The position numbers were made by a program, and so were the translations under genes. A stretch of DNA of 34,147 bases from a virus: positions 1 to 34,147 of IMG/VR virus record IMGVR_UViG_3300025417_000049, one strand, 5' to 3'. This document shows, one piece after another, positions 1 through 34,147 of the stretch. The notes under the pieces were generated by a model. It was not told the origin of the DNA. It was given only the letters and a program-made list of their open reading frames with translations, and ran no database searches. Position 1 is the stretch's first letter. Each line of letters opens with the position of its first letter.

Positions 1-369
1 AACTTTATCATTATTCTCCCATAACAGACGAAATAAACCACGTGGTGAAGTGTGACCTTTGATAACAACATAACTATCGTCGCAAGTGACACCATCCTCT
101 AGAGTAGATACATCAGTAAAACCGCAGTCATTTAGTGATTCCATGACTGTATACGTTTTACCAAGACCGCCGGGACCAGTAATAATCAAAGACATCTGTT
201 CGCCAGATGCAACCATTTCTACCATACTCTGAATAAAGTCAAAACGTTGATTAATTGTAAACTTTGAATTTGAAATAGTTTCTGATGTTTGAAAATTTAC
301 ATTATTAGCAGGACCATTCATTTGATTTTTGGTCCTTCTGTATCCTGCGTTTGGAATTCCACGTGGCAT
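1..369 (-). CDS. P-loop (AAA-like) ATPase, C-terminus cut by window edge
   Basis: The reading frame opens with ATG at 369 and stays open to base 1, so only the first 123 residues are visible. A Walker A motif, GPGGLGKT, lies at residues 65-72 after a hydrophobic strand (MSLIIT), the usual start of a P-loop NTPase core. The basic N-terminus (MPRGIPNAGYRRTK) is probably a flexible tail. The GPGG form fits AAA+/helicase-loader-like ATPases better than kinases, but Walker B lies beyond the edge, so the exact class is open. It follows a hairpin terminator and has its own sigma70-like promoter, so it probably begins a new transcription unit running leftwards. Confidence 0.8.
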   Translation of the reverse strand, partial: MPRGIPNAGYRRTKNQMNGPANNVNFQTSETISNSKFTINQRFDFIQSMVEMVASGEQMSLIITGPGGLGKTYTVMESLNDCGFTDVSTLEDGVTCDDSYVVIKGHTSPRGLFRLLWENNDKV

Positions 370-409
370 AATAATCCTATTCAACAAAAAACAATAACAC
401 GTATATACT

Positions 410-437
410 ATTATAAACTGTTTACGTAGCATTGCAA
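410..437 (-). promoter_or_regulatory. sigma70-like promoter for the P-loop ATPase gene
   Basis: On the minus strand TTGCAA (432-437) is followed after 16 nt by a perfect TATAAT (410-415). The start codon at 369 lies about 40 nt downstream. It sits directly after the hairpin at 442-483, the expected terminator-then-promoter order. Confidence 0.6.
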
Positions 438-441
438 GAAC

Positions 442-483
442 AATTAACATTAGTGTTGTTTTAATGCAACACTAATGTTAATT
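442..483 (-). terminator. hairpin terminator after the first accessory operon
   Basis: A perfect 17-bp inverted repeat (442-458 with 467-483, 8-nt loop) begins at the stop codon of the 483-710 gene. It is AT-rich and followed on the minus strand only by a short TTGTTCTT run, so termination is likely but not certain to be intrinsic. Confidence 0.6.
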
Positions 484-710
484 TAATAACCGTTATTGAT
501 TGCCCACTTTTCGATTTTATCAATCGTTTTTTGTGGTACTGTTTTCGAATCAGTATAATCTTTGTTGACCAATTCAGCATAACTCAATAATGAATCTAAT
601 GTATTAGAAAATTCCCAATCTTGAGAACCTACAGTACATGATGATTCGTCATTGTCGATAATGAGACTAACATCGTAGCCATCGATTTTAGTGTTTTTTG
701 TATTATCCAT
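483..710 (-). CDS. hypothetical protein, 75 aa
   Basis: I do not recognise this protein. The frame is open up to 770, but the extra N-terminal codons lie inside the upstream gene and read as low-complexity (MNPMNPMN). The ATG at 710 overlaps the upstream stop (703-705) in ATGGATAA, a tight overlap typical of this operon, so 710 is preferred. It is acidic, with a possible beta core around GYDVSLIIDND, and ends in an alpha-helical KTIDKIEKWAIN. It is the last gene before the terminator hairpin. Confidence 0.6.
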   Translation of the reverse strand: MDNTKNTKIDGYDVSLIIDNDESSCTVGSQDWEFSNTLDSLLSYAELVNKDYTDSKTVPQKTIDKIEKWAINNGY

Positions 711-1125
711 TCCATTCTTCATCATCGTAGTATTCATCGGATTCATCGGATTCATCCCAATTAGTTTCAATTTTAACGTGACCGAACATAATTATACTAT
801 TATCAATGTATCCAGTTTCAAAATCATTTTCGAACGTGACAAAAGCACCTAAGTCTTCAATTTCATACTTTTTTACTTCAATATCAGATTTTAGAATACA
901 ACCGATAGTGCCAGAATCGACACAATGCTCAGTATCAATATTAGAAATATAAACACCGTCGCCAAATGCTGTACCATAAATGGCGAATTTTCTACCATCA
1001 GAAAATTCAAATTCGCCATTTACATTTTTACTGTCATGTATTGTCAAATTGCAGACTTCGTTCCATTCGCTATCTGACATGACATAGCAGAGATCGCCAA
1101 TATAGTATTCGCCTTTTTTCATCAT
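703..1125 (-). CDS. conserved phage hypothetical protein (YIGDLCYV type)
   Basis: This 140-residue protein starts MMKKGEYYIGDLCYVMSD, an N-terminus I know from a widespread family of uncharacterised phage and bacterial proteins (KGxYYIGDxCYV...W...C). The middle is beta-rich (GRKFAIYGTAFGDGVY) and the C-terminus very acidic (DESDESDEYYDDEEW). No catalytic motif is evident. It overlaps its upstream neighbour through ATGA (1122-1125), with GAGGA upstream as ribosome site. Function unknown. Confidence 0.75.
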   Translation of the reverse strand: MMKKGEYYIGDLCYVMSDSEWNEVCNLTIHDSKNVNGEFEFSDGRKFAIYGTAFGDGVYISNIDTEHCVDSGTIGCILKSDIEVKKYEIEDLGAFVTFENDFETGYIDNSIIMFGHVKIETNWDESDESDEYYDDEEWNG

Positions 1126-1448
1126 GACAATTCCTCTTGTTTAAGTTGATTGATCATCCAGTCAATCCAGTTTAATCTCGTTTGCCGTATTTTTTCTTCG
1201 AGCATATTATTTCTAAAAGCATATGGAATACCATATGGAATATTATGCTTGTGAAACAACCAACTATCCAAAGTACGTTTATTATCGAGCATATCGCTTA
1301 TCCAATTGATTAGATATTGTCTTTCGTCAACGTATCCCTTTCGTTGAAAATATATTGCATAACAAATATATCTTTCTTTATTATTCTCTATACTATTTCT
1401 TGCAAATTCCAAAATCTCAATGAGATTCTTAATGTTCATTTTTTTCAT
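1122..1448 (-). CDS. hypothetical helical protein, paralogue of 6019-6324
   Basis: This 108-residue protein is predicted to be largely helical. It aligns along its length with the 101-residue product of 6019-6324: both have LI(E/D)IL(E/Q)FA, then IEN..E.Y(I/V)C(Y/W)AI, then W(I)xxMLD...TLD.WL, and end in RQTR..WI.WMIN.LK. The shared Trp and Cys positions argue for a real family rather than chance. The function is unknown. Translation is coupled on both sides, TAATG with the 31-residue membrane peptide upstream and ATGA with the gene downstream, and GGAG precedes the start. Confidence 0.75.
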   Translation of the reverse strand: MKKMNIKNLIEILEFARNSIENNKERYICYAIYFQRKGYVDERQYLINWISDMLDNKRTLDSWLFHKHNIPYGIPYAFRNNMLEEKIRQTRLNWIDWMINQLKQEELS

Positions 1449-1543
1449 TATTTAACTCCAAAAAACATAGCGATATAAGGAACTGTTACCGGCAACGATA
1501 TGATGATAATAAGAATTAATGCGCCCGGAATCATTCTAATCAT
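1448..1543 (-). CDS. 31-aa single-pass membrane peptide
   Basis: A small ORF (MIRMIPGALILIIIISLPVT and on to a stop at 1448) fills the gap between two genes exactly. It starts inside the upstream stop codon (TAATG, 1541-1545) and its own stop overlaps the next start (TAATG, 1446-1450). About 18 consecutive hydrophobic residues would form one transmembrane helix, with a short basic tail (GVK). The exact fit at both ends is the main support. I cannot name a function; small phage membrane peptides include lysis or superinfection factors, but nothing here decides that. Confidence 0.68.
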   Translation of the reverse strand: MIRMIPGALILIIIISLPVTVPYIAMFFGVK

Positions 1544-1929
1544 TATTCGTCTCTATTGCAAAAAATCAAAAAATCAGACCACGATCCTTCAAATATGGTT
1601 TTATTATCATATTTTTCGATAATTTTTACTTTATCTGTAAAGATATGATATTCATATTCTTGATGACATTCTTGTTCTAGTTTTGCTGGATAAATGTAAT
1701 ATCCACCAGCACCGTCTTTGAAAAAACTGATCAATTGTGCCGCTAAACAAGGCATACCATTAAATACTTCTTCATCAGCACCGATGCCATTGACTAATCT
1801 GCGAGAATTTAGAAAATACGCCAATTCAGCACCAATGCCATTTGGATAACCATCGTATTGTGCATACATACAGAAAAATGGTTCCTTTTTCTTTTCTTCA
1901 TAACAAAACGTGAGACTGCGAGTACCCAT
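1543..1929 (-). CDS. conserved phage hypothetical protein (MGTRSLTxxYEE family)
   Basis: The 128-residue product begins MGTRSLTFCYEE and carries YAQYDGYPNGIGAELAYFL, hallmarks of a family found in many phages and some bacteria with no assigned function. The conserved QYDGYPxGxG segment followed by a helix is the diagnostic part. The start has a strong AAGGAG site. It leads the tightly coupled cluster 1929-483. Confidence 0.8.
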   Translation of the reverse strand: MGTRSLTFCYEEKKKEPFFCMYAQYDGYPNGIGAELAYFLNSRRLVNGIGADEEVFNGMPCLAAQLISFFKDGAGGYYIYPAKLEQECHQEYEYHIFTDKVKIIEKYDNKTIFEGSWSDFLIFCNRDE

Positions 1930-1942
1930 AATATATAACTCC

Positions 1943-2062
1943 TTAGTTAAGATTCAATTTTTTATGTTTAACTTTACGATAATACTTGTTTAATTTCTTG
2001 TGTGCCTGTTTCGGCTTAATTGGCACTCTGCAATAAGGACGAATAGGTATCCTTTCTCGCAT
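1943..2062 (-). CDS. 39-aa strongly basic protein
   Basis: An ATG at 2062 preceded by a perfect AAGGAG (spacing about 6) opens a 39-codon frame (MRERIPIRPYCRVPIKPKQA...) that ends at 1943, just before the AAGGAG of the next gene. About two fifths of its residues are Lys, Arg or His, which suggests nucleic-acid binding. It overlaps the 3' end of the SprT-like gene by 47 nt in another frame. The strong ribosome site and exact fit into the gap make it likely real; its function is unknown. Confidence 0.72.
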   Translation of the reverse strand: MRERIPIRPYCRVPIKPKQAHKKLNKYYRKVKHKKLNLN

Positions 2063-2567
2063 AATCGCTCCTTATGTCGTAGGGTGAAAATACAAATTTA
2101 CACAAATTGCATCTATAAGTATATCCTCGTTTTGCCATAGAATGTCTTTTTGATGAAAATTCGAGACTTCTGCAATAACAATAATACGGATATGTTGCTA
2201 ATTTTCTAACTGGTTTGACGTAACCAATTTCTTCGCTTTTTTCTTTTGTGAAGAACCTATTTGCTTGTTCGCCGCATTGATTCATCATTTTTGACCAAGT
2301 TTCGCCATGACCAAAACGACTATGCAATAGATAATCATATAAATGACAAAATTCATGAATAACAGTATTTCTAAATGCTTTACTTTCATGATGCCCGTGA
2401 TAGGCAGTACCAGATAATTTAATTTCAAATTTATTATTTGCTTGACCAAAAACTCTTGTAAATCTATTTGAAATTTCTATTTTACTGACCTTTGGCTTAA
2501 CGCCATAGATATTGGTCAAGATAGGAGATACTTCCCGTATGATTTCATATGCTTTTTCTACTAACAT
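2016..2567 (-). CDS. SprT-like zinc metalloprotease
   Basis: The 183-residue protein has the SprT/Spartan-type metalloprotease signature: VIHEFCHLYDYLLHS with HExxH at residues 71-75, followed by GHGETWSKMMNQCG, where the third zinc ligand of the family is expected (HG..W). The C-terminus forms a zinc ribbon (YYCYC ... YRCNLC). In cells SprT-family proteases cleave DNA-protein crosslinks; in T4-like phages the role is untested. The start at 2567 follows TGGAGAATTATC. It lies between two unknown small genes. Confidence 0.85.
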   Translation of the reverse strand: MLVEKAYEIIREVSPILTNIYGVKPKVSKIEISNRFTRVFGQANNKFEIKLSGTAYHGHHESKAFRNTVIHEFCHLYDYLLHSRFGHGETWSKMMNQCGEQANRFFTKEKSEEIGYVKPVRKLATYPYYCYCRSLEFSSKRHSMAKRGYTYRCNLCKFVFSPYDIRSDYARKDTYSSLLQSAN

Positions 2568-2580
2568 GATAATTCTCCAA

Positions 2581-2802
2581 TTAGCAAATGTAAAATTCTG
2601 GCAATTTTAATTTATCAGCGAGTAAAGCCGTGTCGCCGTTCGTTTCCTCTGCTTCATGAATCCAGCGAATCGCCATGGCACGACTCTTTGCACCATTCTC
2701 AATTAAATTATAAATTCGTCTATCAAAATTATCCATTCTTATTAGACGAATGTTGACATCCATCAAAGATTTTTCAGCCATATAATGCATCATATTGTCC
2801 AT
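2581..2802 (-). CDS. hypothetical protein, 73 aa
   Basis: Unrecognised small helical protein. It starts at an ATG overlapping the stop of the GP88-like gene (TAATG at 2802) with AAAGG upstream, so the two are translationally coupled. The central stretch IRWIHEAEETNGDTALLADKLKLPEFY reads like a helix-turn-helix-sized helical segment, but no clear DNA-binding motif can be claimed. Confidence 0.65.
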   Translation of the reverse strand: MDNMMHYMAEKSLMDVNIRLIRMDNFDRRIYNLIENGAKSRAMAIRWIHEAEETNGDTALLADKLKLPEFYIC

Positions 2803-3443
2803 TATGATACCTTTTGTAAACGAATTACTTTTTTCATTTTTGCGCCGTGAGCAACATAACCGATAACTGGTATTTTCTTATCGTAACATGCTCGACAACC
2901 GTTGCATTTACCCTCTGTCATGTATGCTGTACAGCGTTTAACGCCGCGTGGTGTCTTATCGCTTGATAGTATGGTGCTACCATGCACGCCAGCAGTAAAT
3001 TCGCCATTGACGCTATCAGAAGAAAACCGTACGGCAACATTAGGCAATTTATTCATTTTATTAAGAATGGTTTTGAATTTTTTGAATTTTGCCATTCTAG
3101 TAGGTAACCAGTGCTTTGTGCTTGGTGTCTTGAGCATGACTTTATAGATTTTCTTTGCTAAGTCTAAATTATAAATGTCACCAGAATCGAACCAACGGAA
3201 ATACCGTTCAGTATCCAATACCTTAATCATATCGGAAACCCACTCGTCTCGCTTCCAATCTTCCTTGTTGTGTGCCCGAGCATTAACAACGACAGGATAA
3301 GAATAATTCGCAAAGGTAGCATAACAACCAGCACAGGCAGGAACCAATTTTCCGTCATCGCCTACAGCACCAGGACAAGTTTCAATTGCCTGAAGTGACC
3401 AGGATTTGATTCCGTCTAATTTTGTCGTAACTGATATTTTCAC
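2802..3443 (-). CDS. GP88-family phage protein, cysteine-rich
   Basis: The protein resembles the GP88 (mycobacteriophage gene product 88) family: an N-terminal TCPGA...CAGCYATF (Cys 23, 37, 40), then NARAHNKEDW, RWFDSGDIYNLD and LPTRMAKF. The C-terminus has a four-cysteine cluster (CTAYMTEGKCNGCRACYDK). The layout suggests bound metal or an iron-sulfur cluster; biochemical function is unknown to me. I prefer the GTG at 3443 (213 aa): it has TGGGG upstream and the TATCGTG start context seen elsewhere here, whereas the ATG at 3476 lies in the -10 box of the promoter. Confidence 0.8.
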   Translation of the reverse strand: MKISVTTKLDGIKSWSLQAIETCPGAVGDDGKLVPACAGCYATFANYSYPVVVNARAHNKEDWKRDEWVSDMIKVLDTERYFRWFDSGDIYNLDLAKKIYKVMLKTPSTKHWLPTRMAKFKKFKTILNKMNKLPNVAVRFSSDSVNGEFTAGVHGSTILSSDKTPRGVKRCTAYMTEGKCNGCRACYDKKIPVIGYVAHGAKMKKVIRLQKVS

Positions 3444-3474
3444 GATAGCCCCAATAAAATTTAACAATATGTAC

Positions 3475-3506
3475 ATTATACAGCAAAAACAACAAAGTCT
3501 ATTGAA
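3475..3506 (-). promoter_or_regulatory. phage promoter module, copy 1
   Basis: On the minus strand TTCAAT (3501-3506) is followed after exactly 20 nt by TATAAT (3475-3480), 32 nt before the GTG of the GP88-like gene. The same module with identical spacing occurs at 5303-5334. The two share TTATTATTCAAT, GTTTTT at the same offset and TATAAT. No good -35 hexamer is present, so a phage activator may bind the upstream box. Confidence 0.55.
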
Positions 3507-3547
3507 TAATAACTATTGAAAGTTATTATCCGATAGTCTCTGACTAT
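3506..3547 (-). terminator. two tandem hairpins after the 3547-3759 gene
   Basis: Two stem-loops follow the stop of the 70-aa gene: ATAGTC/GACTAT (3533-3547, 3-nt loop) and ATAATAACT/AGTTATTAT (3506-3529, 6-nt loop). A T-rich stretch follows on the minus strand. They separate the upstream operon from promoter copy 1 and overlap its upstream box, so they could terminate, regulate, or both. Confidence 0.45.
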
Positions 3548-3759
3548 TACTTATAGAATGAATTCCTAAAAGACAATAAGCTCTTTTCTGACTTTTTTAG
3601 TAGATCAGACCAATCGCCAGTTTTTTCAACTTTCTTGATATCTTTGTTTACCCATTCAGAAAAGCCTTTTGATGTTGATTCATTTATTGATTTTGAACCG
3701 CCAGAGGAATTCATTTTATTCTGAAATGGTTCTGTTTTCAATTGTCGTCGTTTGTACAT
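3547..3759 (-). CDS. hypothetical protein, 70 aa
   Basis: Unrecognised small basic protein, Ser- and Lys-rich (NSSGGSKSINESTSKGFSEW). The middle is probably disordered and the end helical (WSDLLKKSEKSLLSF). It overlaps the end of the upstream gene by 22 nt and is last before the tandem hairpins. Confidence 0.6.
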   Translation of the reverse strand: MYKRRQLKTEPFQNKMNSSGGSKSINESTSKGFSEWVNKDIKKVEKTGDWSDLLKKSEKSLLSFRNSFYK

Positions 3760-4061
3760 GATTCGAGTATCCAGTCAAAGTGTGTTTTATCAAGTATTAA
3801 TGATTCATTCATTCCAGATTTTGTACTGCTATGATGCATAACTGTTTCTTGAAACTTTTGATCCGAAAATTCATTTGCTTCATATTCTGCTTCCTCATAA
3901 TAAGCGTCTACATTATGACATTCAGGTTCTTTTGCTGTTTCAAAAATCCAATCTCGTATCAATTTTTGACCAGAATCGTTTAACATTCTGATTGGATATC
4001 TCAATAAATCACTATTTGCTAATAGTGTCTTTGCTTCGTTTTCGTAAAGTTTTATTCTCAT
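3738..4061 (-). CDS. hypothetical protein, 107 aa
   Basis: I do not recognise this acidic protein. It begins MRIKLYENEAKTLLANSDLLRYP and carries a Glu-rich helix (DAYYEEAEYEANEFSD). AAAGGATAAAATC precedes the start, only 4 nt after the hexapeptide-repeat gene ends, so it is probably co-transcribed with it. Confidence 0.65.
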   Translation of the reverse strand: MRIKLYENEAKTLLANSDLLRYPIRMLNDSGQKLIRDWIFETAKEPECHNVDAYYEEAEYEANEFSDQKFQETVMHHSSTKSGMNESLILDKTHFDWILESCTNDDN

Positions 4062-4065
4062 GATT

Positions 4066-4707
4066 TTATCCTTTCACGTTAAAATTAAAAGCAATTAATT
4101 GGCAAAAAAGTCTATATTGTTGCAAATACATTTCATCGTTTTTATGCGTTTTCTCAATAGCGTCTGAAAATTGTTTGACTGTTCCTGAAAAACATCCACA
4201 ATTCACACGAACACCAATTTTATCATCAATAAATGCCGTCGTATATCTGCCAGTTGATTTAGAAGGCCCAATTTGTAATGTATCTGCGGATTTCAACACA
4301 CTAGCATCGCCAGACACACTAGCATCGCCAGACACACTAGCATCGCCAGACACCCGAGCATTGCCGAACACCCGAGCATTGCCGGACACCCGAGCATTGC
4401 CGGACATACTAGCATCGCCGAACACACTAGCATCGCCGAACACACTAGCATTGTCGGACACACTAGCATCGCCAGACACCCAAGCATTGCCGGACACCCG
4501 AGCATTGCCAGACACCCAAGCATTGCCGGACACCCGAGCATTGCCGAACACCCAAGCATTGTCGGACGTTGACAGGTTTTTTTCGGATTGGATATATCCG
4601 CCTAAATCGCCTTTTTTGACATTACCAAAATTCTTTAATGCCCGAATTCTATATAGTTTGATATTACAATGAATAATTTTCATTTCATTCGTTAATTCAT
4701 ATTTCAT
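4066..4707 (-). CDS. hexapeptide-repeat (left-handed beta-helix-like) protein
   Basis: The 213-residue protein has three parts. Residues 1-49 (LGGYIQSEKNLS) match the N-terminal cap of a phage/bacterial family of unknown function. Residues 50-145 are 16 hexapeptide repeats of the form (N/D)A(R/W/S)V(S/F)G, expected to fold as a parallel beta-helix. Residues 146-213 (LQIGPSKSTGRYTTAF...CGCFSGTVKQFSDAI) are the family's C-terminal domain. Similar repeats occur in E. coli YdcK. There is no acyltransferase catalytic His visible in the repeats, so a structural or binding role is more likely. Start: CTGGAGTTTTATCATG. Confidence 0.85.
   Translation of the reverse strand: MKYELTNEMKIIHCNIKLYRIRALKNFGNVKKGDLGGYIQSEKNLSTSDNAWVFGNARVSGNAWVSGNARVSGNAWVSGDASVSDNASVFGDASVFGDASMSGNARVSGNARVFGNARVSGDASVSGDASVSGDASVLKSADTLQIGPSKSTGRYTTAFIDDKIGVRVNCGCFSGTVKQFSDAIEKTHKNDEMYLQQYRLFCQLIAFNFNVKG
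4273..4560 (-). repeat. 18-bp tandem coding repeat (16 units)
   Basis: Sixteen 18-nt units encode the hexapeptides of the 4066-4707 protein. Adjacent units are near identical at the DNA level (several identical copies of the DASVSG unit at 4285-4345), which points to recent unit duplication and probable length variation between relatives. Confidence 0.9.
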
Positions 4708-4759
4708 GATAAAACTCCAGTTAGTTAGTAATTACTACCAAAATAAACAACGTATTATC

Positions 4760-4788
4760 ATGGATTCTAATAGTGAATTAAAATCCAT
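4760..4788 (-). terminator. hairpin after the 4801-5052 gene
   Basis: ATGGATT (4760-4766) pairs with AATCCAT (4782-4788), and inner TAAT/ATTA arms extend the stem past one mismatch. It follows the stop at 4801 but has no T-run, so it may be a processing or stability hairpin. The rest of 4708-4800 shows nothing else. Confidence 0.4.
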
Positions 4789-4800
4789 TGTAATAGATTG

Positions 4801-5052
4801 TTAAACGAAAACAGACTTATCAAAGGAAAATGTATAACCTTTAGCGTCTGAAGAATCACCCCAGCGCATATTTTCGAGATTCCATGACGTATTGTATTTT
4901 GCTGATAATGCTTTTACTGCCTCGAAGTGAGATTCTGGCGAACCGCAGTCGGTTGGAATAATAACAGACCAATCACAAAAATTAATATATGCTTTTATTC
5001 TGGGTCCGTTTCTGCTCGTGGCAGGCATAAATTTCGTATGAATTGAAAGCAT
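4801..5052 (-). CDS. hypothetical protein, 83 aa
   Basis: Unrecognised. The frame is open to 5169, but the upstream part overlaps the 5057-5272 gene. The ATG at 5052 has GGAG and the TATCATG context, and sits 5 nt after the upstream stop, so it is the likely start. The product (MLSIHTKFMPATSRNGPRIK...) has a small alpha/beta look: KAYINFCDWSVIIP, then a helix HFEAVKALSAKY, then a Trp-containing end. This resembles phage proteins that begin with LSIHTKFLPATNxRGxRI, all without assigned function. Confidence 0.7.
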   Translation of the reverse strand: MLSIHTKFMPATSRNGPRIKAYINFCDWSVIIPTDCGSPESHFEAVKALSAKYNTSWNLENMRWGDSSDAKGYTFSFDKSVFV

Positions 5053-5056
5053 GATA

Positions 5057-5272
5057 TTAGTGCTCCGTTGAATATGTTGTACTAATGTAAGATTGTAACG
5101 CTTCGAGGGTTTTTGTAACCTTAGTGCCGCGACGTAAACCGAGCATAGAACAAACGATGGAATTGGCACTTTTACCGCGGCTCATTTTGAGTCCTCTCAA
5201 TTCGAGTTTAAGGCCTTGCTTAAGCGTTAGTAAACGGTACAACTCAATATCCTGTGGCTTTGTGATAATCAT
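5057..5272 (-). CDS. conserved small phage protein, 71 aa
   Basis: The sequence begins MIITKPQDIELYRLLTLKQGLKLE and continues LRGLKMSRGKSANSIVCSMLGLRRGTKV, a pattern I know from short conserved proteins in many unrelated phages with no known function. It is basic and helical. It is the first gene after promoter copy 2 and overlaps nothing. Confidence 0.75.
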   Translation of the reverse strand: MIITKPQDIELYRLLTLKQGLKLELRGLKMSRGKSANSIVCSMLGLRRGTKVTKTLEALQSYISTTYSTEH

Positions 5273-5302
5273 AATATTAATTCCTTTTGAGTGTAAAATA
5301 CA

Positions 5303-5334
5303 ATTATACTATAAAAACGAGCATTACAATTGAA
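5303..5334 (-). promoter_or_regulatory. phage promoter module, copy 2
   Basis: TTCAAT (5329-5334), a 20-nt spacer with GTTTTT at its eleventh base, then TATAAT (5303-5308), 31 nt before the ATG at 5272. It is the sister of the element at 3475-3506. The upstream box lies next to a TAATAATTATTA palindrome (5335-5346), which may act as a weak terminator or operator. Confidence 0.55.
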
Positions 5335-5371
5335 TAATAATTATTAGAATCAGATACTTAATAGATTTTCG

Positions 5372-5449
5372 CTATTGAGTGTTGGATTTCCAAATTTTGT
5401 TATATTCTCTTGATAATTCAATTAATCGTAATAATTCAGATATTGTCAC
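5372..5449 (-). CDS. 25-aa peptide with strong start signal
   Basis: A GTG at 5449 is preceded by TTGGAGTTTTATC, the same start cassette as the genes at 4707 and 7169. It opens a 25-codon frame (MTISELLRLIELSREYNKIW...) predicted as one amphipathic helix. It overlaps the end of the 46-aa gene by 14 nt. The start signal is the main support; the product could be a regulatory peptide. Confidence 0.52.
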   Translation of the reverse strand: MTISELLRLIELSREYNKIWKSNTQ

Positions 5450-5576
5450 GATAAAACTCCAAGGTGATAGAGTAATTACGTTTTGAGATACCTAATATTT
5501 TAGCATGATATTGTGCATCATGAAAAGAATAAAAGAATCTCGGTGCTGGCAAATACTTTGAATTTAGTTTATACAT
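5436..5576 (-). CDS. hypothetical protein, 46 aa
   Basis: An ATG at 5576 with AATAAGGCGTTTATC upstream, identical to the leader of the 5784 gene, opens a 46-codon frame (MYKLNSKYLPAPRFFYSFHD...). The product is aromatic- and base-rich with no recognised motif. It fits the gap between the genes at 5587 and 5449. Confidence 0.65.
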   Translation of the reverse strand: MYKLNSKYLPAPRFFYSFHDAQYHAKILGISKRNYSITLEFYRDNI

Positions 5577-5586
5577 GATAAACGCC

Positions 5587-5784
5587 TTATTCAATTCCAA
5601 AATATACTAATAGAGCTTGATCCATGTCTGATCCGTGAGATACGCCAGCAATTTTTAATTGCCTTTGAATCTCTAATATGTCTTTGATCAATAATTCGGC
5701 AAACTTTTCATATCGTTTTTGGTGATAATCAAGAGCAGTCGGTAAATTAGACTGTATAGCAAGTTCTCTAATTTGATCATTCAT
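5587..5784 (-). CDS. small phage protein of the (M)NERIRELAEQ...EKFAELI type
   Basis: The 65-residue product starts MNDQIRELAIQSNLP, then YEKFAELLIKDILEIQ, and ends ALLVYFGIE. This three-part pattern (N-terminal IRELA, central EKFAELI, terminal (Y/H)FG(V/I)E) is a widespread short phage family with no known function. A second family member is encoded at 9788-10030. The ribosome site is AAGG in the repeated leader AATAAGGCGTTTATC. Confidence 0.78.
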   Translation of the reverse strand: MNDQIRELAIQSNLPTALDYHQKRYEKFAELLIKDILEIQRQLKIAGVSHGSDMDQALLVYFGIE

Positions 5785-5794
5785 GATAAACGCC

Positions 5795-6016
5795 TTATTC
5801 GGCTTGAATTTCTAAATGTTCAATGTCACCATCATATACGCCCCAAAGCCTATTGGGATTTTTGTCCCATTGAACGAGATACCTATATTGACCAATTATG
5901 TTGTCTTTGTAACCGTGATCTACAATTGTACCTTTTTCGCCTACGCTGGCAATATATGAATATTCGGGCGAAACTACTTTTACTCTGTCGTCAAACTTAA
6001 ATTTAGTTGTTTTCAT
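5795..6016 (-). CDS. small SH3/KOW-like hypothetical protein
   Basis: This 73-residue protein reads FKFDDRVKVVSPEY...GEKGTIVDHGY...YLVQWD, a pattern typical of small SH3-like or KOW beta-barrels in phage accessory proteins. The function is unknown. Its start is preceded by AGGTAGATAATC and it lies 2 nt after the paralogue gene at 6019. Confidence 0.65.
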   Translation of the reverse strand: MKTTKFKFDDRVKVVSPEYSYIASVGEKGTIVDHGYKDNIIGQYRYLVQWDKNPNRLWGVYDGDIEHLEIQAE

Positions 6017-6018
6017 GA

Positions 6019-6324
6019 TTATCTACCTGATTTTAATTCGTTGATCATCCAGTTAATCCACTGAATTCTCGTTTGACGCATTTTAGTCTTATAGTTTTTA
6101 TCATGCACTTTTGGAAGAATGCCATGTACATTGAGTAACCAGATATCGAGTGTGTAACGTTTATCTAACATAGAGTCTATCCATTCATAAAGATAAAGTT
6201 TTTCTTTAGTATAATTATGATAAGAGTGTATTGCCCAGCAAACGTAATACTCGCGTTGGTTCTCTATTTCAACTTTAGCGAATTGTAGAATATCAATTAA
6301 CTTATTGGTATCAATTTCAGACAT
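6019..6324 (-). CDS. hypothetical helical protein, paralogue of 1122-1448
   Basis: The frame is open to 6366, but the ATG at 6324 has AGGAAA upstream and lies just after the preceding stop (6338), so 101 residues are likely. It shares IDILQFAK, IENQREYYVCWAI, W(I)DSMLDKRYTLDIWL and MRQTRIQWINWMINELK with the 1122-1448 product, so the family is duplicated in this genome about 4.6 kb apart. Function unknown. Confidence 0.75.
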   Translation of the reverse strand: MSEIDTNKLIDILQFAKVEIENQREYYVCWAIHSYHNYTKEKLYLYEWIDSMLDKRYTLDIWLLNVHGILPKVHDKNYKTKMRQTRIQWINWMINELKSGR

Positions 6325-6337
6325 GATAATGAATTTC

Positions 6338-6529
6338 CTATGTATTGATGAATTGATTGTATTCATCGTATGTTAAAAACATATCAGTAAGCGGATTCCA
6401 GTACTTACCGTCTTTGACAGAATAGTATAATACTCGATTACAGTCGTAAAAGAAAGGTCCTTCTAAATTCTCACGTTCTGTAAATTTATCTCTAAATTCT
6501 TGAGATATTGATAAAATTCTATATGCCAT
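6338..6529 (-). CDS. hypothetical protein, 63 aa
   Basis: The preferred start is ATG 6529, with TGGAGTTTTTATATC upstream; the open frame reaches 6583 without a ribosome site. The product (MAYRILSISQEFRDKFTERE...) is small and aromatic-rich, with GKYWNPLTDMFLTYDEYNQF at the end. It is not recognised. It is the first gene downstream of the repeat-rich untranslated region. Confidence 0.65.
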   Translation of the reverse strand: MAYRILSISQEFRDKFTERENLEGPFFYDCNRVLYYSVKDGKYWNPLTDMFLTYDEYNQFINT

Positions 6530-6650
6530 GATATAAAAACTCCAAAATAAGTGTGAAGTGTCATTTAGTGCAAAAAAGTGCAAAAAGTGTCGCCAAACGT
6601 GTCGCTAACATGGTTCAATCAGCGTATAAGCGATAAAACAAGTAATAATG

Positions 6651-6790
6651 ACAGAAAATGACTAAAAACGAACAAGTTTCCTACAGAATGAATAAAAACG
6701 TACAAGTTTGTACCAGTGTCCTACAGAATGACTAAAAACGTACCAGTTTGTACGAAAACGAACAAGTTTGTACAGGTTTCCTATAGTCTT
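6651..6790. repeat. decamer-phased repeat array with dyad GTACAAGTTTGTAC
   Basis: For about 130 bp the sequence is built from 10-bp blocks in register: ACTAAAAACG (6661, 6731; variants 6691, 6751), AACAAGTTTG or TACAAGTTTG (6671, 6701, 6741, 6761), TAC(C/A)(A/G)G(T/G)(T/G)TC (6711, 6771), CTACAGAATG (6681, 6721; relatives 6651, 6781). The core AAAACG(A/T)AC(A/C)AGTTT starts at 6665, 6695, 6735 and 6755. A perfect dyad GTACAA-GT-TTGTAC lies at 6700-6713. A 10-bp period rules out a coding repeat and places sites on one face of the helix. Confidence 0.85.
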
Positions 6791-6888
6791 AATTTCAAGT
6801 CCATTTGGCGTTTTATGGAATCTAATGGAATCTAATTTTAGCAGTAAATCCCATAAAACGACAATCTCGAATAATACGTTATAAGCGA

Positions 6889-6926
6889 ATAGACTGGAAA
6901 CGAATACTATCCAGTTTCCAGTCTAT
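6889..6926 (-). terminator. hairpin terminator after the 6933-7169 gene
   Basis: A perfect 13-bp stem ATAGACTGGAAAC/GTTTCCAGTCTAT with a 12-nt loop lies 7 nt past the stop at 6933, and CGAA/TTCG extends it beyond one bulge. Only a weak T-rich run follows, so efficiency is uncertain. Confidence 0.6.
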
Positions 6927-6932
6927 TTCGAG

Positions 6933-7169
6933 TTATACTTTATATACAGAAAAGCGATTAGCACAATGTTTTAAGCATTCCGCTTGCTTTGCTACTGAAT
7001 CACGGTAATCGTAGCCGCTGGTTGCACGTGGTCCACGGTATCGTACTCGGAACTTTACATTTTTGTTTTTCAACTTTTCTTTGGTTTCTTCCAATAGACT
7101 GATTGGAATATTTTTGAGAATTGCTACTTGTTTCTTGGGAACAGAAAAAACAGATTTGTTGATAATCAC
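6933..7169 (-). CDS. hypothetical basic protein, 78 aa
   Basis: The start is GTG at 7169, directly behind AGGAGTTTTATC. The product is Lys/Arg-rich (VKFRVRYRGPRATSGYDYRDSVAKQAE) with an N-terminal beta segment and a helical KEKLKNKN stretch. The pattern RYRGPR....RD..AK.A is typical of short phage proteins with no known function. It sits alone between two terminators, a one-gene unit, unless the upstream terminator is leaky. Confidence 0.7.
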   Translation of the reverse strand: MIINKSVFSVPKKQVAILKNIPISLLEETKEKLKNKNVKFRVRYRGPRATSGYDYRDSVAKQAECLKHCANRFSVYKV

Positions 7170-7187
7170 GATAAAACTCCTATTATA

Positions 7188-7226
7188 AAAGAAAAAACGA
7201 ATAGACTATTTTATTATAGCCTATTC
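7188..7226 (-). terminator. intrinsic terminator after the 7264-7497 gene
   Basis: Stem GAATAGGCTAT/ATAGTCTATTC (7199-7226, one G-U pair, 6-nt loop) followed on the minus strand by GTTTTTTCTTTT. This is a classical stem plus T-run. Confidence 0.75.
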
Positions 7227-7263
7227 GAGGTTGGTACTACTCACTTTATAACAATTATCAGTG

Positions 7264-7497
7264 TTAAATACCTGCTAATTGTTTTAATTCTGCTTTGATA
7301 CGCTTTGCTGCTTCGCCTCGAAAGCCTGAGGCGTTAGATAAAAAGTACAAGACGATGGATTTACCTGAATCGAAATAATAATTATCATTTATAGAATTCA
7401 AAGACAACATCGCTTCGAGATAAGGTTCTGCATAGGGAGAAACCTTCTTCCATTCTCTTTTAACTTCTAATGCAATAGTGCGAATTGAGCGATTCAT
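7264..7497 (-). CDS. conserved small phage protein (RSIRTIAxExxxxW family)
   Basis: The 77-residue product reads RSIRTIALEVKREWKKVS, then YAEPYLEAMLSL, then FDSGKSIVLYFLSNASG and ends FRGEAAKRIKAELKQL. I know this arrangement from a broadly distributed family of short phage and plasmid proteins; its function is unknown. AGGAG lies 11 nt upstream of the start. Its own terminator follows. Confidence 0.8.
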   Translation of the reverse strand: MNRSIRTIALEVKREWKKVSPYAEPYLEAMLSLNSINDNYYFDSGKSIVLYFLSNASGFRGEAAKRIKAELKQLAGI

Positions 7498-7554
7498 GAT
7501 ACATGGTACTCCTATTTAAGATAAAACAACAAAGAAAATCAAAATCATTTTATC

Positions 7555-7586
7555 ATATGCTCTAATAAATGAATATCAGAGCATAT
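7555..7586 (-). terminator. hairpin terminator after the coiled-coil gene
   Basis: Perfect stem ATATGCTCT/AGAGCATAT (7555-7563 with 7578-7586), extended by ATA/TAT past one mismatch, then a T-rich stretch (GATTTTGATTTTCTTTG). It lies 24 nt past the stop at 7610. Confidence 0.65.
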
Positions 7587-7609
7587 TGTAAAACAATTTC
7601 AAAAATCAA

Positions 7610-7933
7610 TTAAATATCAAGCTTCTTTTGCTCTTGTTTTTCACGTAAAGAGTCAGCGATATCATTGCAGATATTTCCCTCTGCGTCGAATTTAGTAATC
7701 ACTACTGCGCTTGCTTTACGTGCGGCAAGACGATTCATCTTGTCTTGCAATTTTTGCATACGCTCGTTGTACTTACTTTCGCTCTCTTGCAGTTTACTAA
7801 TTTTTTCTTTAGCTTTCAGTTCTTTCAATTGTTCGCTAAGGATAAGGTTGGTGTTTTTCAGAGATTCGATTTTATTTTGATTCTCTGTAATAGTTTCAAT
7901 AAGTGATAATACTTCAGTTGATTTATAAGACAT
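7610..7933 (-). CDS. coiled-coil protein, 107 aa
   Basis: Residues 5-75 form a heptad-like Leu/Ile/Lys/Glu pattern (LIETITENQNKIESLKNTNL ... EQLKELKAKEKISKLQESES) expected to be one long coiled coil. The C-terminal third (ARKASAVVITKFDAEGNICND) may be a small beta hairpin. No homologue is recognised. It has a private sigma70-like promoter and terminator, so it can be expressed independently of its neighbours. Confidence 0.75.
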   Translation of the reverse strand: MSYKSTEVLSLIETITENQNKIESLKNTNLILSEQLKELKAKEKISKLQESESKYNERMQKLQDKMNRLAARKASAVVITKFDAEGNICNDIADSLREKQEQKKLDI

Positions 7934-8370
7934 GGTATGCTCTCAAGTAAGTTTAGATTAAGAAAAAGTAGTGTAGCTAACTGCTTTCACTACAATTCTA
8001 TTATCGTCGATTTTTGAGTTTTTTGCAATAAATACTTGAATAATTGTGATAAAAAACAGACAAATAATCGAATATATTTTAATCACTTTGCGCTTACTGA
8101 TAGCCTAGAGCTATTGAGAATGGTGCTTGAGTATAACACACTATTATTACAATTATGTTGCAATTTTGAGACAATTTGAAAACAAAGCTCCCGTCAAGTG
8201 AATTATTACTATCGGAAACGGCACTATAATAGAAAAAAACTATAATAGGGTCAAACCCGAGAAGCGGTAACTATTTTTCTAAATGATTTTTCGAGAAAAT
8301 AGAAATTTTTTTCCAGGAAAAAACCCAAGAAACCCAAGAATTCAAAATTTTTTTTCTGGGGCCGGCACCA
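7934..8370. other. 437-bp untranslated region, no minus-strand ATG
   Basis: Not one CAT (minus-strand ATG) occurs between the start at 7933 and the stop at 8371, and no plus-strand frame has a ribosome site. It holds the promoter at 8000-8028, a direct repeat CTATAATAG (8224-8232, 8240-8248), small stems ATAGC/GCTAT and GGGT/ACCC, and near the HNH gene a bulged stem CCCAGAA/TTCTTGGG (8333-8360) with TTTCTTGGGTTTTTT after it, a possible terminator. A small RNA or origin function is possible; I see no tRNA fold. Confidence 0.6.
8000..8028 (-). promoter_or_regulatory. sigma70-like promoter for the coiled-coil gene
   Basis: TTGCAA (8023-8028), 17-nt spacer, GATAAT (8000-8005). The -35 hexamer equals that of the promoter at 410-437. 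It gives a leader of about 60 nt before the start at 7933. Confidence 0.6.
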
Positions 8371-8814
8371 CTAAAACCCATTTTTTTCTAAACGTTTCTC
8401 TAATAGTTTCTTTTTTTCGACTTCTAATGCTTTCTCTCTTTTGTCAATCGGTAGATAGTCACCGAAGCGAAGCGTCTTGTATTTGTGACAATTGATGCAG
8501 AGAGTGACTAAGTTTGACGAATCGTTGTTAGTTTTGTCTCCGTCCCAGTGATCGCAAGTCAGTTGTCGAACGTCTTTGATTGTTGCTGTGCAGATGTAGC
8601 CTACTCTGCCGTCGATATTTTCGCAGTAATCTAGCTTATTATCTCTGATTGGCTTCTTCACTCTATAGTCTAATTTATGATGGTATGAGCATTTTTTATG
8701 ATATCGACCATAGCCAGCGTTTTGAGCAGAGAGTGAACAACTTTGAACTACGCACTTTGGTGCAACGTCAAGAATCTCTGGTCCGAACAGCGTATTAAAC
8801 AATTTCTTAGACAT
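8371..8814 (-). CDS. HNH endonuclease
   Basis: The 147-residue protein carries a typical HNH/zinc fold: TCDHWDGDKTNNDSSNLVTLC with Asp88-His89 and Asn101, then CINCHKYKT with Cys106, Cys109 and His110. An N-terminal Cys-rich part (CVVQSCSLSAQ...CSYHH) probably binds a second zinc. Such freestanding HNH enzymes in T4-like genomes are usually homing-type nucleases that nick related phage DNA. It overlaps the end of the 58-aa gene by 8 nt with GTGGAG upstream, and is followed by the long untranslated region. Confidence 0.88.
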   Translation of the reverse strand: MSKKLFNTLFGPEILDVAPKCVVQSCSLSAQNAGYGRYHKKCSYHHKLDYRVKKPIRDNKLDYCENIDGRVGYICTATIKDVRQLTCDHWDGDKTNNDSSNLVTLCINCHKYKTLRFGDYLPIDKREKALEVEKKKLLEKRLEKNGF

Positions 8815-8983
8815 TCTGTAGTTTCTCCACTTTACTTACTGGAATTGACCAGAGTTCTTTAATCTCTGATTCGAATAGTTGCTCGTGCTGACCCGAGACA
8901 GAGTTAGTAGATTCAGAGACGTATCTTAGTAGTTCGCCTTTGTGTAGCTGAAAGTAGTGTTCTAATAGTCTATGTGTTTTCAT
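8807..8983 (-). CDS. hypothetical protein, 58 aa
   Basis: The frame from ATG 8983 (MKTHRLLEHYFQLHKGELLR...) overlaps its upstream neighbour by 14 nt and the HNH gene by 8 nt and fills the gap exactly. It is predicted helical and acidic, with ELWSIPVSKVEKLQ near the end. It is short, so standard ORF filters miss it. Function unknown; its position suggests it is co-expressed with the HNH enzyme. Confidence 0.78.
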   Translation of the reverse strand: MKTHRLLEHYFQLHKGELLRYVSESTNSVSGQHEQLFESEIKELWSIPVSKVEKLQNV

Positions 8984-9200
8984 TTCTGTTCTTCCACAGT
9001 TCGATAGCAGATTTCAATTGATCTATTTGATCTAGTCTAATATCATCCATGATGTTCATCATACCTGACTTCATATTCTTTTCAGTCATCTTCCAGAGCG
9101 AATCAATTTCTTTCTGTAGTGTTTCGACTACTACATCATATTCATTTTCTTCTTTCATAACCCACCCGTGTTCACCGCCAGTTTCGTCATAGTTACTCAT
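8970..9200 (-). CDS. hypothetical helical protein, 76 aa
   Basis: The frame is open to 9233, but the ATG at 9200 forms a TAATG overlap with the stop of a 14-codon leader frame, so MSNYDETGGEHGWVMKEENE is the likely N-terminus. The rest is a charged helix pair (VVETLQKEIDSLWKMTEKN ... LDQIDQLKSAIELWKNRN). No recognised family. Confidence 0.65.
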   Translation of the reverse strand: MSNYDETGGEHGWVMKEENEYDVVVETLQKEIDSLWKMTEKNMKSGMMNIMDDIRLDQIDQLKSAIELWKNRNENT

Positions 9201-9244
9201 TAATTTAATCCATTCTTTATTTTGTCGTTCCATTCATTGTTCAT
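9200..9244 (-). CDS. 14-codon leader peptide or gene remnant (NEWNDKIKNG)
   Basis: ATG 9244 with GAGGA upstream encodes MNNEWNDKIKNGLN and stops in the TAATG start of the next gene. The NEWNDKIKNG stretch recurs at the C-terminus of the 53-aa protein at 10523-10684, with almost the same DNA. It may be a remnant of a duplicated gene end or a leader that couples translation. Confidence 0.35.
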   Translation of the reverse strand: MNNEWNDKIKNGLN

Positions 9245-9249
9245 TCTGT

Positions 9250-9435
9250 TTATCCTCGTTGGGGTTCTTTACAATACTTGTTATCTAACTGATTGATGTT
9301 GATAAATCCCATTCTCAACCAAAGTCGTTCTGTTTTTGTAAGCCAATGTAATGAACCATCACGACAATGCAAAAGCGGCCCATCAATGTGATTCCATTGA
9401 ATGTCTGGTTCGCTATCTTCTGGATACTGTATCAT
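9250..9435 (-). CDS. hypothetical protein, 61 aa
   Basis: Small acidic protein (MIQYPEDSEPDIQWNHIDGP...) with a Trp/His/Cys-containing middle (LLHCRDGSLHWLTKTERLWL) that could be a compact metal-binding or helical domain. The DGSxHWLTxTERxWLRxG pattern resembles other unnamed phage proteins. It overlaps the membrane-protein gene by ATGA, with AAGGG as ribosome site. Confidence 0.68.
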   Translation of the reverse strand: MIQYPEDSEPDIQWNHIDGPLLHCRDGSLHWLTKTERLWLRMGFININQLDNKYCKEPQRG

Positions 9436-9791
9436 CTTTTACCCTTCTGGGATTTAGATTCCAGTAGTAAATGATCTAGATAATTTTCGACAAGTTGTGC
9501 TGATTTGCCAGCCACTCTCTGTACATCAGGATCGTGTGCAATTCGAATGATACCAGTGCCAGCAATAATGAACAAAGCATCATTTTTAGATGGGGTGATG
9601 GCAATCATGACAACCGAAATAATGGGAATCCATATTAATCTCTTTAATTGTCGCAGTGTAAACCATTTCATATGTACGAAAAGAGCGAAAAAAGGCAGCG
9701 AAAACAACGTAAAGGTTAGAATTCCGATACAAACATTGGTTATAGTATTCAATCTTGTTAATATGTATAATAAAAATATGTCATTCATCAT
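9432..9791 (-). CDS. membrane protein with two hydrophobic regions, 119 aa
   Basis: Hydrophobic regions at about residues 4-41 (with polar breaks) and 52-81 predict two to three transmembrane helices, joined by a basic loop (KWFTLRQLKRL). The cytoplasmic tail RIAHDPDVQRVAGKSAQLVE is amphipathic and the end basic (SKSQKGKR). A holin-like or envelope-modifying role is conceivable but unproved; it is far from the lysis cassette. It overlaps both neighbours through ATGA. Confidence 0.7.
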   Translation of the reverse strand: MMNDIFLLYILTRLNTITNVCIGILTFTLFSLPFFALFVHMKWFTLRQLKRLIWIPIISVVMIAITPSKNDALFIIAGTGIIRIAHDPDVQRVAGKSAQLVENYLDHLLLESKSQKGKR

Positions 9792-10030
9792 TCTTCATCC
9801 TCAACCATTTTTTTAAAGTCAAACTTAAATCCAAAGTACTCTGATAATTCATGTGCTAAACCATCTTCACCTATGCAGTAACATTGATATGTACATTCCT
9901 TCACAATCAACTCGGCAAACTTTTCGATAGCATGATTGCCCACAAGAGAATCGCCCATGTCGATATCATCACCGTTGCCAGTATAATCGGGATCAGCTTG
10001 TTTTGCAAGTTCTTTAATTCGTTCTTTCAT
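9788..10030 (-). CDS. small phage protein of the IRELA...EKFAELI type, second copy
   Basis: With start ATG 10030 the product begins MKERIKELAKQADPDY, continues AIEKFAELIVKECTYQCY and ends with a YFGFKFDFKK segment, matching the three-part pattern of the 5587-5784 protein. The start overlaps the upstream stop at 10027 through ATGA; the open frame extends to 10057 but only through the neighbour. Function unknown. Confidence 0.75.
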   Translation of the reverse strand: MKERIKELAKQADPDYTGNGDDIDMGDSLVGNHAIEKFAELIVKECTYQCYCIGEDGLAHELSEYFGFKFDFKKMVEDEE

Positions 10031-10548
10031 TTCAAAATCACTCCATAGTCTTTCCATCTAGGAATAGTCGCTATACCATACATTCCATTATTATGTGCAA
10101 CTGCAATTCCAGCATCTCCAGTTATACGATTACCAACATATATTATAATTCGATTATCAAGTATGATATTACCGCACCCACGCCTTGTTATATTCGCCAA
10201 ATGAAAACTAGCTCTTTTTGCTTGAATACAATCCCATACTTCATTCGACTTACAATGAGGGTATTTGCTATAATCTTCTGGATATGGATTTTTTTCGAAT
10301 TCTGGAAATTCTTCAAACATACTAAGAATCTTTTTACCAACTTCTTCCTCAGTCATATTGTATTCTACAGGAAAGTGATCAGCACAAAAAGACACACCTT
10401 CTAAAGTTTTCTTAACGAAAACCATTTGAATCGAGCCGTCTGGAGTATCAACAACGAGAACACAATCTCTCCAACTCTCAGCAATTTTTATACCCGGAAC
10501 ATTAATTTTATTCATATTTTCTTTAGCTGTTATCATTGAATTTGCCAT
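10027..10548 (-). CDS. hypothetical protein, about 173 aa
   Basis: I do not recognise this protein. The N-terminal half is alpha/beta (WRDCVLVVDTPDGSIQMVFV ... EEEVGKKILSMFEEFPEF), and the C-terminal half is beta-rich and glycine-rich (GCGNIILDNRIIIYVGNRIT). ATG 10548 lies inside the 53-aa gene; ATG 10536 or 10512 are alternatives, as none has a good ribosome site. Coupling to the upstream gene is likely. Confidence 0.65.
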   Translation of the reverse strand: MANSMITAKENMNKINVPGIKIAESWRDCVLVVDTPDGSIQMVFVKKTLEGVSFCADHFPVEYNMTEEEVGKKILSMFEEFPEFEKNPYPEDYSKYPHCKSNEVWDCIQAKRASFHLANITRRGCGNIILDNRIIIYVGNRITGDAGIAVAHNNGMYGIATIPRWKDYGVILK

Positions 10549-10684
10549 TCTTTATTTTGTCATTCCATTCATTCACAGCACGACCTTGCATTTCTATGAT
10601 TCGATTATACCCTGCTGTGATTTTTACAAGTATAGGATACCATAGATGATCAACATATCTCGGAATCACTCTAATCTGTGTCAT
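10523..10684 (-). CDS. hypothetical protein, 53 aa
   Basis: ATG 10684 overlaps the upstream stop in ATGA and opens a 53-codon frame (MTQIRVIPRYVDHLWYPILV...). It is basic and aromatic. Its C-terminus VNEWNDKIKNG is repeated in the leader frame at 9200-9244. Position and overlap support a real gene; function unknown. Confidence 0.75.
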   Translation of the reverse strand: MTQIRVIPRYVDHLWYPILVKITAGYNRIIEMQGRAVNEWNDKIKNGKFNDNS

Positions 10685-10986
10685 TCTTCATTCTCTATCG
10701 GTTCAATAAAATAGTTTCTTGCCCAAGAACCACCAGTTGTTGCATAATACCAATCTTCTTTTATCTCGGTCCATACTTCGTTTTTTATTTTTATTCGTGT
10801 TCCACTGATTAATTTAGTAATATTATTATGCTTGAATGATTCGAATTTTGCTAAATCTTTATTCACAATATCAAATGCTTGTTCTAATGTATCAAAAACA
10901 CCGATGTTCGTTATATGAATATCATCTGGATCTCTCCACGTATCGGAATGATCCACAGCAATAAAGACTTTATATTTTTTCATCAT
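10681..10986 (-). CDS. hypothetical protein, 101 aa
   Basis: Alternating beta and alpha segments (KYKVFIAVDHSDTW ... LEQAFDIVNKDLAKF ... TRIKIKNEVWTEI) suggest a small alpha/beta fold. No family recognised. It overlaps the macrodomain-like gene by ATGA (10983-10986), so it is probably translated from the same mRNA. Confidence 0.7.
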   Translation of the reverse strand: MMKKYKVFIAVDHSDTWRDPDDIHITNIGVFDTLEQAFDIVNKDLAKFESFKHNNITKLISGTRIKIKNEVWTEIKEDWYYATTGGSWARNYFIEPIENEE

Positions 10987-11402
10987 GTTTCCAAATAATC
11001 ACGCCATGGTGCAGGTAAAGAACAATTATTAGCGTTACATCCTTTGAAAAGTGGAGCAATCTGTTTGTCGTCAAATCCTGCAAGACCGCAGCCAACTCTA
11101 GTAATAAAGAAATAACAGTCTTGTTGAGAATTTGTTACATATACAAACTGTTCAATAAATGGTTTAATCTGCTCTAGTGTCAAAGATTCTACCTTATAGT
11201 CTTTAGTTGGTATAGCATATGTTTGACCAGTAAAGCCAAGGCCAACGCCAATCTCAGCACCAAATAGTTCTCTTGCTACTTTTGCTGCACCTGCTCCGTG
11301 CCAACCAGAAAGATTTGATCCAAATACCCAAAAAGCACGACCTTTATTGAAATATTCTTTTTTCGGTACTGTGCCGTCATCATGATATGTGAATTTTTTC
11401 AT
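10983..11402 (-). CDS. macrodomain-like protein
   Basis: The sequence contains WVFGSNLSGWHGAGAAKVA (residues 25-43), AIPTKD (63-68) and ITRVGCGLAGFDDKQIAPLF (100-119). This set matches a phage/bacterial family that I associate with the macrodomain fold: the GSNLxGxHGAGAA loop and the TRxGCGLAG loop would line the ADP-ribose-type pocket. Known macrodomains bind or hydrolyse ADP-ribose derivatives; whether this one counters NAD-based or ADP-ribosylating host defences is inference only. Length (139 aa) is normal for the family. It overlaps both neighbours (TAATG upstream, ATGA downstream). Confidence 0.78.
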   Translation of the reverse strand: MKKFTYHDDGTVPKKEYFNKGRAFWVFGSNLSGWHGAGAAKVARELFGAEIGVGLGFTGQTYAIPTKDYKVESLTLEQIKPFIEQFVYVTNSQQDCYFFITRVGCGLAGFDDKQIAPLFKGCNANNCSLPAPWRDYLET

Positions 11403-11851
11403 TAAGATGCATCCTTTCCATTCTGTTCTTTAAGTTCTTTAAGTTCTAATTCACGATTAATCGCATACAATTTACCTTCGAGTTCACGTTTTTCGATATA
11501 AAGTTTATTAAATGCTTCTTTTTCTAACTGTAAATGAAGTTTAGTCGATTCTAATTCTTTTGATTTATTTTCTAATACAGTTTGAAAGTGTCCGTAATAT
11601 TCTTTATTTCCATGTATAACATCTCTGAGTTCTTGATTTTCTTTTCGAAAACGCAAATGTCGTTGATGATCATCATAAAGCGCACAATCTTTTTCTGAAA
11701 ATCCACTAAAACAAGGACTTCCAAGATAATCAACAGAATCTTCGTCAACGTAGCATTCTGCTAGTTTTCTAACACGTTCTACTGTCAAATCACTATCACG
11801 TTTTGTTTCTTGCTTAGGCTTTGTTGTGCCACGTCCACCAAACCAATCCAT
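11402..11851 (-). CDS. coiled-coil protein, 149 aa
   Basis: The start at ATG 11851 has GGAG upstream and lies just after the preceding stop (11853); the longer frame to 11881 lacks support. Residues 1-70 include a Gly/Lys-rich tail (MDWFGGRGTTKPKQ) and a Cys-containing acidic part. Residues 70-140 are a long coiled coil (LENKSKELESTKLHLQLEKE ...). The function is unknown. Confidence 0.7.
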   Translation of the reverse strand: MDWFGGRGTTKPKQETKRDSDLTVERVRKLAECYVDEDSVDYLGSPCFSGFSEKDCALYDDHQRHLRFRKENQELRDVIHGNKEYYGHFQTVLENKSKELESTKLHLQLEKEAFNKLYIEKRELEGKLYAINRELELKELKEQNGKDAS

Positions 11852-11852
11852 T

Positions 11853-12188
11853 TTAATTCTCCATAAAATTAGTAATATCATTATTGACGTTTTTTACTTT
11901 TTTAATACGTTTTGACTTCTTTTCTTCGATACCTTCTGTCATTGCATACGTTGACCAATGGTGATCATCGTACTCTTGCTGTGAAACGATTCGATATGTA
12001 CTTGTTACGTTCATTTTAAGTGATTTTTCAAAGTTTAACCAAGATTTTAATTTGTGTCCACGAGAATATACACTTGTTTTTCTGTTGTTGATGTCCACAG
12101 ATTCTACGATATAGTATCCGTCATACTCGATTTTGTCCTTTTTGGGCTTCTTTTCGACTTCTATTACTACTTCGTCTGTAGAATCCAC
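11853..12188 (-). CDS. hypothetical protein, 111 aa
   Basis: Unrecognised. The protein starts acidic then basic (VVIEVEKKPKKDKIEYDGYY), has a beta-rich centre (YYIVESVDINNRKTSVYSRG) and a basic helix (KKSKRIKKVKN). It overlaps the gene upstream by 22 nt. An internal ATG is not evident, so the N-terminus is probably as given. Confidence 0.65.
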   Translation of the reverse strand: MDSTDEVVIEVEKKPKKDKIEYDGYYIVESVDINNRKTSVYSRGHKLKSWLNFEKSLKMNVTSTYRIVSQQEYDDHHWSTYAMTEGIEEKKSKRIKKVKNVNNDITNFMEN

Positions 12189-12427
12189 GAATTGTCTCCC
12201 TCGCCTCTACCGTAACAGTCTTTCGGATCAATTCCGTAGTCCAACTGATGATCATTGTAGAGACCGTACAGCGAATTGTTCTCATATTCTTCAAGAGTAT
12301 CCAAAACACTTTTCAACTGAAGTCCTATGCTGAGAATTTGCATAGAAAGAACAGGATTTTTCACTTGAGCACCAGCATTATTAGTCAATTTAATTGCTTT
12401 TGAGATAAGTTCTTGTGTTTCTGTCAT
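12167..12427 (-). CDS. hypothetical protein, 86 aa
   Basis: Mostly helical N-terminal half (LISKAIKLTNNAGAQVKNPV ... LKSVLDTLEEY) and a Tyr/Gly/Asp-rich tail. AAGGACACTTAAC precedes the start. It is the first gene of the run down to 8371 and follows the GroES-like gene after a 51-nt gap with no clear signal. No homologue recognised. Confidence 0.65.
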   Translation of the reverse strand: MTETQELISKAIKLTNNAGAQVKNPVLSMQILSIGLQLKSVLDTLEEYENNSLYGLYNDHQLDYGIDPKDCYGRGEGDNSWILQTK

Positions 12428-12478
12428 GTTAAGTGTCCTTCATAATGTAATAATTATGTAAAAAATCGCTGAAAACCG

Positions 12479-12745
12479 CTATTCATTATCAAAAACACCA
12501 ACAATTTCTGATTCTGGAATAATCCAAAGTTCTTGATCTCCTACATGTACTTTGCCTTTGTTAGCATTCCAATTGGGAAGAACGATATCATTTACTTTAA
12601 CTAATGTAACATCTTTTCCAACAGCAATGATTTTACCCTTGTTTGCTTCTGTTGGGTCTGCACTCTTTAGAATGATACCTGATGCTGTTGTTTTTGCTTT
12701 TTCAATCAATTCAATTGCAACATAGTCTTTATTTGGTGTAATCAT
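12479..12745 (-). CDS. GroES-like co-chaperonin
   Basis: The 88-residue protein has GroES architecture: MITPNKDYVAIELIEK (first strand), a mobile-loop-like segment AKTTASGIILKSAD (about 17-30), GKIIAVGKDVTLVKVNDIVL, and WIIPESEIVGVFDNE at the end. Bacterial GroES has 97 residues and T4 gp31 has 111; this one is shorter but complete. T4-like phages use such proteins with host GroEL to fold the major capsid protein, so that role is inferred here. AAGGAATAAT precedes the start. Confidence 0.87.
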   Translation of the reverse strand: MITPNKDYVAIELIEKAKTTASGIILKSADPTEANKGKIIAVGKDVTLVKVNDIVLPNWNANKGKVHVGDQELWIIPESEIVGVFDNE

Positions 12746-12754
12746 ATTATTCCT

Positions 12755-13915
12755 TTAAATTTTATTAAATAGTTTTTTGAATTTAATTATAGCTGTCACT
12801 ATAAATCTGCCTAAAAATGGTACTTTTGGAAACACTGGTGAGTATAAATTTGAAACTAGAATTGCAAAATATTTTGATTTACCTTTTGATATATGATCTG
12901 ATATTTCCTTTCCGATACCGTAAGCAAGTGCAAGACCATGACCATTTAAGCCATAAGCAATATATACGTCGTCATCATACTCGATATGCGGTAGTCTAGT
13001 GATTGTAGCATCAAATTCTGCTTGATAAGTACCTACTACGCTTATCTTATGATCATAAGGGAAAAACTTTTTATATTCTTTCTTTATTGTATTTTTTCTT
13101 TGAGAATAATCCAAAGTTTTTTGTGTATCACAACAACCGAAAAATAATCTACGACCTTGTTTCCTAAAATATGCAGGAACTTCTCTATTATCAAATACAC
13201 AATAGTCATCTGCAAAATTCGTTGGATCAATAAAATATACAACTCCCATTAGCGTCTTAACTGGTTGTACTCTAGCCATATACTTAGGTAAAACTAATTT
13301 ATCTGTACCCAGACCAGCAGCAATTACCACGTGTTTACCTAAGAAATCGCCAGTTTTTTTTGTTTTAACTCTTTTGCCAATGATTTTAGTTACTTCAGTG
13401 AATTCAAATATCCATACACCTAATGAGATTGCCTTTTCTTTTAAAATATTAATCATTACATGAGGATGAACATGAAATGCTGACCAATCAAACACAGCAG
13501 AATGAACGATTGGCGATTTAATATAATCGTCTATTTTGTCGTTTTCTATAACATATTTGCCTGAATTCGGAGGAATCATGTCTGATGGATTTTCTCCATC
13601 AACAATTGCTAATATATTCCCGTGACCAGATATAGCATCAGTATTTTCTAGTTCATCATATAAAGCATCGACAGATTCCCTAGAAAAATCATATAGACAT
13701 GTTGCTGTGTCATGACCGAATTTTTTCACCAATTCATTAAAACTCAATTCATAGCCGTCGATAATTTGACCGCCACTTTGAGAAGTTTGTCCTGAGCCAA
13801 TAGAATATTTTTCTAATAAACAGACTTTGAGACCATTTCTTGCTGCATTTATTGCAACAGATAGTCCCATCAGGCCGCCGCCTACTACAACAACATCAGT
13901 TTGTTTCATCATCAT
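12755..13915 (-). CDS. FAD-dependent oxidoreductase of the DAO family (PuuB-like)
   Basis: The 386-residue protein starts with a dinucleotide-binding fold, DVVVVGGGLMGLSVAINAAR (GGGLMG at 12-17), with the ribose-binding Glu at 35. SIGSGQTSQSGGQII corresponds to the (S)GRNGGQ segment of amine oxidases such as gamma-glutamylputrescine oxidase. VVIAAGLGTDKL and the C-terminal YIAYGLNGHGLALAYGIGK are further DAO-family FAD contacts. Substrate unknown: an amine or amino acid is likely. It overlaps the epimerase gene by 20 nt, so both are co-translated. Rare in phages; could act in polyamine metabolism or base/sugar modification (speculative). Confidence 0.87.
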   Translation of the reverse strand: MMMKQTDVVVVGGGLMGLSVAINAARNGLKVCLLEKYSIGSGQTSQSGGQIIDGYELSFNELVKKFGHDTATCLYDFSRESVDALYDELENTDAISGHGNILAIVDGENPSDMIPPNSGKYVIENDKIDDYIKSPIVHSAVFDWSAFHVHPHVMINILKEKAISLGVWIFEFTEVTKIIGKRVKTKKTGDFLGKHVVIAAGLGTDKLVLPKYMARVQPVKTLMGVVYFIDPTNFADDYCVFDNREVPAYFRKQGRRLFFGCCDTQKTLDYSQRKNTIKKEYKKFFPYDHKISVVGTYQAEFDATITRLPHIEYDDDVYIAYGLNGHGLALAYGIGKEISDHISKGKSKYFAILVSNLYSPVFPKVPFLGRFIVTAIIKFKKLFNKI

Positions 13916-14741
13916 TATTAATTTTAAGTAATTGCTCGAATGAATAGTTTCGTTCCATGTATGAAGAAGGATTCATCAAATACATAGATTCTAAATCACC
14001 CACTCTTCTCGAAACGGGTATAACGTCAAAATTTACACCATTCACTTCTTTAAATTTATTAACTATTTGTAATACTGTTTTTGGTTCACCATAAGCAAGA
14101 TTCTCAATTCTTTTAGCTGGTTTATCTATCGCTTTTATTATAGCTCTACATATGTCACAAACGTGAACATATTCTCTTAATGCTGTTCCGTCGGGCGATT
14201 CATTTCTATAATCTATTCCGTAAAGCGTAAAGCTACCTGTTTTGATAGCATTAATTAGATTGTACATTAAACCATCGGGATTAGTGGGGGCGATTCCATT
14301 CACGCCAATTACATTATAAAAACGAAATATAGTATAAGTCTCAGCATATTGACGAACAACATCTTCTGCCGCAAGTTTCGATAAGCTATATGGATTAATT
14401 GGATTTTCTGCCGCACCTGTGGAGGCAAATATAAAATTATCAAAATTGATCAATTCCATCAAATTAGAAGTGCCAATAATATTTGTTTCATAATATTTCG
14501 ACGGAATCTTAGTAGATTCATTCATTCTAACTAATGCTGCAAGATGAACAACAGTATCGAAGTTCAAATAACGACCAACACGAGCGACTTCTAAACCGTC
14601 TGTGACATCGATATTAAAATTAACATCACCATCTTTATCCAAAGTAAAAATGTTATAGTTTAAATTACTCTTGTTGAGCATTTGTACTAGATGTTTACCT
14701 ATGTAACCATTTGCTCCAGTGATTAAAATATTACGCTTCAT
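13896..14741 (-). CDS. NAD-dependent sugar epimerase/dehydratase (GalE-like)
   Basis: With start ATG 14741 (GAGGA upstream; overlaps the preceding stop at 14731) the 281-residue product is an extended short-chain dehydrogenase. Rossmann motif TGANGYIG at 8-15, Asp after the second strand (TLDKDGD), VVHLAALVR at 64-72, catalytic Ser/Thr near 108 (ASTGA) and YSLSK at 118-122. RFYNVIG and REYVHVCDICRAI match the substrate region of UDP-glucose 4-epimerases. About 50 residues shorter than GalE, so it may be a related NDP-sugar enzyme. Likely supplies or alters a nucleotide sugar. Confidence 0.87.
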   Translation of the reverse strand: MKRNILITGANGYIGKHLVQMLNKSNLNYNIFTLDKDGDVNFNIDVTDGLEVARVGRYLNFDTVVHLAALVRMNESTKIPSKYYETNIIGTSNLMELINFDNFIFASTGAAENPINPYSLSKLAAEDVVRQYAETYTIFRFYNVIGVNGIAPTNPDGLMYNLINAIKTGSFTLYGIDYRNESPDGTALREYVHVCDICRAIIKAIDKPAKRIENLAYGEPKTVLQIVNKFKEVNGVNFDVIPVSRRVGDLESMYLMNPSSYMERNYSFEQLLKINNDDETN

Positions 14742-14934
14742 CTTTGTTGTCCTCTTGTTCAATAGTTTTAATCTCTTCAACTTCTTCTTTTTCTAAAATC
14801 TCAATGTGAGGATACTTTTGTTTTTGACTTTCAAGATGATCGATAAGATTTTTCATTTCTGTTCTAATCGGTATATTATACGGCGTATATACATAAAATC
14901 TTTTTACTAGTCTAAGTAAGTCATCTGGATTCAT
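14731..14934 (-). CDS. hypothetical protein, 67 aa
   Basis: ATG 14934 overlaps the MazG-like stop (ATGA, 14931-14934), giving MNPDDLLRLVKRFYVYTPYN as N-terminus; the frame to 14949 has no support. The C-terminus is an acidic, probably disordered tail (EKEEVEEIKTIEQEDNKDEA). No family recognised. Confidence 0.65.
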   Translation of the reverse strand: MNPDDLLRLVKRFYVYTPYNIPIRTEMKNLIDHLESQKQKYPHIEILEKEEVEEIKTIEQEDNKDEA

Positions 14935-15212
14935 TTTAAGCTCGACCAAAGTGCTAATTTTTGTCTTTTCATTTTACGTGCAGAATTTATATTACCATCT
15001 GAGATTATGCATTTTTCGGTTAATACATCAACCATTGCGAGTAAATCTCCGATCTCTTCTTCAAGTTTTTCTTTATTCGTTTGTGAATCTGAATTTGGGT
15101 ATCTTGAATCGAATCCAAATCTAAAAACTTTAGATGCGGCTTGAATAACCTCAGCACATTCTTCTTGTGTGATCAATAAAGCTTCTCTAATCTGTTCTTG
15201 TATATCAATCAT
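14931..15212 (-). CDS. MazG-like NTP pyrophosphohydrolase
   Basis: The 93-residue all-alpha protein carries the metal-binding pattern of the MazG superfamily: QEECAEVIQAASK (EExxE at 17-21) and EEEIGDLLAMVDVL (ExxD, 53-56). Such enzymes hydrolyse NTPs or related nucleotides to monophosphates; in phages they may adjust ppGpp-linked physiology or cleanse nucleotide pools. It is the second all-alpha NTP pyrophosphatase-like protein of the window (other at 22602). Confidence 0.82.
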   Translation of the reverse strand: MIDIQEQIREALLITQEECAEVIQAASKVFRFGFDSRYPNSDSQTNKEKLEEEIGDLLAMVDVLTEKCIISDGNINSARKMKRQKLALWSSLK

Positions 15213-15214
15213 GT

Positions 15215-15403
15215 CTATTCGTTAAGTAGAGTGGGGGTATTATCGCTATCGATGAAATTTTCTACAATTTCTTCTGCTTCGTGAATAGATTGAACTGTTG
15301 ATTTTTGATAAACTCTATTATCGATATACAACGAAACAGAGTAACCTATTTCACTATGTTCAATTTTTGCTTTCCTATTTTGTGTCGATACTTCTTTGAT
15401 CAT
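15215..15403 (-). CDS. hypothetical protein, 62 aa
   Basis: A small protein with a beta hairpin (KIEHSEIGYSVSLYIDNRVY) followed by a helix (HEAEEIVENFID). The start shares ATGA with the AbrB-like gene and has AAGGAA. Function unknown. Confidence 0.68.
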   Translation of the reverse strand: MIKEVSTQNRKAKIEHSEIGYSVSLYIDNRVYQKSTVQSIHEAEEIVENFIDSDNTPTLLNE

Positions 15404-15564
15404 TTTATTTCCTTTAAAATAATAGCACCAGATTCATCGTTAGAAATGTCTATGAGTGTTCCTTCTTTCCAGTCAAGACGAGTACACAATTCGTCTGGCA
15501 ACTCTAACACAGCGGAACCATCCTCTAGAATTTCTAAAACTTTTGTAGTGAATTTATAAGTCAT
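15400..15564 (-). CDS. AbrB/MazE-like swapped-hairpin protein, 54 aa
   Basis: The 54-codon frame from ATG 15564 contains GSAVLELPDELCTRLDWKEG followed by TLIDISNDESGAIIL, the pattern of SpoVT/AbrB-type domains (LPxELxxxLxWxEGD...V). Many T4-like phages encode such short proteins of unknown role; DNA binding or an antitoxin-like function is possible. It overlaps both neighbours (11 nt and ATGA) and is too short for most ORF filters. Confidence 0.8.
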   Translation of the reverse strand: MTYKFTTKVLEILEDGSAVLELPDELCTRLDWKEGTLIDISNDESGAIILKEIK

Positions 15565-15667
15565 ATAACTGTTTCATTCTTTGATAATATTCTAAATCTT
15601 CGATATTTTTTCTTGCTACAATCCATCCATAGATGATTTTTTGTAATTCGTCTAATTGTTCTTTCAT
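15554..15667 (-). CDS. 37-aa helical protein
   Basis: ATG 15667 overlaps the upstream stop in TAATG, with GAGG nearby. The product (MKEQLDELQKIIYGWIVARK...) should be a single amphipathic helix pair. It ends inside the start of the AbrB-like gene. Function unknown. Confidence 0.7.
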   Translation of the reverse strand: MKEQLDELQKIIYGWIVARKNIEDLEYYQRMKQLYDL

Positions 15668-16047
15668 TATAATACCTCGTTTTTTCGACCGAATCCTGCT
15701 GGATTCATACCATCAGAAATGTAAATGTAATTACCTTTGTGTAATGGAGCTACTCTCAACCCAAGATCATCAATTTTCTTACGTTCATCAATGGTCATTA
15801 AATGATATTCTTTCATAATTCCAGATTTAGTCAAAGCACCATTATGTGATGTCATCAGCGATGGATAGTTAGGTGTTTCTCTACCCGGCGGTACTTGTGG
15901 CAATAATCTAGTTAATGGCTTTTTAAATGATTTAGGCATAATAAACGTTTTAGAAGGTTGATGTGATGCTAACCAATCGTCATGTTGATCTTGAATTTTC
16001 TTAGGAACTTTGCGTTTCTTTGAACTAGGCACTTTACAGTAAATCAT
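15667..16047 (-). CDS. conserved T4-like phage hypothetical protein, 126 aa
   Basis: Basic N-terminus (SSKKRKVPKKIQDQHDDWLA), central PPGRETPNYPSLMTSHNGAL, and an end containing PLHKGNYIYISDGMNPAGFG. The GRETPxYPSL...K.N..... arrangement matches a protein family common in T4-like and other marine phages; it has no known function. It is the first gene after the terminator-promoter overlap at 16072-16110. Confidence 0.75.
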   Translation of the reverse strand: MIYCKVPSSKKRKVPKKIQDQHDDWLASHQPSKTFIMPKSFKKPLTRLLPQVPPGRETPNYPSLMTSHNGALTKSGIMKEYHLMTIDERKKIDDLGLRVAPLHKGNYIYISDGMNPAGFGRKNEVL

Positions 16048-16071
16048 ATAGAATATCTCCAGTTAAGTTAT

Positions 16072-16100
16072 ATAATAGCATAAAAATAAAAGCCTGTCAA
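16072..16100 (-). promoter_or_regulatory. strong sigma70-like promoter embedded in a terminator
   Basis: TTGACA (16095-16100), a 17-nt spacer and TATTAT (16072-16077), with TG one base before the -10 (extended -10). The -35 hexamer is part of the 3' stem of the terminator. Transcription would start about 20 nt before the start codon at 16047. Confidence 0.72.
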
Positions 16101-16110
16101 TGACAGGCCT
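16081..16110 (-). terminator. intrinsic terminator after the 16135-16320 gene
   Basis: GC-rich stem GCCTGT/ACAGGC (up to GCCTGTCA/TGACAGGC, 16092-16108) followed on the minus strand by TTTTATTTTTA. It is the most canonical terminator of the window and closes the replication-gene operon. Confidence 0.88.
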
Positions 16111-16134
16111 CTATAGTGTTGTTATTTTGCAACT

Positions 16135-16320
16135 TTAGTCATTGAAATAATCATCTTCGTCATCATCTAGTTCATGATTCTGATGATCCCACTCCATCAA
16201 TTTCTTTTTAACTTCGGGTAATTCATTTCTACGTTTTTTGACATTTAAAAAGTCTTTTGCATAATTGTGATCATCTTTATAATCTTTATGTTTTCTGAAT
16301 TTGCCTACAAACTTCGACAC
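16135..16320 (-). CDS. hypothetical charged protein, 61 aa, GTG start
   Basis: The ATG frame to 16416 overlaps the upstream gene, but a GTG at 16320 lies directly behind AGGGAGATATAC and just after the stop at 16331, so 61 residues are likely. The product is basic at first (SKFVGKFRKHKDYKDDHNYA) and ends in an acidic tail (ELDDDEDDYFND). No family recognised. Last gene before the terminator. Confidence 0.7.
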   Translation of the reverse strand: MSKFVGKFRKHKDYKDDHNYAKDFLNVKKRRNELPEVKKKLMEWDHQNHELDDDEDDYFND

Positions 16321-16330
16321 GTATATCTCC

Positions 16331-16756
16331 CTATGGCAACATCTGTGGAAATGCTTCTTTAACAAACTTATATGTAAGTCCTTTAACGCCCTGATCTTTT
16401 CTAAAAATACCAGCAATGACTTCTGATTCTCTAGGATCTAGTGCTTCTAGTATTTGAATAAGAATTTCATTTCTTTTTTTAGGGGTTAATTTTTCTGCTG
16501 TTTGATCACCCTTCAAAAACATGTAGAGTTTTCTAAGTTCAGTTGAAAGTTGAACATAAGAAAAACCAACTGGTACGTTAGGTACTTTATAGTTTTCGGG
16601 AATATCTTTTTCTAACCATTGATAGTGTGGGTGAAAAGTTAATTCCAACACTTTAACTAAGGTCGGTGATAGATTTCGTTGTATAACATCCATCTTTTCT
16701 TTTTTTGATTGAGCAACTTCGAATTCATCAAAAATCTCATATATGTTTTTTGCCAT
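16331..16756 (-). CDS. conserved T4-like phage protein, 141 aa
   Basis: Helical protein with N-terminal IYEIFDEFEVAQSKKEKMDV, central FLKGDQTAEKLTPKKRNEIL and a C-terminal GLTYKFVKEAFPQMLP. This layout (YEIFD...A.....KEK...L, then F..GG....L...KR..I...LLE..., then G(L)T...V.EAFP) is conserved in many marine T4-like phages next to replication genes; I believe it corresponds to an uncharacterised DUF family, but cannot confirm which. Function unknown. Confidence 0.78.
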   Translation of the reverse strand: MAKNIYEIFDEFEVAQSKKEKMDVIQRNLSPTLVKVLELTFHPHYQWLEKDIPENYKVPNVPVGFSYVQLSTELRKLYMFLKGDQTAEKLTPKKRNEILIQILEALDPRESEVIAGIFRKDQGVKGLTYKFVKEAFPQMLP

Positions 16757-16769
16757 TTTTATTCCAATT

Positions 16770-17618
16770 TTAAAATTCGTCTATTACTTCTAATAGCGCA
16801 GTTAGTTTAAATTCTACAAAGTAATTAAACATCTTTTGTTTAGATGCTGGTTTAGCCTCGTTAAAATTATTTATTATTTTCTGTTTTATATCATCTGGTA
16901 TTTTAGAAAGGTCAATCAGCGTTTGATTTCTTTCAAATCTAGATCGTGCAGTTTCATCTGACCAATCGCTATATTTCTCATTTAAAAACTTTTCTAAAAT
17001 TGATTTTGTTATCGATTTTTGTTTGATTTCTCGAACAAAAGAATCCGATGGAGACAATACATTTGGAATTCCGTCGCCTCTATCACCGCGAATTATTTTC
17101 TCTTTTAATTCAAGTAATGGATTTTCAGAATGTACAAAGTTCTTCAATGTTGGATTGAACTGTTTTACGTTAGGATATTTTTGTAATTGAAGAAAGTCAC
17201 CGTCACTTGAAATTATAATAATCTTTTCGTCATTAGCGTATTTTTCAACTAGTGTTCCGATGATATCATCGGCTTCAGCATTTTCTACATCAATTAATTT
17301 GTATGGAAAATTATCCTTCAATTCTTGTTTGAATTTAGAAAGCATGTCGAATAGCATATTCCAATTCAAATCTGACTTGTCTCTATTTTTTTTTCTAGAT
17401 GCTTTATAAAAAGGAAATACTTCTTTTCTCCAATATTTTCTATTGTCGCAACAAATTACGACATCGCCGTATTCATCTTTAAATTGATTAATATTGAATC
17501 TTAGTTTGTTCAAAACAGTATGTCTCAATAAAGCTTCTTCTGATAAGAAATTAGATTTATTATTAATCTGTTTAAGTAAACCGCCTAGCATTACTTGATT
17601 AAAATCAATTAGTATCAT
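16770..17618 (-). CDS. rnh: RNase H / 5'-3' exonuclease (T4 Rnh-like, FEN-1 family)
   Basis: The 282-residue protein matches T4 RNase H (305 aa) over its length: N-terminal ILIDFNQV (metal Asp), CCDNRKYWRKEVFPFYKASR, then AEADDIIGTLVEKY and IISSDGDFLQLQ, and GDRGDGIPNVLS for the helix-hairpin-helix/metal region. These acidic residues bind two magnesium ions. The enzyme removes RNA primers from lagging-strand fragments. It belongs with the primase gene of this window. Start ATG 17618; followed after 13 nt by the conserved 141-aa gene. Confidence 0.93.
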   Translation of the reverse strand: MILIDFNQVMLGGLLKQINNKSNFLSEEALLRHTVLNKLRFNINQFKDEYGDVVICCDNRKYWRKEVFPFYKASRKKNRDKSDLNWNMLFDMLSKFKQELKDNFPYKLIDVENAEADDIIGTLVEKYANDEKIIIISSDGDFLQLQKYPNVKQFNPTLKNFVHSENPLLELKEKIIRGDRGDGIPNVLSPSDSFVREIKQKSITKSILEKFLNEKYSDWSDETARSRFERNQTLIDLSKIPDDIKQKIINNFNEAKPASKQKMFNYFVEFKLTALLEVIDEF

Positions 17619-17655
17619 TACATGCCCATTATAATTTAATAGTTATATATTATCA

Positions 17656-18000
17656 CTATCTAGTGAGTTTGTCAAATACGTCTTGAATAAAATCTAAAGA
17701 CGTTGTTGTTTTTTTGCACACAATACCGAACCATTTCATTTTTATCATATTCGATATGTATTCTAAAGGATCACCCAAAATACCTTCAAATAAATCTATG
17801 TTGCATATTTCGCCTTTTTCATCTTCTTTAAAAATCAATATGTGATACATGTCACCGAGACCATGATCTGAAGTATTCAATTTGTCACCCTGATTCTTGT
17901 AATTTGAACCTTCTAGATGCATTATTCCCTTTTTATTTGAAGGTAAGAAAAAAATAGAATCATAATTACCTTCACTCAATCCTTTCAGAAATTCTAGCAT
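17656..18000 (-). CDS. hypothetical protein, 114 aa
   Basis: Unrecognised alpha/beta protein with DSIFFLPSNKKGIMHLEGSN, then YHILIFKEDEKGEICNIDLF and a Lys-Thr-rich end. AAGGAG precedes ATG 18000, inside the tail of the SegE-like gene (29-nt overlap). It lies between the SegE-like endonuclease and rnh. Confidence 0.68.
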   Translation of the reverse strand: MLEFLKGLSEGNYDSIFFLPSNKKGIMHLEGSNYKNQGDKLNTSDHGLGDMYHILIFKEDEKGEICNIDLFEGILGDPLEYISNMIKMKWFGIVCKKTTTSLDFIQDVFDKLTR

Positions 18001-18406
18001 TATACTCCTTGATATGAGATTTTCTTATTCTACACATTAGCCAGACATTATAGTATTGGTCGCTTTCTAAAACACCTCTTAAAAATTGCTCTTTTGCTTC
18101 CAAATATCCACATTCGCCTTTTGATCTACAAAGATGTATTATCTCTCTAGTAAAGTTTTCTTTTCCTAATTCTAATACGTCTTTTTTTAGTTCTTCATTC
18201 GAACCATAATATGTTTTCCAATCGCTAGATAATTTAAGTTTTTTCTTCTTGCCTTTTATAACCTTTGTTCTTAAAGAATAGAAGAATTTCTTACCTATAT
18301 ATTTTCTATCATTTGTTTTATTTTTTATAATGTATACGTAACCGTAATTATCACCTATATCATCTTCGGTGAATTCTTTACCGTTGTAAATCCAATTTAC
18401 TGACAT
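17972..18406 (-). CDS. SegE-like GIY-YIG endonuclease
   Basis: The protein reads GYVYIIKNKTNDRKYIGKKF (GIY-YIG core, residues 22-41), then SDWKTYYGSNEELKKDV and GYLEAKEQFLRGVL with the expected catalytic Glu. This matches the SegE-like GIY-YIG family, common as free genes in T4-like phages. Members are thought to be homing endonucleases; some may have other nuclease roles. Length 144 residues is normal. TAATG coupling with the zinc-ribbon gene upstream. Confidence 0.85.
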   Translation of the reverse strand: MSVNWIYNGKEFTEDDIGDNYGYVYIIKNKTNDRKYIGKKFFYSLRTKVIKGKKKKLKLSSDWKTYYGSNEELKKDVLELGKENFTREIIHLCRSKGECGYLEAKEQFLRGVLESDQYYNVWLMCRIRKSHIKEYNARISERIE

Positions 18407-18585
18407 TATTCTTCGATTTCGTCGTCGTCATCATCTACTGGATAATTTTCAGATAATTCGTCAATAACCTCACCGCAGAATGGACAATATTCTGGATATT
18501 CCTCAGATACTAATTCTTCAACGTAATCTACATTATAAGTTGATTCGCAACTATTGCATTCACCTGAAACTGTTTTGTTTGTCAT
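18406..18585 (-). CDS. 59-aa zinc-ribbon protein
   Basis: A frame from ATG 18585 to 18406 encodes SGECNSCESTYNVDY (Cys 10, 13) and PEYCPFCGEVIDEL (Cys 34, 37), the four ligands of a zinc ribbon, then an acidic tail with five consecutive Asp. It overlaps the SegE-like start by TAATG. Small zinc ribbons next to nrd genes occur in several T4-like phages; function unknown. Confidence 0.83.
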   Translation of the reverse strand: MTNKTVSGECNSCESTYNVDYVEELVSEEYPEYCPFCGEVIDELSENYPVDDDDDEIEE

Positions 18586-18608
18586 TTTTGATCCTTTTAT
18601 TATTTTTA

Positions 18609-19592
18609 TTATGCCCAGACATCACTCCAATCTCCCGATAGCGCACCCTTTGCATAGTCGGTTGCTCTATTTTCGAAGAAATTGGTATGAGTTGGTGCGT
18701 TAATCATTTCCTCCACCCACGGTAAAGGATTACGTTTCACTTTGAATATACCTTTAAGACCTAATGAGATAAGTCTACGATCAGCAATATAACGAATATA
18801 CTTTTTAACATCTTCTTTAGTTAAATCTTCGCATTCATTTACACCAAAAGCTAAATCGATAAATTTATCTTCTAGTTCTACCATTTTTTCAGCAATAGTA
18901 TAAATTCTTGCTTTCAAATCGTCAGACCAAATCTCACGATTTTCTTCTATATATGTTCTGAATAATTTGATCATGTTTTCTGCATGTTGAGTTTCATCAA
19001 CAATTGACCAAGTTATGATTTGACCCATACCTTTCATCTTACCATGTCTAGCAAAATTCAATAGCATAATGAATGATGAAAACAATTGCATACCTTCAGT
19101 AAATGCAGAGAACACCGCGATGTGTGTTGCTGTGTTTTCTTTAGTCGTATTTTGCTTTGAAATATCTAAGACATAATCATGCTTCTCTTTCATCTCAGCA
19201 TATGCTAGAAACTCATTATATGTTGTCTCTGGGAGTCCTAATGTCTCAATTAGATGTGAGTATGCTGCTACGTGCAACGCTTCTCTAGCGGCGAATCCAA
19301 GAAGCATCATGCGTACTTCTGGTTGTGGAAAATAAGGTAGATAATTGTTGACATATCCACCCGCAACGTCAATATCGCCTTGAGTGAAAAATCTGAAAAT
19401 GTGTGTCAGAAATTGTTTTTCTGATTTTGATAATTTCTTTTTCCAATCTTTTACATCTTCTAGCATTGGTACTTCTGTGTGAAGCCAATGAGATTGTTCA
19501 TGCTTTAACCATGCGTTGTAAGCCCAAGGATAATTGAAAGGTTTAAATGAATCTCGTTCTTCTGTTAATTTACTATCTATTTTTTTAATCAT
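18609..19592 (-). CDS. nrdB: class I ribonucleotide reductase, small subunit
   Basis: The 327-residue protein has the di-iron set of NrdB: Asp73 or Asp75 (TQGDIDVAGGY), Glu104 and His107 (AAREALHVAAYSH), Glu166 (FTEGMQLF), Glu200 and His203 (DETQHAENM). Tyr111, in AAYSH, is in the position of the stable tyrosyl radical. It forms the radical that is passed to NrdA to reduce ribonucleoside diphosphates. The start immediately follows the NrdA-C stop, so the subunits are made from one mRNA. Shorter than T4 NrdB (388 aa) but with all ligands. Confidence 0.95.
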   Translation of the reverse strand: MIKKIDSKLTEERDSFKPFNYPWAYNAWLKHEQSHWLHTEVPMLEDVKDWKKKLSKSEKQFLTHIFRFFTQGDIDVAGGYVNNYLPYFPQPEVRMMLLGFAAREALHVAAYSHLIETLGLPETTYNEFLAYAEMKEKHDYVLDISKQNTTKENTATHIAVFSAFTEGMQLFSSFIMLLNFARHGKMKGMGQIITWSIVDETQHAENMIKLFRTYIEENREIWSDDLKARIYTIAEKMVELEDKFIDLAFGVNECEDLTKEDVKKYIRYIADRRLISLGLKGIFKVKRNPLPWVEEMINAPTHTNFFENRATDYAKGALSGDWSDVWA

Positions 19593-20657
19593 TTAACCCT
19601 CACAAGAAAGACAATCATTACCTTGTACTAATTGTGCCATGTCAAGTTCTTTAATTACTTGACGTTCTATTTTTTTAGATACTTTATCTGCTTTACCAAT
19701 TTTTTCTGATCTGCAATAGTAAAGTGTTTTTAATCCTTTCTTCCATGCCATGAAATGAATAGCATGTATATATTTAATATTTGCGTCTGGTCTAAATGCT
19801 AAATTTAATGATTGTGCTTGATCGATGTGAGTTTGTCTATCTGATGCTAATTCGATAATCCAACGTTGATCAATCTCCATAAATGTTTTATAAACAATTT
19901 TTTGATTTTCATCTAAAATATCCAAATGTTGTACAGAGCCATCATTAGCAATAATTGACGACCATGTATCATTATATACATCTTCGTCTTTTATTTTTTC
20001 TCTAAGAATAACATCTAACCATTTGTTCTTATTTAAGAAAGATCCCGATAAAGTGTCTTGTCGATAAGCATTTGCTCTATAAGGCTCAATACTAGGACTT
20101 GTGTTACCCATGATAATGCTTGAAGATGCATTTGGTGCTATCGCTGCCATATGTGAGAATCTTCTACCAGTACCTTCTGCATCAGGAGCTTCACCACGCT
20201 CTTTGCCTAATTCTAGATTAGCTTCGTCTAATCCTTTTCTAATATGACTGAATATTTTGTTATTGGCAACTTTTGCCATAACGCCTTCAAACGCTATATT
20301 ATTCTTTTGTAAATAGGCATGAAAACCCAAAGCTCCCACGCCAATAGAACGTTCACGTAAAGCGGAGAATTTTGCACGAGCGATTGTATCAGGAGCGTTG
20401 TCAATAAAATACTGAAGAACATTATCGAGCATTTCAGCAACATCTTTAAGAAATGATTTGTTGTTTTTCCATTCATCATAAGTCTCCAAATTCAAACTGG
20501 ATAAACAACAAACAGCAGTACGTTGTTCATTTGTTGGTAATATAATTTCAGAACAATTATGGACTAAAATATCATTTGCATAAAAATTATGATTATCTTG
20601 TACTGTAATGTCATAAACATCTTCTCTCTCGTTTAAATAACTAATTTTTATTGCCAT
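19593..20657 (-). CDS. nrdA: NrdA C-terminal part with intein C-half (split gene)
   Basis: With ATG 20657 (AAAGGAAG upstream) residues 1-34 are an intein C-fragment: MAIKISYLNERED, VYDITVQDNHNFYANDILVHN, with penultimate His33 and terminal Asn34. The C-extein begins at Cys35 (codon 20553-20555) with CSEIILPT, the thiyl-radical cysteine region of RNR (E. coli Cys439/Glu441), then AVCCLSSLNLE (second redox Cys), the radical-transfer pair in KTLYYCRS, and the C-terminal CLSC shuttle. Cys35 is both the +1 splicing nucleophile and the catalytic residue. The gene alone cannot encode a working subunit; trans-splicing with the 21449-22588 product is required. Confidence 0.93.
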   Translation of the reverse strand: MAIKISYLNEREDVYDITVQDNHNFYANDILVHNCSEIILPTNEQRTAVCCLSSLNLETYDEWKNNKSFLKDVAEMLDNVLQYFIDNAPDTIARAKFSALRERSIGVGALGFHAYLQKNNIAFEGVMAKVANNKIFSHIRKGLDEANLELGKERGEAPDAEGTGRRFSHMAAIAPNASSSIIMGNTSPSIEPYRANAYRQDTLSGSFLNKNKWLDVILREKIKDEDVYNDTWSSIIANDGSVQHLDILDENQKIVYKTFMEIDQRWIIELASDRQTHIDQAQSLNLAFRPDANIKYIHAIHFMAWKKGLKTLYYCRSEKIGKADKVSKKIERQVIKELDMAQLVQGNDCLSCEG

Positions 20658-21387
20658 ATTTTCTTCCTTTATACCATCCGTCACCAGGATGATTTTTTGA
20701 TTGTTTGCTATTTTTTAAAGTATCGTTACTGTACCACGCATTACCAATATTAATAGTAGATAGAGATTTCTTATGATCTAAAGATTTAATTCTACTCAAT
20801 CTGTCCAATTCCTCAACAGATATATTCAACTTATTGGATAAAGCAATCTTAAAACTATTTTGATAATCTGAAAATCTATTCTTAGAAAAATACTTAGGTA
20901 TGCCGTTAAATTTATTTCTAAGAGTTTCTAACATACCTTTATACGTAAAATCTTCTTTTTTTACGTAATTATTAAAAATTAAAACACATTGCTCTAATAT
21001 AAATTCATCAGAATATCCAGACCAATTAGCATTAGATTCTTTTGTAGAACTAATTGTTATTTTTGATAACCAATCATCATATTTTTCATCAGAGACAATC
21101 CATCCACCACAACCCCCAGGTTTTGCATTATAACCATGAATCATACTATTATGTTCTTTAATCGTTTCTTCTTCAATTGTTCTACACTCTTGAATACTTA
21201 GATCATCAAACAACACTTCTTTACTAAATGCTTCTTCTCCATATTTTCTTATAGCTGAATGAAATCTGAACGGACTTCCATTTCTAGCAGATGTGCAATG
21301 TGAGTTCCATCGTTCATTTAGAGTTCTTCCTGTCATCCCAATATATTTTTTACCGTTAATGGTGTTTGTTATGCAATATACTATCAT
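20641..21387 (-). CDS. GIY-YIG homing endonuclease lying between the nrdA halves
   Basis: The 248-residue protein starts MIVYCITNTINGKKYIGMTG (GIY-YIG core, residues 3-17), followed by TLNERWNSHC with the conserved Arg and an EEET helix with the expected Glu. The C-terminus (NAWYSNDTLKNSKQ...HPGDGWYKGRK) resembles the Trp/Gly-Arg DNA-binding module that ends many phage homing enzymes. It is a freestanding gene placed exactly at the intein break, the position where an in-frame intein would carry its endonuclease domain. Its 3' end overlaps the NrdA-C start by 17 nt and carries that gene's ribosome site. A late promoter and hairpin precede it. Confidence 0.9.
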   Translation of the reverse strand: MIVYCITNTINGKKYIGMTGRTLNERWNSHCTSARNGSPFRFHSAIRKYGEEAFSKEVLFDDLSIQECRTIEEETIKEHNSMIHGYNAKPGGCGGWIVSDEKYDDWLSKITISSTKESNANWSGYSDEFILEQCVLIFNNYVKKEDFTYKGMLETLRNKFNGIPKYFSKNRFSDYQNSFKIALSNKLNISVEELDRLSRIKSLDHKKSLSTINIGNAWYSNDTLKNSKQSKNHPGDGWYKGRKYGNKN

Positions 21388-21395
21388 TTTAATCC

Positions 21396-21445
21396 TTAGT
21401 AGGTAAATATATCTATTTATAATTTTAGATTTTTCTACCTACTAA
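21396..21445 (-). promoter_or_regulatory. hairpin before the GIY-YIG gene (possible ribosome-site control)
   Basis: A perfect 10-bp inverted repeat TTAGTAGGTA (21436-21445) and TACCTACTAA (21396-21405) with a 30-nt loop starts right after the NrdA-N stop. The 3' arm overlaps the first two bases of the ribosome site AAGGAT (21392-21397) of the start at 21387. No T-run follows, so it is not a terminator. Confidence 0.55.
21414..21421 (-). promoter_or_regulatory. T4-type late promoter TATAAATA in the hairpin loop
   Basis: An exact TATAAATA on the minus strand, inside the loop of the 21396-21445 hairpin. A late transcript starting some 6 nt downstream would lack the 5' arm, so the hairpin could not form and the endonuclease could be translated. 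It implies a gp55-type sigma factor elsewhere in the genome. Confidence 0.6.
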
Positions 21446-21448
21446 TTA

Positions 21449-22588
21449 TTAACGAATATCTATTTCATCATCTTCTCTTAAGTCTTTAGCCATTACATAT
21501 CCACGATTCTTAGTGTAGATTTTATGCTCTGGCGTACACTTAATTCTTTTACCAGTTTCTTCATCTTCAATAAGCATCAATTGTGCGTTTTTTGATGTCA
21601 GAGCGGCATTTGTCACCGTTTTATATTCTACAACACCAGTGTCTATGTTTTTAGATTCAACCTTAATCTCTTTACCAGACTCAAAAATAGAAATGATATT
21701 ATCTAATCTAATAGATATATGAGCATTATCCACGATTACATTTACTAGTGTATCACCAGTAAGACAAAGATTCGATTGATGTACTTTCAAGCCTTTGTCT
21801 TTTAGCCATTTTGGTAAAAATTCATTACTTCTATCAATAAAATGCAAATAAGGTTCACCTGTCTGCATACGTATTTCTAATATCATTTGCCATAACATTT
21901 TAGCTGATACGACTTCACGAACCTCTTTTGATGCTGGATCAATCAATTTCCAATCATCGTTCGCTTCTGGATCTATCATGCATCTTTCAATGATTTGCAT
22001 GAAATCATCTGTTATGTTAATTCCGTGATGTAGATTTAAACATCTTATGTTTTGGTCACCCGTCGGCTTTCGCATCTCCAAAAACGATATAACGTCGGGA
22101 TGTGAAATATCAAGATAAGCGGCGTAAGAACCACGACGAGTACTACCTTGGCGATAAGCGAGAGAACTTGCATCATAAGTTTTAAGATGAGGCATAACCC
22201 CTGTAGACTTATCATCAGCAGACCTAATACCAAAGCCAATACCAACGCCACCGCCGAGCATAGAAAGCCAAGCTGTTTCTGAAAAGTTTTCAACTAATCC
22301 CTCCGATGTATCTTCTATGTAATTAAGAAAACAACTTATTGGCATTCCTTTCTTCGATCTTCCAAAAGACAAGATCGGCGTAGAATACGATAACCAATGT
22401 TTTGAAGAATAATCATATAAACGTTGTGCATGTTCTGGGTTACTACCAAACGTTTTTGATACAAATGCAAATCTTTGTTGTGGTGATGTTTCGTCGTTTT
22501 TCATATAAGATTCTTTTAATCTTATAATACCAAGTTCATCGAATAACTTGTCTCTTTCTAAATCTATTTTAATACCCAGATATTCCAT
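21449..22588 (-). CDS. nrdA: NrdA N-terminal part with intein N-half (split gene)
   Basis: Residues 1-274 are the N-extein of class I RNR large subunit, with PISCFLN (first redox Cys, 86), GGGVGIGFGIRS and STRRGSYAAYLD, and VHQSNL at the end. There is no room for an N-terminal ATP-cone. Residues 275-379 are an intein N-fragment: Cys275 in CLTGDTLV (block A), and CTPEHKIYTKNRGYV (block B, TxxH), ending in DLREDDEIDIR and a stop at 21449. The sequence strongly resembles split inteins reported in nrdA genes from marine metagenomes. AATAAGGCATTT precedes the start. Splicing would yield a 594-residue NrdA. Confidence 0.94.
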   Translation of the reverse strand: MEYLGIKIDLERDKLFDELGIIRLKESYMKNDETSPQQRFAFVSKTFGSNPEHAQRLYDYSSKHWLSYSTPILSFGRSKKGMPISCFLNYIEDTSEGLVENFSETAWLSMLGGGVGIGFGIRSADDKSTGVMPHLKTYDASSLAYRQGSTRRGSYAAYLDISHPDVISFLEMRKPTGDQNIRCLNLHHGINITDDFMQIIERCMIDPEANDDWKLIDPASKEVREVVSAKMLWQMILEIRMQTGEPYLHFIDRSNEFLPKWLKDKGLKVHQSNLCLTGDTLVNVIVDNAHISIRLDNIISIFESGKEIKVESKNIDTGVVEYKTVTNAALTSKNAQLMLIEDEETGKRIKCTPEHKIYTKNRGYVMAKDLREDDEIDIR

Positions 22589-22601
22589 AAATGCCTTATT
22601 A

Positions 22602-22949
22602 TTATTTTATAAATTGTTCTAGACTAGGTGGTGTCCATCCTTCAGGTTTAAGAACTTTACCATCTTCTCTTTTAATTACTTTTCCCGTTTCGGGATTGAT
22701 TTTACATAAATTAGAACGAGCAACTTCGTTCCATGCACCTTGAACGTCCCATCCTTTCATGTAGCAATGACCAAGAATTACCCAAATCATATCCATGCAA
22801 CCGTCCAATGCTTCGACTTGATCACCGATATTGTCAGCTTCAACAAATTCTTTGTATTCTTCATCAATTAATCTTGCATACAAATCAGCATTTTGTTCTG
22901 TTCTTGGTTGATCACACGCTTCGATAAACTTCACAACATCATTATACAT
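22602..22949 (-). CDS. all-alpha NTP pyrophosphohydrolase (MazG/HisE-like)
   Basis: This 115-residue protein has LIDEEYKEFVEA (EExxE at 30-34), then ALDGCMDMIWVILGH (DxxxD, 49-53), the magnesium-binding set of the all-alpha NTP-PPase superfamily. The C-terminal NPETGKVIKREDGKVLKPEG is typical of phage members next to nucleotide-metabolism genes. It may clear non-canonical nucleotides or dUTP-like substrates. It overlaps the thyX stop by 8 nt and lies just before nrdA. Confidence 0.83.
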   Translation of the reverse strand: MYNDVVKFIEACDQPRTEQNADLYARLIDEEYKEFVEADNIGDQVEALDGCMDMIWVILGHCYMKGWDVQGAWNEVARSNLCKINPETGKVIKREDGKVLKPEGWTPPSLEQFIK

Positions 22950-23610
22950 TCACAAACTCCTTAATCATTGGAAAAATTGGTTCAATAGCATTAGCACAAG
23001 CAACAGCAACTTCACGATGTTCTTTTTGAGTAGATTTGTCTGTTCTTAATTGTATATAGTGTACCCATGAACGAAGGGTACCATTTATATAAAGTTTTGA
23101 AACAGTTATTCCTTCAGGCAATACTGCTCTTGCTTGTTCTTTTGCGATCCCGTTCTCAATAGCCCATTCATATTGTTTTTTAACTTGTTCTAATAGAATT
23201 TCTTGACGATCTTTCCATTGACGTTTCAATACGTCATCTGTCACATCAATGCTATTTTGACGATTTTTAGTATCTTGAAGTCTAGCATCACGAACTTCAA
23301 AATGCAAATCTTTAGTTGGGTCTGCATATCTTTGACTATATTCACTAAACGAAAATGAACGATGTCTTAAAATTTGTCTTGCAATGTCCCTAGTTGTTTC
23401 CACCTCTAAACAAGCTGATGTGAGTTCTAATGGGGACCAATGTTGATGTTTTATCAGAAACCTAATTAAATTCTCCGAAGTTTCTGTATTAAGTTGATTT
23501 CCTGGATTAGAAACTCTAGCACAGAATGAAATGAGATCCTGTACATTTTTTATTCCAACGTCCGTCATTTCAGATGATGGTTGACTATAACTAATTAACC
23601 GCACATTCAT
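22942..23610 (-). CDS. thyX: FAD-dependent thymidylate synthase
   Basis: The 222-residue protein carries the ThyX signature: RHRSFSFSEYSQR (RHRxxS...S.R) at residues 82-94, plus CARVSNPGNQ at the N-terminus and LRSWVHYIQLRTDKSTQKEH near the C-terminus. ThyX makes dTMP from dUMP with FAD, NADPH and methylene-tetrahydrofolate, and here replaces T4 Td. GAGGAG lies before ATG 23610, within the tail of the HNH gene (20-nt overlap). It forms a nucleotide-synthesis block with the NTP-PPase and nrdA/nrdB. Confidence 0.94.
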   Translation of the reverse strand: MNVRLISYSQPSSEMTDVGIKNVQDLISFCARVSNPGNQLNTETSENLIRFLIKHQHWSPLELTSACLEVETTRDIARQILRHRSFSFSEYSQRYADPTKDLHFEVRDARLQDTKNRQNSIDVTDDVLKRQWKDRQEILLEQVKKQYEWAIENGIAKEQARAVLPEGITVSKLYINGTLRSWVHYIQLRTDKSTQKEHREVAVACANAIEPIFPMIKEFVNV

Positions 23611-24316
23611 TATTTCTCCTCTTTGAACGTTTTAAACCTATGTGACCCTGATTTGAATATGGTCCACTATAATTTCCACCTATGCCTGGATATGGTGAAT
23701 GACCATGTAATACTATATAATAACCTTTAGCATGATGCCTATTGTTACTAGTAGATGGTTTATCTCTATCTCCATAAAGTGTTCTATTTAAATTCCTCTT
23801 AACCCCATTTTTTCTACCCCATTCAGTAACAGATACATTACTCGCAACCAAATCTCCTGTAAAATAATTATAAACATCTACGGCTTGTGATTTACTATTA
23901 TTTAATCCTACATAAGAGCCATTTTTCACGGCAGAAGCAATTCTCTTTGCAATACTTTCCTTCGTATTAAATTCAATTTTGATTCCTTTAAGTTTTACAG
24001 ATTGAGATTTTGCTTTTCTTGTTCTGGCTTCAGCTAAAATATGTAGGGGTGGGATTACTCTTTTCATCGCAGAATTTTTCATTAAACACATCATACTAAA
24101 TGCGTGAACTAAACTGTAATTATTTGGGTGTAACCTAACCAACAGCCAATGAACTAATAAATGACATCTCGCATTCAAATAAACTAAATTGCTTTCATCA
24201 TTGGTCCCACCCATACACTTAGGAATAATATGGTGACGTTCGGAGTAAATATTTGACGACTTTTCTTTCAACCCATATTTTTCTATAATATTATCGTAGA
24301 TTTTTTTATAATTCAT
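23591..24316 (-). CDS. HNH homing endonuclease between primase and thyX
   Basis: Residues 23-56 hold an HNH motif: YSERHHIIPKCMGGTNDESN with His28-His29 and Asn43, then LNARCHLLVHWLL with His52 and His56. The middle has KSQAVDVYNYFTGDLVASNV and TEWGRKNGVKRNLNRTL, resembling a NUMOD-type DNA-binding helix-turn-helix, which is common in HNH homing enzymes. It has a weak ribosome site (AAAGATAAAATATC). Its last codons run into thyX, so the gene was inserted without harming the thyX start. Confidence 0.87.
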   Translation of the reverse strand: MNYKKIYDNIIEKYGLKEKSSNIYSERHHIIPKCMGGTNDESNLVYLNARCHLLVHWLLVRLHPNNYSLVHAFSMMCLMKNSAMKRVIPPLHILAEARTRKAKSQSVKLKGIKIEFNTKESIAKRIASAVKNGSYVGLNNSKSQAVDVYNYFTGDLVASNVSVTEWGRKNGVKRNLNRTLYGDRDKPSTSNNRHHAKGYYIVLHGHSPYPGIGGNYSGPYSNQGHIGLKRSKRRNNECAVN

Positions 24317-24383
24317 GATATTTTATCTTTTATTTAAAAAAACTATTAATTTTAGAGTTTTCAAAAATTCACGAATCCCAAAT

Positions 24384-25394
24384 TCATACTTTTCTCCAAT
24401 TCATAAATTCTAACTTTGCTCTCAAATTTTGATACGTACTTCGATCAATTATATCTTTGATCTCTTCACTATCAAATCCATTCATTATCATTTCATTTAC
24501 ATCTTTTTCTTCAATCATTTCTGGCCATATCACAACATTGAAATGTTCATCAATTGCACGTTCAATCTGCTTCAAAAGCTCTTTGTTGCGTGGTTCATTG
24601 TCAAACACTAAAACTATACTACCCTTGTCGAAAACGTCTCCAACAGCTTGTAGATGTGAATCTGCTGTAGCGACAGCGTTATCTATAAACATAGAATCTA
24701 TAGGGCCCTCAAATACATATATTGTTTTATCCGAATCTATACGTTCTTGTCCATAAATCTTTTTTCCTTCATCGCTAAGTTTAATTGTTATGTATCTTAT
24801 TTTCGATTCGCCTAATGCTCTTCCCTGAAAACCAATTAGATTTTTTTGTTTATCGTAAAATGGGATGATAAGGCGTTTGTCTTCAGCGGGTATATTTTTT
24901 TCAATTCCATAACTAGCAACAAAATTCGCATAATCTTCACAGTAATAGAGGGATGAATGAAATGATTCTGGTATCTTTCTTTGTTTTACATACACTTTAG
25001 CAAAATGTGCATCTGGTAAAGATTCAATAGATGGTAGATTTATTTTTTGTTTGAAAATTGGTGCCTCAGTTTTATATTCGTCTAAGGTAGGTTTTGGATA
25101 ATTATTATTACCCGTTTCGCCTGCTTTATATCGTTCTAATTGATATTCTTTTGATAAAGTCGGATCAACTTGTTTAATGAAATTATAAAATGTTGTGCTA
25201 ACACCGCAATTGTGGCACATATAAAAATAATCGTTAGATTTTCTATATACGTAACCTCTGGTCTTTAATTTGTTTTTCTGTGAGTCTCCACAGAGAGGAC
25301 ATCTGAAATTAAAAAGGTCTGTTTTCTTTTGTGAAAATCTACCCAATTTAGATGACATTTGAAGCAGGAATTTCCTGTCAATATATGCGCTCAT
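24384..25394 (-). CDS. 61: DNA primase (T4 gp61-like)
   Basis: The 336-residue protein (T4 gp61 has 342) has an N-terminal zinc finger with Cys32, Cys35 (CPLCGDSQ), Cys60 and Cys63 (CHNCG), a middle domain with RLIIPFYDKQKNLIGFQGRA, and a TOPRIM core with Glu229 (EGPIDSMFIDNA) and Asp265 (VLVFDNEPRN). It makes RNA primers for lagging-strand synthesis with the gp41-type helicase. It begins the DNA-metabolism block after the lysis genes. Confidence 0.92.
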   Translation of the reverse strand: MSAYIDRKFLLQMSSKLGRFSQKKTDLFNFRCPLCGDSQKNKLKTRGYVYRKSNDYFYMCHNCGVSTTFYNFIKQVDPTLSKEYQLERYKAGETGNNNYPKPTLDEYKTEAPIFKQKINLPSIESLPDAHFAKVYVKQRKIPESFHSSLYYCEDYANFVASYGIEKNIPAEDKRLIIPFYDKQKNLIGFQGRALGESKIRYITIKLSDEGKKIYGQERIDSDKTIYVFEGPIDSMFIDNAVATADSHLQAVGDVFDKGSIVLVFDNEPRNKELLKQIERAIDEHFNVVIWPEMIEEKDVNEMIMNGFDSEEIKDIIDRSTYQNLRAKLEFMNWRKV

Positions 25395-25414
25395 GATATA
25401 ATACTACCAAAAAA

Positions 25415-25846
25415 TTATTTAAGAAATAAATGTATTACCGAATTTAAGTCTGAATGCGCTAATGCCCATGTAACAACGGCAATACCACCGTAAATCATCC
25501 ACTTCCATTGATTCATTTTATCAAGGGCTTCTTTTTCTTGCTTGTTGTGTTCCATCATGTGTTTATGGAGAGATTTTATTTCGTCCATAATACGCAATTC
25601 AGTACCTTGAACTTTGTCTAGTACAGTATCAATACGATCATGAATTTCTTTTATGTCCGATTCTGTTTCTAATCTGCGTTTTTCCATGTCGTCGTATACT
25701 TTTTCTATGTGTCTATCGTGCTGATCGACGAGTTTTTCGATAACTTCATCTATCTTACTACATAATGATGTTAATGTCAACACTTGTTCTTTCAATACAC
25801 CAACATCGACTTGAATATTGGTAGAAGGTCTTGTTTCGTGTTCCAT
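25415..25846 (-). CDS. coiled-coil protein with C-terminal membrane anchor (XhlA-like)
   Basis: Residues 10-105 are a long coiled coil (LCSKIDEVIEKLVDQHDRHI ... ELRIMDEIKSLHKHM) and residues about 114-131 a single hydrophobic helix (WMIYGGIAVVTWALA), the layout of haemolysin XhlA-type proteins, which act with holins. Position at the end of the lysis cassette supports a lysis or envelope function. It has no enzyme motif. Confidence 0.72.
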   Translation of the reverse strand: MEHETRPSTNIQVDVGVLKEQVLTLTSLCSKIDEVIEKLVDQHDRHIEKVYDDMEKRRLETESDIKEIHDRIDTVLDKVQGTELRIMDEIKSLHKHMMEHNKQEKEALDKMNQWKWMIYGGIAVVTWALAHSDLNSVIHLFLK

Positions 25847-25852
25847 TTTAAA

Positions 25853-26179
25853 TCATTGCTCCTGAGTTTTCTTTTCTGTTTTTGGAATATCGCCTTCACC
25901 AAAACCAACTATACATGATACTTCGCTATTGTATTGAATAATAGACCAAGTTTTCTTTTCTACATTATAAAAAAAAGTATATAATGTTTTTTCTTTAGGT
26001 GAAAATCCTGTCCAAACTTCCTTTTCTTCCCATTCGGAAATAGCTTTTTCCATTTCTGGTAATGTTGTACAAATAATATCTTTTTTTGTTTTAAATACTT
26101 CAGAGTGTGCTTTATTTTCAATTAAGAACATAAGAAAAATTGATGTCAATATAATTAAAAATATTTTGAATTTTTTCAT
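25853..26179 (-). CDS. secreted phage protein, 108 aa
   Basis: A signal peptide is clear: MKKFKIFLIILTSIFLMFLI, then a likely cleavage at AHS-EV (about residues 25-27). The mature part has two cysteines (IICTTLPEMEKAISEW and SEVSCIVGFGEG) that could form a disulfide in the periplasm. The CxxL...W(T)xF..... and terminal CIVGxGEG pattern resembles small exported proteins next to lysis genes in marine T4-like phages. Function unknown. Only 2 nt separate it from the holin-like gene. Confidence 0.75.
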   Translation of the reverse strand: MKKFKIFLIILTSIFLMFLIENKAHSEVFKTKKDIICTTLPEMEKAISEWEEKEVWTGFSPKEKTLYTFFYNVEKKTWSIIQYNSEVSCIVGFGEGDIPKTEKKTQEQ

Positions 26180-26181
26180 AA

Positions 26182-26427
26182 TTAATCCTTTTTGTCACTA
26201 TTATTTGTCGGCTCAGTATCTTTCTTCATGTATAGTGAAGCACCAAAAGCACCTGCAAGTACAGCAACAGATTGTGCAAAATCCATCATATGAATACTAT
26301 CATTATGTATGATGTCCCATGCCCAGCCTGCCATCACTGCGATAGTTGATAATAGCCATAATAAACGAGCGATATCGACTGTTTCATTGTTTTTACCTGT
26401 AACGATATCTTTTAATACGTTTTTCAT
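26182..26427 (-). CDS. holin-like small membrane protein
   Basis: The 81-residue protein has two hydrophobic helices (RLLWLLSTIAVMAGWAWDII, about 20-39, and FAQSVAVLAGAFGASLYM, about 50-67), a charged N-terminus and a polar, Lys/Asp-rich C-terminus, the size and topology of class II holins. It overlaps the endolysin gene by ATGA, strongly suggesting that it releases the endolysin. Holin calls from topology alone remain tentative. Confidence 0.7.
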   Translation of the reverse strand: MKNVLKDIVTGKNNETVDIARLLWLLSTIAVMAGWAWDIIHNDSIHMMDFAQSVAVLAGAFGASLYMKKDTEPTNNSDKKD

Positions 26428-27032
26428 TTTATTACTTCCAAGGCTAATTGGTATTTTATTTTTCTATTTGCTAAACCATTCAGACCACCATTAATAGCTT
26501 TAGTCATACCAATAATATCTTTTTTGTCTGCAAAAGTATTTATGTTTTTTGTTTTCCAAAACCAACAAGCAGACTCTACAGCACCGTCTTTCGAATTCAT
26601 ATAAATTAGACAATCATCAATCGATACTTTTAAAACTTCTGCAAAATTTTGATATTGTGATTTACCAGTTATTCCTATCAAACCTCTGCCACGGTATTTC
26701 CAACCATCGCCAGATAATTCATTTCCATTGCCCATTCGATTAGCATAAACTTTATTTGCAATTTTCTCTGGATGCATTGCATATTCTTCTGCTATCATAT
26801 GCGTTGGGAAATATTTTGGCCACAAATTCAATAATGTTTCTGTACGATAAAATAAATTTTCAGTTAAAACAGTATAATCTGAAGATTCATGGGCGCACTG
26901 TGCTAGAAACGCAGCAATTCGAGCAGGTGTATTTATTTCATACGATTCAATATGATTATTAAAAGTATCGCACCAATTTTTTATATCTTTATTTTCTGGT
27001 GCGATATGTTGAAGTTGATCTACTGTAATCAT
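26424..27032 (-). CDS. endolysin, glycoside hydrolase family 19
   Basis: The 202-residue protein matches GH19 chitinase-type lysozymes: AAFLAQCAHESSDYTVLTEN with the catalytic Glu49, RTETLLNLWPKYFP, YANRMGNG and YRGRGLIGITGKSQYQNFAE (113-132), then SACWFWKTKNINTFADK. It cleaves glycan strands of peptidoglycan. There is no signal peptide, so it depends on the holin-like protein for export. ATGA overlap upstream with the Rz1-like gene and downstream with the holin-like gene. Confidence 0.9.
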   Translation of the reverse strand: MITVDQLQHIAPENKDIKNWCDTFNNHIESYEINTPARIAAFLAQCAHESSDYTVLTENLFYRTETLLNLWPKYFPTHMIAEEYAMHPEKIANKVYANRMGNGNELSGDGWKYRGRGLIGITGKSQYQNFAEVLKVSIDDCLIYMNSKDGAVESACWFWKTKNINTFADKKDIIGMTKAINGGLNGLANRKIKYQLALEVIK

Positions 27033-27343
27033 TTGTTTGCATCATCGAATATTTTTTTGTTTTCTGAATACCATTGTTGCCAAGCAAGAAGGATTTCTCT
27101 TTGATCATAGTATGTATTGTAATTATTAACTACAATTTGTACAAAATCAGAAAGTTTTACATCAGATGTAGAATTATCAGTTCTTACCTGTTGTAACATC
27201 GGTGGCGTTTGTAGTAGCTCCGCTGGTGCTATTGGGAATTCGGTTTTGACTGGCACTGTCATGCAACCTGATAATATCATCAGACAACTTACAGATATTA
27301 TCATATTTCGTAATAACTTTTTGAATGATTTGAGTTTGAGCAT
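27029..27343 (-). CDS. outer-membrane spanin lipoprotein (Rz1-like)
   Basis: ATG 27343 (AAGGAAAAGAAA upstream) gives a 104-residue protein with a lipoprotein signal, RNMIISVSCLMILSGC, lipobox LSGC with Cys27, followed by a Pro-rich stretch (TVPVKTEFPIAPAELLQTPP). The C-terminal VKLSDFVQIVVNNYNTYYDQ segment is a helical end. It overlaps the Rz-like gene by 167 nt in another frame, the classical nested Rz/Rz1 layout. It should sit in the outer membrane and pair with the Rz-like protein at lysis. Confidence 0.87.
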   Translation of the reverse strand: MLKLKSFKKLLRNMIISVSCLMILSGCMTVPVKTEFPIAPAELLQTPPMLQQVRTDNSTSDVKLSDFVQIVVNNYNTYYDQREILLAWQQWYSENKKIFDDANK

Positions 27344-27662
27344 TTTCTTTTCCTTTATCATTGGCGACATTCACTTCGAGTATTTGTTGTATTTTAGTAT
27401 TTAAATCCGCAGATTTTTGTTCTGCGATAGAAACTTTTGCTTCCATATCTGCAACTTTTTGTTTCCAGTCTTTGCTATCATTAATTGCGCCTTCGAAATA
27501 GATACCAAAAACTAATAATATAATTGAAAAAAGCTGTATTAAAAGTTTGTAAGAACTAACCAATGGAACGAACGATAAAAACAAACTAGCAAGAATTCCA
27601 ATTCCACCAATCAGAACCATTATATGAAAAACAAAATCTGGTAAAAAATTTATGAGCCACAT
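27177..27662 (-). CDS. inner-membrane spanin (Rz-like)
   Basis: The 161-residue protein has two or three N-terminal hydrophobic helices (VFHIMVLIGGIGILASLFLS, LLIQLFSIILLVFGIYF), then a periplasmic coiled coil (WKQKVADMEAKVSIAEQKSA...) and IIRLHDSASQNRIPNS near the end, a segment typical of Rz proteins (RLH..A). Rz usually has a single transmembrane helix, so the extra helices are unusual. The nested Rz1-like gene supports the call. Start follows AAAGGATTTAAA. Confidence 0.83.
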   Translation of the reverse strand: MWLINFLPDFVFHIMVLIGGIGILASLFLSFVPLVSSYKLLIQLFSIILLVFGIYFEGAINDSKDWKQKVADMEAKVSIAEQKSADLNTKIQQILEVNVANDKGKENAQTQIIQKVITKYDNICKLSDDIIRLHDSASQNRIPNSTSGATTNATDVTTGKN

Positions 27663-27675
27663 TTTAAATCCTTTA

Positions 27676-27987
27676 TTATATTTTTGGAAGTTTTCTATTC
27701 ATCATACCCATCATTACTGGATTACTTTTTGAAAAATCTTTTTTACGCTTTCTTAAATCAACACCTGGTTCGCCACCTTTACCGCCAGATCCAGCAATCG
27801 CACCACTACCAACAGTATTAGTCGGTCCAGCAGAAGCTACTGCACCAGCACCCATACCATCTTCTTGAACTACTTCTGTTTCTTCTTTTTCGCAACTTCC
27901 TTTAGAATATGCTTTTTTATTTTTAACAGGCTTATATCCAGTCCAACAACGACCAGTTTCGTAGATATATTCTTTGAATGTTTTCAA
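27676..27987 (-). CDS. probable capsid internal protein with targeting sequence, 103 aa, TTG start
   Basis: TTG 27987 overlaps the upstream stop (TTGA) and gives MKTFKEYIYE at the N-terminus, close to the T4 internal-protein capsid-targeting sequence (MKTYQEFIAE), which is cut by the gp21 protease after a hydrophobic-X-Glu. IYE fits that site. The rest is low-complexity (GAGAVASAGPTNTVGSGAIA) and basic (DLRKRKKDFSKSN). The inferred role is a processed head protein carried with the DNA. The TTG start is unusual but required by the conserved N-terminus. Confidence 0.68.
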   Translation of the reverse strand: MKTFKEYIYETGRCWTGYKPVKNKKAYSKGSCEKEETEVVQEDGMGAGAVASAGPTNTVGSGAIAGSGGKGGEPGVDLRKRKKDFSKSNPVMMGMMNRKLPKI

Positions 27988-28250
27988 TCTTCTTCTCTTT
28001 TTCTTCTTTCTTGGTTCATTTTAGCGTGTAATTCATATTGACCTTTTTCGTCGTCTGGCATGTGTTTTACGATAGATGCATGCAGTCGTCTAAATGTCAT
28101 GGTATGATTACGTTTTGCGCCACCGTAATTAAATGATTGTGCTTTTTTCTCGGCATCCACATGTTTTTTATGTAAATCCCAAATATGTTTAGGAACACCT
28201 TCTGGTGGAACATCTTCAGATTCTTTAAAGAATTCTTTGAACGTTTTCAT
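27984..28250 (-). CDS. probable capsid internal protein with targeting sequence, 88 aa
   Basis: The N-terminus MKTFKEFFKE resembles the same T4 targeting sequence; FKE would be the cleavage site. Downstream are GVPKHIWDLHKKHVDAEKKA and TMTFRRLHASIVKHMPDDEK, strongly basic helices suited to binding packaged DNA. It overlaps its neighbours through ATGA and TTGA. Whether it is packaged is inferred from the N-terminus only. Confidence 0.7.
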   Translation of the reverse strand: MKTFKEFFKESEDVPPEGVPKHIWDLHKKHVDAEKKAQSFNYGGAKRNHTMTFRRLHASIVKHMPDDEKGQYELHAKMNQERRKREED

Positions 28251-28633
28251 ATTTTCCTTAGTATTGCCGCTGCGGCTAAATCTATCTGTATATCTGTAGA
28301 TGGGATATCGACCCCGTTTATGTTCAAGACTATATCTGGCATAATATTTAAATATAATAAAAAAGTTTTTAATATATCAAAATCTCTTTCATCTATTTTA
28401 TAAAATAAAATTCTAGGAGTTGCTTCTGGACCAAAAACATTATTTAATAAAATAATATGATTTAAAATTAATCTTTCTCTCAAAACATTAGTAGATTTAT
28501 ATTTTCTAAAAAGTCTTTTTAGATATTTTATTTTTTTTAAATCTTCTTCAAATTCTGAAATGATACAATTTGGTGCATTGTAGCATTTTATAGCATATAA
28601 TAAAAAATTATCATCATTCAAATTTTCAAACAT
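28247..28633 (-). CDS. conserved T4-like marine phage protein, 128 aa
   Basis: The sequence MFENLNDDNFLLYAIKCYNA and FEEDLKKIKYLKRLFRKYKS, LRERLILNHIILLNNVFGPE, RILFYKIDERDF match a protein conserved in T4-like marine phages near the structural and packaging genes; no function is known. ATG 28633 is preferred because relatives begin MFENLNDDNF; the frame is open to 28684. The ribosome site is weak (AAGAAAAACT). Confidence 0.77.
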   Translation of the reverse strand: MFENLNDDNFLLYAIKCYNAPNCIISEFEEDLKKIKYLKRLFRKYKSTNVLRERLILNHIILLNNVFGPEATPRILFYKIDERDFDILKTFLLYLNIMPDIVLNINGVDIPSTDIQIDLAAAAILRKI

Positions 28634-28650
28634 AGTTTTTCTTATTTTAT

Positions 28651-28674
28651 GAATGAGCACACATGTACTCATTC
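28651..28674 (-). terminator. hairpin after the 28690-29313 virion gene
   Basis: GAATGAGTAC pairs with GTGCTCATTC (one G-U pair, ATGT loop). No T-run follows, so it may be an RNA processing or stability hairpin rather than an intrinsic terminator. Confidence 0.45.
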
Positions 28675-28689
28675 GTATTGTCACATTAA

Positions 28690-29313
28690 TTATAAACCAG
28701 TAAACGCTTGAATTTGACTTGTGTTTCCAGAATTTACGTTAGATGCTACAGGACTAGCTAAACAAACCATAGTTTCTTTCAAATAACGAACAGTTCCGTC
28801 AGCATTTGTTTTTTGTCTAATTTTAACCCAACCAGAATTTTGATTTCCAAACATATACGCCGTATTTGGATAACCATTGTTTGCTGTATTAGCTAAACGA
28901 GTATCTGTAATAAGAATGGTATCTGCAAACATAAACGAATTGTTTGCGTGACTTGATGAATATGTGATTGCTTTATCAAATTCGACGGTAGAACCAGTTA
29001 CAACGTTTCCCCAAAGTGGTGTTGTAAATGTTACGCTATTTGCACTAATAGAAACTACATTATTGTTTGATTTAAAAAAACCAGAAACACCGTTAGCACC
29101 AACGTTTGCCGCAATTACGTAGTTACCAATTGAAATTACATTTGATAAATTTGATGATGCAGTACCATCATAGTATGTAAATGTAATTGTTGAATTTGAA
29201 CCACCAGAAAACGCTGTATTTGCAACAGTTAATTGCACAACTTCTCTTGTTGTGCGTAAATTTGCAAACTTAGGTTTTGATGTAATCGAATCGTTATTTG
29301 ACCATGCTGGCAT
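28690..29313 (-). CDS. virion structural protein, probable
   Basis: The 207-residue product is Asn/Ser/Thr- and beta-rich (TITFTYYDGTASSNLSNVIS ... VSISANSVTFTTPLWGN), with WVKIRQKTNADGTVRYLKET near the end. It looks like a head decoration, neck or fibre-type protein. The N-terminus MPAWSNNDSITSKPKF resembles the (M)xAWSxxDxxxxKPKF start of structural proteins in other T4-like marine phages. A GATAAATA late-promoter match lies about 35 nt upstream, consistent with late expression. Exact role unknown. Confidence 0.7.
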   Translation of the reverse strand: MPAWSNNDSITSKPKFANLRTTREVVQLTVANTAFSGGSNSTITFTYYDGTASSNLSNVISIGNYVIAANVGANGVSGFFKSNNNVVSISANSVTFTTPLWGNVVTGSTVEFDKAITYSSSHANNSFMFADTILITDTRLANTANNGYPNTAYMFGNQNSGWVKIRQKTNADGTVRYLKETMVCLASPVASNVNSGNTSQIQAFTGL

Positions 29314-29346
29314 TATTATCTCCTTGATTAGCCTTTGGTTATAATA

Positions 29347-30519
29347 CTATTTATCTTTATTGTTTTTGTTAATTTGATCTTTTTTTGCTATTTCAGGCTG
29401 ACCTGGTCTATTTCTCATTGCGGGATCTATCTCGATGACATCTCTTTTAGAACCAGTTAGTGTTGTTCCACCAGAAAGAATTGCAACAGCAGTTGGTTTG
29501 TTTTCACCCACATTTGATTTTTCATCGCTTTTATCAAATTTAGGTTTCTTACCATACGTTTTTACTGATTTATCTTCTTTTTCCCAATCATATGTTTCTT
29601 CAGTCATTTTATTTCTTTTGTATAATGACTTAATCATACGAGCAGATTTCATTAACTGTTTCTTTCTTTCATCAATTTGTTCATTTTCTTCTTTAGTTAA
29701 TTTATCAACTGCTCTATCAATACCTTGACTTCTTTTCTTAGACTTTAAATGATATGGCATACTAGCACCTTTGCCGATAGTTGCTGCGTTGATACCTTTA
29801 TGAAAATCTAAAGTTCCTTTATTATCTTTTGCTTTTTTGATATATCTAGCAAGTGTTCTTTTTCCTAATTCATCAAGTTGTTCAATTTCTTCATTTTTCA
29901 ACTTTAAATTGTCTTTAGCTTTTTCAATTTGTTTTGGACTATTTTTGATTTGTTTAGTATCTGAAATTTTATCTTTTTCTGTTGTGTCTCTATAAACAAC
30001 TTTACCATTAAGTTTACTTTTAATGTCTGCTTTAGTTGTGTCTTTCTCGTCTGGTGCTTTATTTTTATTCAGTTTATTGAAAATGTGAGAACCTATGACA
30101 GTCATATCATTCTTAAATGAAAGACCCGGGATGTAACCACCTACTCTAGCCGCTTCTTCAACAGATTCTTTGTTGATTGGTGCTGTTGCAGACACAGGTC
30201 TGATCGCATAATGTTTGACTGATCTATTGATTTGTCTTTCTCTTTTTGCTGTAGGAGAATTAATTTCTTTAGAACGAATGTCAGTACCAGTTTTTCTAGT
30301 CGTAGTCAAATCTTCAGTTACATCTTCTGAACGAATCGATCTTTGCTTTTTATAGTTATCAAAATCTTTTGAGTTCCCGTGACTAATTTTAGCACTAGTT
30401 GATAGTGTTTTGTAGTTATAGCCACGTTTTTCTAAATAATCTTTTAGCGATGATGCTTCAGATAATTGAGATTCGCTTATGATTTCTTTTAGTTTTTTGC
30501 TTGATGTGACTTTTTCCAT
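29347..30519 (-). CDS. core/scaffold-like charged protein, 390 aa
   Basis: A long, highly charged, low-complexity protein rich in Lys, Glu, Asp and Ser. It contains EQLDELGKRTLARYIKKAKD and GIDRAVDKLTKEENEQ, the same pair of motifs found in the neighbouring 30489-31358 protein, and ends in GGTTLTGSKRDVIEIDPAMR. In T4 the genes after portal (67, 68, 21, 22) encode prohead core, protease and scaffold. Its position and composition fit a core/internal protein; no protease motif is visible. It overlaps the upstream gene by 31 nt. Confidence 0.62.
   Translation of the reverse strand: MEKVTSSKKLKEIISESQLSEASSLKDYLEKRGYNYKTLSTSAKISHGNSKDFDNYKKQRSIRSEDVTEDLTTTRKTGTDIRSKEINSPTAKRERQINRSVKHYAIRPVSATAPINKESVEEAARVGGYIPGLSFKNDMTVIGSHIFNKLNKNKAPDEKDTTKADIKSKLNGKVVYRDTTEKDKISDTKQIKNSPKQIEKAKDNLKLKNEEIEQLDELGKRTLARYIKKAKDNKGTLDFHKGINAATIGKGASMPYHLKSKKRSQGIDRAVDKLTKEENEQIDERKKQLMKSARMIKSLYKRNKMTEETYDWEKEDKSVKTYGKKPKFDKSDEKSNVGENKPTAVAILSGGTTLTGSKRDVIEIDPAMRNRPGQPEIAKKDQINKNNKDK
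29348..29355 (-). promoter_or_regulatory. late-promoter match GATAAATA
   Basis: Seven of eight bases match the T4 late promoter TATAAATA, at the end of the 29347-30519 gene, 35 nt before the virion gene at 29313. It is identical to the element at 31385-31392. Confidence 0.45.
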
Positions 30520-31358
30520 TTTAGGAAAGCCTCCGAATTTGCATATCCGATTTTTTTATCTCTAGAAATAGTTTCAGGATTCATACCTAAAGATTTTATA
30601 TACATATCCAATAGACCTTCTTCTTCTAAGAACTCAACAGATTCGGAAGTCGCACCAGCAGTACCCATCATTGATTCTTTTTTCATTCTTTTCATTGCAG
30701 AATCAGCAACACTTTTTATACGATTCAATGGAGATTGTCTTTGACCGTAACGAAGAGGATTTGTTTTACCTGGAGGAGCAGAGTTTCTACTCTTAATTTC
30801 TGCTGTTGTTAACGGCACGTCACCGCGATCCTTACGAATAGCGGCAGGAATATCAGAACGAGCTGGTGATTCATCTAGTTCTATTTCTTCTTGAGTGAAA
30901 TCTTCACGAGCTTCGTTTATATTTTCTTTAGTTAAACGATCAACAGCTTTTCTTATATTGTATTTTCTATCCACAAGTTTTTTCATGAGTTCTGGAGTTT
31001 TATGTTCTGATGGTTTATCACTAAGTCCCGCACTCAATCCTCTTTTGTAATTTGTATCAGAAACACTATGTGTTGCTTTTTTAATATAATTACCTAAAGT
31101 TTTCTTACTCAATTCATCCAACTGTTCATAGTCTTCAGTTTGCATGAATTCTTCAATTTCTTCTTGAGTGAAATCTTCAAGTGAATATTCTTCTTCGATT
31201 TCAATTTCTTCGTGTTGACCCATTAAACCGTTAGCGATTTCTTTTTTCTTATCTTCAATGTGTGCAACTACACGATCATGAATGTCGTTATATAATGCTT
31301 TTCTAAATTCAATAGCATTTCCATCTTGTGCATAATCGATTAAATCTCTTGTTGACAT
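30489..31358 (-). CDS. prohead core/scaffold-like protein, 289 aa
   Basis: The N-terminus (IEFRKALYNDIHDRVVAHIE, DKKKEIANGLMG) resembles the start of small prohead core proteins that follow gene 20 in T4-like phages. It continues with acidic EEIEIEEEYSLEDFTQEEIE, a QLDELSKKTLGNYIKKA motif shared with the next protein, then a basic Pro/Ser-rich tail. DFTQEEIE occurs twice (residues about 62 and 153). Probably a gp67/68-type or fused core protein; function inferred from position. A GATAAATA element and AAAGGAAA precede the start. Confidence 0.65.
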   Translation of the reverse strand: MSTRDLIDYAQDGNAIEFRKALYNDIHDRVVAHIEDKKKEIANGLMGQHEEIEIEEEYSLEDFTQEEIEEFMQTEDYEQLDELSKKTLGNYIKKATHSVSDTNYKRGLSAGLSDKPSEHKTPELMKKLVDRKYNIRKAVDRLTKENINEAREDFTQEEIELDESPARSDIPAAIRKDRGDVPLTTAEIKSRNSAPPGKTNPLRYGQRQSPLNRIKSVADSAMKRMKKESMMGTAGATSESVEFLEEEGLLDMYIKSLGMNPETISRDKKIGYANSEAFLKWKKSHQAKN

Positions 31359-31383
31359 GTTATTTCCTTTTTAAAGTAATGAT

Positions 31384-32982
31384 TTATTTATCTTTTTTTC
31401 TATCATCTGGATGCGATGGTTGCTGTGGCACTTGACTTAACATATGAGATTGTGCAACATCATTCATTACGCCGACTGGAAGACCAAGACCCATTTTCTT
31501 TTCGTTGTCCATTTCTTTTTCCATTGCTTCGATTTCATCGTCTGTTAATCGTAAAACATTTCTTTGAATCCAAACTTTAGAGAAGTAAACTCCAGTATAA
31601 GGATCGACTGCTTCTAATAACGAAAGACGTTCTTTTAATAATTCTGCATCTTTTAGTTCAGTAAAATTATTGTCTTTTATAAAATCGAAATGAATATATT
31701 CTTTAAATTCTTTCCATTCATCGTCTGTACAAATACCTTTCATTACACATTGAACACGTAATGCTTGAGAAAAAAGATCAGAAAATTTATTACGCATACG
31801 ATCAACGAATTTTGCAAATTTCAATTCGTCACGAGTAATTTCGTTAGTTCTTCCCATTGAAAAACCAGACGTTTCTGGATTCAAACGTGAAACTGGAACA
31901 CTCAATGCTTTATATAGTTTTTTCTCAAAATATTTAACGTCTTCTAATTCACCTAAGTTTTGACCACCAGGCAATGTAGCAATTTCAGTACCTTTACCGC
32001 CTTCACGACGAGGTAACCAAAAATCTTCCAACATTGATAATTGTTTTCTGTCATCACGAACTTCACCAGTATTTGCGTCATAAACAAGTTTATTTTTATA
32101 CTTCACCATAATGTCACGCAAATATTGTTCTGCTTTTAACTTTGGTAAATTACCTACGTCAATGTAGAAAATTCGACGTTCTGGCGCACGAGAAATACGA
32201 TATATAACTGTCGCATCTTCGATCATGCGTAATTGATTCAGCGGTTTAATCGCTTTATGTAGATATGAAAGAACAACTGCTCTGCGAGAATCCATAAGAC
32301 CAGAGACAACAGAAATAATAGAATCTGTTGTAATTCTAACGCCGACTGGACCAAAATTTGATGAACTACCAGAAACAACTTTGTCATTAAAAATATAATA
32401 TTCATTGATGACGTTCATTATTTCTACGCCAGTTCTTTCGTCTTTATTCTTTTTAACTTCTCTGACTTTTCTTAATTTTCTTGGATCAATATATCTAAGT
32501 TCACGAATACCCGCTGTTGGATTTTCTTTATCTATAATGATGTGATAATGTAGTCTTCCGTCAACATAATATCTACGGAAAATATCATGTGCCATATTAT
32601 TATAATTTAATATTTTTAAAATATTATTAAATTCAATTTTAATAGATTCTTTGATTTTATCTGGTTGTTTCAAATTATCCATTATTATTTTGATATTTTT
32701 ACCGTCGTCGTCTTCGCATATAGCTTCATTTATGATATCATCTATTGCAGATTCGATCTCAGGTTGCATTGCCATTTCACGATATCGAGAAATTAATTCT
32801 ACTTCATTTTTAGATGTACCATCTAAATCAACATAAGTGCCGTAATATGCAGCACTTGTTATAGTTAAGGCTCCATCGTCATTTGTGGGCGGAGTAAAAC
32901 TCTGTTGAGATTTTATTTCTTTTTCGTCTTTTTCACGAGAAATGGTAAAACCAAAGAGATTAAATTTCGAATTTGTTGCCAT
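31384..32982 (-). CDS. 20: portal vertex protein gp20
   Basis: The 532-residue protein matches T4 gp20 (524 aa): AAYYGTYVDLDGTSKNEVEL near the N-terminus, YREMAMQPEIESAIDDIINE, RYYVDGRLHYHIIID, YIDPRKLRKVREV, SRAPERRIFYIDVGNLPK, YDANTGEVRDDRKQLSMLED, FWLPRREGGKGTEIATLPGG, and SVPVSRLN. It forms the dodecameric DNA entry channel of the head and initiates prohead assembly. It lies after gp19 and before the core genes, as in T4. Confidence 0.96.
   Translation of the reverse strand: MATNSKFNLFGFTISREKDEKEIKSQQSFTPPTNDDGALTITSAAYYGTYVDLDGTSKNEVELISRYREMAMQPEIESAIDDIINEAICEDDDGKNIKIIMDNLKQPDKIKESIKIEFNNILKILNYNNMAHDIFRRYYVDGRLHYHIIIDKENPTAGIRELRYIDPRKLRKVREVKKNKDERTGVEIMNVINEYYIFNDKVVSGSSSNFGPVGVRITTDSIISVVSGLMDSRRAVVLSYLHKAIKPLNQLRMIEDATVIYRISRAPERRIFYIDVGNLPKLKAEQYLRDIMVKYKNKLVYDANTGEVRDDRKQLSMLEDFWLPRREGGKGTEIATLPGGQNLGELEDVKYFEKKLYKALSVPVSRLNPETSGFSMGRTNEITRDELKFAKFVDRMRNKFSDLFSQALRVQCVMKGICTDDEWKEFKEYIHFDFIKDNNFTELKDAELLKERLSLLEAVDPYTGVYFSKVWIQRNVLRLTDDEIEAMEKEMDNEKKMGLGLPVGVMNDVAQSHMLSQVPQQPSHPDDRKKDK
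31385..31392 (-). promoter_or_regulatory. late-promoter match GATAAATA
   Basis: Seven of eight bases match TATAAATA. It overlaps the portal stop codon and lies 27 nt before the start of the core-like gene at 31358, with a leader containing AAAAGGAAA. Confidence 0.5.
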
Positions 32983-33017
32983 ATTTGTTTTTGATCCAAT
33001 TCAAATAATTCATAACT

Positions 33018-33036
33018 GGGAAAGTTAGACTTTCCC
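33018..33036 (-). terminator. short strong hairpin after the tail tube gene
   Basis: GGGAAAGT pairs with ACTTTCCC around a 3-nt loop, 16 nt past the gp19 stop. No T-run follows; it could slow decay of the abundant gp19 mRNA or end part of the transcripts before portal, a protein needed in few copies. Confidence 0.5.
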
Positions 33037-33051
33037 GTATAATAAAGTCTA

Positions 33052-33711
33052 TTAAACGTCAGTGCTTGCTGTATTAGTCCAATATTGATATGCAAACGTC
33101 ACATCAAATTCTTCTACTGTATCGTTTGAACCCCAATCTAATGAAATTGGAGATATATCAATAGGGAACAAACCAACAAAGTTGTATGTGCCGCCGTTAA
33201 ATTTACCAGATGATTGACCAGTCATTTGACTACTTCCAATAGGATTACCAGTTTTGTCATATTGAGTAACTGAAGCATTTTGTGTATAGTTAGATGCGCT
33301 TAATGCATTTGGATCTCTTACGTTAGCAACGTGATTATTGATACCATTCATCCAATTTTCCATAGCTGAACGAATTGCAAAGTTTTCATCGTTAATAACC
33401 GTTATTGTCCAATCAGCAAATGTTCTATTACCAGCAAGTTTAATTTCACGACCAAAATACGGTATTGAAACTGTTCCTAATGTTGAACCTGGTAATTGTG
33501 CCGATTTAGCCATAAATGAAACTAAAGAATTGTTACCGCCAACACCAGTTGGTGCTCCAGCAACAGATGTTCCAGTAATATTCTGAACTGCTCCTGCTAA
33601 ACTAGTGTTATAAAAAGGAATAACAGGTATTTGAACAAGAAACAGATTTGGTCTTGCTCCATCACCTGTAAAATTTGCTCTAAATTGATTTACGTTAAAA
33701 GACGATGCCAT
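33052..33711 (-). CDS. 19: tail tube protein gp19
   Basis: The 219-residue product starts MASSFNVNQFRANFTGDGAR, with RPNLFLVQIP, FMAKSAQLPGSTLGTVSIPY, FGREIKLAGNRTFADWTITV, INDENFAIRSAMENWMNGIN and FVGLFPIDISPISLDWGSND, the full gp19 pattern. T4 gp19 has 163 residues; this one carries a longer loop near the N-terminus (AGAVQNITGTSVAGAPTGVG) and around residues 135-170, as in many marine relatives. It forms the inner tube of the contractile tail. AGGAG lies before the start. Confidence 0.95.
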   Translation of the reverse strand: MASSFNVNQFRANFTGDGARPNLFLVQIPVIPFYNTSLAGAVQNITGTSVAGAPTGVGGNNSLVSFMAKSAQLPGSTLGTVSIPYFGREIKLAGNRTFADWTITVINDENFAIRSAMENWMNGINNHVANVRDPNALSASNYTQNASVTQYDKTGNPIGSSQMTGQSSGKFNGGTYNFVGLFPIDISPISLDWGSNDTVEEFDVTFAYQYWTNTASTDV

Positions 33712-33734
33712 TTTTTTCTCCTATGACCTTGAGT

Positions 33735-33742
33735 TATTTATT
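33735..33742 (-). promoter_or_regulatory. late-promoter match AATAAATA
   Basis: Seven of eight bases match the T4 late promoter, at the end of the sheath gene and 24 nt before the tail tube start at 33711, with CATAGGAG in the short leader. Confidence 0.45.
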
Positions 33743-34147
33743 AAACCTGAGCGACCGCTTCAGTAAAGCTAACACCTGTTCCAACTGCAACAAAGTTAAG
33801 CTGAATGAAGTTAATCGAACGAGCAGGTTGAACGTAAATAGACCCAACGAATTGATTAGCATTAACAACGGCAGGCGTATTATTTGTAGAATCACAAACG
33901 ACTTGATAATTGTAAATGCCTCTACGACCTTGAATATCACGCAAAAATGGAGTAATCAGAGCAACAAATTGCGCTTGTGTGAATTGATCATTAAATTCAA
34001 ATAATGAATATTTTGCAGCAGCAGCAATTGTTTTTTCTAGAACAATGAATAGTCTACGAACGTTGATACGATCAAAAGCAGATGGTTGACTTAATAGAGT
34101 TTTATCTCCATAAAGAATTGTACCAGCACCTTGGAAAGTTACAACTG
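33741..34147 (-). CDS. 18: tail sheath protein gp18, C-terminal part (5' end outside window)
   Basis: The frame is open from the right edge (VTFQGAGTILYGDKTLLSQP) through FDRINVRRLFIVLEKTIAAA, AKYSLFEFNDQFTQAQFVAL, TPFLRDIQGRRGIYNYQVVC and a final beta strand to the stop at 33741. This is the conserved C-terminal domain of contractile tail sheath proteins (GxxTL...SAFxRINVRRLFxxLEK). About 134 residues are visible. It is followed by gp19 in the T4 order. Confidence 0.94.
   Translation of the reverse strand, partial: VVTFQGAGTILYGDKTLLSQPSAFDRINVRRLFIVLEKTIAAAAKYSLFEFNDQFTQAQFVALITPFLRDIQGRRGIYNYQVVCDSTNNTPAVVNANQFVGSIYVQPARSINFIQLNFVAVGTGVSFTEAVAQV

What the first reader, a model, noticed from the sequence alone, without database searches (positions are those of the whole stretch)
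19593..22588. NrdA is encoded by two genes joined by a split intein at the catalytic cysteine
Seen: the first gene ends with an intein N-fragment (Cys275 CLTGDTLV to a stop at 21449), and the second starts with a 34-residue intein C-fragment (ANDILVHN) followed by CSEIILPT. Neither gene is a complete RNR. Established: blocks A, B, F and G of inteins and fractured genes with split inteins and a free endonuclease are known from marine metagenomes, including nrdA. Inference: the +1 nucleophile is also the thiyl-radical Cys (E. coli Cys439), so no RNR activity exists before trans-splicing. This makes splicing a possible checkpoint on dNTP supply.
Basis: partly seen in the sequence, partly recalled or inferred. 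Interest (0 to 1): 0.9.

Follow-up and report, generated by a model that had tools for sequence, protein, structure and literature searches.

The report
Split-intein ribonucleotide reductase in a phage
In this T4-like phage the DNA-building enzyme NrdA is made as two proteins that a split self-splicing element (intein) almost certainly stitches together at the catalytic cysteine, with a selfish DNA-cutting gene lodged in the gap; it is a clear new example of a known arrangement ("fractured genes") that turns out to be common in phages.

Summary
nrdA is split: 274 extein residues plus a 105-residue IntN, then a free-standing GIY-YIG homing endonuclease gene, then a 34-residue IntC plus 320 extein residues. 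Splicing would give 594 residues reading KVHQSNL|CSEIILPTN, the sequence found at intact empty sites. The +1 cysteine is the catalytic thiyl cysteine. It is not an assembly artefact: six other contigs carry the same arrangement. Every splicing residue is present, and both intein halves are under purifying selection. Intein and endonuclease are far less diverged at silent sites than the exteins around them, so the insert has moved horizontally. Two things were missed. The endonuclease has a T4-type late promoter inside a hairpin that covers its ribosome site, as for I-TevI and Aeh1 mobE. And the arrangement is widespread: 33 split-intein clusters, most at this cysteine, with GIY-YIG, HNH or PD-(D/E)xK-like nucleases in the gap; 18 of 25 nuclease-bearing clusters have a significant hairpin. 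The "checkpoint on dNTP supply" has no support; sporadic presence and horizontal movement fit a selfish element. That unspliced protein is inactive is likely but unproven. Verdict: a real new member of the known fractured-gene kind.

The parts
21767..22588 (-). NrdA N-extein, 274 aa (ends ...KVHQSNL)
   Evidence: PRK09102 profile 14-283, PF02867, PF00317; empty sites in relatives read KVHQSNLCSEII
21449..21766 (-). IntN, 105 aa plus stop: Cys1 and block B TPEH
   Evidence: TIGR01445 above cut-off; closest solved chain NrdJ-1 split intein 8ubs, E 6e-16; Cys1 and the block B Thr and His invariant in 10 homologues
21396..21445 (-). RNA hairpin (12-bp outer stem, 5-bp inner stem) whose 3' arm overlaps the endonuclease Shine-Dalgarno AAGGA (21397-21393)
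   Evidence: -17.5 kcal/mol, z -5.0; in L004 the stem is kept with one A-U/G-C double change and one G-C/G-U change
21414..21421 (-). TATAAATA, T4-type late promoter motif, inside the hairpin (inner loop and stem)
   Evidence: only copy in the window, 6.4 expected by shuffling; ATAAATA 16 seen against 1.0 expected just upstream of starts in relative G004
20641..21387 (-). free-standing GIY-YIG homing endonuclease gene, 248 aa
   Evidence: PF01541; PHROG homing endonuclease families; I-TevI catalytic domain 1mk0, E 1e-4; dN/dS 0.24 against L004
20663..20669 (-). Shine-Dalgarno AAGGAAG for the C gene, inside the 3' end of the endonuclease gene
   Evidence: sequence; same in L004
20556..20657 (-). 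IntC, 34 aa, ending HN; its ATG overlaps the endonuclease 3' end by 17 bp
   Evidence: TIGR01443 above cut-off; VHN|C invariant in 8 homologues
19593..20555 (-). NrdA C-extein, 320 aa plus stop, beginning with the catalytic Cys (+1 nucleophile)
   Evidence: PRK09102 profile 283-604; aligned to solved class I R1 chains
18609..19592 (-). nrdB, class I small subunit; starts directly after the nrdA-C stop
   Evidence: PF00268, PRK09614 family; junction TAAATG

Best explanation
A selfish fractured-gene cassette sits in the nrdA of a T4-like phage. NrdA-N-IntN and IntC-NrdA-C are probably translated from the same nrd message; the intein halves associate and trans-splice by the class-1 route (Cys1 acyl shift, transfer to Cys+1, Asn34 cyclisation), leaving a 594-residue NrdA with no scar. 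The +1 nucleophile is the catalytic cysteine, which the enzyme cannot lose. The GIY-YIG gene between the halves probably cleaves intein-less nrdA alleles of co-infecting phages, so that repair copies the whole insert. Its translation from the early nrd message is probably blocked by the RBS hairpin and permitted on a transcript starting at the TATAAATA late promoter within the hairpin. Shown here: anatomy, intact splicing residues, purifying selection, horizontal movement, conserved hairpin and promoter motif. Inferred: splicing, cleavage, timing.
For: Exact architecture and reading frames. Intein Cys1, TxxH, HN and Cys+1 present and invariant among homologues. Same order in six other contigs. 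The spliced junction equals the empty-site sequence KVHQSNLCSEIILPTN, the commonest in 147 intact loci. Window against L004: exteins 74% aa with dS 2.4 or saturated, thyX dS 1.7, but IntN dS 0.95, IntC 0.87, endonuclease 0.45; dN/dS 0.23, 0.07 and 0.24 for the three insert parts. Carriers are not one clade on the extein tree. Hairpin z -5.0 and motif. Recurrence: 16 of 25 nuclease-bearing split loci have ATAAATA after the N-gene stop against 5.2 expected, and 18 of 25 have a hairpin at z -2.5 or lower. Cultured Yersinia phage TG1 has the same layout with an HNH enzyme; its relative phiR1-RT has the intact gene. The I-TevI and mobE precedent is described in PMC2988022.
Against: No splicing, cleavage or transcript data. 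The late promoter is a motif, not a mapped start. Each intein half alone is below the Pfam gathering score for Intein_splicing (25.5 and 31.7 against 35.8), as expected of half domains. The hairpin comparison rests on two distinct sequences in this family, and against shuffles the covariation is not significant.
Confidence: 0.9

Rival explanations
1. Genes in pieces: the two halves assemble non-covalently into an active NrdA without splicing, as reported for phage Aeh1 nrdA-a/nrdA-b.
For: Aeh1 NrdA, split by mobE without an intein, is functional (PMC3653736).
Against: Here both halves carry complete, selected intein fragments with every splicing residue invariant. An unspliced complex would hold about 139 foreign residues at the catalytic cysteine.
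Confidence: 0.05
2. Splicing is a regulatory checkpoint that times or conditions dNTP supply.
For: NrdA should be inactive before splicing. An intein at the metal ligands of Aquifex R2 was reported to raise iron loading (PMC8772380), so inteins in RNR can affect function.
Against: Close relatives lack the insert. Presence is sporadic and horizontally acquired. The related NrdJ-1 split intein is exceptionally fast (PMC7090010), which leaves little delay to regulate.
Confidence: 0.04
3. Decaying pseudogene, with RNR supplied by another copy or by the host.
For: Campylobacter phage nrdA genes interrupted by inteins have been read as degenerating (PMC3653736). The window is a fragment, so a second nrdA cannot be excluded.
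Against: All frames intact; dN/dS 0.07-0.24 across the insert and 0.11 for the N-extein; nrdB intact; relatives have a single nrdA.
Confidence: 0.02
4. Assembly or binning artefact that joined an endonuclease gene into nrdA.
For: Metagenomic contig.
Against: Same junctions in six other contigs of a related family (71-81% identity in insert parts), and the same layout in isolated phages.
Confidence: 0.005

Closest known systems
Fractured genes with split inteins (Dassa et al. 2009; 7 nrdA and 2 nrdJ loci cited in PMC3653736; NrdA-2 intein listed in PMC7090010)
   Same: conserved enzyme gene broken by a split intein with a free-standing endonuclease gene between the halves; phage; nrdA
   Different: GIY-YIG endonuclease here. 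From memory, that paper stresses a Vsr-like endonuclease family in about half of its loci and already mentions control elements brought in with the endonuclease; I could not read it or compare NrdA-2 by sequence
NrdJ-1 split intein (PDB 8ubs, 9omb)
   Same: closest solved intein to IntN (E 6e-16); sits in an RNR large-subunit gene
   Different: class II RNR; from memory it is inserted one codon later, after the catalytic cysteine, with Ser+1
Yersinia phage vB_YenM_TG1 nrdA (KP202158)
   Same: split at SNL|C with an endonuclease gene between the halves, TATAAATA in a hairpin loop
   Different: HNH enzyme; T4-type longer NrdA; IntN 35% identical
Aeromonas phage Aeh1 mobE in nrdA, and T4 I-TevI
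   Same: endonuclease gene inside a nucleotide-metabolism gene with late promoter and RBS hairpin (PMC2988022)
   Different: Aeh1: no intein and no splicing. I-TevI: inside a group I intron

Membership tests
class 1 split intein | Cys1, block B TxxH, penultimate His, terminal Asn, Cys+1 | tested here: met
class 1 split intein | curated intein models: TIGR01445 N-terminal and TIGR01443 C-terminal | tested here: met
   25.5 against 24.5 and 35.8 against 15.6 bits
class 1 split intein | Pfam Intein_splicing gathering score | tested here: inconclusive
   each half scores below 35.8 (25.5 and 31.7); the model spans the whole domain
class 1 split intein | protein trans-splicing activity | not testable with these tools
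   needs expression
fractured gene (Dassa 2009) | conserved enzyme gene broken by a split intein with a free-standing endonuclease gene between the halves, in phage | tested here: met
   phage context: gp20-type portal and tail tube genes
fractured gene (Dassa 2009) | Vsr-like endonuclease (found in about half of the loci; from memory, not a requirement) | tested here: not met
   GIY-YIG instead
GIY-YIG homing endonuclease | GIY-YIG catalytic domain above the curated score | tested here: met
   PF01541 35.8 against 22.6; TIGR01453 is below its cut-off (42.4 against 56.05)
GIY-YIG homing endonuclease | sporadic, horizontally mobile distribution at a fixed site | tested here: met
   dS contrast, tree, empty sites
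GIY-YIG homing endonuclease | cleavage of the intein-less site | not testable with these tools
   needs purified enzyme
class I NrdA | catalytic cysteine aligned with solved class I R1 chains; R1 barrel and all-alpha domains; nrdB partner | tested here: met
   PRK09102 halves score 288 and 447 bits against a whole-protein cut-off of 620
Aeh1-type genes in pieces | split without intein sequence | tested here: not met
   intein halves present

The most novel reading that the evidence does not exclude
The cassette imposes real temporal control on RNR: early, the hairpin silences the endonuclease and leaves the overlapping nrdA-C start free; late, ribosomes translating the endonuclease run over the nrdA-C ribosome site and shut off new NrdA-C, so the split layout gives the phage an early-only RNR. 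Different nuclease families would have converged on this layout partly for that reason.
Probability: 0.08. Interest if true: 0.7.

Novelty: new member of a known kind. Interest (0 to 1): 0.42.

Why it matters
It shows an intein whose splicing nucleophile is the host enzyme's catalytic radical cysteine, a site the host cannot mutate away, and that the split arrangement there is common in phages rather than rare. Unrelated nucleases (GIY-YIG, HNH, PD-(D/E)xK-like) sit in the same gap, mostly behind a hairpin and often with a late-promoter motif; this extends the control known for I-TevI and mobE to split-intein loci and suggests a general rule for how a selfish nuclease lives inside an early gene. 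It also supplies many natural split inteins for protein engineering.

Tried and rejected
Assembly artefact: rejected (independent contigs). Group I intron instead of intein: no Rfam match in the window and both intein halves are in frame. A second nrdA: none in the window; seven long relatives have one each; not testable for the missing part of this genome. Close isolate of this phage: no megablast match over 8.6 kb in INPHARED. Reading Dassa 2009 and Carvajal-Vallejos 2012: not held, so NrdA-2 could not be compared by sequence. Co-conversion tract: only a weak rise in identity on the C side, not claimed. Covariation in the hairpin: two distinct sequences only, shuffles not exceeded, so the case rests on folding energy and recurrence. 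Some endonuclease start codons in the survey were chosen by rule, and clusters at 90% IntN identity are not fully independent.

Full report
Observation. The coding is exactly as described. On the minus strand the order is thyX, a PRA-PH-type gene, nrdA-N, endonuclease, nrdA-C, nrdB. nrdA-N has 274 extein residues and then 105 residues that score as an intein N-terminal region. nrdA-C begins with 34 residues that score as an intein C-terminal region, then 320 extein residues. The curated NrdA model PRK09102 is covered by the two products at positions 14-283 and 283-604, so the joined product is one complete NrdA. The joined sequence KVHQSNL|CSEIILPTN is the commonest sequence at this place in 147 uninterrupted loci of relatives. 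Aligned with solved class I R1 chains, the +1 cysteine is the catalytic SNLC cysteine.

It is real. Six other IMG/VR contigs hold the same order with the same junctions, and isolated phages hold a split-intein nrdA of the same layout (Yersinia phage TG1; Campylobacter phage F379; Klebsiella phage KP13-7). The window is a linear fragment of a T4-like phage with a portal gene of the gp20 type and a tail tube gene.

Function of the intein. Cys1, the block B Thr and His, the C-terminal His-Asn and Cys+1 are invariant in the homologues aligned. The closest solved intein is the split NrdJ-1, reported among the exceptionally fast split inteins (PMC7090010). Against L004, dN/dS is 0.23 for IntN, 0.07 for IntC and 0.24 for the endonuclease, so all three are maintained. 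Trans-splicing is therefore very likely, though not shown.

Mobility. Synonymous divergence between window and L004 is 2.4 or saturated for the exteins and 1.7 for thyX, but 0.95, 0.87 and 0.45 for IntN, IntC and the endonuclease. On the extein tree the carriers do not form one clade, L004 grouping with intein-less L076 and L079 (97% SH-aLRT; a quick tree, and L004 is a long branch). About 150 loci of close relatives have the empty site. TG1 has the insert while phiR1-RT, 91% identical over the C half, has an intact nrdA. This is the signature of a homing element.

Control of the endonuclease. Between the nrdA-N stop and the endonuclease ATG lies a hairpin (-17.5 kcal/mol, z -5.0) whose 3' arm overlaps the Shine-Dalgarno. 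Inside it is TATAAATA, the only copy in the window where 6.4 are expected. In a 163-kb relative, ATAAATA occurs in the 60 bases before 16 starts where 1.0 is expected, and in the window before three further genes, including the tail tube gene, so it behaves as this clade's late promoter motif. The stem is kept in L004 with one double change. PMC2988022 describes this layout for I-TevI, I-TevII, I-TevIII, segB and Aeh1 mobE: early read-through transcripts fold and hide the ribosome site, late transcripts start inside the hairpin and do not. nrdA-C has its own Shine-Dalgarno inside the end of the endonuclease gene, whose last 17 bases overlap the nrdA-C start, so keeping the endonuclease untranslated early would also keep ribosomes off that start (inference).

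Survey. A profile of ten IntN sequences found 209 relatives in viral contigs, of which the best 80 were kept, and only 5 in one genome each of about 85,000 prokaryote species. Including isolates and the window, 33 distinct split IntN clusters were found. In 25 both sides read NL|C, the same site as here; two isolates (KP13-7 and F379) have it one codon later. A smaller set carries a contiguous intein at the same site (for example L264, L266, L282, L302, PAU). Between the halves lie GIY-YIG, HNH-type or PD-(D/E)xK-like (phage endonuclease I) nucleases, or nothing. Of 25 nuclease-bearing clusters, 16 have ATAAATA within 110 nt of the N-gene stop against 5.2 expected from dinucleotide shuffles, and 18 have a hairpin at z -2.5 or lower. 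The hairpins differ in sequence, so the layout seems to have been reached or kept repeatedly.

The checkpoint idea has no positive evidence. Lack of activity before splicing is likely because about 139 foreign residues sit at the catalytic cysteine, but the thiol is present and Aeh1 shows that a split NrdA can work; it must be measured.

Known or new. PMC3653736 cites Dassa et al. 2009 for seven nrdA and two nrdJ loci interrupted by inteins in ocean metagenomes, and PMC7090010 lists NrdA-2 as a split intein. Dassa et al. was not readable here; from memory it describes split inteins with a free-standing endonuclease gene between the halves and mentions gene control elements brought in by it. 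The window is therefore a new member of a known kind. What I did not find in the held literature is the breadth of the split arrangement at the catalytic cysteine, the interchange of nuclease families in one gap, and the count of late-promoter hairpins at these loci.

Noticed in passing
L217 (Klebsiella phage KP13-7), 2029-7559: NrdA is coded in four pieces: one break with an HNH-like ORF (no Rfam intron match), a split intein with a GIY-YIG gene at C439|C440, and a second split intein (ends FTGNH... / begins ...VSHN|TSSQ) with another endonuclease-like gene.
   Followed up: partly
window 17972-18406 (-): A SegE-type GIY-YIG protein (Pfam 137.8 bits) two genes after nrdB.
   Followed up: no
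window 23591-24316 (-): A free-standing HNH endonuclease gene upstream of and overlapping thyX by 20 bp: with the two GIY-YIG genes this makes a nuclease-rich nrd/thyX region.
   Followed up: no
L248 4860-5891, L288 4910-5680: PD-(D/E)xK-like (phage endonuclease I / Holliday resolvase) proteins sit between split-intein halves of RNR genes.
   Followed up: partly
L276 against L274, L275, L277: Same split-intein cluster but about 615 bp shorter between the halves, which may be an endonuclease deletion with the split intein kept.
   Followed up: no
window, whole: TATAAATA is depleted (1 found, 6.4 expected), as if late promoters are avoided elsewhere in this stretch.
   Followed up: partly
window 12755-14780 (-): A DAO-type FAD oxidoreductase next to a nucleotide-sugar epimerase-like gene.
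   Followed up: no
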